Shown: positions 1 through 64,000 of the stretch, piece after piece
Layout: every line of letters starts with the position of its first letter
Position numbering within the stretch: the stretch's first letter is position 1
From: Candidatus Aminicenantota bacterium
GTDB taxonomy: Bacteria; Acidobacteriota; Aminicenantia; UBA2199
Length of the DNA: 64,000 nt
Direction of reading: 5' to 3'
Assembly: GCA_029938635.1 (NCBI GenBank)
Contig: JAOZUQ010000002.1
Span: 1 to 64,000 of the forward strand
Notes under the pieces: generated by a model
Databases searched by the model: none
The model's input: only the letters and a program-made list of their open reading frames with translations
Told to the model about the DNA's origin: nothing
Program-made: the position numbers and the translations under genes

Positions 1-309
1 AGCTTTTTTCCTTCGGAACATCGCCGCTTCGGTAAAACCGGTTCCCAGCCGCTCTTCAAGTTACAGGAGTGACTCATTGCACTCCTGCCTGATGGCTCCC
101 TGACTTTGTCAGGTCGTGAAGATCCACTTAAAGGCGGATCTTGCGTTCCCTCACAAAAAGAATGATATTTGTTGTGTTTCAGGCGTAGCCATCTATCTGC
201 TCTCGCGGGCCTGGAGGGGTGACTCGCTAATATCGTGAACCCCGAGGCCGGGCAGCGGAGACGGATGAGAACATCCGGAGCGGGAGCGAAGTGGATGATG
301 GCGAAAGCC
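1..309 (+). ncRNA. Structured repeat element copy 1 (5' end cut by window edge), HEARO/omega-RNA-like candidate
   Basis: Shares long near-identical blocks with 23861-24094 (agcttttttccttcggaacatcgccgcttcggtaaaaccggttcccagccgctct; caggcgtagccatctatctgctctcg; gggcctggaggggtgactcgctaatatcgtgaaccccgaggccgggcagc; gcgggagcgaagtggatgatggcga). Contains hairpins 64-71/80-87, 99-104/108-113, 119-125/136-142, 216-220/239-243 and 262-267/272-277. Confidence 0.55.
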
Positions 310-372
310 AGAACTTGTTTTTTCCTTAAAGTACCTGTCCCCTTATATATATTTGGATCAATTTAGCGTATA

Positions 373-1113
373 ATGAAATATATGAAGATCACATCGATAA
401 ATGCACTTCACGAGGCCTTGAGTTCAGGCCTGCCTGTAAACAAAGTTTTTATAAATGAGAGACGTCGGGACAGCAGAATAAAGAAGATCACTGATCTTTG
501 TAAAGAAAAAGGGATACCCTTTATGCTCATCCCCCAGATTGCTCTTAATAAGAGGGCCGGTAATGATAACCAGGGAGTATTTGCAGAGATATCCCCTGTC
601 CGCTTTTTTTCACTTGATGAGATACTGAAAGAAGGTAAAAACAGATTTATACTTATAGTGGATTCGGTTACAGATGCCGGGAATCTGGGTGCAATAATAA
701 GAACCTGTGTTGCCGCAGGAATTGATGGAATAATTTTATCCCGAAGAAATTCAGCGCCGTTAAATGAAACCGTCCTGAAAGCTTCAGCAGGAGCATTATT
801 AAAAGCAAGGATAGTCCCGTCAAAAAACATTTCAATAGAGATGAGGATTCTGAGGGATAAAGGATATTGGATAATCGCTACCGATGTCAAATCCGGAATA
901 CCATATCATGAGTATGGTTTTGATATGCCTACAGCTCTGGTAATCGGAAGTGAAGGAAAGGGTATCTCTACAATTGTAAAAAAATATACAGACCAGTTCG
1001 TAACAATCCCCCACTCTGATAAGATAGAATCTTTGAATGTTTCAGCTGCTACAGCCGTGATATTATTTGAGGCTGTCAGACAAAAAACAACTCAGGACTT
1101 AAATAAAAGTTAA
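373..1113 (+). CDS. rlmB: TrmH/SpoU-family 23S rRNA 2'-O-methyltransferase (RlmB-like)
   Basis: INALHEAL start, SpoU motifs DSVTDAGNLGAIIRT, ALVIGSEGKGIS, SLNVSAATAVILFEA. Confidence 0.88.
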   Translation: MKYMKITSINALHEALSSGLPVNKVFINERRRDSRIKKITDLCKEKGIPFMLIPQIALNKRAGNDNQGVFAEISPVRFFSLDEILKEGKNRFILIVDSVTDAGNLGAIIRTCVAAGIDGIILSRRNSAPLNETVLKASAGALLKARIVPSKNISIEMRILRDKGYWIIATDVKSGIPYHEYGFDMPTALVIGSEGKGISTIVKKYTDQFVTIPHSDKIESLNVSAATAVILFEAVRQKTTQDLNKS

Positions 1114-1130
1114 AGGAAAACTAAAATGCC

Positions 1131-1153
1131 CGGGCAGGCCGAACGGCTGCCCG
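1131..1153. terminator. Hairpin between convergent rlmB and groES, possible terminator
   Basis: cgggcaggcc-gaac-ggctgcccg stem with one bulge; only a weak T-run. Confidence 0.4.
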
Positions 1154-1171
1154 ATCATTCTATAGTAAGGT

Positions 1172-1438
1172 TTACTCTACTATTGCAAGCAAATCTGACC
1201 GGGAGATCAGAAGATGTTTCTCACCATCTACTTTTAATTCTTCTCCGGCATATTTTCCATAAACAACCTTATCTCCAACTTTGATCATCTCTTTCAGTTC
1301 GTCGTCTGTACCTACTGCCTTCACTTCACCAACAACCGGTTTTTCCTTTGCAGTGTCTGGAATGATTATAGATCCCACCTGTTCTTCTTTCTCCAATGGC
1401 AATACTAATACTCTGTCATCTAATGGTTGAACTTTCAT
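1172..1438 (-). CDS. groES: GroES co-chaperonin (Cpn10)
   Basis: MKVQPLDDRVLVLPLEKEEQVGSIIIPDTAKEKPVVGEVKAVG...GDKVVYGKYAGEELKVDGEKHLLISRSDLLAIVE. Confidence 0.95.
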   Translation of the reverse strand: MKVQPLDDRVLVLPLEKEEQVGSIIIPDTAKEKPVVGEVKAVGTDDELKEMIKVGDKVVYGKYAGEELKVDGEKHLLISRSDLLAIVE

Positions 1439-1439
1439 T

Positions 1440-1691
1440 TTAGCCTCCTTTTATATTTAAAAGTTTATTTATTTCAGTTTTATTAAAACCAACTATCGCT
1501 CTGTTATTTATCAAAGTAACAGGAACTCCCTGCTGGCCGGTCCTTCTGATCATATCTTTTGCCGCTGCCTGATCCCTTGAAACATCAATATCTTTAAACC
1601 TGATAGCATGCTTTTTTAAATACTGTTTCAGAGTTCTGCACCAGGAACAGGACTGTGTTGAAAAAACAACTACTTTGGGTTGAGTTCCCAT
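1440..1691 (-). CDS. Glutaredoxin-like protein (CSWC motif)
   Basis: VVVFSTQSCSWCRTLKQYLKKHAIRFKDIDVS...GVPVTLINNRAIVGFN, thioredoxin-fold glutaredoxin pattern. Confidence 0.88.
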   Translation of the reverse strand: MGTQPKVVVFSTQSCSWCRTLKQYLKKHAIRFKDIDVSRDQAAAKDMIRRTGQQGVPVTLINNRAIVGFNKTEINKLLNIKGG

Positions 1692-1907
1692 TTACTCCTC
1701 CATAAATTTAAGTGTAATTCTCTCATATTTCTCTGATCCTGTCAATATAAAACACCTTGATCCTATAGGGATAAGACATGGTATTTTGATGATTTTTAAC
1801 AATATATCCAGTTCTTGAAATTCGTAAAAATACAATGTTAAACGGGTTGACGTGGAGATTTAAACTGATAAAATGTGCTTAGATCATTACTATTTATGAG
1901 GTGAAAT

Positions 1908-3113
1908 ATGACAAATTTAAATTCTGAACAATTAATGGAAATGGAGCATAAGTATGGTGCTCATAACTATCATCCCCTTGAGGTTGTAATCTCAAAAGCC
2001 GAAGGCATTTGGGTTGAAGATCCGGAAGGAAAGAAATACATGGATATGCTCTCCGCATATTCAGCTGTAAACCAGGGCCACCGCCATCCCGCAATAATAA
2101 AAGCATTAAAGAATCAGGCTGACGAACTTACACTTACATCAAGAGCTTTCTTTAATGACAAATGGCCCCTGTTTGCAAAAAAACTTGCCGAATTGACCGA
2201 GAAGGATATGATCCTTCCAATGAATACCGGAGCTGAGGCCGTTGAAACAGCAATAAAGACCATGAGAAAATGGGGATACCTTGAAAAAGGTATAGAAACA
2301 GATAAGGCCGAGATCATTGTCTTTGAAGAGAATTTCCACGGAAGGACAACAACTGTTGTCTCTTTCTCTACCGATCCGGTTGCAAAAGATAATTACGGCC
2401 CTTTCACTCCCGGATTCAAGATCGTCCCCTACAATGATCTGGAAGCAGTAAAAAATGCTATCACAGAAAATACTGCAGGGATCCTGGTTGAACCTATTCA
2501 GGGAGAAGCAGGAGTTGTAGTACCTGCTGACGGATACCTGAAAGGACTAAGCGATATCTCCAAAGAAAATAATATCCTCCTCGCTGTCGATGAGATCCAG
2601 ACCGGATTCGCAAGAACCGGAAAGATGTTTGCATTCATGTATGACAACATAGACCCCGACATTATAATTATGGGTAAAGCTCTCGGTGGAGGTGTTTTCC
2701 CCGTAAGTGCTGTTGCTGCAAACAATGACATACTCGGTGTTTTCAAACCGGGAAGTCACGGATCTACATTCGGAGGAAATCCACTCGGATGCGCAGTAGC
2801 AATTGCATCTATCGAAGTTCTCCTTGATGAAAACCTGGCTGCAAAATCTTTTGAACTGGGGAAGTATTTCCGTGAACAGCTTATCGCCATGAACTCTGAC
2901 AAAATAGATATAGTCAGGGGTAAAGGGCTCCTCATAGGTATTGTATTGAAAGAATCTGCAGGTAAAGCAAGAATATATACAACAAAGCTCAAGGAAAAAG
3001 GACTCTTATGCAAAGAGACCCACGACTGGATAATCAGGTTCGCACCACCTCTGGTAATTACTAAAGAAGAGATTGATCAGGCAATGGAGAGTATCAGGGA
3101 AGTCCTGGGGTAA
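1908..3113 (+). CDS. rocD: Ornithine--oxo-acid aminotransferase
   Basis: Class III aminotransferase; YGAHNYHPLEVVISKAEGIWVEDPEGKKYMDMLSAYSAVNQGHRHP, LLAVDEIQTGFARTGKMFA, GSHGSTFGGNPLGCAVA. Confidence 0.93.
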   Translation: MTNLNSEQLMEMEHKYGAHNYHPLEVVISKAEGIWVEDPEGKKYMDMLSAYSAVNQGHRHPAIIKALKNQADELTLTSRAFFNDKWPLFAKKLAELTEKDMILPMNTGAEAVETAIKTMRKWGYLEKGIETDKAEIIVFEENFHGRTTTVVSFSTDPVAKDNYGPFTPGFKIVPYNDLEAVKNAITENTAGILVEPIQGEAGVVVPADGYLKGLSDISKENNILLAVDEIQTGFARTGKMFAFMYDNIDPDIIIMGKALGGGVFPVSAVAANNDILGVFKPGSHGSTFGGNPLGCAVAIASIEVLLDENLAAKSFELGKYFREQLIAMNSDKIDIVRGKGLLIGIVLKESAGKARIYTTKLKEKGLLCKETHDWIIRFAPPLVITKEEIDQAMESIREVLG

Positions 3114-4085
3114 ATGCTGCTTATCATAGCTGAAACATCTCCGGCAAACGGATTGTTCAGTTTACAAAAAGCTTTTCAATTAGCTTCAATTACCTGCAAC
3201 AAGAAAGATATTTCTTTTGTTGTTGAAGAGAGTAAGGATACACCATCATTTTTTGTTGGAAAGGGATTCAATTTTTCTATAAATACCGAGCCGCGTAAAA
3301 TATTTAAAGCGGATATTTCTCTTGTCCTGTTCTTTAAGGATAAATTATCCGGCAAAGACAAAAAGATCCTTGCCCGTGCCAAAAAAAAGGGGATCCCAAC
3401 CGCAAAACTCTCTTATATGGGCGCAAATCCGGAAAACACTAATATAGTCATTGACCCTTCTGCAACTTCTTATATTTCATCAGATGAAGGGAGAAAGATC
3501 CTTTCAGGGCCTGAATATTCGATACTGCATAACAAATATATTCATTTCCACACTATGAAGAAGAAATATAATAAAAAATTAAGAAACATCCTGTTATCAC
3601 CGGGTGATGAATTTCCATACAGAGAATTACGAAAATTAACAGAAACATTTATCAGCAACAACTATAATGTAAAGCTCATACCCGGGAAAAATTTTAAAAG
3701 ATTCAACAGGAAAACTCTAAAAAGGATATACCCCTCTCTGAAGATCGCAGGCACTCCCGAAAGTTCAGCCAGATCATATTTCGAAGCTGACCTTGCTATA
3801 ATCGATCCGGAATTCTCCGCAGCAAGAGCCTCGGCAACCGGCACACCTGCAATATATTTACCTCAAAACAAAAATGGTGATTTAACTGCATCTTACTATG
3901 AGGAAAATGGTGCAGGAGTTATCTTTAAAAGATGGAAAAAGGAAAACTACTCTGAAATGATCGAATTGCTGAAATTCTTCTCTCTTGAAAAAAGGGAAGA
4001 GAGCGGAAGAGCAGGCAAATCTATTGTGGACGGAAAGGGAATCTTCAGGATCGCAGAAGTACTAAAAACCTTTCTTAATTCCTGA
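3114..4085 (+). CDS. Hypothetical protein, possible PseG/GT-B-like glycosyltransferase fold
   Basis: Intact 323-aa ORF directly abutting rocD; C-terminal DLAIIDPEFSAARASATGTPAIYLPQNKNGDLTASYYEENGAGVIF resembles nucleotide-sugar-binding C-terminal domains. Confidence 0.4.
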   Translation: MLLIIAETSPANGLFSLQKAFQLASITCNKKDISFVVEESKDTPSFFVGKGFNFSINTEPRKIFKADISLVLFFKDKLSGKDKKILARAKKKGIPTAKLSYMGANPENTNIVIDPSATSYISSDEGRKILSGPEYSILHNKYIHFHTMKKKYNKKLRNILLSPGDEFPYRELRKLTETFISNNYNVKLIPGKNFKRFNRKTLKRIYPSLKIAGTPESSARSYFEADLAIIDPEFSAARASATGTPAIYLPQNKNGDLTASYYEENGAGVIFKRWKKENYSEMIELLKFFSLEKREESGRAGKSIVDGKGIFRIAEVLKTFLNS

Positions 4086-4099
4086 TCAGATCAAAAAAA

Positions 4100-4121
4100 G
4101 CCCCCCGGTTTCCCGGGAGGC
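4100..4121 (-). terminator. Intrinsic terminator for the minus-strand TonB receptor gene
   Basis: GC-rich hairpin gccccccgg-ttt-cccgggaggc; on the minus strand followed by ttttttt. Confidence 0.75.
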
Positions 4122-4148
4122 CAATTTATATCCTAATTTATTATTAAA

Positions 4149-7100
4149 CTAGAATGAGAAACGGATACCAAACATTCCTTTCCATCTGGATAGGAGCTGA
4201 TTGATAGTAAATCTTGCATCATCATCTGCTTTTCCCCAGAATTCCATGATAGGCAAACCTGTTGTTGCATCGGTGCCTTTCCATGTGAGAGGTGAATCAT
4301 CGAAAGAGATGTATTTGTAAACACCCCAGTCTTTGTTCAGCATGTTGAGGAAGTTTTCCACTGTGAAAGAGAACTGAAGTTTTTTACCCTTCATTGGTAA
4401 TGGAATATTCTGTGTTAATTTAACATCAACAAAATGTGACCATGGATCTCTGCTTGAGTTTCTCGGAACGATTTTCCCTCTGTACTTATCAAGTCCGTCA
4501 GGATCATCTTTCATATACTGGTCAAGATCTGCCCATGTTCCCTTTGAAAGGATAACATCAGCCGATGTAGCAGGAAGCCATACGGCATCATTCTGTACTC
4601 CGTCTCCATTTACATCGTTATAAAAACGTGTTGAATAGGGACGGCCTGATCTTCCGTTATAGAAGAAAGAGAATGAAGTCGGTGCTTTCTTGATAAAATT
4701 AAACTGTTTTGTCATTGCAAACATCAGCCTGTGACGTGTATCGTGAGGAGACCAGCTTAACTTAGGATTATTCGGATCGCTTGAAGTAACATTATACTTC
4801 CAGTTCGAGATAGCTCTTGATGAAGTTCCACCGAACAATGATTTTGCTTCACCATAAGTGTAAGCAGCATTGATCATATTTCCACCCCACAATTTCTGAA
4901 GTTGGAATGTCAATGAATACTCATAACCTTCGCTGGTGTTGCTGAGTTTTATCACATTGCCAAAATTAGGATCAACATAGTCTGGTGATCCGTATTTGTA
5001 TGTTCCGGGAGTACCGAAAAGAGGCCTTCCATCAAAGAAAGTTGCTCCTGTTTTTGCAACATTGATATTCTGGAATAAAACATCGTTTATGTTCTTCGTA
5101 TAAATCGCTTCAAAAGTTCCTGTGAATCCCCAGAACATTTTTTTATCAACAGCAACGTTCATCCTGAATACCTGAGGGAACTTGAAATTCTTGTCGATCA
5201 GGTTGATATCTCCTGAAATAATAGCTGAAGGATTATCAGGCTGGTTGAACGGATCTGTAATAAACCAGTCCGGGCTGTAGCTCTTATATCTGGCGATCTC
5301 TGTAGCAGTGTTTGAGAACTGGTTAGAGATCCATACGTAAGGAGCTCTTCCTGAGAATATCCCTAATCCACCACGGATCTGGATTGAGTTATCACCCTTC
5401 AGATCATAGTTGAATCCGAATCTGGGCGACCACATCATATTCCCGCCTGCATTCTGATCTGTCGGGATCCCGAAGGAAGCCTCAACCGCAGCATTAGCAG
5501 GAGGTGTAGAATTCATTAATGGAACATCTGCTCTTAAACCGTATGTCAGTGTGAGCTTATCGTTAATAGCCCATTCGTCACCAGCATAGAAGCCGAGTTG
5601 GGCAACATTAAATTCAGCCGGAGCATTCGGATTATCAGTAATTGAATAATACCTGTCATAATATGAAGGATTTCCAGCTTCGAAATCATCGATACTGTCA
5701 AAAGAATATTTTCCGAATTCTCTCTGAATAAAAACATTGTAAAAACCAAAGAACTCATTGTGAGTACCGAAAATATATGTATGTTTTCCTGAATACAATG
5801 TAAGGTTATCTGTAATTTCAATAAGATCCTGTTTGAGGTCATTTCTGACCCTGTATTCTTCTGAACCGAAGGTAAATGAAACTCCGGTCCCTGTGTCTAC
5901 AGTAATATTCGGGAAAGGATCTCCCATATATGTCGGGTTATCATGAATTGATGTTATGTTGAGGATGAACTCATTGAACAATTTTTCTGAAAAATTACTG
6001 TTCAATTGTAAGACAGTTGAGTTATTATTATTTTCATAAACCCTTCCTGCATTACCAAACCAGAGATTACGATTACTGGTCCTGCCAAGGCGTTCATGAG
6101 TTGATTTAACATAATTGTTACGGAGTGTTAACCTGTGCTTGTCGTTGATGTTCCAATCCAGCCTGAAGAATATCTTCTGACTTTCTGTCTCATTTGTAAC
6201 CTGTCCGTATCCACCCGGATCATAACCATATCCTTTGATAAGGGATATTAGTCTGTCGGCTTCTGCCTTATGTCCGAAGTCATAATCAGCTCCAGATCCG
6301 TCAATATAAAAATCTTCAGGTGTCTTTGCTAATGATTTTTCTGCATTAAAGAAGAAGAACAATTTATTCTTGATGATCGGGCCTCCCAGAGAAACACCAT
6401 AAGTGACATCTGAAAATTCTGCGAATTCATAATCTGAAGGGCCGTTACCTACCAGGCCTTCATTTCTCCCTTCATAATAAACTGATCCGTGAAATTCATT
6501 TGTTCCACTCTTGGTGATAACATTAATTCCACCACCGGTGAATCCGCCTTGACGGACATCATAAGGAGCGAGAACTATCTGGAATTCCTGAACAACGTCC
6601 AGTGAGATCGGTGTTGACTCTGCCTGTCCACCGGGTGTACCACTGAGATCAAGACCGAAAAGGTCATTGTTCTGGGCACCATCGATCTGAATGTTGTTGT
6701 ACTTTGAGTTCCTTCCTGCAGCGACAAACGAACCTGAATCCTCACCACTTGCAAATTGAGGAGCAAGACGGGTGAAATCACTCAATGTACGTGAGATAGT
6801 AGGAAGGTCCTCAATTACATTCTGAGCAACGTTTTGTGTTGCACCGGTTCTTGATTTGTTTATAATTTCCTCAGTTCCGGTTACAACTATTTCACCAGCA
6901 TCAACTGTTGCTAACTGAAGTGCAAAGTTTACCTGAGTTTTTTCACCCAGTTTTACAGTAAGGCTGGTCTTTTTTTCAGTCCGGAATCCTGTTATAGCTG
7001 CGGTAACCGTATAAGGCCCACCAGCTTTAACTGCCGGTATCAGATACATCCCACCAGTTCTGGAAACTACCATAAAAGTTGTCCCTGTAGGTACATGGAC

Positions 7101-7247
7101 AGCAGTAATAGCAACTCCTGGAAGAGGTGTTCCGTCGTTATTAACGACGACTCCGGTAATAGCACCTGTGGTAGCACTTTGTGCCACTATCATAGCAGGT
7201 AATATCAACAGGAGTAACATTTTTAAGAAAAGGCTTTTTCTCATCAA
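4149..7247 (-). CDS. TonB-dependent receptor with N-terminal carboxypeptidase-regulatory-like domain (Oar-like)
   Basis: Signal peptide, TGAITGVVVNNDGTPLPGVAITAVH, plug domain, long beta-barrel, C-terminal MFGIRFSF. Confidence 0.9.
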   Translation of the reverse strand: MMRKSLFLKMLLLLILPAMIVAQSATTGAITGVVVNNDGTPLPGVAITAVHVPTGTTFMVVSRTGGMYLIPAVKAGGPYTVTAAITGFRTEKKTSLTVKLGEKTQVNFALQLATVDAGEIVVTGTEEIINKSRTGATQNVAQNVIEDLPTISRTLSDFTRLAPQFASGEDSGSFVAAGRNSKYNNIQIDGAQNNDLFGLDLSGTPGGQAESTPISLDVVQEFQIVLAPYDVRQGGFTGGGINVITKSGTNEFHGSVYYEGRNEGLVGNGPSDYEFAEFSDVTYGVSLGGPIIKNKLFFFFNAEKSLAKTPEDFYIDGSGADYDFGHKAEADRLISLIKGYGYDPGGYGQVTNETESQKIFFRLDWNINDKHRLTLRNNYVKSTHERLGRTSNRNLWFGNAGRVYENNNNSTVLQLNSNFSEKLFNEFILNITSIHDNPTYMGDPFPNITVDTGTGVSFTFGSEEYRVRNDLKQDLIEITDNLTLYSGKHTYIFGTHNEFFGFYNVFIQREFGKYSFDSIDDFEAGNPSYYDRYYSITDNPNAPAEFNVAQLGFYAGDEWAINDKLTLTYGLRADVPLMNSTPPANAAVEASFGIPTDQNAGGNMMWSPRFGFNYDLKGDNSIQIRGGLGIFSGRAPYVWISNQFSNTATEIARYKSYSPDWFITDPFNQPDNPSAIISGDINLIDKNFKFPQVFRMNVAVDKKMFWGFTGTFEAIYTKNINDVLFQNINVAKTGATFFDGRPLFGTPGTYKYGSPDYVDPNFGNVIKLSNTSEGYEYSLTFQLQKLWGGNMINAAYTYGEAKSLFGGTSSRAISNWKYNVTSSDPNNPKLSWSPHDTRHRLMFAMTKQFNFIKKAPTSFSFFYNGRSGRPYSTRFYNDVNGDGVQNDAVWLPATSADVILSKGTWADLDQYMKDDPDGLDKYRGKIVPRNSSRDPWSHFVDVKLTQNIPLPMKGKKLQFSFTVENFLNMLNKDWGVYKYISFDDSPLTWKGTDATTGLPIMEFWGKADDDARFTINQLLSRWKGMFGIRFSF

Positions 7248-7411
7248 ATCCTCCTTTTTAAATTTAATTGATTTGCAAAAAAATTATAGCATAAATGAAA
7301 AAATAAATAGTTAAGATTATATTAAAAAAATTAAAAAAAAATTTATTTTTTTTAAGCCTTAAAATCAAGCCTCCGGAAATCAAACCCCGGGTCGGGAAAA
7401 TCTTAATATAT

Positions 7412-8764
7412 CTACTTTTTCCCAGGTTTTGCATTCCATATTTTAAGGAGGAGAAAAAACCCGATAATTCCGAACGGTATCAGGAACAAAGGCCAGTATG
7501 ACCAGTTCTTCGATGTCAGGAATCCCAAAGAGAAAGACTGTACGGCAGTTCCAAGATAAACAAAGCCGTCAATTATCCCCACAGCTGTGGCAGCCCCTTT
7601 TCTCCCTCCAAAGTCCATCGTTGCAGTTCCGGAAAGGAGTCCGTGGGTCCCGATAACAGATATTGACATTACAAAGATAAGAACAGCAAGGATCCAACCG
7701 TTATTCAGTGAGGGGATCATTATAAAAACACTTATAGTTAATATACCGTAAAGAAATGCCGCTGATGGTGCTCTCCTCGACTGGAAAAGTTTATCACTCA
7801 CTATCCCGGCTAAGTTCCCGCCCAATATCCCCGCGAACATGAGGATCAGGCCCCAATTATCAAGAGTAAAAGCCCATCCTCCCTTAAGGCCGAGGAGAAG
7901 CTGCTCTTTCGCATATATAGGATACCAGTGCATTACTCCGTTCCTTAAGATTCCGGTGCAGAATTCAATTGCCGCAATCGTCAATATGATACGATTTGTA
8001 AGGATCTTTTTTATAAGCTGGAATGGCGGAACTTTCTCTTCAATATCCTCCCCGCTTGAAGCATCTCCGGTGTCAAAATCTTTAAATCCGGCTTTCCCCG
8101 GAGTATCACGGAGGAGAAAAATTTCAATACCAAAGAAAAGGAAAAGCAACAATCCAGGTGTAATAAAAGCCCACCACAACGCATCTCCCCCTTCGAAACC
8201 TTTCCCGGCTACAAGGGGTGACCTCAGGATACGGCTGGTTACATCAAACGCAAGAAAGATACCGGAAGATATCATTATTCCAAAAATACCGGAAAATGTT
8301 CCTCTTTCGTTAACATGGAACCAGTGAGCATTAACTTTAACTATCGATACGGCTCCATAACTCTGAAAATACATATTCGCCCCGTAAAGGATCGAAAAAA
8401 CAAGAACAAGATTGGCCGAGGATGGATTTGCGGATGAAAGGACATGTTTCAGATAGATGCCCATCGCGATATTCATCGATCCGGCTCCGATAGCAGCTAT
8501 AAGGATACCTTTTTTTCCTCCTATCCTGTCGACGAGAGGGCCGTTAATCAGGAAAGAGAGGGCATATACGACAGCACCTATTCCAAATATCAGTCCAAAA
8601 TTTGATTTCGTCATAAGGTCCCCGAGTGCATTCTTTGAGACCGTCAGATTGTATCTTCCCATATAGAGAAGTGCATATGTAAGCCCCATCGGGAACCAGT
8701 TGAGAATTCTCCTTGTCCTGTATTCTTTAGTATGCATTCTTACCTCTCGGAATAAATTTTCCAT
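7412..8764 (-). CDS. MFS transporter, organophosphate:Pi antiporter (GlpT/UhpC)-like; start may be internal ATG at 8737
   Basis: 12-TM pattern; RRILNWFPMGLTYALLYMGRYNLTVSKNALG, NGPLVDRIGGKK, GGRKGAATAVGIIDGFVYLG. Confidence 0.82.
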   Translation of the reverse strand: MENLFREVRMHTKEYRTRRILNWFPMGLTYALLYMGRYNLTVSKNALGDLMTKSNFGLIFGIGAVVYALSFLINGPLVDRIGGKKGILIAAIGAGSMNIAMGIYLKHVLSSANPSSANLVLVFSILYGANMYFQSYGAVSIVKVNAHWFHVNERGTFSGIFGIMISSGIFLAFDVTSRILRSPLVAGKGFEGGDALWWAFITPGLLLFLFFGIEIFLLRDTPGKAGFKDFDTGDASSGEDIEEKVPPFQLIKKILTNRIILTIAAIEFCTGILRNGVMHWYPIYAKEQLLLGLKGGWAFTLDNWGLILMFAGILGGNLAGIVSDKLFQSRRAPSAAFLYGILTISVFIMIPSLNNGWILAVLIFVMSISVIGTHGLLSGTATMDFGGRKGAATAVGIIDGFVYLGTAVQSFSLGFLTSKNWSYWPLFLIPFGIIGFFLLLKIWNAKPGKK

Positions 8765-9531
8765 ATATTGTTCAATACCTCTTCAAGGTGAGGCCCTATC
8801 TTGGCGGGGTCATCTGTTTTCTCCGGCATATTATTAAAAACACCATAGGGGATCCTCTGATCACCGATATGGATAAAATCTTTATCCCCCGAGATAAAGT
8901 CCTTCCAATCAGAACCTTTATAAAGTTTTTCGATTTTAATATCCTCAAGCGCATGTTCAAGTATCGAGTCAGGTTTGTCAGGATTATACCTTCTTCTGTT
9001 TTTCTTCAAAGACTCTTCCCAGGTAACATCTATGTAGAGGGTTGCGCTTTTTTTAAGGATCTCGTCAGAAAGGTGATCATATGCTGCTGTAAATCCCCCA
9101 TGCTCAGAGCCCCTTGAAAACTCAATAATGGCTGTTTTGTTATCATGGTACCCCGGATCTTCTTTCAGTTTTTTCCAATAGATAAAATTTATTTTTTTTA
9201 TAAGAAAATTCCAATACCATTTTTCCTTAAATACATGACCGTCATATTTCTTACCTTTATATTCAAAAAAAGGATCGGAAATGAGCCTCGGAAGCCCCAT
9301 TTTCTCAAGGATATCATCATCTTCAAATTGTTCCCAAAGGATCGGAAAGTCATCAATTTCCTCAAATTCTCCAATATGAAATTTCTCTATCCTCTCTGAA
9401 ACAGGTATATTTTTCAGATAATCTATAATCTCAGATTTTCCTGCTGCCGGTCTTCCGTTAAGAAGAATTATTTCAAAAATATTTTTGTTCATCCGATCTC
9501 CTCCTGAATTTAATTTATTATGATAATCCAT
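8740..9531 (-). CDS. Uncharacterised P-loop kinase-like protein
   Basis: N-terminal Walker A ILLNGRPAAGKSEI; no further family recognised. Confidence 0.6.
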   Translation of the reverse strand: MDYHNKLNSGGDRMNKNIFEIILLNGRPAAGKSEIIDYLKNIPVSERIEKFHIGEFEEIDDFPILWEQFEDDDILEKMGLPRLISDPFFEYKGKKYDGHVFKEKWYWNFLIKKINFIYWKKLKEDPGYHDNKTAIIEFSRGSEHGGFTAAYDHLSDEILKKSATLYIDVTWEESLKKNRRRYNPDKPDSILEHALEDIKIEKLYKGSDWKDFISGDKDFIHIGDQRIPYGVFNNMPEKTDDPAKIGPHLEEVLNNIWKIYSER

Positions 9532-9570
9532 AAAAGAAACAATATCAAAGAAAAAACGTATCGTTAGATA

Positions 9571-10491
9571 ATGGAAACAACAATTGAATTGAACGGGCTG
9601 AATTTTAGTTATGGCGACATTAAAGCCGTCGACAATGTCAGCCTGAACACAAAAAAAGGCATTTACGGCCTGCTCGGCCCTAATGGCGCAGGTAAGACGA
9701 CTCTCATGAAGCTCATTCTGGGCTTTCTTAAAGCTCAGTCGGGAAATGGTAAGGTCCTCGGCTATGGTATTGAAGAGAATAGAAGAGAATTGAGAGAACA
9801 GGTCGGTTATATGTCAGAGAGCGATTCTCTCATCCCGGGAATGGATGCAGTGGACTTTACTTCATACCTCGGAAGGCTGAGCGGTATGCCTAAACAGGAA
9901 GCCATCAAGAGGGCTCACGAAGTACTTTATTATGTCGGGCTTGAAGAATCCAGGTATAGAAAGATCGAAACCTACTCATCCGGCATGATGCAGAGGCTTA
10001 AGCTCGCATCATCAATAGTCCACGATCCGGTCCTGCTCTTCCTTGATGAACCTACATCCGGAATGGACCCCGGTTCCCGGAAGGAAATGATCGAACTGAT
10101 CAATGATATCTCAAGAAAAGGGACAATGAGCATAATCATCTCATCTCATATTCTGCCCGATATTGAAGCCACATGTGAAGATGTGATAATCATGGATAAG
10201 GGGAAAATAATAGCCAATGAGAAGATCTCGGTCATTGCTTCCAAAGAGATTGATATCTTCGAAATCAAACTTGGCAGAGATACTTCCGGTTTTTTAAAAA
10301 AATTCAGAAAATTTAAATACGAGGAAGGGGACAGGGGTGTGATCCGGATGCAGCTCCCATCTGACTTTTCAACAAAAGAGATCTTTGATGCTGCACTTGA
10401 ATCCGGAACCCACATCAAACATTTCCTGAAGAGGAAATCCACACTGGAGGATACGTTCATGAATGCAATAGGAGAGAACGGTGCCGATTAG
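9571..10491 (+). CDS. ABC transporter ATP-binding protein
   Basis: Walker A GLLGPNGAGKTT, signature YSSGMMQRLKLA, Walker B LLFLDEPTSGMDP. Confidence 0.93.
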   Translation: METTIELNGLNFSYGDIKAVDNVSLNTKKGIYGLLGPNGAGKTTLMKLILGFLKAQSGNGKVLGYGIEENRRELREQVGYMSESDSLIPGMDAVDFTSYLGRLSGMPKQEAIKRAHEVLYYVGLEESRYRKIETYSSGMMQRLKLASSIVHDPVLLFLDEPTSGMDPGSRKEMIELINDISRKGTMSIIISSHILPDIEATCEDVIIMDKGKIIANEKISVIASKEIDIFEIKLGRDTSGFLKKFRKFKYEEGDRGVIRMQLPSDFSTKEIFDAALESGTHIKHFLKRKSTLEDTFMNAIGENGAD

Positions 10492-11329
10492 AGAAGGCGG
10501 TTATTACAATTGGGAGGGTACCCTCAATAAATCAAAGATAAAATGGTTCCCTATATTTACTAACGGTATAAGGGCTGTTTATAAAAAAAGATTTTCAAAA
10601 CTGCTTTTCGCTACTACATCATCACTTTTCTTTATTTTTTTGATTGCACTTTATGTGTCATCAAAACCAGAACTTAAAATTTGGACAAAACTTGTTCAGA
10701 TGATATCTTCGGATGCTCTCCTTTTCAGGACCTATTATACTAATGGATTTCTTGTTTTCATGAGTGCCATGATCTCGGTTTTTGCAGGATCGGAGTTGAT
10801 ATCTAATGACCTTAAGCATAAATCAATCTCACTTTACCTTGCAAGGCCGTTAAGTAAACTTGATTATATAACCGGAAAATTTTCCATAATACTTTTCTAC
10901 CTTCTCATGTTCACACTTGTCCCGGGTATACTTCTTGTGATCTTTAAGGTGATTTTTACCGGAGATTTTTCTGCGGGAATTGCTTTATTGGCCAAATCAA
11001 TTATATTCCCGGTCGTCATATCCCTCTTCTGGTCATCCCTTATGCTAATGCTCTCATCACTGAGCGAGAACGGAAGGTTTGTAAAGATAATCTTCTTCGT
11101 TGCCTTCTTCATGAGCCAGATGATCGCAGGGATGTTCTGGGGAATATTCAGAAATGATAATTTCATGTATATCTCCATTGAGAAAAATATTCAACAATTC
11201 GGATCATTCGTGTTCGGTACAAAACTCGAATTCAGTGCCCCGGGGTGGATATCGGGTGCAATTCTCCTCGGGCTGACGGCTGTATTCCTGCTAGTCCTCT
11301 CGTACAGGCTCAAAAAGGTGGAGGTATAG
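10481..11329 (+). CDS. ABC-2 type permease
   Basis: Multiple TM segments; FAGSELISNDLKHKSISLYLARPLSKLDYITGKF; overlaps the preceding ATPase. Confidence 0.82.
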   Translation: MPIREGGYYNWEGTLNKSKIKWFPIFTNGIRAVYKKRFSKLLFATTSSLFFIFLIALYVSSKPELKIWTKLVQMISSDALLFRTYYTNGFLVFMSAMISVFAGSELISNDLKHKSISLYLARPLSKLDYITGKFSIILFYLLMFTLVPGILLVIFKVIFTGDFSAGIALLAKSIIFPVVISLFWSSLMLMLSSLSENGRFVKIIFFVAFFMSQMIAGMFWGIFRNDNFMYISIEKNIQQFGSFVFGTKLEFSAPGWISGAILLGLTAVFLLVLSYRLKKVEV

Positions 11330-11330
11330 A

Positions 11331-12257
11331 ATGGGTACGGTCATAAAAGGGGAAAACCTTTCAAAATGGTATGGAAATGTTCTCGGGCTGAGTGAAATAT
11401 CTGTAGATATCTCAAAAGGGATCCAGGGATTACTTGGGCCGAATGGCGCAGGCAAATCAACTTTCCTGAAGATCCTGACAGGGCAATTAAAACCGAATAT
11501 CGGCGAGATCAAAATATTTGACGAACCGGTGTTCAATAATCATGAGTTGTTCCACAGGATTGGATATTGCCCTGAATTTGATGCTTACTATCGTGAAGTT
11601 ACAGGTTGGGAATTTATCCGGTTCAAATCTGCCCTGTTCGGCTATAGCAAAAAAGAGACTGATCAGAGAGCTCTTACTGCTCTTGAAAAAGTGGGCCTGA
11701 CAGACAGTAAAGATAGAAAAATAACTGCATACAGCCTCGGAATGAGACAAAGGCTTAAGTTTGCATCGAGTATAATAAATGACTCTGACCTGCTTATCCT
11801 TGATGAGCCATTGAGAGGAGTTGACCCCCTCTGGCGGATCAGGATAATTAAGATGTTGAAAGAATTCGAGGAGGAGGGCAGGACAATTATAGTTTCCTCA
11901 CATATTCTATCTGAGATCGAGGCAATGACAAACAATGTGATCCTCATCCATCAGGGAAAAATATTTGCACATGGTGATATTCAGGAAATAAGAGATCTCA
12001 TCGGTTCTCATCCTCACAAGGTCTCAGTCGTTTGTGACGATGCCCGTGGACTTGCAAAAAAAATGATCGGCGATGATCTTCTCCTGAACATACAGTTTCT
12101 GGACAATGAACAAAAAGTGATATTTGAGACAGACAAGAGGGATAAATTCTTCGATACGCTTACTTATACAATAAGCAATTCGACAATCAACGTCAGTGAA
12201 ATAACTTCTCCTGATGATAATCTCCAATCTGTTTTTGACTATCTAATCGGAAGGTAA
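11331..12257 (+). CDS. ABC transporter ATP-binding protein
   Basis: Walker A GLLGPNGAGKST, YSLGMRQRLKFA, LLILDEPLRGVDP. Confidence 0.92.
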   Translation: MGTVIKGENLSKWYGNVLGLSEISVDISKGIQGLLGPNGAGKSTFLKILTGQLKPNIGEIKIFDEPVFNNHELFHRIGYCPEFDAYYREVTGWEFIRFKSALFGYSKKETDQRALTALEKVGLTDSKDRKITAYSLGMRQRLKFASSIINDSDLLILDEPLRGVDPLWRIRIIKMLKEFEEEGRTIIVSSHILSEIEAMTNNVILIHQGKIFAHGDIQEIRDLIGSHPHKVSVVCDDARGLAKKMIGDDLLLNIQFLDNEQKVIFETDKRDKFFDTLTYTISNSTINVSEITSPDDNLQSVFDYLIGR

Positions 12258-12259
12258 AA

Positions 12260-13051
12260 ATGGTCAATTTAAATAAAATTAAAATAATCTACGGTTTTTT
12301 TGTAAAGACCCTCCTGAGATCTAAAAAAACAAAATTCTTTATTCTGTTCTCGCTCGTTCCGCTTCTGATATTTTTGATCATTAACGGACTTAAGTTGATT
12401 TATCACGACAACCTGTTAGCAGGGAGTGATTTTTTTAAAAACGGGGGGATGCCTTTCTTTTTTCAGTTTTACATCCAATTGATCTCACTCCTTTTCGGTG
12501 CCGCAGTTATAAGTGATGAAATCGACAGCAAAACCCTTATCTATCTGAACACATCCCCGGTTTCAAAATTTTCTATTTTAGGCGGGAAATTTTCTGCATA
12601 TCTTTCTGTATCCTTTCTCAGTTTCGCAATCGGATCAACAATTCTATATGTTATGACCCACTTCAAAGGAATTCTCACCACGAAAAGTTTAGCGACTCTT
12701 CTTCAGCTTCAGTTTACCGGACTGATCGCCATTATTGCATACAGTTCACTTTTCCTCCTGTTTGGTGTTTCACTAAAAAAATCAACTATTATAGGATTGG
12801 TATTTATATTCGGATGGGAAACAATTGCACAAATATTACCCGGAACCGCTCAGAAGTTAACAATCTTTTTCTATCTCAATTCCCTGTCGCCAATAAGGAT
12901 ACCTAAAGAGAAAGGGATACTCAATATAAGTGTTATTCAGCCGGGTTATGGAGAAGCGCTGATAACCCTTCTGATCTTCTCTGCAATATTCTTTGCCGCG
13001 TCAGTATATGTTTTCAAAAAGAGAGAATACCTGCTTGCTGATCATACCTGA
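12260..13051 (+). CDS. ABC-2 type permease
   Basis: TM-rich; GAAVISDEIDSKTLIYLNTSPVSKFSILGGKFSAYL. Confidence 0.8.
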   Translation: MVNLNKIKIIYGFFVKTLLRSKKTKFFILFSLVPLLIFLIINGLKLIYHDNLLAGSDFFKNGGMPFFFQFYIQLISLLFGAAVISDEIDSKTLIYLNTSPVSKFSILGGKFSAYLSVSFLSFAIGSTILYVMTHFKGILTTKSLATLLQLQFTGLIAIIAYSSLFLLFGVSLKKSTIIGLVFIFGWETIAQILPGTAQKLTIFFYLNSLSPIRIPKEKGILNISVIQPGYGEALITLLIFSAIFFAASVYVFKKREYLLADHT

Positions 13052-13053
13052 TC

Positions 13054-15852
13054 TCAAAATGAACTTCCGAGCCTGAAATAAAAAACCGGAGATTTTTCCG
13101 GATTGATCCCATAGCCAACGCCACCGGTTACTACATATCTTAAGGGACCAAGATACAATACCAGATTAAGTTCTCCACCGGCCGAAATTGCAGGATCAAA
13201 TTCCATCCTTTCTTTCCACACCTGGCCTGAATCAAAAAAAAGTGAAACATAAAGACTTTCGATACTTTTAAAAATCAGGAAAGATCTTTCGATTTTTTTT
13301 AAAATAAACCTGAGTTCAAAGTTTAGTGAAAAACCGGTAGTCCCGCTGAAGTATCCGGATGGGTACCCTCTGATAAGTCCGAACAATTTTTCACCTGAAT
13401 AACTCTGTTCATTACCAGCGCTGATTCCACCCATATAAAAAGTGCGCCTCCCCTCTCCCCATGACTCAGCAAAAGCCAGTCTCATCGCCAGAGTATTGAG
13501 TTTGGAAAAAGAGATGAACTGGGAATATTCAAGAGTAAAAACATTAGAATTATAGCGGCTTCCGAAAAGCTCCATCTCCTTCGAATATACGGCATTAAAA
13601 TTAAAACCATTATTTTCTGAAATTGAGTTGTAATAGATATCAGTGGAATTAATTGTTATACCGGTCCTTATTCCATTATGAACGGTATTGATATTCTCTA
13701 AGGTATCCTGGAATTCATCCACACCTTTTTCAAAATGGATATCTGTATAAAGTGAAAGAACACTGTCAGTATTCTTAAATAACGGGAAATTGAATGAAGC
13801 AGTAAACTTTTCCGCATTCTGGAAGAATTCCCCTTTCTCATCACTTCTGTTCAAATCAGAAAACTTTGTAAATTTCAGATCAAGTTCGCCTGGAAATCCG
13901 TTGAAAATATAATTCAAATAATAATTAGACCTCCCGCTTATCAGTCCTGCAAGATACTTTGCTTTGAAATAGTGACGGTGCAATGAATCAAATCCGGAGG
14001 CCATGATCCCCGCCTGAAGTTCATTCCCTCCTTCCCGGAAAGTAAGAGTAAAATATTTCGGGGAAAAATCTCTTAAGGCTTTATATTTGCTACCGACAGT
14101 ATCTGATATTACTTCAACTTCAGCTTCATCTTCTTCCTTCATCCCGGAGAATGAGTAGATTTTTAATTCCCGTTCCATCTTTCCAAGGTCGATCTTCATC
14201 AGATCATAACCTTTCCCGGTAAGAATAGGGGCAATTATCATATTTCCACCAATTACATCAAAATATTTGAATGACGAAAGTTTTTCAGAATTATAAACCT
14301 TCATCTCCCCCAACTTTACATTAAATGATACCAGGCCGAATCTCTTTTTAAGTGATGTCACGAACATCAGCTCATCATTATTTTTCCAGACAGGGGAAAA
14401 AGCCCTCTCACCACCATACTCAACAAGTCCTTTCAGGGCTCCTCTCAAATTGAAAACACCTATCTTCCAATTACCACTCCCGGTCTTGACAGATGCCGAA
14501 ATATATCCGGAATCAGGAGAAATAGAGAGTCCCGATAAAAGACTGAACCGCTTTGAAATAATATTTATTTTCGGATGACCGATCTCGAAATATGAGAGAT
14601 ATGATCCGAATTTGTCCCTTTTTATACAATAGATCCTGTTTTTCACTCTTACAGGATATGTGAGCCTTTCTCCTCTCGTTATCCTTGACACCTTTTTTTT
14701 ATCAAGGTCAAAACTATAGATATCAGCAAATTTATAATATTTCCGGAACATATCCACAGCTGCAAAATAGATTAATTTTTTTTCCTTGAAATAGCTTATC
14801 CCTTTCACAGATTTTTTTCTGAAAAGGAGAGACGGTTTTTTATCTGATGATCTTAGGATATATACTCCGGGATAGCTTTTGAAATTTTCACTGAAAAAAA
14901 CAACACTTCCGTCTGAAATATATAAAGGAAATTTTTTAACAAAACCTGTATCTGTTAATGTTCGGGGAAAGCTGACGTCTTTCTTCCCGATCTCAATTTC
15001 AAGATCTTTCCAGAAATCCTTGATTTCCTTACCGAACACCATCTTGAACCTCTCTGACATAGACATGAACCTGAGGTTGAACAAACCCCTGAATCTGAAC
15101 GGCAGCGGGTGGGAGGTATAATTTTTTACAAATTCTCTGATCTTATTTTTGTTCACGCTTGAGGAGAGAAATTTTACAAGACCGGTTCCGAATATGTTAG
15201 GAGAAAAAGGTCCCGGCCAATTTGATAATTTACTTTTCAAAGATCCAAGAGGTGGAAATTTTCCCCATTTTACAACTTTTTTTAATATCAGCTCGAATTC
15301 CGGCGAATGGAATCTTGTATTACTATTTGAATTGATCTCCTCATAAGCGGAAATTCCCGTTAAAGCCCACCCCGGAATAAACAGGGTCGGGAAGAAGATG
15401 GAATTTATTCCAAAATATTTCCTGAAGAACCTTAACGTTTTTGAGCCCTGGTTATAAACAAATATCCTGTTCAAGCCATGTCTTATTACATCTCTGATAT
15501 GATCAGTATAGTTGCCGAACAAAGAGTGGGGCTCCGGCGGATACAATGATATCCTGATCCGGTTATAAGGGAAAAAAGTGGAGTCCTCGTCAAAGCAATC
15601 TGATGAATCGTGAAGAAGTATCCTTACCCTGCCGTTAATCTCACACTTCCAGAAATCTTTAATAATGGGGTAAAGTTCCTCAGCAACAAGCAGAGAATAA
15701 TCTGCCTGCTCTTTGAAATCCTCAGGATAAATTATAGTAAATCTACCATGGGATATCTCTTTCCAATTGATCTCCGGATGGTATTTAGGTTGAAGAACTT
15801 CTATAGCTAAAATAGTAAAAATTATAAAAAAAGTTATACTTTTCAGATTCAA
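13054..15852 (-). CDS. Large envelope protein: degenerate peptidase-MA-like N-terminus, beta-propeller middle, outer-membrane barrel C-terminus
   Basis: Hydrophobic N-terminus; ISHGRFTIIYPEDF...; repeated WD40/TolB-like strands; BamA-like C-terminus ending VFYFRLGSSF. Confidence 0.6.
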   Translation of the reverse strand: MNLKSITFFIIFTILAIEVLQPKYHPEINWKEISHGRFTIIYPEDFKEQADYSLLVAEELYPIIKDFWKCEINGRVRILLHDSSDCFDEDSTFFPYNRIRISLYPPEPHSLFGNYTDHIRDVIRHGLNRIFVYNQGSKTLRFFRKYFGINSIFFPTLFIPGWALTGISAYEEINSNSNTRFHSPEFELILKKVVKWGKFPPLGSLKSKLSNWPGPFSPNIFGTGLVKFLSSSVNKNKIREFVKNYTSHPLPFRFRGLFNLRFMSMSERFKMVFGKEIKDFWKDLEIEIGKKDVSFPRTLTDTGFVKKFPLYISDGSVVFFSENFKSYPGVYILRSSDKKPSLLFRKKSVKGISYFKEKKLIYFAAVDMFRKYYKFADIYSFDLDKKKVSRITRGERLTYPVRVKNRIYCIKRDKFGSYLSYFEIGHPKINIISKRFSLLSGLSISPDSGYISASVKTGSGNWKIGVFNLRGALKGLVEYGGERAFSPVWKNNDELMFVTSLKKRFGLVSFNVKLGEMKVYNSEKLSSFKYFDVIGGNMIIAPILTGKGYDLMKIDLGKMERELKIYSFSGMKEEDEAEVEVISDTVGSKYKALRDFSPKYFTLTFREGGNELQAGIMASGFDSLHRHYFKAKYLAGLISGRSNYYLNYIFNGFPGELDLKFTKFSDLNRSDEKGEFFQNAEKFTASFNFPLFKNTDSVLSLYTDIHFEKGVDEFQDTLENINTVHNGIRTGITINSTDIYYNSISENNGFNFNAVYSKEMELFGSRYNSNVFTLEYSQFISFSKLNTLAMRLAFAESWGEGRRTFYMGGISAGNEQSYSGEKLFGLIRGYPSGYFSGTTGFSLNFELRFILKKIERSFLIFKSIESLYVSLFFDSGQVWKERMEFDPAISAGGELNLVLYLGPLRYVVTGGVGYGINPEKSPVFYFRLGSSF

Positions 15853-15888
15853 TTATCAACCATGTTTATGGATTATAAAAGAGTTCAG

Positions 15889-16821
15889 TTATTCTTTCTC
15901 CTCGAGATATCTTTCACAATCCAGAGCTGCCTGACATCCGCTCCCGGCTGCGGTAATTGCCTGCCTGTATGAGGAATCCTGAACATCTCCGCATGCAAAA
16001 ACTCCGGGAATGTTAGTATATGTTATTTTGTTCTTATCCTGTGAAGTAACAATATATCCTTTTTTATCCGTATCTATATGATCCTTAAATAATTTTGTAC
16101 TTGGAGTATGCCCGATCGCTACGAATATACCATCAAGGTCTATGTCCCTTTTTTCCCCTGTCTTTGTATCCTTGACCCTGATCCCGGTAACTCTCTCTTC
16201 ACCCAGCATCTCTTCAGGGACAGCATTGAGGACAAATTCAACCTTAATGTTTTTCTCAGCTTTTTCAACCATGATCTTGGAAGCACGGAACTCATCACGC
16301 CGGTGGATTATATATACTTTTTCTGCAAACTTTGTGAGAAAAGTACCCTCCTCCATCGCGCTGTCGCCTCCGCCGATCACACAGACAACTTTACCTTTGA
16401 AAAAGAAACCATCACATGTTGCACATGCACTGACCCCTCTCCCCATCAGCCTTGTTTCACTTTCAAGACCCAGTAGATTGGCAGTTGCCCCGGTTGAAAT
16501 TATAACGGCTTTAGCTTCATACCCGTTCTCATCTTCCCATACTATTTTCCTGTCTCCGGAAAGCTCCACTTTTGTAACATCTGCGGTCAGGAATTCAGTT
16601 CCGAACTTTTCAGCCTGAGCTCTCAGTTCAGCTATCAGGTCCGGGCCTGATATCCCCTCTCTGAATCCTGGGAAATTTTCCACTTCAGTTGTGATCATAA
16701 GCTGCCCTCCTGCACCATAACCTTCGATCACAAGTGGTTTAAGATTTGCTCTTGCAGCATATATAGCGGCAGTAAGGCCTGCCGGGCCCGAGCCGATTAT
16801 TATAACGTCTCTTTTTTCCAT
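15889..16821 (-). CDS. trxB: Thioredoxin reductase
   Basis: IIGSGPAGLTAAIYAARANL, redox motif CATCDG, GVFACGDVQDSSYRQAITAAGSGCQAA. Confidence 0.95.
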   Translation of the reverse strand: MEKRDVIIIGSGPAGLTAAIYAARANLKPLVIEGYGAGGQLMITTEVENFPGFREGISGPDLIAELRAQAEKFGTEFLTADVTKVELSGDRKIVWEDENGYEAKAVIISTGATANLLGLESETRLMGRGVSACATCDGFFFKGKVVCVIGGGDSAMEEGTFLTKFAEKVYIIHRRDEFRASKIMVEKAEKNIKVEFVLNAVPEEMLGEERVTGIRVKDTKTGEKRDIDLDGIFVAIGHTPSTKLFKDHIDTDKKGYIVTSQDKNKITYTNIPGVFACGDVQDSSYRQAITAAGSGCQAALDCERYLEEKE

Positions 16822-17154
16822 TTCATTTCTCCTTTATGATTTTGAATAATATTATTTAGAACATTGTATTTCTAAATCTTGCTATAAGATTCTATTCAAG
16901 CATGTGATAAAAGTCAATTTTGATAAACTTCTAACATTATATTTCACCCCTTTTAGTTAAAGCTCTTCTGGACAGGGGTAACTTGTAATAGGTTATTTAA
17001 ATCTCCCACCAAAACCTCTTACCTCTCACCAATTACTCTATCACTATGGTGCCTGCCCCCTTTTAAAACAAATATCTAACTGAAAATATAAAGTCAGGAA
17101 GTCACGCACCGTCCCCATATAGTGCGTCTCAACATTTAATCCCCCGCTCCGGCT

Positions 17155-17226
17155 CCCCCCTTAAAAAGGGGGGCAGTATTACAAACAGATTTCCCCCTTC
17201 CTCAAGGGGGATCAAAGGGGGATCAG
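17155..17226. repeat. C/G-run inverted-repeat intergenic element
   Basis: cccccc-ttaaaaa-gggggg (17155-17173), cccccttcctcaaggggg (17193-17210), then a further aagggggatc. Confidence 0.6.
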
Positions 17227-17264
17227 GTGAGGGTATAAACTATTTTGGGAATTATTTATAATGA

Positions 17265-17804
17265 ATGTGTGGAGGAGAAATGAAATATAGATATTCTCTT
17301 TTTATTATAATTTTCTTTTTAATTACCGGATTCGACTTTTCCGGAAACAACAATAAAGATATCATCCTGAAATCTGCAAAAGAAATAATTAAATCTTCAA
17401 AATTTTGTGTATTGATCTCAACCGGGGTGGATGGTTATCCGAATGCAAGGATGATGGACCCGTTTCCGCCTGACAATAAATGGATAGTCTGGATGGGTAC
17501 TAATTCCAAAAGCAGAAAAGTGGAGGAGATAAAAAAGAACAATAAGATCTCTCTCTATTATGAATCTCCCAATGGAGATGGATATGTAATTCTAAAAGGA
17601 AAAGGTATTATTAAAAATGATCGGGATGAAAAAATAAAATATTTTAAAAAAGGATGGGAAGAATTCTACTCCGGAAACAGAGAGGGCTTCACACTCATCA
17701 AATTCATTCCTGAAAAACTTGAAATTGTAAGCTATAAAAACGGCCTCATCGGAGACAATGTTACATGGGAAGCCCCGTCCCTTATTTTTAATACTAACAA
17801 GTGA
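17265..17804 (+). CDS. Pyridoxamine 5'-phosphate oxidase-like (general stress protein 26-type) protein with N-terminal signal/anchor
   Basis: FCVLISTGVDGYPNARMMDPFPPDNKWIVWMGTNSKSRKVEEIKKNNKISLYYESPNGDGYVILKGKG. Confidence 0.82.
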   Translation: MCGGEMKYRYSLFIIIFFLITGFDFSGNNNKDIILKSAKEIIKSSKFCVLISTGVDGYPNARMMDPFPPDNKWIVWMGTNSKSRKVEEIKKNNKISLYYESPNGDGYVILKGKGIIKNDRDEKIKYFKKGWEEFYSGNREGFTLIKFIPEKLEIVSYKNGLIGDNVTWEAPSLIFNTNK

Positions 17805-17824
17805 TTATCTGATATAATAAAAAA

Positions 17825-18622
17825 ATGGGAAAACTTGATTTCAAAAATAAATGGCTCGTGGTGACCGGTGCCTCTTCAGGTCTCGGTGAAGCTCTTGCAC
17901 TGGAACTGGCCTCAAAAGAGGGCGCGAACCTTATTATTACTGCTCGAAGAAAAGAGAAGCTCGATTCACTTAAATCGAGGATCGAGAGTGAATTTAAAAG
18001 AGAAGTAATTGTTATCGAATCTGACCTCTCCGATCCCAAAAGTGTTGAAAATCTTTTTCGGGAAAGCACAGGGAAAAGAGAAATTTTCGGGATAATCAAC
18101 AATGCAGGTATGACAGATTTCAATCCGGCAGATATAAAAGATTTTGAAAAATATGAAAAAATAATTGAAGTGAATATGAAAGCCCCGATTAAGTTGAGTT
18201 TGCTATTTCTTGACTATTTTAAAAAGAAAGGAGAAGGGGCGATCCTCAACATCACAAGTATGGGCGCTTTTTTTCCTCTTGTATATCAGGGGGCCTACAC
18301 AGCCAGCAAACATGGCGCACAGGTATTCACTGAAATTTTAAGCAAAGAGAACAGTGGGGAAAACATAACAATTTCATCATTCGCTCCCGGAGGGATAGCA
18401 ACAGAAATGCTCTCAAATTCAGGACTGGATAAACTCAGGGGATCAGATGATTTTTTCAACTGGAGTGCAGAAAGGGTTGCAGCGAAAGCGATCAAATCCT
18501 TTAAAAAGAAAAAACTACTGGGTATCCCCGGATTTGTTTATAAACTAATGCTATTCCTTAAACGATTTATGCCAAAGAAAGCACTGCTAAAAGCGGCTGA
18601 AAGAACATACAGAAAAAAATAG
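17825..18622 (+). CDS. Short-chain dehydrogenase/reductase
   Basis: VTGASSGLGEALALEL, NNAG, YTASKHG. Confidence 0.93.
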   Translation: MGKLDFKNKWLVVTGASSGLGEALALELASKEGANLIITARRKEKLDSLKSRIESEFKREVIVIESDLSDPKSVENLFRESTGKREIFGIINNAGMTDFNPADIKDFEKYEKIIEVNMKAPIKLSLLFLDYFKKKGEGAILNITSMGAFFPLVYQGAYTASKHGAQVFTEILSKENSGENITISSFAPGGIATEMLSNSGLDKLRGSDDFFNWSAERVAAKAIKSFKKKKLLGIPGFVYKLMLFLKRFMPKKALLKAAERTYRKK

Positions 18623-18624
18623 TT

Positions 18625-20700
18625 CTATTTATCCTGCTCTTTATATTCTTTTATTATATCTTCTGCAATGGAGTTGGGTAATTGGGAATATTTCAAAAAT
18701 TCTATCGAATAGTTTGCCCTTCCGCTCGATATTGTCCTTAAAGCAGAAGCATATCCGAACATCTCCCTGAGGGGGACGATCCCGTTCAGTTTCTGAGATC
18801 CTTTCCTGTGTCTTCTCATGTTATCTATATGTCCGCGTCTTCTGTTCACATCACCGATTACATCACCCATATAATCATCCGGAGTGTTGATCTCGATCTT
18901 CATTATCGGTTCGAGAAGTTTTGGAGAAGCTTTGGAAATAATACTTCTCAATGCTTGTTCAGTACAACTTCTGAATGCCATTTCACTCGAGTCCACCGCA
19001 TGAAAACTTCCATCGATCAGAGTGAACTTAATATCAACCATCGGATGCCCCGCCAAAAGCCCCTTTTTCATGGTGCTTTCAAATCCTTTTCTTACTGCAG
19101 GAATATATTCCCTGGGGATATTACCCCCTTTTATCGTATCAACAAACTCAAGGCCGTTCCCGGGATTGGACTCGATCCTGAAGTCTATGTGTGCATACTG
19201 ACCATGGCCGCCTGACTGCTTTTTATATTTATATTCATGACGAACCTCTGCTGATATGGTCTCTCTGAATGCAACAGCAGGCTCTCCTACTTCAACATCC
19301 ACTTTATGTTCATTCTTTAACCTGTCTACTATTACTTCGAGATGCAATTCACCCATTCCTGATATAACGGTTTCTTCTGTTTCATTATCATAGTTGACCT
19401 TGAAAGACGGATCTTCGAGTGACATCTTATTGAGAGCCAGACCCAGCTTATCTCTGTCTTTTACGTTTGCCGGATTTATCTTCAGATCTACTACAGTTTC
19501 AGGATAATGGATGTTCTCGAGGAGTATCGGGTTATCTTCATCGCAAATAGTATCTCCTGTTGTAGTGAACTTGGTCCCTATCAACGCTCCGATATCTCCG
19601 GCTCTGATCTCACTCATATCTTCTCTGCTGTTAGCATGGATCCTCATGATCCTGCTTACTCTCTCTTTTTTATCTTTAGTTGAATTGTAAATATAACTCC
19701 CGGCTTTTAATTCACCGGAATATACTCTTATAAAAGTTTGTTGCCCGACAAAGTTATCATTGATAATTTTAAAAGCAAGAGCTGAGAATGGCCTCTTCCA
19801 GGAAGGCTTTCTTGATAATGTTTTTTCAGTATCATCCGGGTCATATCCGAGAACAATGCCCCTGTCTATTGGAGAAGGAAGATAATCGACAACTGCATCA
19901 AGAAGAAGCCTTACCCCTTTATTTTTAAAAGCTGTACCACAGAAGACCGGAGTTATAAGAAGCTTCAGAACTGCTTCCCTGGTAGCACTAATAATATCCT
20001 CAGCGATTATTTCCTCACCTTCAAGATATTTCTCCATAAGGCTGTCATTAAAGTCTGCCAGTTTTTCAACGATCGCATCTCTCGATTTCTCGGCCTGAAC
20101 TTTAAGATCTTCCGGAATATCTCCGACAATCTGCTCAATTCCGTTATAAGTGATAGCCTTCATTGATATCAGATCAACAACTCCCTGAAAATTTTCCTCT
20201 TTACCGATCGGTATCTGGAACGGAATAGCATTTGCACCCAGCATGTCATTCATCATATCGACAGTCTGGAGAAGGTCTCCCCCCTGACGGTCCATCTTAT
20301 TGATAAATGCGATCCTCGGAACTTTATATCTGTCCGCCTGATGCCATACGGTTTCACTCTGGGGTTCAACACCGCCAACAGCACAAAATACCATAACAAT
20401 TCCATCAAGGACACGAAGAGATCTTTCAACTTCCAGAGTAAAATCTATATGCCCCGGTGTATCGATCACATTGATCTTATGATCTTTCCATTGGGTTGTA
20501 ATAGCTGCAGAAGTGATAGTGATCCCTCTCTCCTGCTCCTGTTTCATAAAGTCCATTACAGCCTGCCCGTCATGAACTTCCCCTATCTTATGAGTAAGCC
20601 CCGTAAAAAAGAGGATCCTTTCACTTGTAGTGGTCTTGCCGGCATCAATATGGGCCACAATACCAATGTTTCTAATTTTTCTAATTACTGCATCTTCCAT
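18625..20700 (-). CDS. fusA: Elongation factor G
   Basis: [52 protein letters not shown]; full-length 691 aa. Confidence 0.95.
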
Positions 20701-20822
20701 TTTCTTCCCTATATATAATCATACTATTATTCAGATATCTTTAAGATTTCCCCAATAATTGATTAAGTTAATTTGGTAGAAAGGATTATACCATAAACAG
20801 CAGGATCAGGAAAGAGACGTGA

Positions 20823-21632
20823 TTACTTTTTCTTTCTCCCGAAGATTGACGGGAGTGCCTTTTTCAGCTTATCCTGAACTTCTCCAACGATATCTCTTTT
20901 ATCAGGCCCTGCAATTTCCTCAAGCCTTCTCCTTGCAAGAGCATGTGAAGAATCAAGTTCAAGAGCCTTCCGGAAATAGCCCTCTGACCTTTTCAGAAGT
21001 CTTTCATGGTAGAACAAAAGCCCCAGAGCTGCATATGGTTCTGCATTCCAGGATTCGAGTTCAGCAGCTTTAAGCAGATTCGTTTCAGACTTCCTCCTCA
21101 GTTCAGGGAAACCGGTCTGGATCATACCCACCAGGAGATAAGCATCTGCTTTGGGATCTATTGCTATAGATTGTTCCAGAAGAGAGATAGCCGGGAGAAA
21201 CTGCTGCCTTTGATAAAGGGCCTTACCTTTCCTGTACATATTTCTCGCCTTTTCAATCGGGTCATCTTCCTCTGGAATCTCTGATTTTTCTCTGAATCCG
21301 TTCTTCTCGTATTCTGCCCTTTTGCTATAATCCGCAACAATATTATATGCCTGCCTTCCTCTGTTCAGGATATAAGCAAATCTCTCCTTTATATCCGGGT
21401 CGGAAATTTGAGAATCACTTCCCGGTGGAAATTCATGCAGGAAGCTCTGGAATTTATCTTCGATCTCTTTCTGGGTTGCAGTTTTTGAAATTCCCAGGTA
21501 TTCAAAATGATCAAGTTCCCTGTCTTTTACTTCATAATAAAAAGTATTAACGCTGGCAATAATTCTCTTGATCTCTTCTTTATCCATGAAAACTCCTTTT
21601 GTACATTTTATCAGATAGGGAAAAAGATACAA
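20823..21632 (-). CDS. J-domain-like/TPR protein lacking HPD
   Basis: DHFEYLGISKTATQKEIEDKFQSFLHEFPPGSDS resembles a J-domain; TPR-like repeats downstream. Confidence 0.65.
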   Translation of the reverse strand: MYLFPYLIKCTKGVFMDKEEIKRIIASVNTFYYEVKDRELDHFEYLGISKTATQKEIEDKFQSFLHEFPPGSDSQISDPDIKERFAYILNRGRQAYNIVADYSKRAEYEKNGFREKSEIPEEDDPIEKARNMYRKGKALYQRQQFLPAISLLEQSIAIDPKADAYLLVGMIQTGFPELRRKSETNLLKAAELESWNAEPYAALGLLFYHERLLKRSEGYFRKALELDSSHALARRRLEEIAGPDKRDIVGEVQDKLKKALPSIFGRKKK

Positions 21633-21651
21633 ACATCAGGAAGCTAATAAT

Positions 21652-22470
21652 TCAGAATATACTTATAACCCTTGTGAGCAGAGTGATGAAATCTTCTTTA
21701 ACCCTGTCTGCAGTTTCTGTAACCTCTTTGTGGTCCAGCGGCTGATCTGTAATTCCCGCTGCAAAATTAGTAATACATGAGATCCCTGCAATATTCATCC
21801 CCATATGTTTAGCTGCAATGCTTTCGGGCACGGTTGACATCCCGACACTGTCGGCACCAATGGTCTTCAGCATTCTGATCTCTGCAGGAGTTTCATACGA
21901 AGGGCCTCTCAGTCCTGCATATACTCCTGATTTAATGGAAATACTCATAGATCTTGCTGTTGAGATTATTTTTTCGGACATGGATCTATCATAAATTGTA
22001 CTCATATCAGGGAACCGGGGCCCCATCCTCTCATCATTATCTCCTGACAAAGGATTTTCACCCATCAGGTTTATATGGTCATTTATTACCATCAGGTCTC
22101 CGGGAGCAAAAGCAGCATTGATCCCGCCGGCAGCATTAGTTATTATCAAATTTTTTATCCCAAGGGAACACAATACTCTCACCGGGAAAACAACATCTTT
22201 GATATCATGCCCTTCATAAAAATGATATCGTCCCTGAAGCACCGCAACAGGTTTCCCCGAAATGAGTCCTATTACCAGATTCCCGGCATGCCCTTTTACC
22301 ATGACCTTCTTAAAATGGGGGATATCCTCATAGGGAATAACAACACTATCATAAACATCATCAGCAAAGTCACCCAGTCCTGACCCTAGGATTATTCCTG
22401 TTTCCGGAGTTAGATTGGTCCTGCTCTTTATGAATTCAACTGCCTCGATCATATTTGCATAAATATCCAT
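21652..22470 (-). CDS. punA: Purine nucleoside phosphorylase
   Basis: GIILGSGLGDFAD, VLQGRYHFYEGH, NAAGGIN, GLRGPSYETPAEIRMLKTIGADSVGMSTVPE. Confidence 0.94.
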   Translation of the reverse strand: MDIYANMIEAVEFIKSRTNLTPETGIILGSGLGDFADDVYDSVVIPYEDIPHFKKVMVKGHAGNLVIGLISGKPVAVLQGRYHFYEGHDIKDVVFPVRVLCSLGIKNLIITNAAGGINAAFAPGDLMVINDHINLMGENPLSGDNDERMGPRFPDMSTIYDRSMSEKIISTARSMSISIKSGVYAGLRGPSYETPAEIRMLKTIGADSVGMSTVPESIAAKHMGMNIAGISCITNFAAGITDQPLDHKEVTETADRVKEDFITLLTRVISIF

Positions 22471-22493
22471 GATATCTCCTTAATAATATACTC

Positions 22494-23651
22494 TTATATA
22501 AAACTCTTTCCCGGGAAACCCGGATTATTGATCCCGAGGTGATGAAGCACAGAAACACCTATATCTGCAAAAGTTTCCCTTATACCAAGATCTTCGGGAG
22601 AAATATTTTTACCGTAAACAAGCAGCGGGATAAATTCTCTAGTGTGATCAGTCCCTTTGAAGGTTGGGTCACAGCCATGATCTGCCGTTATCACAAGGAT
22701 ATCTTCCTGCTCCAATAAGCCGGTAAATTCTCCCAGCATTTTATCAAATTCTTCCAGAGCTGAAGCATACCCTTCCACATTCCGCCTGTGGCCGTAGAGC
22801 ATATCAAAATCAACCAGGTTTGCGAAGATCAGCCCCTCTTTAGTTATAGACATTTCTTTCGTAATAACATCCATTCCATCCTTGTTGCTCTTTGTATGGA
22901 TCGCTCTGCTCACTCCCTTCTTTGCATATATATCTTCTATTTTTCCTATCCCGGATACAACAAACCCGCTCTTCTCTATCAGATCAAGAATAGTATCTTT
23001 CGGAGGGATCATCGGATAGTCTCTCCTGTCGGTAGTACGACTGAACGATCCTTCATTGCCGATAAAAGGACGGGCAATCACTCTCCCGATTTTATACTTA
23101 TCACACATTTCCCTTGCTTGAACACAATACTCATAAAGTTTGTCCAGCGGGATCGTATCATTATGTGCCGCTATCTGAAAAACAGAATCACCGGAGGTAT
23201 AAATTATTGGGAAACCTGTCCTCATATGTTCAACTCCAAGCTCTTTTATGATCTCCGTACCCGAGGCTGCAATATTTCCGAGGACCCCCTTAACACCGGT
23301 CATCTTCTTGAACTCATTAATAATTTCTTCCGGGAAACCATCCGGGTAAAGAGGAAAAGCTTCCTCACTTATGATCCCCATCATTTCCCAATGGCCTGTC
23401 ATGGTATCCTTCCCTTTCGATGCTTCACTGATCTTTCCGAATTTCCCGGCAGGATATTTAACAGGATCAACACCTTTTATATCAATAATATTTCCCAATC
23501 CCAGTTTTTTCAGATTTGGAAGGTTGAGCCCTCCGACCCTTTCTGCAGTATTACCCAGAGTATTTGCGCCAATATCACCGAATTCAGCGGCATCATCCAT
23601 ATAGCCGGCACCGACACTATCTATTACTATTATAATTATTCTCTTTCCCAT
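22494..23651 (-). CDS. deoB: Phosphopentomutase
   Basis: IIIVIDSVGAGYMDDAAEFGDIGANTLG, GKDTMTGHWEMMGI, ITADHGCDPTFKGTDHTREFIPLLVYG. Confidence 0.95.
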   Translation of the reverse strand: MGKRIIIIVIDSVGAGYMDDAAEFGDIGANTLGNTAERVGGLNLPNLKKLGLGNIIDIKGVDPVKYPAGKFGKISEASKGKDTMTGHWEMMGIISEEAFPLYPDGFPEEIINEFKKMTGVKGVLGNIAASGTEIIKELGVEHMRTGFPIIYTSGDSVFQIAAHNDTIPLDKLYEYCVQAREMCDKYKIGRVIARPFIGNEGSFSRTTDRRDYPMIPPKDTILDLIEKSGFVVSGIGKIEDIYAKKGVSRAIHTKSNKDGMDVITKEMSITKEGLIFANLVDFDMLYGHRRNVEGYASALEEFDKMLGEFTGLLEQEDILVITADHGCDPTFKGTDHTREFIPLLVYGKNISPEDLGIRETFADIGVSVLHHLGINNPGFPGKSFI

Positions 23652-23804
23652 TTGCCCTGAAAAAAATTATCACACCCTCCTTCTAAAGTCAAAAATGAAA
23701 TGTTTCAGGGAGGAGTGGCTTTTTCCGTAATTACTTTTGGAGTTAAGGAATTTTCAAATATCATTCATTTGTTCTTTCACCACGACGCGTCTGACCAGGT
23801 ATTA

Positions 23805-24094
23805 TTCAGCGGCATTAAAAAGCCAACTCGCATGCTTCTAAAGAAGCATACTCAGACAGTAGCTTTTTTCCTTCGGAACATCGCCGCTTCGGTAAAACCG
23901 GTTCCCAGCCGCTCTGTTTCGTTCCCTCACAAAAAGAATGATATTTTACTTGTAGGGAGAGTGTCAGGCGTAGCCATCTATCTGCTCTCGTGGGCCTGGA
24001 GGGGTGACTCGCTAATATCGTGAACCCCGAGGCCGGGCAGCATAGCCGTATGAGAGCATACGGCGCGGGAGCGAAGTGGATGATGGCGAGAGCC
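23805..24094 (+). ncRNA. Structured repeat element copy 2, HEARO/omega-RNA-like candidate
   Basis: Homologous to 1-309 from 23861 onward; upstream part has hairpin atgcttc-taaa-gaagcat. 3' hairpin 24045-24052/24057-24064 (gccgtatg agag catacggc) shows a compensatory change relative to copy 1. No recognisable protein. 5' boundary is approximate. Confidence 0.55.
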
Positions 24095-24145
24095 GAAACG
24101 AAATGAACAAATTGATGATATTCAGGTTATCAGTTATAATCGGGA

Positions 24146-25444
24146 ATGCAATTGAAACATTTTATATCCTTATCCCTGTTATTCTTTTTTATTCTCCTTT
24201 ACGCAACCCCTCTATCGGCCAATCTGAATGACAATCTGACAATAGATTTTTCGGAACGTTTCAGACTCGTCTCCTGGGATAATCCGATAACTCTCGATAG
24301 CTCAAAAGAGGGCAGTACCACCTTTACAAGAAACAGAACTTCATTAGGATTAAAATGGAAATTTTCAAAAAAAGCAGAGATCTATTTTAAGGTAACAAAC
24401 GAGTTCCGTATTTACTTCAAACCGGATAAAGATTTTAATCTACACGAAATATTTGTGGATAATCTCTACTTTAAGATACATGATATTTTCAGCATGCCGG
24501 TAACCCTTACCCTGGGAAGACAGAACATCTTTCTCGGTGAGGGATTTGTTGTGGTTGACAGCGGCACTTACGACGGATCCAGATCTATTTACTTTGATGC
24601 GATAAGGGCAGATATTAACCTTCGTAACATAGGGGAAATCTCCCTATTCCAATTGTATGCACAAAAAACCGACGAATTGTTACCTGTAATAAATGACAGA
24701 GAACAGAGAATGAACGAACATGATATCAGAGGGTATGGCTTTTATTATCAGAGGAAAATAAACAAAAATAATATTGACCTATACTATTTGAACAAGAAAA
24801 CCGATATTCATGATAACGGATCATGGAGTTTGTCTGCTAACACACTCGGAACAAAGTTATCCTTCAGGTTAAAAAACAATTTGCATCTTACAACCGAAGG
24901 CGCAATTCAAAACGGTAATTTTGAAAACAAAAAAATCAGAACGTTCGGAGGTCATTTTCATCTGGACAGAGATCTGGGTAACCGGATCCTGAAAAGAGTG
25001 ATAATCGGCGGGATATTCCTTTCGGGGAACTCTCCCGGAGATAAAATTATTAAGGGCTGGGAACCTCCGTTCTCAAAATGGCCGAAATGGAGCGAATCAT
25101 ATATCTACACACTGATAAATGAAAGCGGGATAGCCAATTGGAGCAATATCTCATCGATCTACATCTCCTTTGTAACCAGAATATTCAAGAAAGGGTATCT
25201 TAATACAACGTTTAATATACTCGGTGCCCCTGAAAAAAATCTCGCCCTGGATTTTCCCGGAGGTGCCGGCAAATATAGAGGATTCCTGATGATCAACCGT
25301 ATGAATTTTGTTATCTTAAAAAATCTTACCGGCCATTTTTTATGGGAACACTTCAAGCCGGGGAATTTTTATTTCACTGGAGCGGAAAGTTATAATTGGA
25401 TCAGATTTGAATTAATGTATAAAACAAAAACCCGGAGGAAGTAA
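24146..25444 (+). CDS. Outer-membrane beta-barrel, alginate-export-like porin
   Basis: Signal peptide; RNRTSLGLKWKFSKKAEIYFKVTNEFR; VTLTLGRQNIFLGEGFVVVDSGTYDGSRSIYFDAIRADI. Confidence 0.7.
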   Translation: MQLKHFISLSLLFFFILLYATPLSANLNDNLTIDFSERFRLVSWDNPITLDSSKEGSTTFTRNRTSLGLKWKFSKKAEIYFKVTNEFRIYFKPDKDFNLHEIFVDNLYFKIHDIFSMPVTLTLGRQNIFLGEGFVVVDSGTYDGSRSIYFDAIRADINLRNIGEISLFQLYAQKTDELLPVINDREQRMNEHDIRGYGFYYQRKINKNNIDLYYLNKKTDIHDNGSWSLSANTLGTKLSFRLKNNLHLTTEGAIQNGNFENKKIRTFGGHFHLDRDLGNRILKRVIIGGIFLSGNSPGDKIIKGWEPPFSKWPKWSESYIYTLINESGIANWSNISSIYISFVTRIFKKGYLNTTFNILGAPEKNLALDFPGGAGKYRGFLMINRMNFVILKNLTGHFLWEHFKPGNFYFTGAESYNWIRFELMYKTKTRRK

Positions 25445-26886
25445 TGGCTGTAAAAATATTAGTATTAAGCCTGTATGCAATAATGATCGTAACTATCGGA
25501 GTGATCGGCCTCAGGAAGACCAGGTCATTCTCGGATTTTTTTCTGGGGGGAGGGAAAGTAGGCCCATGGATGTCTGCATTTTCCTATGGAACAGCATATT
25601 TTTCCGCAGTACTTTTTATCGGATTTGCGGGAAAGATCGGCTGGGGTTTCGGTTATTCCAGTTTGTGGATAGCACTCTTCAATTCTCTTGTCGGAGTGTT
25701 GGGGGTCTGGTGGATCATGGGCTGGAAGATAAAAAAGGTTTCTGTTGAATATAAGATCTCCACAATGAATGAATTTTTGGAAAAGAGGTATGATAGTAAA
25801 TTCCTGAAGCTATTCTCCTCCTTTTCGATCTTTATTTTTTTAATTCCATATTCAGCAGCTGTCTTTATGGGATTATCCTACCTTTTCGAAGCTAACTTTG
25901 GAATTGAATACTGGCAGGCTCTGGTATTCATCGGGTTATTCACAGCTACCTATATAGTACTTGGCGGATACAAATCCATGGCAATGATCGATATGATTTT
26001 CGGTATTATAATGACGATTGGAGTTCTTATACTTCTGGTCAGCACAATCAAAACCGGAAATGGATTAGGAAATATTACAGAGTCACTTAGAAATATTAAC
26101 CCCAAACTGGTATCCACAGTGGGGCCTCCGGGAATCTGGCCTCTGTTCTGTCTTATTTTTCTCACCAGCATTGCCCCTTTTGCAATGCCTCAACTGGTAC
26201 AAAAATTTTATGCAATAAAAGACAGATCTGCAGTAAGGACAGGCATGTTTGCTTCAACATTATTTGCTATTCTTATAGGAGGAGTCGCCTATTTCGTTGG
26301 GTCAACAACCAGGATATTTCTTAACCCGGCTAACAATCCTCTGGCATTCAAAGATGGTAAACCTGTTTTTGACATCCTGATGCCGGAACTTCTTGCCAGA
26401 GTAATTCCACAATCTCTATCGGTTGTAATCCTTTTGCTAATCCTCTCCGCGTCAATGTCAACCCTTGCAGCTCTTGTTCTCATATCAAGTTCTTCTTTCT
26501 CAAAAGATTTTTATGCCGGGTTTATTAACAAAAATATCTCTGACAAAAATCTGACACTTTTAATGAGATTCATGAACGGTTTTTTCGTCATGCTATCAGT
26601 TATTCTTGCTGCTCTGAATATAGACACGATAGTATCTGTCCTCAGTATCTCATGGGGCGCGATCGGCTCTGTTTTCCTCGGACCTTTCGTCTGGGGATTA
26701 TTCTCAAAGAAAGTTAACAGATTCGGGGCAATATTCTCTTCTATAACAGGATTGTCTGTCTGCTTGTTACTGTATTTTGCAGGACATTCTCCTCCTGAAG
26801 CAGGGACACTCGGGATGATCACATCTCTGGTTGCAAATCCGACAGGAAGCTTTTTTTACAACGTATTAAAAACCAAAAAGATATAA
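25444..26886 (+). CDS. Sodium/solute symporter (SSS family)
   Basis: RKTRSFSDFFLGGGKVGPWMSAFSYGTAYFSAVLFIGFAGKIGWGFGYSSLWIALFNS; multi-TM. Confidence 0.88.
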   Translation: MAVKILVLSLYAIMIVTIGVIGLRKTRSFSDFFLGGGKVGPWMSAFSYGTAYFSAVLFIGFAGKIGWGFGYSSLWIALFNSLVGVLGVWWIMGWKIKKVSVEYKISTMNEFLEKRYDSKFLKLFSSFSIFIFLIPYSAAVFMGLSYLFEANFGIEYWQALVFIGLFTATYIVLGGYKSMAMIDMIFGIIMTIGVLILLVSTIKTGNGLGNITESLRNINPKLVSTVGPPGIWPLFCLIFLTSIAPFAMPQLVQKFYAIKDRSAVRTGMFASTLFAILIGGVAYFVGSTTRIFLNPANNPLAFKDGKPVFDILMPELLARVIPQSLSVVILLLILSASMSTLAALVLISSSSFSKDFYAGFINKNISDKNLTLLMRFMNGFFVMLSVILAALNIDTIVSVLSISWGAIGSVFLGPFVWGLFSKKVNRFGAIFSSITGLSVCLLLYFAGHSPPEAGTLGMITSLVANPTGSFFYNVLKTKKI

Positions 26887-26888
26887 AA

Positions 26889-28067
26889 GTGAAAAAAATG
26901 TGTAAATATTATTTTAACTCAAAAAGAAAGGCTCTCCCGTCATGGAATGAAAAAGAATTTGATTTTCTTAAAAACAACGATATGATAGATTTCCACAGAT
27001 CATTATCCGGCTATAAACCAACTCCGTTTATTGAACTGACAAACACTTCAAATGATCTCGGAGTAAGGAAAATATTAGCAAAAGATGAATCAGGCAGATT
27101 CGGCATCAAGGCATTCAAAGCTCTTGGTGCAAGTTATGCGATCTTCAGAGTTCTTAAAAAGATCTGGGAAGAAAAATACGGGACAGGATTCGATTTCCAA
27201 AGCTTCAGGGATGAAGAGAAATTGGACAAGTTGGGGAAATTCACTTTCTGTGCCGCATCAGATGGCAATCACGGAAAAGCTGTCGCATGGACAGCAAAGA
27301 TGCTCGGCCACAATTCTGTTATTTTTATGCCTTCGGAAACTGTCAAATCAAGGATCAGGAATATTGAAGCTGAAAACGGAAAAGTTGTTATCGTGGACGG
27401 GACTTATGATGATTGCGTGAAAGTTGCTTCAGCGGAAGCTAAAAAGAACGGTTGGTTTGAGATCGCAGATACAGCATATCCGGGATATACCGATATCCCA
27501 TCATGGGTTCTGAACGGATATTCAACACTATTCAGGGAAATGGAAGAAAAAATTTCTGAATATAATATCGGGAAGAACGATTTTATTTTCCTTCAGGCCG
27601 GGGCCGGTGCATTTGCTGCTTCAGGTGCTTCCTGGCTTACAAAACAATTAGGGGCGGACAGGCCGAAGATAGTTATAGTTGAACCATTAGAAGCCTCATG
27701 CTATCTGGAATCGATCATAGAGGGGAAAGCTGTAGCAACAAAAGGGAAAATGAAAACCATCATGGCAGGGCTTAATTGCGGAGTACCTTCGACCCTGGCA
27801 TGGCCCATACTGAAAGATTCTGCAGATCTCTTTATTTCAATCCCTGACAAACATGCGAAGGATGCAATGAGATTGTATGCCTCTGAAGGAATTGTATCAG
27901 GAGAGTCCGGAGCTTCAGGCCTTGCAGGACTGATAGCATTGATGACCGACAAAGATCTTGAACCTGCAAAATCAAAGATAGAAATCGGGAAAGATTCAAA
28001 AGTGATCCTCGTCAACACCGAAGGGGACACCGACCCCGAAAACTACAAAAATATTATCAGTTCTTAA
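26889..28067 (+). CDS. dpaL: Diaminopropionate ammonia-lyase (GTG start)
   Basis: YKPTPFIELTNTSNDLGVRKILAKDESGRFGIKAFKALGASYAIFRVL, DGNHGKAVAWTAKMLGHNSVIFMP, VNTEGDTDPENY. Confidence 0.88.
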   Translation: MKKMCKYYFNSKRKALPSWNEKEFDFLKNNDMIDFHRSLSGYKPTPFIELTNTSNDLGVRKILAKDESGRFGIKAFKALGASYAIFRVLKKIWEEKYGTGFDFQSFRDEEKLDKLGKFTFCAASDGNHGKAVAWTAKMLGHNSVIFMPSETVKSRIRNIEAENGKVVIVDGTYDDCVKVASAEAKKNGWFEIADTAYPGYTDIPSWVLNGYSTLFREMEEKISEYNIGKNDFIFLQAGAGAFAASGASWLTKQLGADRPKIVIVEPLEASCYLESIIEGKAVATKGKMKTIMAGLNCGVPSTLAWPILKDSADLFISIPDKHAKDAMRLYASEGIVSGESGASGLAGLIALMTDKDLEPAKSKIEIGKDSKVILVNTEGDTDPENYKNIISS

Positions 28068-28094
28068 CATTAAATAATTTATAATAAATATACT

Positions 28095-28230
28095 GGGGAC
28101 GGTCCTTTAATTTTTTAATTTTTTCCATAGCACGTAAATATATTCATACCCCATCCATTTTTGTTAACAAAAATGGAACCGTCCCCAGGAAATATTACAG
28201 GCTCATTAAAAAAATTAAAAGACCGTCCCC
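28095..28230. repeat. GGGGACGGTCC-bounded intergenic element with internal perfect palindrome
   Basis: ggggacggtcctttaattttttaatttttt (28095 onward) is the inverted counterpart of aaaaaaattaaaagaccgtcccc ending at 28230; internal palindrome ccatttttgttaacaaaaatgg 28155-28176 and another accgtcccc at 28178-28186. Confidence 0.75.
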
Positions 28231-28239
28231 AAAAAAATG

Positions 28240-28974
28240 TTACAAGCTCATTTCAATGAATGCCAGGATGAATGCGAGGCAGAGCAGGATTATCACAAAG
28301 TTTCTGGAATTATGGATCCCGTACTTTTTGCTATATTTTTCAGCCAGTAAAGCAGATAAGGGAAAGAAAAGAAATGCGACTGCAACCCCCCCCATCACAT
28401 CACTTGGGAAATGGGCCTGAAGCGCGATCCTGGAATAAGCAACCATAATTCCCGTGAAAAGAATAAGTCCTTTGTATAAATTAAGGGATCTGACATTATT
28501 CATGGAAAGCGAAACAAAAGGGATAACCAGCCCCATTATTTTTGCAGTATGCCCGGAAGGAAATGAGAGAGTTCGATGTGTTTTTATACTTTCGATAGCA
28601 CCTGCCAATTCTACAACTGGCCTTTCACGCCCTATGATCAGTTTTAGTACATCACCCATTATTCCTGCAATGAACAGAGAAAAAGCAACAACCAAGAAAA
28701 ACTTTACATTTTCCCCTTTCTCATCTTTTTCTCCCGTATGGAAATAAACCAGGACCGAACAGATAATAATTGAAAAGGGTATCCCTGCATCAGTAAGAAA
28801 TTTCAGGAAACTGAGAAGAACTTCTTTATGATAAATCGGATTATGAAAAATGAGAATACTCTTATCCAATCCTGGTACAAACCAGAACACAAAAGCAATA
28901 GCAAAAAATACAAACGAAAATTGTAAGCCCGGTATAATATTCCGGCCCGGGCTTTTCCGGCCTTCAGCGATCAC
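28240..28974 (-). CDS. PAP2-family phosphatase, membrane
   Basis: KLIIGRERPVVELAGAIES...SFPSGHTAKIMGLVIP...SRIALQAHFPSDVMGGVAVAFLFFP. Confidence 0.88.
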   Translation of the reverse strand: MIAEGRKSPGRNIIPGLQFSFVFFAIAFVFWFVPGLDKSILIFHNPIYHKEVLLSFLKFLTDAGIPFSIIICSVLVYFHTGEKDEKGENVKFFLVVAFSLFIAGIMGDVLKLIIGRERPVVELAGAIESIKTHRTLSFPSGHTAKIMGLVIPFVSLSMNNVRSLNLYKGLILFTGIMVAYSRIALQAHFPSDVMGGVAVAFLFFPLSALLAEKYSKKYGIHNSRNFVIILLCLAFILAFIEMSL

Positions 28975-29744
28975 CAGCCGCCTGATGCTCCACCACCACC
29001 AAAACTTCCACCACCTCCGGAGAAACCTCCGAATCCGCCGGAAGAACCGCCGCCAAAACCTCCTCCGCCCCAGAATATGGAGCCGCCTTTCCCCTTCGAT
29101 TTTGAAAAAGCGGGAAGTACGAAAAAGAAAAAGATTATTATGAAGATAATAAATGAGACACCCTGGTTCTCATTCTTTTTTTCTTTAAATTTTTTCAAAT
29201 CTTCGGGTGGTATATCGTACTCCTTGGAGATAATGCCGGAAACAGTAGTCAGTCCTCTCAGTATCGCATGATAATACTCCCCTTTTTTAAAACCGGGAAC
29301 AATCAATTTCCTGATTATATAACTGCTCTTAAGATCAGTCAGAGCACCTTCCAGTCCGTACCCTACCTCAAGCCGAAGTTTCCTCTCTTTCATTGAGATA
29401 ATCAGGATGACACCATTGTCAAGCCCTTTCTGCCCTATTTTCCAATCTTCCTGCTCGGTAAGCCTGATTGAATAATCTTCAATTGTATCTCCATTGAGCG
29501 TATCGATGGTAAGGAGAACAACCTGTGCAGAAGTTTTTTTCTCAAGATCCTCAAGCAACCATTCTATATTCTTCTCTTGATCATCATAAAGAATATGCGC
29601 ATAGTCATTCACTCTCCCTTTCAGTTTCGGAAATCCTGCCGGATGGAGAGTATTAACAAAAAAAATAATCAATATTAATAAAATTATTTTCTTCATTTTA
29701 TCTCTCCAGAACTGAGACGTTATCTTCAAGTTCATTTTCATCAT
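28971..29744 (-). CDS. TPM-domain protein with Gly-rich C-terminus (YgcG-like); true start probably near 29696
   Basis: LKGRVNDYAHILYDDQEKNIEWLLEDLEKKTSAQVVLLTIDTLNGDTIEDYSIRL; tail GGGFGGGSSGGFGGFSGGGGSFGGGGASGGW. Confidence 0.9.
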   Translation of the reverse strand: MMKMNLKITSQFWRDKMKKIILLILIIFFVNTLHPAGFPKLKGRVNDYAHILYDDQEKNIEWLLEDLEKKTSAQVVLLTIDTLNGDTIEDYSIRLTEQEDWKIGQKGLDNGVILIISMKERKLRLEVGYGLEGALTDLKSSYIIRKLIVPGFKKGEYYHAILRGLTTVSGIISKEYDIPPEDLKKFKEKKNENQGVSFIIFIIIFFFFVLPAFSKSKGKGGSIFWGGGGFGGGSSGGFGGFSGGGGSFGGGGASGGW

Positions 29745-30378
29745 CAGGTTTTATCGGGAACTTATCAGCTTCTGACAAAATGATACCGCATTCCCTGACC
29801 GACTCAACCAAATTCTCCAGTGTTTTCCCTGATCTGATCCCATCGGTAATATGGGAAACTACACCCTCCCACCTATCTTTCGGGATTTTCGCACCAATTC
29901 CTTTGTCAGCAATAAGTTCAACTCTTCTCTCCAGAAATGACAAAAAAATCAGAATTCCGGTCCTGTCACGGGTGTTAAAAATTCCGGACTCCATAAAATA
30001 TCTTACCGCCCTTTCATTAACTTTTCTCGCCATTACAGACCCGGGAACGATCATCCTGTCAATAAATGAAAGATTACCGAGAAGATAGAAGATCGTAATT
30101 ATCAGAAAGGGAAAGATCCCGAAAAAGATAGCAGTATATACCGGAGAATACTCCCAGAACATATTCTTTACAAAAATCTCAATTTTTTCGGGGAATATCA
30201 TTAGAACTCCAAGGGAGAGGAATCCGGCGATCAATGCAAATAAAAGTTCAAATTTTGCATAATCATAACTTTCACGAATAAAAGCTACTTTTATCTCACC
30301 TGAGGTCTCCCCCTCTGCTTCCTTTACAGCTTTTTCGATCTTTTCAAGATCCGAATCAGAAAATTTTAGATTTTTCAT
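29698..30378 (-). CDS. TPM-domain membrane protein
   Basis: AVKEAEGETSGEIKVAFIRES, two TM helices, GILIFLSFLERRVELIADKGIGAKIPKDRWEGVV. Confidence 0.85.
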   Translation of the reverse strand: MKNLKFSDSDLEKIEKAVKEAEGETSGEIKVAFIRESYDYAKFELLFALIAGFLSLGVLMIFPEKIEIFVKNMFWEYSPVYTAIFFGIFPFLIITIFYLLGNLSFIDRMIVPGSVMARKVNERAVRYFMESGIFNTRDRTGILIFLSFLERRVELIADKGIGAKIPKDRWEGVVSHITDGIRSGKTLENLVESVRECGIILSEADKFPIKPDDENELEDNVSVLER

Positions 30379-30382
30379 ATTT

Positions 30383-30994
30383 TTAGAACTCTACTTTCGG
30401 TGCTGTCTTTGCCCCCTCATCAGAAAGAAAATATGCTTTTTCTTTAAAGTTCCTGAATGATGCAATGAATGAATTGGGGATAACTTTTATGTATGTATTA
30501 AATTCACGTGCTGCTTCATTGAACCTTCTTCGCTCAACAGCGATCCTGTTCTCCGTACCTTCCAGCTGGTTTTGAAGATTGAGAAAGTTTTCATTAGCTT
30601 TCAGATCCGGATATTTTTCCACAACAACCATCAATCTCTGGAGTGCACTTCCCAAACTACTCTGAGCCTGCTGGAATTTCTGTAAAGCCTGAGGATTGTT
30701 AATTATGTCATCTGAAACATTAATTTGCCCTCCAACCTTGGACCTTGCTTCCGTAACCGCTATGAATGTATCTTTCTCATGCTCGGCATACCCTTTTACT
30801 GTAGCAACAAGGTTAGGTATCAGATCAAATCTCCTTTGATAAACATTCTCAACCTGACTCCATTTCTCTTTTACATTCTCTTCCTTCGCAACCATATTAT
30901 TGTTTACTTTAATACCCCACATTACCAGAATCACTACTATTACCAGAGCAATTATCAGAAATGTACCGCATCCAAGACCTAATTTTTTATTCAT
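30383..30994 (-). CDS. lemA: LemA family protein
   Basis: WGIKVNNNMVAKEENVKEKWSQVENVYQRRFDLIPNLVATVKGYAEHEKDTFIAVTEARSKV. Confidence 0.94.
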   Translation of the reverse strand: MNKKLGLGCGTFLIIALVIVVILVMWGIKVNNNMVAKEENVKEKWSQVENVYQRRFDLIPNLVATVKGYAEHEKDTFIAVTEARSKVGGQINVSDDIINNPQALQKFQQAQSSLGSALQRLMVVVEKYPDLKANENFLNLQNQLEGTENRIAVERRRFNEAAREFNTYIKVIPNSFIASFRNFKEKAYFLSDEGAKTAPKVEF

Positions 30995-31053
30995 TCTTCC
31001 TCCTTAAGTTTTCAATACCTAGATTTTAGATAATTATCGTAAGTTTGTAAAGA

Positions 31054-31231
31054 CGAGCTAATTGCAATAATAGATTTGTTATGAAGTTTAGCGAAATTTT
31101 TCATGGTAAAGCATCTGAGTAAAAAAACCGGAGACGTAGCCACATGCTACATTGAGGATTTTTTTGTGAAGATGTGAAGCCAGGGAGAATTGCAGCAAAC
31201 TGCAATAGAATTTATTTTTGCAATTGGCTCG
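31054..31231. repeat. Long inverted-repeat (MITE-like or structured leader) element
   Basis: cgagctaattgcaataatagatt at left end versus reverse complement of right end cgagccaattgcaaaaataaatt (20/23); internal hairpins gtagc-cacat-gctac (31136-31150) and attgcag-caaa-ctgcaat (31189-31206). Confidence 0.7.
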
Positions 31232-31277
31232 ATATAAAAACCTGATACGATAATGTATAATTCTTCGGAGTAACAAA

Positions 31278-33833
31278 ATGACAAAATTCAAACTTAACGG
31301 TTCAAATAAAACATTCTCAGGAAATGGGGACCTGACCCTTCTCAATTATTTAAGGGATACGGAAAACATAAAAAGTGTCAGAGACGGATGTTCCGGTCAG
31401 GCTTTCTGTGGAGCATGTATGGTGGAGATGAACGGAAAACCTAAACTCTCCTGTATAACAAGGATGGATAAGATAGAAGGTGCTGAAATTTTTACAATGG
31501 AAGGATTTCCGGAAAGAGTTAAAGAGATCATAGCAAATGCATTCGTCAGGAAGGGAGCAGTTCAATGCGGATTCTGTACAACAGGATTTATAACAAGAAT
31601 TAAGATCCTTCTTGACCATGAACCATCACCATCAAAGGATTTAATTGTAAAATCATTAAGGGGAAATTATTGCAGATGTACGGGTTATAAAAAAATTATT
31701 GATGCATCAACAGAAGCAGTAAAAACCCTTAATAGCGGAGAGGCTGAAGTTATAGAAAAAAGCGGCAGAATCGGCACCAGTTTACCGAAGTATAAAGCTT
31801 ATGAAAAAGCAATAGGGACATCTCCGTATGTTGATGACCTTGACCTCCCGAATTTAGCCTACTCGGCTTTGAGATTCTCTGATCACCCGAGAGCAAAGAT
31901 CATCAGTATCAACACACAAAAAGCTGAAAGCCTGAACGGTGTCATCAGGATAGTCACTTCAACAGATATCCCCGGTAAAAGATATTTCGGACTGATCTAT
32001 AACGACTGGCCTCTCATGATCTCCACAGGCGAAACAACAAGATATATAGGTGATGTAATTGCCGGCGTTGTTGCCGACTCGGAAGATACAGCAAGGGAAG
32101 CTGCAGGACTCATTGATATTGAATATGAAGTATTAGAACCACTGACAGATATGGAAAAGGCGGAAAATAGTGAGATCAAAGTACATCCGGGGGGAAACCT
32201 TCTGGACACATCAATAATAAAAAGAGGAAGTGATGCAGGTGATTTGCTGTTTTCATCGGACTATTTAGTTAAAGGAAGATATGAGACCCAGAGAATAGAG
32301 CATGCATTTCTGGAAACTGAAGCTGCAATTGCAATACTTGCCGGAAATGAAGGACTGGAATTATATTCACAGAGTCAGGGAATATATGAGGACAGGAGAC
32401 AGGTAGCCCGCATTCTCGGAATACCCGAAGAGAAGGTTTCAGTAAAGCTCCTTGCTAATGGAGGAGGTTTCGGTGGAAAAGAAGATATGACAGTTCAGGG
32501 CCATGCTGCACTATTTTCATGGCTGACAAAACTCCCTGTAAAGCTTAAATTCTCAAGGGAAGAGTCGATCCGTATGCACCCTAAAAGACATCCTCTCATT
32601 ATGGATTACGAAGTCGGATGTGATAAAGACGGGAAATTCACTGCACTGAAGGCAAGGATAATCGGAGATACAGGTGCATATGCCTCAGTCGGGACCAAGG
32701 TGCTTGAGAGGGCAGGAGGACATGCTACAGGAGCATACCATTTTCCTTCGGTCGATATTGAATCTAAAACATTATATACAAACAATATACCATCCGGAGC
32801 CATGAGAGGATTCGGAGTTAACCAGGTAACATTCGCTATCGAAAGTTGTATAGATGAGCTTTGTTCAAAGGGCGGCTTTGACAGATGGCAGATAAGATAT
32901 GACAATGCGCTGGTCAAGGGGTCAAAAACAGCTACAGGACAGATCCTCGGAGACGGGGTCGGAGTAAGGGAAACACTTTTATCGGTCAGAGATGATTTTT
33001 ATATGGAAAAGTATGTAGGACTCGCCTGTGGAATAAAAAACTCCGGGATAGGAAACGGAATGATAGATTTCTCAGAAATAAAGATCGAGATCATATCCGA
33101 AAAGAAAGTCAGATTATGTCACGGATGGACTGAGATGGGGCAGGGAGTAGATACTGTTGCAGTTCAGGTCCTCAGCACAGAAACAGGTATTGACCCTGAG
33201 GTAATAGAAGTAAGGGTCAAAACCGAAGATGGTGCTATCGCTGGCATGACAACCTCAAGCCGTGGTACCGTATTGATAGGCAACGGAATAATAGAAGCCT
33301 GCAGGGAACTTAAAAAAGACCTGGAGAAAAATTCTCTCTCCCAACTAAAAGGAAAAACATATAGCGGAAGATGGAGTTTTGAAAACTCTACAAAGCCAGG
33401 TGCCGGTGGCGAAGTGATCACCCACTATTCTTACAGTTATGCAACACAACTTGTCTCTCTGGATGACCACGGCAATATAAAAAAGGTAATAGCGGCTCAT
33501 GATGGAGGGAAAATAATCAACCCGGCTCTTTTTGAAGGCCAGATTGAAGGTGCTGTTCTCATGGGACTTGGATATGCTGTTTCAGAGGAGCTGAAAGTCG
33601 AAAACGGGTATCCTGTCAGCACGAAACTAAAAGATCTGGGCCTTCCAAGGATAGGAGACCTTCCGGAAATAATAGTCAGAGGTGTCGAGGTGGAAGACCC
33701 GATAGGCCCCTATGGGGCAAAAGGGATAGGTGAGATCGGGCTTGTCCCGACAGCTGCAGCTGTAGCAAATGCATTTTGCACATTCAACGGAAAAAGGCAA
33801 AAGAAGCTCCCTTTGATTAAAATTAACAAATAA
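31278..33833 (+). CDS. Selenium-dependent-type xanthine dehydrogenase: fused [2Fe-2S] and molybdopterin-binding domains
   Basis: [2Fe-2S] motifs GCSGQAFCGACMVEMNGKPKLSC and QCGFCTTGF...NYCRCTGYKK; Mo-domain GGGFGGKEDMTVQGHAAL, GAMRGFGVNQ, GPYGAKGIGEIGLVPTAAAVANA. Confidence 0.88.
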   Translation: MTKFKLNGSNKTFSGNGDLTLLNYLRDTENIKSVRDGCSGQAFCGACMVEMNGKPKLSCITRMDKIEGAEIFTMEGFPERVKEIIANAFVRKGAVQCGFCTTGFITRIKILLDHEPSPSKDLIVKSLRGNYCRCTGYKKIIDASTEAVKTLNSGEAEVIEKSGRIGTSLPKYKAYEKAIGTSPYVDDLDLPNLAYSALRFSDHPRAKIISINTQKAESLNGVIRIVTSTDIPGKRYFGLIYNDWPLMISTGETTRYIGDVIAGVVADSEDTAREAAGLIDIEYEVLEPLTDMEKAENSEIKVHPGGNLLDTSIIKRGSDAGDLLFSSDYLVKGRYETQRIEHAFLETEAAIAILAGNEGLELYSQSQGIYEDRRQVARILGIPEEKVSVKLLANGGGFGGKEDMTVQGHAALFSWLTKLPVKLKFSREESIRMHPKRHPLIMDYEVGCDKDGKFTALKARIIGDTGAYASVGTKVLERAGGHATGAYHFPSVDIESKTLYTNNIPSGAMRGFGVNQVTFAIESCIDELCSKGGFDRWQIRYDNALVKGSKTATGQILGDGVGVRETLLSVRDDFYMEKYVGLACGIKNSGIGNGMIDFSEIKIEIISEKKVRLCHGWTEMGQGVDTVAVQVLSTETGIDPEVIEVRVKTEDGAIAGMTTSSRGTVLIGNGIIEACRELKKDLEKNSLSQLKGKTYSGRWSFENSTKPGAGGEVITHYSYSYATQLVSLDDHGNIKKVIAAHDGGKIINPALFEGQIEGAVLMGLGYAVSEELKVENGYPVSTKLKDLGLPRIGDLPEIIVRGVEVEDPIGPYGAKGIGEIGLVPTAAAVANAFCTFNGKRQKKLPLIKINK

Positions 33834-33870
33834 CTCTCTTCCTCATTCATGTTCAGATTGTTGAATTATT

Positions 33871-36330
33871 ATGCTATACTTTGGAGTAATCTTAATGGGC
33901 ACTCAACAAAACGAAAAGCAACCATTTAAAACAAGCTTTAAAAGCATAGCTGATGATAGTACTTCTCTCCTTAATTCCGTAAATGATGCAGTTCTGCTGA
34001 TGGATGGAATGGATTTCATCGACTGCAACGAAAAAGCACTTGAACTTTACGGGTGCAGATCAAAAGATGAACTTATGAATGCAAAACCTTATGAGCTTTC
34101 TCCGGAATATCAGCCAAGTGGGAAATTTTCAAAAGATGCTGCACTGGAGAAAGTTCAATCTGCGCTTAATGGAAATCCTCAGTTCTTTGAGTGGAAGCAT
34201 ACTAAACTTAACGGTGAACTTATCGATACTGAGGTCAGCCTGAATCTTGTTGAGATCAATGAAAACAAAAATATTATTGCGGTAGTAAGGGATATAACCA
34301 GGCGGAAGAAAGCTGAAAGGATCAATTCTGTGCTATTTAACATATCGAGAGCTACAGGAGAATCTGAAAGTCTTGAAGAATTCCTCTCAATAGTCAGGGA
34401 AGAAACTAACAAGTTAATGGATGCAAAGAATTTTTACATCGCTCTTGTTGTAGACAAAGAAGAGCATCTTTACCAGATCCCGTATGGAGTGGATGAGAAT
34501 CCTGAAGAGATCAATGAACCTGAGGAAATTCTATATCTGAAGAGTGGTTTTACCGACTATGTTGTTCAAAATGGAACTCCTCTCCTTGCAAACAAATATC
34601 AGATCGGACAGCTTTTTAAAAATGAGAAAATAGAACTTATCGGAACTGATAGTGCTTCATGGCTGGGCGTTCCCTTAAGATCAAGAAGTGAAGGAATCAT
34701 AGGAGTTCTTGCAGTTCAAAGTTATTCGGACCCGAATGCATATTCCGGAAAAGATATGGATGTCCTCCTTACTATTTCAACAACAATCGCAGCAGCAATA
34801 ATACAAAAAAGAGCTGATCAATCTCTTAAAGAGAGCGAACGGAGGTTTAAAAAACTTTCTGATGCTGCTGATGAAGGTATCCTTTTTTATGACGAGGACG
34901 AATTGATAGTAGATGTAAACAGGGCTTTACTTGAAATGACAGATTATTCCATGAAAGAACTTGTGGGTAAAAAAATATCTATACTTTTTCATGATGCTTC
35001 CTATATTGCACTCAGGAAGAAAGGGCTCTCCGGATCAGATACTCCGATAGAAGTTGTCCTGCTGACAAAAAACTATTCTGTTATATTTTGTATGAGCACA
35101 ATAAGGAATTTTGATCTGGGATCAGGGGATGCAAAAGTTGCTACATTTAAAGATATCTCATCACAAAAAGCATATGAAAAAGAGAAAAAATTTCTGCAGG
35201 AAAAATTAAACAGCTCGGAAAAAATGGAAGCTCTCGGAAGGCTTGCAGGAGGTGTCGCACACGATCTTAATAATGTATTGACATCAATTGTAAGTTACCC
35301 CGACCTTATCCGGATGAATATTTCAGATAAGAAAAAAGTTGAGGAATATATAACAAAACTAAAAAATTCAGGTCAGAAAGCTGCTGCGATCGTTGAGGAT
35401 CTTCTCACCCTGACAAGAAGGGGTATGGCAAATTTTCAACCCGAAAATATAAATCTGATAATTAAAGAGTTTTTTAATTCGACCGAATTCGAGAAAATAA
35501 AAAAAGATTATCAGAAAGTGAAATTTGATGTAAGGCTGCAGGATGACCTATATAATATCAAGGGTTCTAAAATTCATCTCACTGCAATGTTCATGAATCT
35601 AATCTCGAATAGTGCTGAAGCTATAAAAGAAAAAGGATCAATTATTCTCAGCACAAAAAACATCTCAGGGCAAAAATCGGGGGAAGAGAAAAAGATAAGA
35701 ATAACCATTCAGGATGAAGGGATCGGGATGACCAAAGAGGAAAAGGATAAGATCTTCGAACCCTTTTATACAAAGAAGATCAATGAAAGGAACGGGACCG
35801 GACTGGGAATGTCCGTCGTCTGGGGAACTGTCCAGGATCACAAAGGTATAATTAATATAGTCAGCAAAAAAGGTGAAGGGACAACAATTGTAGTAGACCT
35901 CCCTGCAACTTCGGAAAGAATACCCGAACCTAAAGAGAGCATCCCTGTTTCAGAACTTATGGGGAACAAAGAAAGAATACTTGTTGTTGATGATGAAGCA
36001 GGGCCGAGAGAGATCGCAAGTGAATATCTCACAAAACTGAATTACAGGATTGACACTGTTCACTCAGGAGAAGATGCCGTAAAACAATTTAAGAGAAAAA
36101 GGCACGATCTGATAGTCCTCGATATGCTTCTTGAGAACGGGATCGATGGGCTTGATACCTTTAAAGAACTTTGTAAAATCGATTCTAATGTTAAAGCAAT
36201 TATAGTAAGCGGGTTCTCAGAAACCGTCAGGGTCAAGGATGCTCAGAGAATGGGAGCGGGAGCGTATATTAAGAAACCTTATTCTTTCAGAGAGTTCGGC
36301 CTTGCAGTAAAGAAGGAGTTGGAAAGATGA
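33871..36330 (+). CDS. Hybrid sensor histidine kinase (PAS-GAF-PAS-HisKA-HATPase-REC)
   Basis: H-box EALGRLAGGVAHDLNNVLTSIVSY, DEGIGMTKEEKDKIFEPFYTKK, GTGLGMSVVWGTVQDHKGII, REC LVVDDEAGPREIA...DLIVLDMLLENGIDG. Confidence 0.93.
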   Translation: MLYFGVILMGTQQNEKQPFKTSFKSIADDSTSLLNSVNDAVLLMDGMDFIDCNEKALELYGCRSKDELMNAKPYELSPEYQPSGKFSKDAALEKVQSALNGNPQFFEWKHTKLNGELIDTEVSLNLVEINENKNIIAVVRDITRRKKAERINSVLFNISRATGESESLEEFLSIVREETNKLMDAKNFYIALVVDKEEHLYQIPYGVDENPEEINEPEEILYLKSGFTDYVVQNGTPLLANKYQIGQLFKNEKIELIGTDSASWLGVPLRSRSEGIIGVLAVQSYSDPNAYSGKDMDVLLTISTTIAAAIIQKRADQSLKESERRFKKLSDAADEGILFYDEDELIVDVNRALLEMTDYSMKELVGKKISILFHDASYIALRKKGLSGSDTPIEVVLLTKNYSVIFCMSTIRNFDLGSGDAKVATFKDISSQKAYEKEKKFLQEKLNSSEKMEALGRLAGGVAHDLNNVLTSIVSYPDLIRMNISDKKKVEEYITKLKNSGQKAAAIVEDLLTLTRRGMANFQPENINLIIKEFFNSTEFEKIKKDYQKVKFDVRLQDDLYNIKGSKIHLTAMFMNLISNSAEAIKEKGSIILSTKNISGQKSGEEKKIRITIQDEGIGMTKEEKDKIFEPFYTKKINERNGTGLGMSVVWGTVQDHKGIINIVSKKGEGTTIVVDLPATSERIPEPKESIPVSELMGNKERILVVDDEAGPREIASEYLTKLNYRIDTVHSGEDAVKQFKRKRHDLIVLDMLLENGIDGLDTFKELCKIDSNVKAIIVSGFSETVRVKDAQRMGAGAYIKKPYSFREFGLAVKKELER

Positions 36331-37601
36331 CGAAGCCTCTTTACCTGAAGAACGGAATATTTATTGATCACAAAACACTTGAATTTTCTGAGGGAAATTT
36401 CAGGATCGGCAAAGGATCTGACGGGAAAGTTGAGCTGGTTAACTCTATCCCGGAAGACTCGGAAATACTCGATTGCTCAGGAAAATTCATAACAAGATCC
36501 TTTGTTAATTCTCACCATCATATATATTCTGCACTGGCTATAGGAATGCCGGCTCCGGTAAAACAGCCGGTCGATTTCCATGAAATACTGAAATATATCT
36601 GGTGGAAACTTGACAGATCACTCACAAATGAGATGATCGAATTCAGTGCATTAACTACTGCAATTGCATCCATCAGAAACGGAGTTACATTTGTTATTGA
36701 CCACCATTCATCACCTTTTTCCATAACCGGTTCACTTGACACAATTGAAAGATCATTATCGAAGTGTGGAGTTTCATCACTTCTGTGTTATGAACTTTCT
36801 GACAGGGATGGTGAGAGCCATGCAAGTGAAGCCCTTTATGAGACCGAAGAATACCTAAAGAGCGGAAAGCAGGGCCTTGTAGGACTTCATGCCTCATTCA
36901 CGGTTTCGGAGAAATTGCTCGGCAAAGCCGTTTCCATGGCAGAACAATACGGGACAGGCATCCATATTCATGCAGCTGAAGATCAGGTTGATCAGAAAAT
37001 TACTCATAGCAAATATGGGAAGAGGGTGATCGAACGGCTTTCCGATTCCGGTGCCCTCTCTCTCAAAAGATCTATTCTCGCACACTGCATTCATATTGAT
37101 AAAAAAGAGAGAAATATCCTTGCTGATTCCGAATCCTGGATCGTGCAGAATCCGGAAAGCAATCTTAATAATGGCGTAGGGATCTTTGACCCTGAAAGAC
37201 TTGAAGAAAATTTACTCCTTGGAACTGACGGGATGAATAGTGATATGTTGAGCAGTGCAAGAACTGCATTTCTAACCGGTAATCTCTCCGGCGGGAATAG
37301 CCCTGCTGATATTTATAACAGGTTGAGAAACGGACATAATTATCTGCAGCATGGCGGATTTTCAGGTGATGGTGATAATAATCTTATTGTCCTTGATTAC
37401 AGGCCCGGTACAGATTTTAACAGAAGTAATTTTTTATCTCACTTTGTATACGGAATATCCGGTAATGATATAGATTCCGTCATTTCCGGCGGAAACATCA
37501 TAATGAAAGAGAAAAAGATCCTGAACCTGGATGAATCATCAATTCTGGAGCATTCTTCCGAATTGAGCAAAATTCTCTGGAACAGGATGAAAGAGATCTG
37601 A
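36327..37601 (+). CDS. ssnA: SsnA-like amidohydrolase/aminohydrolase
   Basis: SFVNSHHHIYSALAIGMPAPVKQPVDFHEILKYIWWKLDRSLT; LLGTDGMNSDMLSSART; overlaps kinase stop via ATGA. Confidence 0.85.
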   Translation: MTKPLYLKNGIFIDHKTLEFSEGNFRIGKGSDGKVELVNSIPEDSEILDCSGKFITRSFVNSHHHIYSALAIGMPAPVKQPVDFHEILKYIWWKLDRSLTNEMIEFSALTTAIASIRNGVTFVIDHHSSPFSITGSLDTIERSLSKCGVSSLLCYELSDRDGESHASEALYETEEYLKSGKQGLVGLHASFTVSEKLLGKAVSMAEQYGTGIHIHAAEDQVDQKITHSKYGKRVIERLSDSGALSLKRSILAHCIHIDKKERNILADSESWIVQNPESNLNNGVGIFDPERLEENLLLGTDGMNSDMLSSARTAFLTGNLSGGNSPADIYNRLRNGHNYLQHGGFSGDGDNNLIVLDYRPGTDFNRSNFLSHFVYGISGNDIDSVISGGNIIMKEKKILNLDESSILEHSSELSKILWNRMKEI

Positions 37602-37688
37602 AACCACCCGTTCCAGACCCGTCACTCTTGACAAAACCATGAAAAAAGCTATATTGTTTCTATACCCCGATTAATTACAGGAGAAGGA

Positions 37689-39164
37689 ATGTTAAGTATA
37701 ACCGACAAAATAATAAACGAAGAAATAGTTGAGAAGTCTGCTCAGAGATTCAGAGAAAAGAAAATAATTCTACCTACATTTGAACAGATGAGGAATCCGG
37801 AACTGGTCCCCGACTCGATCAAGAACGAACTCCGGAATATAGGGCTCTGGGATCTCCATCCGCTGAACCTTTTCAGAATAACATGGAAGAACGAACCTAA
37901 AAAGACCGGAGGTTTGTATGGCGGGGTAAATTATATCGAACTACCGAAGGAAATAACGGGAGTAGATGCAAGGATCGTTCTCCTTGTGGGAAAATATTTC
38001 CCTACGGGTGCGCACAAGGTCGGAGCGGCTTACGGTTGCCTTGCTCCGAAAATAATTACAGGTGAGTTTGACCCTACATTTCATAAAGCCGTATGGCCTT
38101 CTACAGGAAATTATTGCAGAGGTGGTGCATTCGATTCTTACATTATGGGATGTGAATCTATATCAATTCTTCCTGAAGAGATGAGCCGTGAAAGATTTGA
38201 ATGGCTTGAAGATATTGGATCGGAAGTCATAGCTACACCCGGATGTGAATCTAATGTAAAAGAGATATATGACAAATGCTGGGAGTTGAAAGATACCCGT
38301 GATGATGTAATGATCTTCAACCAGTTTGATGAATTCGGCAACAGTGTGTGGCACTACACGGTGACCGGGGATGCGCTGGATGAAATTTTCACTAAAGATC
38401 TGAAGGGAAAAGGAAATTTTGCAGCATACGTTTCAGCTACCGGATCTGCCGGGACCATCGCTGCAGGAGATTATCTGAGAAAAAAATATCCAATGATGAA
38501 AGTTGTAGCATCGGAAGCTCTCCAATGCCCTACTCTTCTAAGGAACGGATTCGGCGGACACAGGATCGAAGGTATTGGAGACAAACACGTTCCCTGGATC
38601 CATAATTCAAAAAATACAGATATGGTTGTTGCAATAGATGATGAGGATTGCATGAAAGTGCTCAGGCTTTTTAATGAAGAGAGTGGAGAGAAGGCCCTTG
38701 CTGATGAGGGTGTCCCGGTTGAAATTATAAATCAGCTTAACCTTCTGGGAATCTCCTCAATATCAAATCTTATCACTGCCATAAAAACAGCTAAATATTA
38801 TGAATTTACTTCCGAGGATGTGATCTTAACTGTTGCAACAGACTCAGCCGAGTTGTATCAGTCAAGAATAGCTGAACTGAACGAAGCGAAGGGAAAATAT
38901 ACAGAAGTTAATGCTCATAAAGATCTTGACCGGGTAATTTTCGGTGCAGGGACAGACAATCTGAAAGAATTGACTTATCAGGATAAAAAAGCTATCCATA
39001 ACCTTAAATATTTTACATGGGTGGAGCAGCAGCAGAAGGAAGTAGAAGACCTGAACCAACTATGGTATGACCGGACGATCTGGGATAAAATATTCAGCCA
39101 GCCCGAAAAGTGGGATGATCTGATCAGGGCATTTAATGAGAGGACAGGTTTGTTGAAGTCCTGA
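37689..39164 (+). CDS. PLP-dependent fold-type II lyase/synthase-like enzyme (threonine synthase/TrpB-like)
   Basis: LVGKYFPTGAHKVGAAYGCLAPKII with candidate PLP lysine; WPSTGNYCRGGAFDSYIMG; YVSATGSAGTIAAGDYLRKKYP. Confidence 0.72.
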   Translation: MLSITDKIINEEIVEKSAQRFREKKIILPTFEQMRNPELVPDSIKNELRNIGLWDLHPLNLFRITWKNEPKKTGGLYGGVNYIELPKEITGVDARIVLLVGKYFPTGAHKVGAAYGCLAPKIITGEFDPTFHKAVWPSTGNYCRGGAFDSYIMGCESISILPEEMSRERFEWLEDIGSEVIATPGCESNVKEIYDKCWELKDTRDDVMIFNQFDEFGNSVWHYTVTGDALDEIFTKDLKGKGNFAAYVSATGSAGTIAAGDYLRKKYPMMKVVASEALQCPTLLRNGFGGHRIEGIGDKHVPWIHNSKNTDMVVAIDDEDCMKVLRLFNEESGEKALADEGVPVEIINQLNLLGISSISNLITAIKTAKYYEFTSEDVILTVATDSAELYQSRIAELNEAKGKYTEVNAHKDLDRVIFGAGTDNLKELTYQDKKAIHNLKYFTWVEQQQKEVEDLNQLWYDRTIWDKIFSQPEKWDDLIRAFNERTGLLKS

Positions 39165-39173
39165 AAACCGGAT

Positions 39174-40550
39174 ATGGAAGATATTCTTGTCAGAAAAGGA
39201 CTGATAACCAACCATAACAGACAATACAAAAGCGATATACTGATCTCCGGCGGAAAGATCAAAAATATAGGAAAAGAGTTGATCCCGGATGACAAGAACA
39301 TCAGGATAATTGATGCTTCCGGGCACATTGTCCTTCCCGGAGGGGTTGACCCGCATGTTCACATGTCTCTCCCGACAGGAAACGGGAGATCATCAGATGA
39401 TTTTGAATCCGGATCAATAGCAGCCCTTTCCGGAGGAACAACAACCTTAATAGATTTTGTGACACCCGAAAAAGGGGAATCACTTCATTCGGCCCTTGCG
39501 AAAAGGAAGAATGAGGCTGGAAATTCATTATGTGATTATTCTCTCCATATGTCTGTCACTTCAATCGGGCCCGAAACAGAAAAAGAGATATTTGAAATGG
39601 TAAAAAATGAAGGGATCACTTCATTCAAACTCTATATGGCATATAAAGGTTCGATCGGGATGAATGACCCTGAGATACTCAAAGCGATGGAGATGATAAA
39701 GAAGGCCGGTGGAATTTCGATGATACATTGTGAGAATGGAGATATTGAAGATTTCCTCAGGGAAAAAATGGTCTCTTCAGGAAACACCGGCATCCGGAAT
39801 TATCCTGAGAGCAGGCCACCGGAAATGGAAATAGATGCAATTAACCGTGCAATTCTATTTTCAGGCATCACAAGGTGTCCTCTGTATATTGTACATCTGA
39901 CTACTGAGCAGGGTATTGATAGTGTATTGAAAGCAAAAAAGAAAGGAATTTCTGTTTTTGCAGAAACCTGCCCCCATTATCTGACCCTCGATGATTCTGT
40001 CTATGGAAAAGGGAAAAAAGCGGCAAAGTATCTAATGAGCCCACCTCTGAGAAAAGTTCATGATATCTCCCGGTTATGGGATGGCCTGAATGACGGGACG
40101 CTTGAAGTCATAAGTACCGACCATTGCCCGTTCAACTCAAAGGGTGAAAATTATTCAGGGCCGGATGATTTTTCTGCCATACCCAAGGGTGTAGGGGGAG
40201 TTGATCACAGAATGAGCCTTATATATTCGAAAGGTGTAGTAGAAAAAAAGATAAGCATTCACCGGTTCGTTAATCTTGTCTCGACACGACCGGCCAAGAT
40301 ATTCGGCCTTTATCCTCAAAAAGGGGCAATCATGAAGGGATCGGATGCAGATCTGGTTATCTGGGACCCGAACAGGAAATCAAAAATCACAGCTGAATCT
40401 CAACATCAAAATTGTGATTCCTCAGTATATGAAAACTTCAAAATTACCGGTGCACCTTCCAAAGTTATAGCCGGAGGAAAAATTGTTTTTGAAGACGGCA
40501 ATTTCGATCTCACCCGTGCTAAGGGTAATTATATTTACCGAAAAAGATAA
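39174..40550 (+). CDS. hydA: D-hydantoinase/dihydropyrimidinase-family amidohydrolase
   Basis: LPGGVDPHVHMSLP, GITSFKLYMAYKGS, MIHCENGD, VHLTTEQGIDSVLKAKKKGISVFAETCPHYL, STDHCPFN. Confidence 0.9.
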   Translation: MEDILVRKGLITNHNRQYKSDILISGGKIKNIGKELIPDDKNIRIIDASGHIVLPGGVDPHVHMSLPTGNGRSSDDFESGSIAALSGGTTTLIDFVTPEKGESLHSALAKRKNEAGNSLCDYSLHMSVTSIGPETEKEIFEMVKNEGITSFKLYMAYKGSIGMNDPEILKAMEMIKKAGGISMIHCENGDIEDFLREKMVSSGNTGIRNYPESRPPEMEIDAINRAILFSGITRCPLYIVHLTTEQGIDSVLKAKKKGISVFAETCPHYLTLDDSVYGKGKKAAKYLMSPPLRKVHDISRLWDGLNDGTLEVISTDHCPFNSKGENYSGPDDFSAIPKGVGGVDHRMSLIYSKGVVEKKISIHRFVNLVSTRPAKIFGLYPQKGAIMKGSDADLVIWDPNRKSKITAESQHQNCDSSVYENFKITGAPSKVIAGGKIVFEDGNFDLTRAKGNYIYRKR

Positions 40551-40552
40551 CT

Positions 40553-41152
40553 CTATTTTATTATATTTTTATCTCTGTCAAACCACTTTTCCAAATACTT
40601 CACATTTGAATTTGTAATTCTTTTGATCAACACGATTGGATCCTCCTCTACGATCAGGTATTCAAGATGCTCGCGCCTCAGGAACCCTTCCGACACAACA
40701 TTTTTCAAAAATCCGATCAGGCCGGAGTAGAATCCGTTTACATTAAGGAGTCCTATCGGCTTCTCAATATCACCAAGCTGATACCATGTGAACATTTCAA
40801 ATGTCTCTTCGATCGTCCCGATCCCGCCCGGAAGGACTATAAACCCATCGGAAAGTTTGTTCATAAGAGATTTGCGTTCATGCATCGAAGATGTAACTTT
40901 CATCTCGGTAAGCCCGGTATGCCCGACCTCCATATCCATGAGTTTTTCAGTTATAACTCCGGTCACCTTCCCGCCATTCTCAAGAGCAGCCTTTGCGGCC
41001 ATACCCATAAGGCCGACATTCCCCCCGCCGTAGATCATTTCTATCCCGTTTTCAGCCAATAATTTTCCGGTTTCGTATGCAGAATCGAGATATTTAGAGT
41101 TATGCCCTTTACTCGACCCGCAGAATAAACAAATACTTTTTATTTCACCCAT
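40553..41152 (-). CDS. LOG family protein (TIGR00730-type Rossmann fold)
   Basis: CLFCGSSKGHNSKYLDSAYETGKLLAENGIEMIYGGGNVGLMG; DGFIVLPGGIGTIEETFEMFTW. Confidence 0.92.
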   Translation of the reverse strand: MGEIKSICLFCGSSKGHNSKYLDSAYETGKLLAENGIEMIYGGGNVGLMGMAAKAALENGGKVTGVITEKLMDMEVGHTGLTEMKVTSSMHERKSLMNKLSDGFIVLPGGIGTIEETFEMFTWYQLGDIEKPIGLLNVNGFYSGLIGFLKNVVSEGFLRREHLEYLIVEEDPIVLIKRITNSNVKYLEKWFDRDKNIIK

Positions 41153-41189
41153 CAGGTAATTCTACAAAAACATCAGGGCAATATCAATC

Positions 41190-41334
41190 GGGGACGGTGC
41201 TTGGAAACTTGGATACAAGGTGAACTCGACTTATCGAAGAGAAAGCAGCCTGGGCTGTGGATCAGGGGTGATGGTCACTGAGCTTGTTGAAGTGACAATG
41301 ATATAAAAAAAACATACTTCAATGCACCGTCCCC
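41190..41334. repeat. GGGGACGGTGC-bounded intergenic element
   Basis: ggggacggtgc (41190-41200) and gcaccgtcccc (41324-41334) form exact 11-bp terminal inverted repeats; internal hairpin gtcact-gagcttgttga-agtgac. Confidence 0.75.
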
Positions 41335-41379
41335 CCTGTATGCATTGGATTTAGTTATTTTTTCTGCTATAAATTTCCC

Positions 41380-42342
41380 ATGGCTGGGAAATTGTCTTAT
41401 GAGAGGTATTTGTGGTTTCATTCCAGGTTGAAGGCCGAGAAATATCCGAAATTGTCCGATCTGTCTGAAAAATTCGAGATATCACAGAGGCAGGCCTCAA
41501 GAGAGATCGAGTTCATGAGGCTGTTTTTTGATGCTCCCATAGAATATTCCAATGACGAAAACGGATACTTTTATTCAGATGACAAATTCGAACTTCCCGG
41601 TATCTGGGCTTCCGAGGAAGAGATCGTAACTCTGATCATCGCAAAAAGACTGGCATCAACGATCCCTCACAAGAAAAGGAAAAAAAGATTTGATACTTTT
41701 ATAAGGAAATTCCTGAGCGATACAGGGATAGACATTTCCACCCTTGAAAAGAAGATCTCTATTAAAAATATCCGTTTCTACAAAGTGGATCCTATGGTAT
41801 TTGAGACAGTAGTGCTTGGCCTCAGCAATGGCATGAAATTAAAAATACACTATAGTTCTCCTTATAAAGATGACCCTGGAATGCGTATAGTGAATCCCCT
41901 CCACCTCCTCCTCTATATGGGCAACTGGCACCTCTTTGCATATTGTGACGAGAAAAAAGAGATCAGAGATTTTGTACTTTCAAGAATTTCAGATTCTGAG
42001 ATCACTAAAAATCAAATCCCTGAGAAACTAAAAAAGAAGAACCTGAGGAAAAAAGTATATGAGAATTACGGGATCTTTCTCGAAGGTAAAAAAACAGAAG
42101 TTGCCCTGAAATTTACAAGCAATACAGCAAAAGTGGCAAGGGAACAGATCTGGTTTTTGAACCAGGTAGTTGAAGAGTCCGGCAATGGTGAAATAACCAT
42201 TAAATTTCCCGTTACTGATTTCAGGGAAGTACTGAAAGATATTCTGGCCCTCGGCCCCGGGGTCGAGGTAATAAGCCCTCCGGAATTAAGAGAAATGGTA
42301 ACAGACGCTATCAGCGATATGAGAACACTTTATAAAATTTAA
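41380..42342 (+). CDS. HTH/WYL-domain transcriptional regulator
   Basis: YERYLWFHSRLKAEKYPKLSDLSEKFEISQRQASREIEFMR; WYL-like core MKLKIHYSSPYKDDPGMRIVNPLHLLLYMGNWHLFAYCDEKKEIRDFVLSRI. Confidence 0.87.
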   Translation: MAGKLSYERYLWFHSRLKAEKYPKLSDLSEKFEISQRQASREIEFMRLFFDAPIEYSNDENGYFYSDDKFELPGIWASEEEIVTLIIAKRLASTIPHKKRKKRFDTFIRKFLSDTGIDISTLEKKISIKNIRFYKVDPMVFETVVLGLSNGMKLKIHYSSPYKDDPGMRIVNPLHLLLYMGNWHLFAYCDEKKEIRDFVLSRISDSEITKNQIPEKLKKKNLRKKVYENYGIFLEGKKTEVALKFTSNTAKVAREQIWFLNQVVEESGNGEITIKFPVTDFREVLKDILALGPGVEVISPPELREMVTDAISDMRTLYKI

Positions 42343-42414
42343 TCCTTCATTCACCATCCTTATTGATTATCCTGTAATTAATTGAGATAATCTGAATATC
42401 AACGGAGGCGAAAT

Positions 42415-43284
42415 TTGAAAGGTATAATTCTTGCAGGCGGACACGGGACAAGGCTTTATCCGATGACATTGCCTGTATCAAAACAACTTCTGCCGGTTTA
42501 TGACAAACCAATGGTCTACTATCCCCTTTCCACACTCATGCTTGCAGGGATCAGGGAAATATTGATAATTTCAACACCGGAAGAACTTCCGAGGTTTAAA
42601 AAATTATTAGGAACCGGTGAACAACTGGGATTAAAAATAGAATACAAAGAGCAGGCAAAGCCCCGTGGAATAGCAGATGCATTCATAGTAGGAAAAGATT
42701 TCATAGGCTCAGATAGTGTATGCCTTATTCTGGGAGATAATATTTTCTACGGCCACGATCTGATCTCAATGCTGGAGAAGAGCAGCAGGATAGAAAAAGG
42801 CGCTATTGTTTTCGGATACTATGTGAAAAGTCCAGAAAGATATGGCGTTGTGGAGTTCGATAAGAATAAAAAAGTTATTTCAATCGAGGAAAAACCTTCC
42901 AACCCCAAATCAAACTTTGCAGTAGTCGGATTGTATTTTTATGATAACAGCGTGGTTGAACTGGCTCACACAATAAAACCGTCAGCAAGGGGTGAGATCG
43001 AGATTACAGATATCAACAACGAATACCTGAAGAGGGGAGAAATGAAAGTGGAATTGATGGGGCGGGGATATGCCTGGCTTGATACAGGTACGAACAGCTC
43101 CCTTCTCGATGCATCAATGTTCGTTAAGACAATAGAGGACAGACAGGGATTGAAAATTTCCTGCCCTGAAGAGATCGCATTCAGGAGAAATTATATAAGC
43201 AGGCCTGAGCTTAAACACCTTGCTGACAAATTACATCCCAGTGAATATGGAAAATACCTTACAGATATACTTGAAGAGGAATAA
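42415..43284 (+). CDS. rmlA: Glucose-1-phosphate thymidylyltransferase (TTG start)
   Basis: [66 protein letters not shown]. Confidence 0.94.
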
Positions 43285-44328
43285 ATGCCCACTAAAAAAA
43301 GAGCTTTAAACAATATTCTTGTAACCGGTGGAGCAGGATTCATCGGGAGCAATTTCATCCGTTATATGTTTGAAGAAACAGGTTTTCGGGGAAAGATCGT
43401 CAATGCAGATAAGCTTACATATGCAGGAGATAAGAGCAATCTGGATGATATAGAATCAAAGTATGGAGGAGAGAGATATTTTTTCACTAGAACCGATATC
43501 TGCAGCCGGGAAGATATAAATAATATTTTTAAACAATTTGAGATAGATACGGTTGTTCATTTCGCAGCGGAATCTCATGTCGACAGGTCGATCACAGGCC
43601 CGGAGGATTTTATCCAGACAAATATTGTAGGGACTTTTGTTCTCCTCGAAACTGCAAGGGAACTCTGGGCGCCGGGTGAAAAGAATCTTTTTCATCACAT
43701 TTCAACGGATGAAGTTTACGGCAGCCTGGGGGCAGAAGGATATTTCCTTGAAACAACCCCTTACGATCCGAAGAGCCCGTATTCAGCATCAAAAGCATCT
43801 TCCGATCACCTTGTCCGGGCATTTGCAAACACTTACAAACTGCCTGTCACACTTTCCAATTGTTCAAATAATTACGGCCCTTATCAATATCCTGAAAAGT
43901 TGATCCCCCTGATGATCCACCATGCTTTAGAGGGGAAGGAACTCCCTGTTTATGGCGATGGATCAAATATAAGGGACTGGCTTTATGTGACAGATCATTG
44001 CTCTGCTATATCGAAGATCCTCTCTGACGGGAAGGCTGGAGAGACCTACAACGTAGGCGGGGACAGCGAAATGAAGAATATAGAAGTTGTCAGAGGAATA
44101 TGCGATATTCTGGACAAAATTTATCCTGTCAGCAAGAATCCCGAATCTTTCTGCAAAAAGAGTTATTCCGAGCTGATAAAATTTGTCACCGACAGGCCGG
44201 GACATGACAGAAGATATGCAATTAATTGTGAAAAGATAAAAATGGAGCTCGACTGGAAGCCATCTGTCAATTTCAACAGCGGACTCGAATCAACGGTCAG
44301 GTGGTATACTAAGAAATTCTCCTTATGA
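43285..44328 (+). CDS. rmlB: dTDP-glucose 4,6-dehydratase
   Basis: ILVTGGAGFIGSNFIRYM, HFAAESHVDRSI, STDEVYGSLG, YSASKASSDHLVRA, SNCSNNYGPYQYPEKLIPLMI. Confidence 0.95.
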   Translation: MPTKKRALNNILVTGGAGFIGSNFIRYMFEETGFRGKIVNADKLTYAGDKSNLDDIESKYGGERYFFTRTDICSREDINNIFKQFEIDTVVHFAAESHVDRSITGPEDFIQTNIVGTFVLLETARELWAPGEKNLFHHISTDEVYGSLGAEGYFLETTPYDPKSPYSASKASSDHLVRAFANTYKLPVTLSNCSNNYGPYQYPEKLIPLMIHHALEGKELPVYGDGSNIRDWLYVTDHCSAISKILSDGKAGETYNVGGDSEMKNIEVVRGICDILDKIYPVSKNPESFCKKSYSELIKFVTDRPGHDRRYAINCEKIKMELDWKPSVNFNSGLESTVRWYTKKFSL

Positions 44329-44389
44329 CCATTTTTTCGAATAAGGATAAGAATTTTAATTGCCGGAAAAATAGGATACAATAGATAAG

Positions 44390-44791
44390 ATGAAAACCGA
44401 TGAAGCCGCAAAGATCTACCGTTCAATATTTCGAAAAAATATCCCCGGCATGGTAAAGCAAAGATTCTACAACTCCTCGTTAGAGATCGAATCGACTGTC
44501 CCTGAATGTGAATTAATAAATTACAGGACAATTATTAAAAAAATAGCTGACCTTGAATCTGTAGAATATGCATCGAGGGTTCTTAATTCCAACCCTCTTC
44601 TTAAAAAAAAATTTCAATTAATGATCTATCTTGCCGAATGTCTCCCAGAGAACTACTCAATATTTATAAATGAAAAAAAAGGGGTTTTAAAAGCATATTT
44701 TTTCCTTTTACTCATACCGTTCAATTCGTTGTATAAACTTACCAAAGGGATATTCATCCTTAAAATTAAAATGAGATGGATAAAGAAATAA
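44390..44791 (+). CDS. Hypothetical 133-aa protein
   Basis: ORF overlapping the next gene by 16 bp; no recognised family. Confidence 0.5.
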   Translation: MKTDEAAKIYRSIFRKNIPGMVKQRFYNSSLEIESTVPECELINYRTIIKKIADLESVEYASRVLNSNPLLKKKFQLMIYLAECLPENYSIFINEKKGVLKAYFFLLLIPFNSLYKLTKGIFILKIKMRWIKK

Positions 44792-46365
44792 TAATAATCG
44801 GAAGTGGAGCATCAGGAGTATCTGCTGCCTTGGGCTTTGAAAAAAGAGGAATAATCCCCACAATAATTGATGTAGGGAAAAAGATGGATAACACCACTTC
44901 GATTCATGGCAATCTTTATGACTTCCGTAAGAATAATGACCTTTATGACCTTCTGATAGGAGATAATCTTGAAGGAGTTTCCAATATATTAAGGGGAACA
45001 AGCTTGCCGCCAAAATTGACTGCTCCGATGAACAATTATATAGTTTCTGACTCGGAAGAACTTTCACCGGTGAAATCTGAAAATTTCGGTGCCATCCAGA
45101 GTTTTGCGATCGGCGGTCTTGCGGCCGGATGGGGGGCAGGCCTTTACAGGTATAATAATGACGATCTGAAGAAGCTCCCACTCAGTTCAGTAGAACTTGA
45201 GTCTTTTTATGACATTCTATCATCGGAGATAGGCATTTCAGGATCGAATGATGACTTGACCAGTTTTTTCGGTAACGATAACACTCTTCTTCCCCCTTTG
45301 CCTCTCTCAAAAAAATCAGATTATCTATATGAAAAATATCTCCGAAAAAAAAGAATGGCGAATAAAAATGGTGTATTTCTGGGGCATCCCCGTCTCGGCG
45401 TATTAAGCAGGGATCATGCTGAAAGGAAGATGTGTGATTTTTCAAATTTTGAAACATGGCTGCCGGATATCCCATGGGTATACAACCCGGCACAAACGCT
45501 CAGCAGATTAATAAAAGAAAAAAAAGTTAAATATAAAAACGGAATCCTAATAGAATCGTGGCGTAGAGAGAACGGCATGATAATTCTGGAAGGGAGAGAT
45601 ATTTCAGATGGTTCATCTTTTTCAACAAAAGCCGAAAAATTAATTATTGCAGCAGGGACTCTCAACACGACAAAGATAGTTTTAAGATCTAAGAAAGACA
45701 TAAAAAGCAAATTGAATCTGTTAGACAATCCATTGTTGCAGATACCTCTGATATTCCCCTCATTCATTGGAACCCCTATTGACAAATCCGCTTTCGGAAT
45801 GACCAACCTTAATCTTATCTATAAGCCCGGTCATGAAGGGAATACCCTCCAGGGAAGTATAATTGAATTAACGTCTCCGCCGAGATCGCTTTTTTACGAA
45901 GGATTTCCGGTTAGTGCCGCTCTCAATATCAAGCTGATAAAAATGGTTTCTCCTTCCCTTATGGCCCTTTTCCTCTTCTTCCCATCCTCTGCCGAAGAAG
46001 CCGGGACCATAAAACTCAATGGAAATAACGAACTTGAAATAGCCCAGAAAGATTATATGATCGACAGAAAGCCGGTCAAAAAGATAGTCAGAACCCTGAT
46101 GAAAATGGGGGCATGGAGTCACCCGTTAATAATAAAACAATCCATGCCGGGATATGCTATCCATTATGCAGGGACGATCCCCATGAAAAGAAGGACCTCT
46201 TCCGATTATGAATCTTCAATGGATGGTGAATTGCACAATGAACCGGGGATATATATTGCAGACGGTTCTCCTTTCTCAAACATTTCATCAAAAAATCTCT
46301 CATTTACAATTATGGCAAATGCCATGAGAATAGCAGACAGGATCTCAGCAAAAATCACAAAATGA
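44776..46365 (+). CDS. GMC-like FAD-dependent oxidoreductase
   Basis: EIIIIGSGASGVSAALGFEKRG; FAIGGLAAGWGAGLYRY; LIIAAGTLNTTKIVL; HYAGTIPM...GIYIADGSPFSNISSKNLSFTIMANAMRIAD. Confidence 0.82.
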   Translation: MDKEIIIIGSGASGVSAALGFEKRGIIPTIIDVGKKMDNTTSIHGNLYDFRKNNDLYDLLIGDNLEGVSNILRGTSLPPKLTAPMNNYIVSDSEELSPVKSENFGAIQSFAIGGLAAGWGAGLYRYNNDDLKKLPLSSVELESFYDILSSEIGISGSNDDLTSFFGNDNTLLPPLPLSKKSDYLYEKYLRKKRMANKNGVFLGHPRLGVLSRDHAERKMCDFSNFETWLPDIPWVYNPAQTLSRLIKEKKVKYKNGILIESWRRENGMIILEGRDISDGSSFSTKAEKLIIAAGTLNTTKIVLRSKKDIKSKLNLLDNPLLQIPLIFPSFIGTPIDKSAFGMTNLNLIYKPGHEGNTLQGSIIELTSPPRSLFYEGFPVSAALNIKLIKMVSPSLMALFLFFPSSAEEAGTIKLNGNNELEIAQKDYMIDRKPVKKIVRTLMKMGAWSHPLIIKQSMPGYAIHYAGTIPMKRRTSSDYESSMDGELHNEPGIYIADGSPFSNISSKNLSFTIMANAMRIADRISAKITK

Positions 46366-47231
46366 AAAAAAAAGTTTTAATAACAGGTGCCGGCGGCCTT
46401 ATCGGACTCGGACTGGCTTCCCACATCAAAAACCATACGGATGGAGTAAAAATAACAGGTGTAACTTCCAGCAAAAAAAATATCAATAATTTTGACAATG
46501 TCATCACAGCCTTACTGGGTCAACCAATGAATATTCCAAAACAGGAATATGACGCAATAGTTCATTGCGCATTTGATAAAAATGAAAAATCCAATATACT
46601 CAACACGAGTGGTACTATTAAATGGGCCGATGAAGCCGAAAAAGCAGGGATAAAAGTTCAGATATTCATGAGCTCCATATCATCACAATCAGATTTTCTA
46701 TCGTCCTATGGAAGTAGCAAGAAGCAACTCGAAAAGTGGTTCCTTTCTAAGGGGCATTATGTCCTCAGACTTGGCCTTGTTATAGCAAACGGAGGTATGT
46801 TCGGCAGGCTTGTTAATTCAATATCAGCATCACCGGTTATACCTTTGATCGGCGGAGGAAAATACATGATATTCCCGACAGATCCCGAAATGATCTTTGA
46901 CCTCGTTAAGAGGATAATTGAAAGAGATATAATTCAACCAGACAAGACAGGATTCAATCTGCAATTCAAAAAAGGAGTTCGTCTCAAAAATATTCTTCAA
47001 ATTCTTAAACACAGAACAGGGAAAAGGCCAATATTGATCCCCGTCCCTTACTTCTTGGCCTATTCCCTTTTAAAGATAGCAGGTCTTTTCAAGTTCCTGA
47101 AAATGGATATCGATACTGGAAATCTTAAAGGCATGAAATGGAACAGCAGGATATCCATGCGCTCAGATATTTATCATCTCGGATATTCGGAACGATCTCT
47201 CTCTGAAATGATTAAAAATATTGAAATCTGA
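46362..47231 (+). CDS. NAD-dependent epimerase/dehydratase (extended SDR)
   Basis: KKVLITGAGGLIGLGLASHI; catalytic-type YGSSKKQLEK; overlaps preceding stop via ATGA. Confidence 0.82.
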   Translation: MKKKVLITGAGGLIGLGLASHIKNHTDGVKITGVTSSKKNINNFDNVITALLGQPMNIPKQEYDAIVHCAFDKNEKSNILNTSGTIKWADEAEKAGIKVQIFMSSISSQSDFLSSYGSSKKQLEKWFLSKGHYVLRLGLVIANGGMFGRLVNSISASPVIPLIGGGKYMIFPTDPEMIFDLVKRIIERDIIQPDKTGFNLQFKKGVRLKNILQILKHRTGKRPILIPVPYFLAYSLLKIAGLFKFLKMDIDTGNLKGMKWNSRISMRSDIYHLGYSERSLSEMIKNIEI

Positions 47232-47323
47232 AAATTTATTCTCTCATAAGTCTCTTGCTTGTTACTCTCTTGTTTTCTTTTGTGTTGAAGCAAATAACAA
47301 TTTTTCTTGGAATAATCGATTTT

Positions 47324-47357
47324 GAAGATATGATATGAAAAAATGGGGTGATGCCAG
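47324..47357 (+). repeat. 34-bp imperfect direct repeat, left copy
   Basis: gaagatatgatatgaaaaaatggggtgatgccag; 30/34 matches to 48875-48908. Confidence 0.75.
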
Positions 47358-47406
47358 TCAAATTAGTGTTGACTAAAACTTGAATTCAAAGTAGCATATA
47401 CAAATT

Positions 47407-48114
47407 ATGGACAAGAAAATTCTTGTAATTATTCCCGCTTATAATGAATCGTTTAGCATTGTCAATGTGATTAAATCTATAAAATCTATATCTACTTACA
47501 TTGATATTTTAGTAATAAACGATTGTTCAATTGATAATACTGAAGAATTAGCAAGATCTGTTGAAAGTACTATTGTATTAAACCTCCCTATTAATATGGG
47601 TATTGGAGGTGCAATTCAAACTGGATTTAAATATGCTGCAAATAAGAATTACGATATTATAGTAAGAATGGATGGCGATGGTCAACATGATCCAAAATAT
47701 GTTTTAGATTTAATCAAAACGATGCTCAATGGAAAAAATGACATTGTAATCGGTTCTAGATTTATAAACAAGAAAGGATTTCAATCAAGTTTTGTTAGAA
47801 GATTTGGGAAAACAATTTTGCAATTTTTTATTTATCTTATTACCAAACAGGTGATTTCGGATAGTACTTCTGGATTTAGAGCCTATAGTGCCAGAGCGGT
47901 GAAAATTTTTTGTAAAAAATATCCAGATGATTATCCAGAACCCGAAGAAGTTATTATTGCGAAGAAGAACAGATTAAAGGTAATTGAAATTCCTGTTGAG
48001 ATGAGAAGTAGAGATTATGGCAAATCTTCAATAAAAGGTTTAAATTCAATTTATTATATGATAAAAGTAATAATTGCATCCCTAATTGAATCAATCAGGA
48101 GTTCTAATGGATAA
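47407..48114 (+). CDS. Family 2 glycosyltransferase (DPM1-like)
   Basis: KILVIIPAYNESFSIVNVIKSI, LVINDCSIDNTEEL, RMDGDGQHDPKYVLDLIK, DSTSGFRAYSARAV. Confidence 0.92.
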   Translation: MDKKILVIIPAYNESFSIVNVIKSIKSISTYIDILVINDCSIDNTEELARSVESTIVLNLPINMGIGGAIQTGFKYAANKNYDIIVRMDGDGQHDPKYVLDLIKTMLNGKNDIVIGSRFINKKGFQSSFVRRFGKTILQFFIYLITKQVISDSTSGFRAYSARAVKIFCKKYPDDYPEPEEVIIAKKNRLKVIEIPVEMRSRDYGKSSIKGLNSIYYMIKVIIASLIESIRSSNG

Positions 48115-48454
48115 AATACAGCTCATTATGATCTGTTTTAGTTTTGTATTACTACTTTTTATAATTATCTTAACCCGTTTTAATCGGATAAAGGTACAAT
48201 ATTCTTTAATTTGGCTCTTTTCCGGTAGTATACTCTTACTGTTCTCTGTTTTTAGGAGCCTATTAGACACGATGGCACAATTTGTAGGAATCAAATATGC
48301 CCCATCACTTATTCTTTTAATTGTTGTATTTATAGGTTTTATCTTGGGAATCCATTTGTCTATTATAATTTCTAAACTAACTGAAGAAAATAGAACTCTT
48401 GCACAGGAAATCGCATTGTTTGCAAATAGAATTGAAAAACTAGAAAAAGAGTGA
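48086..48454 (+). CDS. DUF2304-family small membrane protein
   Basis: Three hydrophobic segments; RIKVQYSLIWLFSGSILLLFSVFRSLLDTMAQFVGIKYAPSLILL; overlaps GT2 gene. Confidence 0.85.
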   Translation: MNQSGVLMDKIQLIMICFSFVLLLFIIILTRFNRIKVQYSLIWLFSGSILLLFSVFRSLLDTMAQFVGIKYAPSLILLIVVFIGFILGIHLSIIISKLTEENRTLAQEIALFANRIEKLEKE

Positions 48455-48874
48455 TAATTTAGCCGTCTTATGAGTTTAATTAATTCGGTAGAGTAGGAAG
48501 TTTTAATCTTATGCTTTTGTTGAGATAAAATAGATTTGATTAAACATAGAAAAATCTTATATGGTTTCATACTTAGATTTCACATAATATAACGATTTTA
48601 GAAATTATCCAATCTGCCATCACCCTGTTTTTTTGTCTAAACATTTGTAAAGAGTTGATATAGTTGGATTTATTAAGGTTTTTATATGTAAAAGAGACTC
48701 CTAAAGTGTTATAATAGTATTTGATGAAAAAGACCTATATAACAACAAAAGGAGCCAATATGATTATAGCAGTGATCAGCGACAGCAAAATTAGGTTCCG
48801 GATTGTTCTCTAACCATTTACAATTTATCCCCTATACATTCTCAAATGGATTTTCAATGGAAAATGACAGGTCT

Positions 48875-48908
48875 GGAGATATGAAATGAAAAAGTGGGGT
48901 GATACCAG
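48875..48908 (+). repeat. 34-bp imperfect direct repeat, right copy
   Basis: ggagatatgaaatgaaaaagtggggtgataccag; matches 47324-47357 at 30/34. Confidence 0.75.
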
Positions 48909-48939
48909 AAAGCCAATATATTGAAATTGCGATGATTCT

Positions 48940-49680
48940 GTGATAAATTCAAGTTCAATGAAGAGGAGATTACTGCTTATATCAAAAGTATTGGGGATAG
49001 GAGCATTTTACATTTTTGTACTTGTGATCTCAGTTTTTTTCACAATGAGTTTCCTCATCAAAGGAGATGAGATCAAGGCACCTGACCTTATTGGAAAAAG
49101 TGTTGATAATGCTTTGAAAATTGCTCAGGACAATGGCTTTTTCCTGAAAAAAATAACAGGCAATTATAGTAACAATTATAAACCTCTTACAGTTATCGAA
49201 CAGATACCGGAGCCGGGAGTTTATATTAAAAAAAAATCAAACCTGAAAATATTCATCACTTCAGAACTTATAGAAGTTATAGTTCCAGACCTTGCTGGTT
49301 ATACAAGAGAGGAGAGTAAAAAACTGATAAGCGAGAGCGAATTGAAAAAAAGATACGTCTCCTACGTCCACTCTGACAGGGTCCCTCAGGATTTTATTAT
49401 TTCTCAATCTCTGACACCGGGGTCTCATGTCCCAATCAACTCAGATATGGATATTTTGGTAAGCAAAGGTAAAAAGAATAATGAATTTATTATGCCTGAT
49501 ATAATCGGAAAGAATGCAGAACGGATTCTCTCTTATTTTGAAGTAATAGGATTAAAGATAGAGAAGATCACCAAAGTGGCATATCCGGGGCTAAGGCCTA
49601 ACATTATTATCTGGCAAAATCCTGCACAGGGATTCAAGATCAGCTCAAAGAACAGGATCAGCATTCAGGTGAGCGAATGA
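48940..49680 (+). CDS. PASTA-domain protein with single N-terminal TM (GTG start, or ATG at 48958)
   Basis: TM segment then three PASTA-like repeats: APDLIGKSVDNALKIAQDNGF, VPDLAGYTREESKKLISES, MPDIIGKNAERILSYFEVIGL. Confidence 0.88.
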   Translation: MINSSSMKRRLLLISKVLGIGAFYIFVLVISVFFTMSFLIKGDEIKAPDLIGKSVDNALKIAQDNGFFLKKITGNYSNNYKPLTVIEQIPEPGVYIKKKSNLKIFITSELIEVIVPDLAGYTREESKKLISESELKKRYVSYVHSDRVPQDFIISQSLTPGSHVPINSDMDILVSKGKKNNEFIMPDIIGKNAERILSYFEVIGLKIEKITKVAYPGLRPNIIIWQNPAQGFKISSKNRISIQVSE

Positions 49681-50360
49681 ATCCGGTATTTCCTTCAATT
49701 TTATCTACAGATTTCTATGATCTGAAAGATAAACTCAGCAGCTTCAAAAGGGGGGGGATCGAATTTATCCACCTCGATATAATGGATGGCCACTTTGTTG
49801 ACAATTTATCATTCGGCCCTTCTATTGTCCAGCCGATAAGAAAAGAATTTAACTTTAAAATTGATTCACACCTGATGGTCTCAAATCCTGAAAAAATAAT
49901 CCCGTATTTTATCAATGCCGGATCGGACTGGATATCTTTTCACATCGAGATCAAAGAGGGGACAGAAAAAAATATAACAATGATTAAAGAGGCAGGCAAA
50001 AAAGTCGGCCTTGCCATTAATCCCGACACAAATATATCTGAACTTTTCCCATACATCACGAAGATCGACTACATTTTACTGATGAGTGTTTTCCCGGGTT
50101 ATGGAGGACAGAAATTTATAACAGGATCAAATGAGAGGGTAGTCAGTCTTAAGGAAAAGATCAGATCGTTAAATCCGGATTGCCTGATCCAGATAGACGG
50201 AGGAATTAACACAACCAATACGGGAACCCTCCACATGAAAGGTGTAGACCTTTTTGTAATGGGAACCTCACTTTATAATTCTGATAACATAGAAGAAGAG
50301 ATATTGAAGATATTAAAAACAATGGAAGGAGAAAAGAATGAAAAAGCTGGTATTAATTAA
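49677..50360 (+). CDS. rpe: Ribulose-phosphate 3-epimerase
   Basis: FPSILSTDFYDLKDKL, EFIHLDIMDGHFVDNLSFGPSIVQPIRK, MSVFPGYGGQKFI, IQIDGGIN. Confidence 0.95.
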   Translation: MNPVFPSILSTDFYDLKDKLSSFKRGGIEFIHLDIMDGHFVDNLSFGPSIVQPIRKEFNFKIDSHLMVSNPEKIIPYFINAGSDWISFHIEIKEGTEKNITMIKEAGKKVGLAINPDTNISELFPYITKIDYILLMSVFPGYGGQKFITGSNERVVSLKEKIRSLNPDCLIQIDGGINTTNTGTLHMKGVDLFVMGTSLYNSDNIEEEILKILKTMEGEKNEKAGIN

Positions 50361-51162
50361 TTTATTAATTGCGTTGATCGCAATAACAGGATGTAAAGCT
50401 AAAAAAGATGTAGAACTTGACCCGTCCGGATTAGGTTCCGATAAAGCCATCTATGAGAGAGCACAAAAACTGGGAAGAAAAGATGCGGAAAAATCCAGGT
50501 TATTATATAAAGAGATCCTGCAGGTTTATCCTGACAGTGTATATGCAAGAAAAGCAAAAATAGGGATAGCCGATTCTTACTTTAAACAAAGAGATTCAAG
50601 TTCATTGATAATAGCAGCATCTGAATACCAGGAATTTGTGAATCTGTACCCGAACTCACCCGATTCTATATATGCAAAATTCAGGATAGGTAAATGTTAT
50701 GAAAGACGGAGCAAGAGTGCCGGAAGAGACCAGACTAATACAAAACAGGCAATTACTGCATATGAAAGCCTGCAGAAGATGTATCCGGGAACAGAAGAAT
50801 CTGATAAAGCCGATGTGATTTTGAAAAAACTGAAACAGAGACTCGGGCAGCATTATTTCGGGATCGGAATGGCAAATTACAGATTAAAAGCATTCAAGGG
50901 AGCGATCGATCGTTTTAAGCAGGTTATTGACAATTACCCCGACTTCACAAAATATGACAAACTTTACTATTTCACCGGAAAAAGCTATGCCATGATGAAA
51001 GATTATGACTCTTCCATTTCATTCTATCAGAAGATCTTAAACAGCTTCCCGAAATCAAAATATGTGAATGGATCTAAAAAACAGATTAAAAAACTTATGA
51101 TAGAGAAAGAAGCAGCGCCGAAAATAGAGGAAAAAGAGGAAGAGAAAAAGGAAGAAAATTAA
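50338..51162 (+). CDS. TPR lipoprotein (BamD/YbgF-like)
   Basis: Lipobox AITGCKA; tetratricopeptide-like repeats; charged Lys/Glu tail. Confidence 0.75.
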   Translation: MKKLVLINLLIALIAITGCKAKKDVELDPSGLGSDKAIYERAQKLGRKDAEKSRLLYKEILQVYPDSVYARKAKIGIADSYFKQRDSSSLIIAASEYQEFVNLYPNSPDSIYAKFRIGKCYERRSKSAGRDQTNTKQAITAYESLQKMYPGTEESDKADVILKKLKQRLGQHYFGIGMANYRLKAFKGAIDRFKQVIDNYPDFTKYDKLYYFTGKSYAMMKDYDSSISFYQKILNSFPKSKYVNGSKKQIKKLMIEKEAAPKIEEKEEEKKEEN

Positions 51163-52484
51163 TCAGAATCCGGTAATTTTTCTGAAATATTTTTTGTAGT
51201 CTTTGCACCCAGTTCTTTCAGTTTTTCAATTCTGCCTAAAATTGTATCGCCCTTTTTACCTCCGGTTACAAGTTTATTCATAGCGGAATCATAACTGGAA
51301 CGGGCAATATCAAGTTTGTCACCGATATTCTCAAGATCAGATACAAAATTTACAAATTTATCATATAATGCACCACCCTGCCGGGCGATCTCAGAAACAT
51401 TCTTCTTCTGCTTTTCATGCTTCCACAGATATGAGACGGTCTTAAGGGTTGCCAGCAAAGTTGAAGTTGTCACAAACACTATGTTTCTTTCAAGCGCATC
51501 CTCTACTATTTTCTGATCATTCTTAAGGGCAAGAACAAGTGCAGATTCAATTGGCATATACATAAGAATATAATCAGGAGAATTGATCTCGTAAAGATTC
51601 TGATAATTCTTCTTACTTAAGCCTGAGATATGTTCAGTTATACTTTTCATATGATCTTTAAGAAAGTGCTCTCTTTCAACCTGATCCTCAGTGTTAAAAT
51701 ATCTTTCATAGGCTGTAAGAGAAACCTTTGAATCGATTATCACATGTTTCCCTTCCGGAAGATGAATAATGAAATCCGGCCTTTGCTTCCTGTTATCATC
51801 TGCAGTAAATACATCCTGCTTTGTGTAGTGAATATTCTCTTCCAGGCCTGCTTTTTCCAGTACTCTTTCCAGGCTCAACTCTCCCCAATCACCCTGAAGT
51901 TTCGAATCACCTTTCAGAGCTTTCGCCAGATTATCCGCATCCCTGCTAACCTGCCGGTTAAGATCCATGAGAGATTTTATCTCTCCCTTAAGTGAAATAA
52001 CCTCTCTGCTTTCATCTTTATGAAGAGTCTCTATATCTTTCTTAAAATCTGATAACTTATCTCTGAACGGAAAGATTATCTTTGAAATGTTCTGTTCATT
52101 AATTTCAGTAAATTTTCTGCTTTTCTCATCAAGGATACGATTAGCTACATTTTCAAATTCAGTTTGGAATTTTTTCTGAAGCTCACCCATCTCCTTTTTA
52201 TCATTTTCCAGTCTCTCTTTTATATTTCTGAATGATTCGCGGAGCGAAGTAAGATCATTGTTAAGGTTCAGGATGATCTCCCCTTTTTCTGTGAGAAGCC
52301 GTTCTTTACTTTTTAACTCCTCTTCCAGCTTGGTGTAGATCTCCCGGGGGACATAATCTTTAAGTATCTGATTTGAACTGACTCCGGCCGATTTTCCTCC
52401 TGCTATCTTCAGTACAAGTAAAAAAATAATCACCAATAATCCACCAAGAATGATCATCAATTCGGTATTCCCCATAGTCTCCAA
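51159..52484 (-). CDS. rmuC: RmuC-family DNA recombination protein
   Basis: N-terminal TM, coiled coil, QGDWGELSLERVLEKAGLEENIHYTKQ, RPDFIIHLPEGKHVIIDSKVSLTAYERY. Confidence 0.94.
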   Translation of the reverse strand: METMGNTELMIILGGLLVIIFLLVLKIAGGKSAGVSSNQILKDYVPREIYTKLEEELKSKERLLTEKGEIILNLNNDLTSLRESFRNIKERLENDKKEMGELQKKFQTEFENVANRILDEKSRKFTEINEQNISKIIFPFRDKLSDFKKDIETLHKDESREVISLKGEIKSLMDLNRQVSRDADNLAKALKGDSKLQGDWGELSLERVLEKAGLEENIHYTKQDVFTADDNRKQRPDFIIHLPEGKHVIIDSKVSLTAYERYFNTEDQVEREHFLKDHMKSITEHISGLSKKNYQNLYEINSPDYILMYMPIESALVLALKNDQKIVEDALERNIVFVTTSTLLATLKTVSYLWKHEKQKKNVSEIARQGGALYDKFVNFVSDLENIGDKLDIARSSYDSAMNKLVTGGKKGDTILGRIEKLKELGAKTTKNISEKLPDSD

Positions 52485-52636
52485 CTCCTTTAAAAGACTT
52501 TAAATTAATTGTTATCACTTGTCAATCAACGCTGTTTCTTCCAGACGGTGTGGAATATACCTTCCGATTTTATAAGCTTTCCAGTCTTCTCTATTGTCAG
52601 CTTTTTGTACCAGCTGGCATATGATATAATTTTCTA

Positions 52637-55276
52637 ATGGAGAACGGAAAGATCACACCGATGGTGAAACAATATTTTGAGATCAAGAAAAACTATCCCG
52701 ACTCCATACTTTTTTTCCGAATGGGTGATTTTTACGAAATGTTCTTTGAAGATGCAAAGATCGCAGCTCCCATTCTGGAAGTTGTCCTCACTTCAAGGAA
52801 CAAAAAAAAGGACAACTCGGTTCCTCTTTGCGGAATACCCTACCATGCAAAAGACCACTATGCCTCAAAGCTGTTAAAGAAGGGGTTTAAAGTAGCTGTC
52901 TGTGAACAGATCGAAGATCCGGCACTTGCAATCGGCCTGGTTAAAAGAGATGTCACGCAGATACTTACTCCCGCAACAGCACTTGAGATCGATCTTCCGG
53001 AAGAAAAGATAAATAATTATGTTGTTTCGTTATACCGCGATGAGAAGACCATTGCGATTGCTTCGATAGATCTTGCTGTATCATCTTTCGAAGTAAGAAG
53101 TTTTGAACTTTCAAATATGGATTCCTTCTTTAACGAGTTTTACAAGAAAACTTCACAGGAGATCGTGATCCCGGATGATTTTGAAAATGAACTTAACAAT
53201 ATAATGAAAAGATTCCCGGAATTCTCCAATATACTTGTCAATAAATTTGAACTATTTGAATATAATTATTTCGAATGTGAAAATATAATCAAAACTCAAC
53301 TTGATGTAAAAACTCTCGAAGGATTAGGGTTAACCGGATACGATTCTGCTATTATAGCCGCAGGCGTATTGTTGAAATATATCAGATCGGTAAGAAGATC
53401 GGATTTTTCAAATATTTCCAGCCTCCACTTTGTTCCAAGAGAAGATTATCTGATCCTCGATCAGGTGACATTCAAGAATCTTGAAATCCTTAAAAATCTC
53501 CAGACAGGCACTTCGAAAGGGAGCCTGATAAATTCAATAGACCTTACCATAACTCCAATGGGAAGGCGATTATTGAAAGAATGGCTGTCATATCCTCTGA
53601 CTGATGCAAAAAAAATTGAGGACAGACTCAATGGCGTAGATGAATTCTCGCAAAACCTGATCGTTCGATCCGAGATGAGAAAACTTTTAAAGAGGTCCGG
53701 AGACCTTGCCAAACTCAACACCAAAATATCATTGAATATTGCTCTCCCCCTCCACCTTCTGACACTTAAGGAATCTTTGAGTATCATTCCGGAGATAAAA
53801 AAGGAGTCGGGAAGCCTCAGATCAGATATTCTCAGAAATGCAATTGATGGACTCGACAATCTGGAAAAAGTGATCGGCCTTATAGATTCTTCGATAGCGG
53901 AAGATCCTGCAAATAACATCAATAACGGAAATTTTATCAAAGATGGATACAACAGAGATCTTGATGAGTTGAGAACTATCAGCAGAGATGCAAAAGAGAT
54001 AATCTCCGCTATGGAGAGAGAGGAGAAAGAATCAACTGGTATCCCGTCATTGAAGATCAAATATAACAGGGTGTTCGGTTATTTTATCGAGGTCACTAAC
54101 ACCCACCTTAAACTTGTTCCACCCGATTATATCCGGAAACAGACATTAGTTAATTCCGAGAGATTTATAACTGATGAGCTGAAAAAAATGGAAGACAAGA
54201 TACTTAAAGCGGATGAAAAGATCATTAAGACAGAAAAAGAGTTGTTTTCAGGAGTGATCAGCAAGATCCGTGAATATTCAGCAGCACTAAATAAAAACTC
54301 AGATCTGTGTGCTCTTCTCGATGTCCTCTCCGCCGGGGGAGAATTGGCAATGGGGAGAAACTACATCCGGCCCGGGATCAACGAAAGCAGTGAAATTATA
54401 ATAAAGGAAGGGCGCCACCCAGTTCTCGAATCAAAAAACGAAACAAGTTTTATTCCCAATGATACGAACATGAGTTCGAGTTCAGATCAGATCCTTGTCA
54501 TTACCGGCCCGAATATGGGTGGAAAGTCTACCTATCTTCGCCAGAATGCTTTAATTATCATTCTTGCTCAGATCGGATATTTCATTCCGGCCGAGGAAGC
54601 ATCCATCGGTATATGCGACAGAATCTTCACAAGGATCGGTGCTTCGGATTCGCTGATCGAAGGTAAATCCACTTTTCTTGTCGAAATGATCGAAACATCT
54701 GTGATCCTCAACAATATGAGTAAAAGGTCCCTTATTCTACTCGATGAGATAGGGAGGGGAACTTCAACTTTCGACGGATTATCAATTGCCTGGTCGGTAA
54801 TTGAATACCTCCATTCAGTAAAAGAACAACCCAAGACACTCTTTGCAACACATTACCATGAGCTCACTGAATTATCCGATATTCTGGAAAGGGTGAAGAA
54901 TTATCATATTTCGGTCAGGGAGTGGGATGATAATGTAGTTTTTCTCCACAAAATAGTCCCGGGCGCTACAGATCAGAGCTTCGGTATTCATGTTGCAAAA
55001 ATCGCAGGGATCCCTCCTGCAGTTATCGAAAGGGCTAAGGATATTCTGCTCAACCTTGAGAAGAAGGAGTTGGACAGAATGGTCGTTGAAAGAATTTCCG
55101 GTAAGATAAACCTGATCCCTGAAAAACAGAAAGCACTATTTCCTAACGATAAGGAATTAAAAGTGTGGGATGAGATCAGAGATAGGCTTAAAGAGATAGA
55201 TATTACAAAAATGACCCCACTGGAAGCACTTAATATCCTCCACTACCTGAAACACAAAAGCGAACACTTTAAATAA
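52637..55276 (+). CDS. mutS: DNA mismatch repair protein MutS
   Basis: TPMVKQYFEIKKNYPDSILFFRMGDFYEMFFEDA, ITGPNMGGKSTYLRQNALI, LILLDEIGRGTSTFDGLSIAWSV, FATHYHELTEL. Confidence 0.97.
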   Translation: MENGKITPMVKQYFEIKKNYPDSILFFRMGDFYEMFFEDAKIAAPILEVVLTSRNKKKDNSVPLCGIPYHAKDHYASKLLKKGFKVAVCEQIEDPALAIGLVKRDVTQILTPATALEIDLPEEKINNYVVSLYRDEKTIAIASIDLAVSSFEVRSFELSNMDSFFNEFYKKTSQEIVIPDDFENELNNIMKRFPEFSNILVNKFELFEYNYFECENIIKTQLDVKTLEGLGLTGYDSAIIAAGVLLKYIRSVRRSDFSNISSLHFVPREDYLILDQVTFKNLEILKNLQTGTSKGSLINSIDLTITPMGRRLLKEWLSYPLTDAKKIEDRLNGVDEFSQNLIVRSEMRKLLKRSGDLAKLNTKISLNIALPLHLLTLKESLSIIPEIKKESGSLRSDILRNAIDGLDNLEKVIGLIDSSIAEDPANNINNGNFIKDGYNRDLDELRTISRDAKEIISAMEREEKESTGIPSLKIKYNRVFGYFIEVTNTHLKLVPPDYIRKQTLVNSERFITDELKKMEDKILKADEKIIKTEKELFSGVISKIREYSAALNKNSDLCALLDVLSAGGELAMGRNYIRPGINESSEIIIKEGRHPVLESKNETSFIPNDTNMSSSSDQILVITGPNMGGKSTYLRQNALIIILAQIGYFIPAEEASIGICDRIFTRIGASDSLIEGKSTFLVEMIETSVILNNMSKRSLILLDEIGRGTSTFDGLSIAWSVIEYLHSVKEQPKTLFATHYHELTELSDILERVKNYHISVREWDDNVVFLHKIVPGATDQSFGIHVAKIAGIPPAVIERAKDILLNLEKKELDRMVVERISGKINLIPEKQKALFPNDKELKVWDEIRDRLKEIDITKMTPLEALNILHYLKHKSEHFK

Positions 55277-55279
55277 ATA

Positions 55280-56704
55280 TTAATATCTGTAGTAATCAGG
55301 TTTGTATGGTCCTTCTATAGGAACCTGGAGATAGTCAGATTGCTTCTGGGTCATTCTGGTCAATTTCACTCCAAGTTTATCAAGATGGAGTTGCGCTACC
55401 TCTTCGTCCAGTTTTTTCGGAAGAGTGTAAACCTTCTTTTCATATTTATTTTTTACTAATTCTATCTGAGCAAGGCATTGGTTTGTAAAACTTGTGCTCA
55501 TTACAAAACTCGGATGTCCGGTTGCACAGCCCAGATTAACAAGCCTTCCTTCAGCAAGAACTAAGATCGATCTGCCTGACTTGAGGGTCCATTTATCAAC
55601 CTGAGGTTTAATATTTGTTTTTTTACAATCGGAAGAATTCTCCAGATATGACATTTCGATCTCATTGTCAAAGTGTCCTATATTACATAAGATCGCACCT
55701 TCCTTCATCTCTTCCATATGCTTACCGTTTATAACATTCAGGTTCCCTGTAGCTGTTACAACTATATCTATATCATCAATAATATCTTCAACTTTGCACA
55801 CTTCAAAACCTTCCATTGCTGCCTGAAGAGCACAGATCGGGTCTATCTCCGTAACAAAAACCTTGGCCCCGAATCCGACCAGTGATTGCGCACTCCCTTT
55901 ACCAACATCACCATAACCGCATACAAGAACTTTTTTTCCTGCAAGCATTATATCTGTAGCTCTCTTGATCCCGTCAACAAGTGATTCACGGCATCCGTAA
56001 AGATTATCAAACTTCGATTTAGTAACAGAGTCATTTACATTAATGGCCGGGAAAAGCAACTTACCCTCTTTTTCAAACTGATAAAGCCTGTGAACTCCGG
56101 TAGTTGTTTCTTCAGAAACCCCTTTGATAGCTGATGAAAGTTTACTCCAATATTTCGGATCTTTTTTTAATCCCTCTTTTATTCTGTTCATCAGGATCCG
56201 CTCTTCTTCAATATCATAATTTTTTGAAACCATTTCAGGATTATTCTCAGCTTCCACACCTTTATGGATCAAGACAGTTGCATCTCCTCCATCATCAACA
56301 ATAAGGTCCGGGCCTGATCCGTCAGGCCATGTAAGAGCCTGCTCAAGAGCCCACCAGTATTCTTCAAGATTTTCACCCTTCCAGGCAAATACTGCCGCCT
56401 TTCCATTTGCTGCAATAGCTGCTGCTGCATGATCCTGGGTAGAAAAAATATTGCATGAAGACCATCTGACATCCGCGCCAAGTTCAAGCAGCGTATCTAT
56501 CAGCATTGCGGTTTGAATTGTCATATGGAGACTTCCGGTAACTTTCAACCCTTTCAAAGGTTTCTCTTTTCCGTATTTTTCCCTTACCGCCATAAGCCCG
56601 GGCATTTCTGCTTCAGCAAGGACCATCTCTTTATCTCCCCATTCAGCAAGTGAAAGATCTGCAACTTTATTTTTTAAATTAAGATCAAGCTCTATATATT
56701 CCAT
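55280..56704 (-). CDS. ahcY: Adenosylhomocysteinase
   Basis: [85 protein letters not shown]-terminus PYKPDYYRY. Confidence 0.97.
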
Positions 56705-56809
56705 TTTATACTCCTGTTATTTCCCTTCGGATTATTAATAAACTCGGCACTATATTAACATGTTTCAGCCTGATTGTCTAAATATCAGGTAAGAGTTATG
56801 GTGGAGATA

Positions 56810-58507
56810 TTAATTATTCAGGAAGTTATCTTTTAACATGCCGATCTCACTTCCATAATTTTCAATCAATGCAGTTATCCTGCTTATCAGATATGCCGAC
56901 TTCCCCTTTGAATCTGTGAGAAAGAACTTGAAAAGCTTTCTCTTCTCAGGGAACTTTTCTGCGACAGGGAGATAGAGAGCGAGACGGTAAACAACCGATG
57001 CCATTTCAATTAAATAGTTCGCAACAAAATCAAGAAACTCCTTTGAGTCAAGTTCTTTAACTCTGCCGGTGATATCCTCCATTTCATTAACAAAACCGAG
57101 GATCTGTTCCTTCTCATCGTTCAATGAGGAAATATTGATATCCAGAGTATCACTAATCAAATAAAAAAAGAATCCGGAAGTAACGGCACCTATTGCAGCC
57201 ACAACCTGCAATTGAGTAGTCCCTTCATAAATATTTGTGATCCTTGCATCACGATATAATCTTTCAATTGGGAAGTCCTTTATATAACCGACACCACCAT
57301 GGATCTGAAGCGAATCGTAAGCGATGCTGTTTGAAAGTTCAGTACAAACAAACTTACCGAGTGGGGTAAGAAAATTTGATAAGGTAGCTGCTTTTTTAAG
57401 CTCGGGCCTTACAATTTCCCCTCTGGCAGCTCTCTTTTCAAACATCTCATGCTCATCCACGGCTAGTGCTGCATTATACAGTAATAACCTGGAAGTTTCG
57501 ATCTCAACTTCCATCCTGTTCAGCATCTGATAAACCGCCGGGAAGTTAACAATTTTCTTTCCGAACTGGATTCTCTCATTTGAATATTTTACAGCCTCTT
57601 CAAAAGCAGCCTGAGCAATACCCAGAGCCTGAGCCGATGTGGCAAGCCTTGCACCATTCAGGAGGCTCATCATATATTTTATCAGCCCGAACCGTCTCTT
57701 TCCTACCAGTTCACATTCTGCCATATTGTATTGAAGTTCACATGTAGGGGAACCATGGATCCCGAGTTTTTCCTCGATCCTGCGCACTATAAGATTCTCA
57801 TCCTTTTCATACAGCATCATCGACAGGCCCCTTCCATCATTCTGATCTTCCTCTGTCCTTGCCAGAACCAGATGAACATCGCCCCCACCATTTGTAATAA
57901 AATGTTTAACACCATTTAAATACCACTTCCCGTCCTTTTCAATACCACGGAGTTTAACAGTTTGAAGATCACTTCCTGAATCCGGTTCCGTAAGCGACAT
58001 TGCCCCGCTGACCTCGCCGGAGGCAAACTTTGGAAGGACCCTGTTCTTTTGTTCTTCAGTTCCAAATTTCTGTATAGTTACCGCAATATCCTGCAGGCCG
58101 AAAAGATTCATAAGGGAAGCATCAGCTTGAGAGATCATCTCTATGATCACGTTGTTTATCACTATCGGAAGATGCAGTCCTCCATATTTTTTTTCAAGGG
58201 TCCCGCCCATTAAACCGGCATCCGCCAGAACATCCATATTCTCTTTTGTCCCATCCGCCCATTCAACATCTCCGTCTTTAAATCTGGCTCCGCTCTTATC
58301 AACAGATTCCGCCCTCGGCCAGATAAAATCAGTTGCTATTTTACCGGCATTATCAAGCAGCATACCATACCATTCCCATGCTTCTTCAACACTATTCAGG
58401 GATTCCGGCCCATTATCATTGAATCCATTCTCGAGTTCTGAAATTACTTCATCAATATTTATGAATTTGAGTAAAAACTCACGGTTCTCATTAAAATAAT
58501 TACCCAT
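56810..58507 (-). CDS. Acyl-CoA dehydrogenase (large, about 565 aa)
   Basis: SGAMSLTEPDSGSDLQTVKLRGIEKDGKWYLNGVKHFITNGG, QIHGGVGYIKDFPIERLYRDARITNIYEGTTQLQVVAA. Confidence 0.92.
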   Translation of the reverse strand: MGNYFNENREFLLKFINIDEVISELENGFNDNGPESLNSVEEAWEWYGMLLDNAGKIATDFIWPRAESVDKSGARFKDGDVEWADGTKENMDVLADAGLMGGTLEKKYGGLHLPIVINNVIIEMISQADASLMNLFGLQDIAVTIQKFGTEEQKNRVLPKFASGEVSGAMSLTEPDSGSDLQTVKLRGIEKDGKWYLNGVKHFITNGGGDVHLVLARTEEDQNDGRGLSMMLYEKDENLIVRRIEEKLGIHGSPTCELQYNMAECELVGKRRFGLIKYMMSLLNGARLATSAQALGIAQAAFEEAVKYSNERIQFGKKIVNFPAVYQMLNRMEVEIETSRLLLYNAALAVDEHEMFEKRAARGEIVRPELKKAATLSNFLTPLGKFVCTELSNSIAYDSLQIHGGVGYIKDFPIERLYRDARITNIYEGTTQLQVVAAIGAVTSGFFFYLISDTLDINISSLNDEKEQILGFVNEMEDITGRVKELDSKEFLDFVANYLIEMASVVYRLALYLPVAEKFPEKRKLFKFFLTDSKGKSAYLISRITALIENYGSEIGMLKDNFLNN

Positions 58508-59501
58508 TCAGGTCCTCCTTCAGATACCTCATCATCACCGGTATTATCGTTTTCATATCCTCAACTATTCCAAAATGTGAAATATGGAAGATTGGCGCTT
58601 TCGGATCGGAATTAACAGCAATGATCTTTGAGGATTCATCCATACCTGCTCTGTGCTGGATAGATCCTGATATCCCGAATGCAATATAGAGCTTCGGTCT
58701 GACCACCGCTCCCGTCTGGCCTATCTGCCGCGATTTATCTATATACCCTGAGTCAACTGCCGCCCGGCTGCCGCCAAGTTCAGCTCCCAGCATATCCGCC
58801 AGATCACTGAGGAGCTTGAAATTCTCTCTGGTACCTACACCGGCACCTCCTGCAACAATGATATCCGACCTGTTAAAATGCACTTTTTTCTCTTTTGGAA
58901 GAATTTTTAAAAAATCATTTATGAACCAATTATCCTGAAGGATCATTTCGAAATCTTCAGATTTGATCTCATTTTTATTCATACTTTCCGGAACCTTCAT
59001 AACACCTTCCCTCACCGTAGACATTACCGGCCTGGAATCGGGTGAAATAATCGTTGCAAGAATGTTCCCCCCGAATGCCGGCCTTACCTGATATAAGATT
59101 TTTCCCTTATCTTTGAAATCATCAATATAAAGGTGAGTGCAATCAGCCGTCAGGCCCGCCTTTAGAGATGAACTGATAAGCGGAGCTATCTCTCTTCCAA
59201 GGCTGGTTGCTCCGAACAACACTATATCCGGATCTTCGGAAAGGATCATTTTTTCGATTATATTCTTGATTGCAATTGTATGTGAATCCATAAGGCGTTT
59301 TTCACTGAATGAGACCAACCTGTTAAGGCCGGATGAGAAAAGATCGTCACTATTGACCGGAAGTTCATCTCCTGCAAACATTCCGACAACTTCTCCTCCA
59401 AATGGCTCTACCAGAGATGAGGCTTTAGCACTGAGTTCTGCTGTTACATCTCTGAGTTTGCCCGTAACAGGATTTTTTTCGATAAAGATTGCGATCTTCA
59501 T
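58500..59501 (-). CDS. etfA: Electron transfer flavoprotein alpha subunit
   Basis: DIVLFGATSLGREIAPLISSSLKAGLTADCT; AAVDSGYIDKSRQIGQTGAVVRPKLYIAFGISGSIQHRAGM. Confidence 0.94.
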   Translation of the reverse strand: MKIAIFIEKNPVTGKLRDVTAELSAKASSLVEPFGGEVVGMFAGDELPVNSDDLFSSGLNRLVSFSEKRLMDSHTIAIKNIIEKMILSEDPDIVLFGATSLGREIAPLISSSLKAGLTADCTHLYIDDFKDKGKILYQVRPAFGGNILATIISPDSRPVMSTVREGVMKVPESMNKNEIKSEDFEMILQDNWFINDFLKILPKEKKVHFNRSDIIVAGGAGVGTRENFKLLSDLADMLGAELGGSRAAVDSGYIDKSRQIGQTGAVVRPKLYIAFGISGSIQHRAGMDESSKIIAVNSDPKAPIFHISHFGIVEDMKTIIPVMMRYLKEDLNG

Positions 59502-60389
59502 TTAGTTTTTCCCCGAATAATCTTTAACTATTTCTTTTACCAAACCCATTACGCCACCTTCATTATTCTCAAACAATGTAAGATCTCCACCTTTGAGAAC
59601 AATGCTTTTTATCTTATGAACTTTCGTGGGACTTCCGTTGAGTCCGCATTTATCCGGATCAAGCCCAAGATCATCGAAGGTGAGAACAGGAATTGCCCAT
59701 CCGTTTTTTTTATATCTGATTTTATCTTTATCGGAAATATTGGATTCGAGCTCAGATCTGAAATATTTAAGCATATTAATAGAATTCGGATATCTCGGTT
59801 CGTTCGCATCAGATGTAATGGTCATGAGGAGAGGAACCCAGGCACTTATTACTTCGGTCAGAACATCGCTGTCCTTTTCAACTACTATATTTTCATTTTT
59901 GATCTCTACGAGATTCCTTACATATGAAACAATATTGAGCCCCAGTTTTTCAGCTACCTGAGGCCCTACCTGTGCAGTATCCCCGTCAATAGCCTGCCTT
60001 CCGGCAAGGTAAAGATCAAATTTTCCCAGATATCTGATCGCTTCAGAAAGAACGTAGGACGTTGCAAGTGTATCAGAGCCGGCAAATTTTCTATCAGATA
60101 TTAAATAAACTTTGTCTGCCCCCATATATAAAGAGTGTTTGAGTATATCTACAGCTTTCGGTGGCCCCATAGTAATAATAGTTACTTCTGCTCCTGTAAG
60201 GCCTTTTATCTCAAGGGCCATTTCAAGTGCATTCAGATCCTCCGGATTAAAAATTGCAGGCAGTGCCGCCCGGTTTACAGTACCATCCTCTTTCATCGAA
60301 TCCCCGGTGACATTTGCCGTATCCGGAACCTGCTTTACCATTACAATGATTTTTTTCATATCGACCTCTGCTTCGTTTATCTTTAACAA
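59502..60389 (-). CDS. etfB: Electron transfer flavoprotein beta subunit; true start probably at 60359
   Basis: MKKIIVMVKQVPDTANVTGD, FNPEDLNALEMALEIK, GADKVYLISDRKFAGSDTLATSYVLSEAI, GRQAIDGDTAQVGPQVAEKLGL. Confidence 0.94.
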   Translation of the reverse strand: MLKINEAEVDMKKIIVMVKQVPDTANVTGDSMKEDGTVNRAALPAIFNPEDLNALEMALEIKGLTGAEVTIITMGPPKAVDILKHSLYMGADKVYLISDRKFAGSDTLATSYVLSEAIRYLGKFDLYLAGRQAIDGDTAQVGPQVAEKLGLNIVSYVRNLVEIKNENIVVEKDSDVLTEVISAWVPLLMTITSDANEPRYPNSINMLKYFRSELESNISDKDKIRYKKNGWAIPVLTFDDLGLDPDKCGLNGSPTKVHKIKSIVLKGGDLTLFENNEGGVMGLVKEIVKDYSGKN

Positions 60390-60522
60390 TATTTACCATA
60401 ATAGAAATTAAAGTCAACCAGGACACTCCCATTAAGCCGGACCGAACCTTATCCTTGACATTTTCTTTCAGGTAAAGTATTTCCTTTTTAAGGACGATTT
60501 TATTTAAACTTAAGGATTAACT

Positions 60523-60795
60523 TTGTATAAAAACTTACTTCCAGGCAGATATCCGATAACGGTCGAAGGAGAGATCATCAAATTTTCGATCGGTAAAAAA
60601 AAATTCGGAATTTCAAAGATCAATTTCATGAACAATGAGGATATAATAGTTGATTGTATTTTCGACCTGAAGAAAGAGAAGATGCTCTTCCCTCTTCAAA
60701 AGGGGACAGGGAACAATTTTTATCTCGGGAAGTACTCCGAATATCACATCCGGATCGATTTCAACGATCTGGAAATTGCAAGAATAATTTCCTGA
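60523..60795 (+). CDS. Hypothetical 90-aa protein (TTG start)
   Basis: ORF in the intergenic strip, no antisense competitor over its length; no family recognised. Confidence 0.4.
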   Translation: MYKNLLPGRYPITVEGEIIKFSIGKKKFGISKINFMNNEDIIVDCIFDLKKEKMLFPLQKGTGNNFYLGKYSEYHIRIDFNDLEIARIIS

Positions 60796-60801
60796 TCTTT
60801 T

Positions 60802-61734
60802 CTATCCCGAAAGAAACATTCCAATGGGTTTATCATATTTCCGGAGCAGGGATATGCATGCATGACATTGATTTCTGAATCCATATTTCTCTGAGTTACT
60901 CTCTTCTGATCCAAATTTTTCAATTAATCCTCCCGAGCCGGTATCCCGGATCAAGTTGAACAATTTATTTGAATTGGTATATTTGTTTTTTATATGTCCG
61001 TCATCCCCTATATTTCCCAAAGCATATTTCTCAAATCCGGGAAGTGAAAATAATCCACAGCAGGGATAGATGTTTCCGTCCCAACCGATAACCAGATCCC
61101 TGCCTGCCATCCTGCATCCGGAATTTCTATATTTACCACTTGAATTATCAGTATACGGATCGCTCTTCGAAACCGGAACATGCGGAATATGGTGTATCCA
61201 CCTGTGGTCACTCCGTTTCTTTCTATAATATTCAGGAAAAGATTTTTTAATGTTTTCAAAAAAAGCAGAAACAATATTTTGGCTTTTTTTTATTTCTCTG
61301 ACTGTGAAATTAACTTCCGTCCCGGTATCAATACATTCCGAAATCAACGATGTCAATATATCTGTTCCTGTAAATTTCAGATGTTCAGGATCAATACTGA
61401 TCCTTAATGAGAAATTTCCAGCCTCATGAAGTTTTGCCAGATGCAGCTTTTCTTTATCATACCAATAACCGGCAGTAAGAATTTCTGAACGAAAACCCGA
61501 TCTGTCTGCAAGGCCTATCCCATAAACAAGGGATGAAAATGATTCAAATGGTTCTCCCCCTGTCCACAATATATACTTTCCGGATGATCCGCTCAGAGAA
61601 GAATTGTTGAAAATTGAATCAAGGTCATCGGCATGCAGCATGCCGGTGTTTTCGGGAGCTGCCAATATATTGCAGGTAGCACACCCCGACATACACCTGT
61701 TGGTCAGGAATATGATAAGGCTGGTGTAATTCAT
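60802..61734 (-). CDS. Radical SAM protein with C-terminal Cys-containing (SPASM-like) region
   Basis: FLTNRCMSGCATCNI (CxxxCxxC), YILWTGGEPFESF; C-terminal GWDGNIYPCCGLFSLPGFEKYALGNI...NQCHACI. Confidence 0.82.
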   Translation of the reverse strand: MNYTSLIIFLTNRCMSGCATCNILAAPENTGMLHADDLDSIFNNSSLSGSSGKYILWTGGEPFESFSSLVYGIGLADRSGFRSEILTAGYWYDKEKLHLAKLHEAGNFSLRISIDPEHLKFTGTDILTSLISECIDTGTEVNFTVREIKKSQNIVSAFFENIKKSFPEYYRKKRSDHRWIHHIPHVPVSKSDPYTDNSSGKYRNSGCRMAGRDLVIGWDGNIYPCCGLFSLPGFEKYALGNIGDDGHIKNKYTNSNKLFNLIRDTGSGGLIEKFGSEESNSEKYGFRNQCHACISLLRKYDKPIGMFLSG

Positions 61735-61771
61735 TCCTGTCAGGCCGATATGAAACCTTGTATAATCAGGC

Positions 61772-63481
61772 TCAATATCCTATAGCTTCACCATCTTTTC
61801 TCGACTCACTTCCACCAATCAGAATTCCTCTTTTCCAATCGATCCAGATCCCCTGATAACCACCATACCCTCCTCTGGAAGAGCCGATCTTGTGACCGAG
61901 GGAAATAAGATTTCTGAGAACACCGGGCATAATCCCCGATTCAAGGAATAAAGTTCCGCCATCTTTCATGACTCCTGAGTCAGGCTGAGAAGATCCGCCA
62001 TGCCTGAATCTTGTTGCATCACCCGCCTCCTGAACATTCATCCCGAATACAAGGAGATTGAGAAGGACCTGAACATGCCCCTGAGGCTGCATAGATCCAC
62101 CCATAACCCCAAAGGAGAATACAGGTTTGCCATCCTTTGTCACCATCGCCGGAATAATAGTATGAAAAGGCCTCTTGCGAGGTTCAAAGGAATTAAAATG
62201 ATCTTTATCAAGACTGAACAAAGCCCCCCGGTCCTGTATGCAGAAACCGAGGCCATCCGGGACCATACCGGATCCGAACCCGAAATAATTACTCTGAATA
62301 AGAGAGACAACATTTCTGTCCTTATCTACAACTGTCAGGTAAATAGTGTCACCTTTTTCCGGGGGTGCTGAGTATACATTCAACTCCCTTGAAGCTTTAG
62401 CTCTATTAAACAGTTTCAGCCTATCTTTTGTATATTTATCTGTAAGAAAATTTTCATAATCAATTTTGCTGAATGCCGGATCTGCATAAAATTTTGCCCT
62501 GTCCTCATATACTATTTTTTTCATCTCTACCAATGTATGAAGATATTCGGAAGAATTATGACCCATTCCTTTAAGATCAATACCCCTGAGCATCTGCAGA
62601 ATCTGTAAAGCTGCAAGGCCCTGGCCATTAGGTGGAAGTTCCCATACATCATAACCCATGTAGTTGACACTCATCGGATCCACCCACTCAGCCTTGAAGC
62701 CCGCCAGATCTTCAAGTGAAAAATAACCACCAACTTTCTTTGAATAATTTACGATCTTCCTTGCAATTTCACCTTTATAAAAAGCATCTCTCCCTTTTTT
62801 GGCGATCAGCCTGTATGTTTTTGCAAGCATTGGATTGCTGAATATATCACCTTTTTCCGGAGACTTCCCCTCCGGTGCATAAGTGTCCTGAAAATTCTTA
62901 TACTTTTGGAAACGGTTTACTGAAATTTTCCAGTAGTATGCAATTAATTCGGTAAGGGGAAATCCTTTTTCGGCATATTTTATTGCCGGAGCAAGTATAT
63001 CCCTGAAAGGCAATTTCCCGAATTTTTTATGAAGAGAAAACCATCCGTCAACACATCCGGGCACTGTCCATGGGATCGGGCCGTAAAAAGGCATCCGTTT
63101 AAACCCTTTTTTCTTAAGAATGTTTAGATTCAGGGAAGCAGGAGAATATCCACTCGCATTCAGTCCGTGAAGCTTACCTGTCTTTGAATCCCAGACTATG
63201 GCAAACAGGTCTCCCCCGATTCCGGATCCGGTCGGTTCCATTAATCCGAGAGCTGCATTTACTGCTATTGCAGCGTCTACCGCAGTCCCGCCTTTTTTCA
63301 GAATATCAATTCCGATCTGTGCGGCAAGCGGATGACTGGCAGCAACCATCCCTTCAGTTGAGATAACCTCCGACCTGGTAACAAATGGTTTCCCGGTTAT
63401 CCGGTCTGCAGACATTTGAACTCCATTGAAATATATAAAAATCAATAAAAAAACAGATATGAATATTATATTCTTTTTCAT
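61772..63481 (-). CDS. ggt: Gamma-glutamyltranspeptidase family protein
   Basis: GMVAASHPLAAQIGIDILKKGGTAVDAAIAVNAALGLMEPTGSGIGGDLFAIVWD; KGDTIYLTVVDKDRNVVSLIQSNYFGFGSGMV; VMGGSMQPQGHVQVLLNLL. Confidence 0.92.
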   Translation of the reverse strand: MKKNIIFISVFLLIFIYFNGVQMSADRITGKPFVTRSEVISTEGMVAASHPLAAQIGIDILKKGGTAVDAAIAVNAALGLMEPTGSGIGGDLFAIVWDSKTGKLHGLNASGYSPASLNLNILKKKGFKRMPFYGPIPWTVPGCVDGWFSLHKKFGKLPFRDILAPAIKYAEKGFPLTELIAYYWKISVNRFQKYKNFQDTYAPEGKSPEKGDIFSNPMLAKTYRLIAKKGRDAFYKGEIARKIVNYSKKVGGYFSLEDLAGFKAEWVDPMSVNYMGYDVWELPPNGQGLAALQILQMLRGIDLKGMGHNSSEYLHTLVEMKKIVYEDRAKFYADPAFSKIDYENFLTDKYTKDRLKLFNRAKASRELNVYSAPPEKGDTIYLTVVDKDRNVVSLIQSNYFGFGSGMVPDGLGFCIQDRGALFSLDKDHFNSFEPRKRPFHTIIPAMVTKDGKPVFSFGVMGGSMQPQGHVQVLLNLLVFGMNVQEAGDATRFRHGGSSQPDSGVMKDGGTLFLESGIMPGVLRNLISLGHKIGSSRGGYGGYQGIWIDWKRGILIGGSESRKDGEAIGY

Positions 63482-63522
63482 AAATAACCTATACTACTTC
63501 AATTCCGAAAAATCAAATTTTT

Positions 63523-64000
63523 TTAGAAACTTACAGCTGCCTGAAAGGCAAGGATATTGTTCTCTTTCGAAGCAGATCTTTCCCCTTCCATAACAAAATC
63601 ATATTCAATTTTAAAAACCACTGAGCTATTCAAGTTCAAACTAAGGCCAAGTGCCAGCACCCTTTTATCTATATCAGTGAACGACCTGCCGATATCTTCT
63701 GCAGTATCAAGATAATCGAGAGTCCCGTACCGGATAGTAGTTCTAAGATATGTGTTCATCAGGTAAGAACCCTGAATAAAATAACCTTCCGCTTTACCTT
63801 CAGGATAAACATTAGTATTTTCGGAGTCAGCTTTTGAATACTCTCCATAAAACTGCAGGTCACCTATACTTCCGAGAAGGTGAAATCCATACATATTAAG
63901 ATCTAACAATCCTTCGTCATCCCATGGCCCTGAATAGTAAGAAACTCCTGCTTCAAGCCTGTCAGAAAAAATACCTGAAACTCTGATCCCTTTACTCAGC
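63523..64000 (-). CDS. Outer-membrane barrel/porin-like protein, truncated by window end
   Basis: Reading frame stays open from 63909 to 64000 (...SDRLEAGVSYYSGPWDDEGLLDLNMYGFHLLGS); alternating beta-strand pattern, C-terminal F. Confidence 0.65.
   Translation of the reverse strand, partial: LSKGIRVSGIFSDRLEAGVSYYSGPWDDEGLLDLNMYGFHLLGSIGDLQFYGEYSKADSENTNVYPEGKAEGYFIQGSYLMNTYLRTTIRYGTLDYLDTAEDIGRSFTDIDKRVLALGLSLNLNSSVVFKIEYDFVMEGERSASKENNILAFQAAVSF

Follow-up and report, generated by a model that had tools for sequence, protein, structure and literature searches.

The element duplicated in the window (the whole stretch of 64,000 nucleotides analysed here) very probably belongs to an undescribed family of short, non-coding mobile repeats of the Aminicenantia, which are non-autonomous and MITE-like, with selection acting on their fold. 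The window carries this mosaic repeat twice, at 1-314 and 23755-24099. When 1-314 is compared with 23861-24099, the common blocks measure 139 nt (91% identity), 55 nt (100%) and 30 nt (97%), and about 85 nt (56-140) present in copy 1 are missing from copy 2. The duplicated structured element reported in the preliminary description is therefore real, and the family has far more than two copies.

Family copies are mosaics of a module A (~190 nt, with terminal inverted repeats) and a B or C core (~130 nt). In copy 1, module A occurs in its long variant (1-170, plus strand), truncated at the 5' side by the contig start, with the ~85 added nucleotides and an inverted-repeat end GAATGATATTT at 160-170; core B follows at 179-309 (plus strand), with an outer stem, an internal loop GTA/GAAA, a three-way junction and two hairpins. 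Copy 2 reaches upstream of the start given in the preliminary description, as its module A extends to about 23755 (23755-23948, plus strand) and a remnant of a C-type core to 23715. This remnant (23715-23740, minus strand) is a mosaic part corresponding to a C core 3' end (GTGGCTTTTTCCGTAATTACTTTTGG), and complete C copies have the identical sequence at one of their ends. From an alignment of 10 copies and its fold, module A is predicted to be a palindrome of ~190 nt almost from end to end, with ends CAAATATCATTC / GAATGATATTT and 61 predicted pairs, 4 of which show changes on both sides. Core B of copy 2, the element originally described, lies at 23964-24094 (plus strand) and contains hairpin 1 (23994-24038), with the conserved apical segment CTCGCTAATATCG at 24008-24020, and hairpin 2 (24045-24064). 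An outer inverted-repeat end, degenerate in this copy (GAAACGAAATGAACAAATTGATGATAT, 24095-24121, plus strand), is kept in a better form, GAAACTGAATGAATGATATTTG, in other copies. Position 1 of the window is the start of the contig and lies inside the repeat, indicating that the assembly was broken by this repeat family.

Counts in the genome of the window (G000, an Aminicenantes MAG; 3.05 Mb in 137 contigs) gave dozens of dispersed copies: 35 by DNA matches, and 29 and 27 by two covariance models. Some copies were also found in each of two congeners, G001 and G002. Searched by DNA similarity, the repeat does not occur outside the genus, save for one marginal match of 29 nt. The covariance model R2, built on C copies alone, picks up both B copies of the window (E 9.5e-14 for copy 1 and 1.3e-9 for copy 2, the latter also having an E of 1.3e-39 with model R1). 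Beyond the genus, R2 has matches in five genomes, namely G015 (30), G019 (3), G003 (5), G009 (1) and G042 (1), the G042 match and part of those in G003 being weak. The first four genomes belong to the same family as that of the window and G042 to another family of the class. Concerning a DNA pattern, CTCGNTAATATCG...ATGANNACAT, searched for in the whole collection, 13 matches were obtained; R2 backs only the one in Aminicenantes and we consider the others due to chance. No match was upheld in viral contigs or in phage and plasmid collections, and a search of the available literature on repeats of Aminicenantes returned nothing relevant.

The B and C cores were aligned and folded separately, with the same outcome: the outer stem contains an asymmetric internal loop, there is a long stem, and two hairpins branch from a three-way junction, namely hairpin 1, with the apical sequence CTCGC-TAATATCG, and the short-looped hairpin 2. 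The compensatory change in hairpin 2 is as previously noted, ACGGATG-AGAA-CATCCG in copy 1 being replaced by GCCGTATG-AGAG-CATACGGC in copy 2. Among the other pairings that had been proposed, GGGGT with ACCCC is present in the predicted fold, but CAGGC has its partner at the 3' end (GCC) and not in an internal GCCTG. Folded singly, the two window copies have z-scores of -3.8 and -3.5 and are more stable than all 200 shuffled sequences. In the C copies alone, changes on both sides were observed in 10 of 38 pairs, including swaps of the type GGC:GCC to GCC:GGC, and the covariation score was 0.227 versus 0.134 in shuffled and at most 0.057 in slid controls. The B copies alone gave a small signal (3 of 36 pairs), because they are alike.

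Collecting copies and building covariance models, as the preliminary description had suggested, revealed a covariation across relatives much stronger than two copies could show. In the cross-genus alignment A4, whose fitting to R2 inflates pair counts toward the structure, 32 of 38 pairs have changes on both sides, 90.0% of cells pair (69.2% when shuffled, 33-45% when slid, with a maximum of 44.7%) and the covariation score is 0.496, versus 0.179 shuffled and at most 0.107 slid. As a consequence of this fitting, independent support comes from the separate analyses of B and C and from unfitted folds of single sequences: representatives of other genera, only 39-54% identical to the window core, form comparable branched structures when folded without constraints, with z-scores from -5.5 to -6.9. 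The best reading is that the core fold is under selection and was kept across genera while almost every base in its stems changed. As a rule, small repeats of bacteria are identified from their sequence and do not go beyond one species. Here one fold can be traced across genera with its stem letters almost entirely replaced, which allows a direct measurement of selection acting on the folded shape of a bacterial miniature element, and with the covariance models further members of the family can be searched for.

One line of evidence for mobility is insertion polymorphism. A composite of C and B is present in G000 and missing at the orthologous site of G001; at two further orthologous sites a full G000 copy corresponds to a collapsed one in G001, and collapsed counterparts are also seen in G002, where one site has a GGGGAC palindrome in place of the interior. 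In G015 and G019 the core lies between inverted repeats of ~20 bp (CCAAAATCCACCACCTAAATT / AATTTGATGGTGAATTAAGG), which near-identical copies have in common, and exact 4-bp target duplications flank 6 of the 16 complete copies, where by our own estimate ~0.1 would be expected by chance. In the genus of the window the inverted ends (CAAATATCATTC) are present, but no clear target duplication was seen. Two G015 loci at different sites (L200 and L201) share an identical internal deletion that removed both hairpins, suggesting that the hairpin-less form may itself have moved, and a collapsed copy of 67 nt in the same genome (L207) lies between 4-bp repeats ATGT. Such derivatives argue against an absolute requirement of the fold for movement, which may do without it, yet they may also be dead ends.

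The features found are those of a MITE, the family being short, non-coding, multicopy and non-autonomous, with inverted ends and, in G015 and G019, target duplications. The preliminary description had set a match to a known IS or MITE against its own proposal; a MITE-like nature was largely found, but as an apparently undescribed family rather than one already named. We propose that a transposase acting in trans, presumably of the DDE type, probably cuts and joins the inverted-repeat ends, leaving a 4-bp target duplication, and that the same mechanism may operate in the genus of the window. Pattern searches of these fragmented assemblies gave no end pair at an IS-like distance, and neither a transposase whose ends match nor an autonomous parent sharing the ends was found. 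The core of ~130 nt between the ends would fold as RNA or as single-stranded DNA. Copies are mostly intergenic, recombine into mosaics (A with B, C with B), collapse through internal deletion and, in one genus, have entered protein genes in frame. The fold might be conserved because the moving lineages require it or because it is functional once transcribed.

The identity that had been proposed for the element, an orphan HEARO or IscB omega-RNA serving as guide scaffold for an IscB or IsrB nuclease encoded elsewhere, appears highly improbable. The resemblance is in size, in the several stems, in the dispersed copies and in the nuclease ORF not being adjacent; HEARO (RF02033) is likewise multi-stemmed, comparable in size and tied to mobile DNA (PMC9755519), whereas the element described here has neither a covariance-model match nor an IscB gene and is not located 5' of a nuclease ORF. 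Neither window copy matches RF02033 at the gathering score or at E<=10, no match at E<=3 was found in the loci of relatives, and the search of 119 Aminicenantia genomes including G000-G002 gave no RF02033 match. More generally, nothing credible was found for the element in Rfam at the gathering score or at permissive E-values. It should be noted that RF02033 is reported to match 65% of the 5' UTRs of HEARO nucleases (PMC9755519), so that a miss alone is not decisive. The search for iscB in the genomes, also suggested in the preliminary description, was negative, as no match to RRXRR (PF14239) or guided_IscB (NF040563) is present in G000-G002; the NF040563 search does match HNH-type proteins in relatives, so it is not blind. 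Since the HEARO and RRXRR searches were run without a positive control, the weight lies on their combination with the mobile-element evidence, including the inverted repeats and target duplications of the relatives' copies.

The covariation across genera and the conserved loops would also be accounted for by a structured RNA, cis-regulatory or small, that is putatively carried by a mobile element and has a function, as a transcript, for the host or for neighbouring mRNAs; the location of copies near genes is in agreement with it. Moreover, transposition alone may not explain this conservation, given the hairpin-less deletion derivatives at several sites. By analogy with the NEMIS repeats of Neisseria, for which such roles have been proposed, this RNA might affect the stability of mRNAs or be involved in processing by RNase III. 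We consider this somewhat unlikely, however, since position and orientation relative to the flanking genes are not consistent (-- 12, -+ 10, ++ 5, +- 5) and copies at the same site differ among congeners. The orientation of flanking genes, evaluated as a hint of a terminator or cis-regulator, shows no clear bias. In a related proposal, which we judge unlikely, the core would be a new class of structured RNA, acting in trans or in cis and diversifying with the mobile element across the Aminicenantia, the transposon ends being a mere vehicle. It is quite improbable, finally, that the repeat is a REP-like palindrome which the RAYT/Y1 transposases of the genome mobilise in the form of single-stranded DNA. 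Four Y1_Tnp genes are present in G000, GTAG occurs at the hairpin foot in B cores, and B copies lie within or beside GGGGAC repeats; but it is the GGGGAC repeats, and not the A, B or C sequences, that flank RAYT genes, GTAG is not kept in C copies or in other genera, and the inverted ends with 4-bp duplications of G015 and G019 are unexpected for Y1 transposition. An association with RAYT was accordingly rejected, as the element does not flank these genes in G000. REPs tagged with GTAG/CGTC and their RAYTs (PMC3733652) resemble our case in being palindromic and intergenic and in the RAYT genes present in G000, while our element is far larger (130-330 nt), stands apart from RAYT genes and does not conserve the tag. 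The RAYT-like Y1 transposase genes of G000 are at L062, L065, L068 and L071, two with GGGGAC repeats on both sides and one on one side.

The MITE-like reading finds its closest parallels in known bacterial MITEs. ERIC/RU-1, Correia/NEMIS, RUP and YPAL are non-autonomous, of ~100-200 bp, with inverted ends, target duplications and a stable RNA fold (PMC2229807), and our family is alike in all these properties. Those families, however, are followed by sequence, while here the stems have been almost wholly turned over and architecture and loops stayed; the comparison with the named families is made on their descriptions, and no sequence relation is claimed. What is new is the lineage, the three-way junction and the measurable covariation across genera.

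In G003, 2 of the 5 copies lie inside long open frames, which run on the antisense strand of the element. In these copies (L161:1501-1642 and L167:446-587) the element keeps the reading frame of its host gene, which is of purL type in one case and of AlaX type in the other. The purL-type FGAM synthase is ~45 residues longer than the span matched by the TIGR01857 profile, the second host gene encodes an AlaX/AlaRS-like editing protein, and both proteins gain the same peptide of 43 residues, VASGDISAANAKNCAQFF-PGPQSFG-SSLPAGHAAEKVTSRL. In the genus of the window, the copies examined are intergenic and none is in frame in a gene. Among 24 cores checked, at least one antisense frame is open in 21 and a sense frame in 5, which is only suggestive, the copies being related.

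These insertions recall the Rickettsia palindromic elements (RPE), which measure 105-146 bp, form a long stem-loop, are both intergenic and intragenic and have an open frame fused into conserved protein genes (PMC2229807, PMC10969869). Size, long stem-loop fold, intergenic and intragenic copies and in-frame fusion are shared, whereas the taxon is unrelated and here a three-way junction is conserved across genera by covariation; moreover, target duplication is listed as unknown for RPE in a review's table, while 4-bp duplications are seen in our element. The likeness concerns properties alone and no sequence relation is claimed. The purL-type and AlaX-type insertions would offer a second, distant lineage for the process of selfish DNA entering protein genes known from Rickettsia.

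Other repeats were also observed within copies of the family. In G002 (contig C130, L042:1500-1660) the interior of a B core is swapped for a palindrome GGGGACGGTGCTTGACATTTTGACATTT of the GGGGAC type, that is, repeats are nested in repeats. At two contig ends of G000 (L018:1560-1595 and L026:1-55) B cores are interrupted at the same place by another repeat, TACAGTCTCATTCATCACTCGACTGCCTTCGGC, whose position within B cores and coincidence with assembly breaks suggest a further mobile element.
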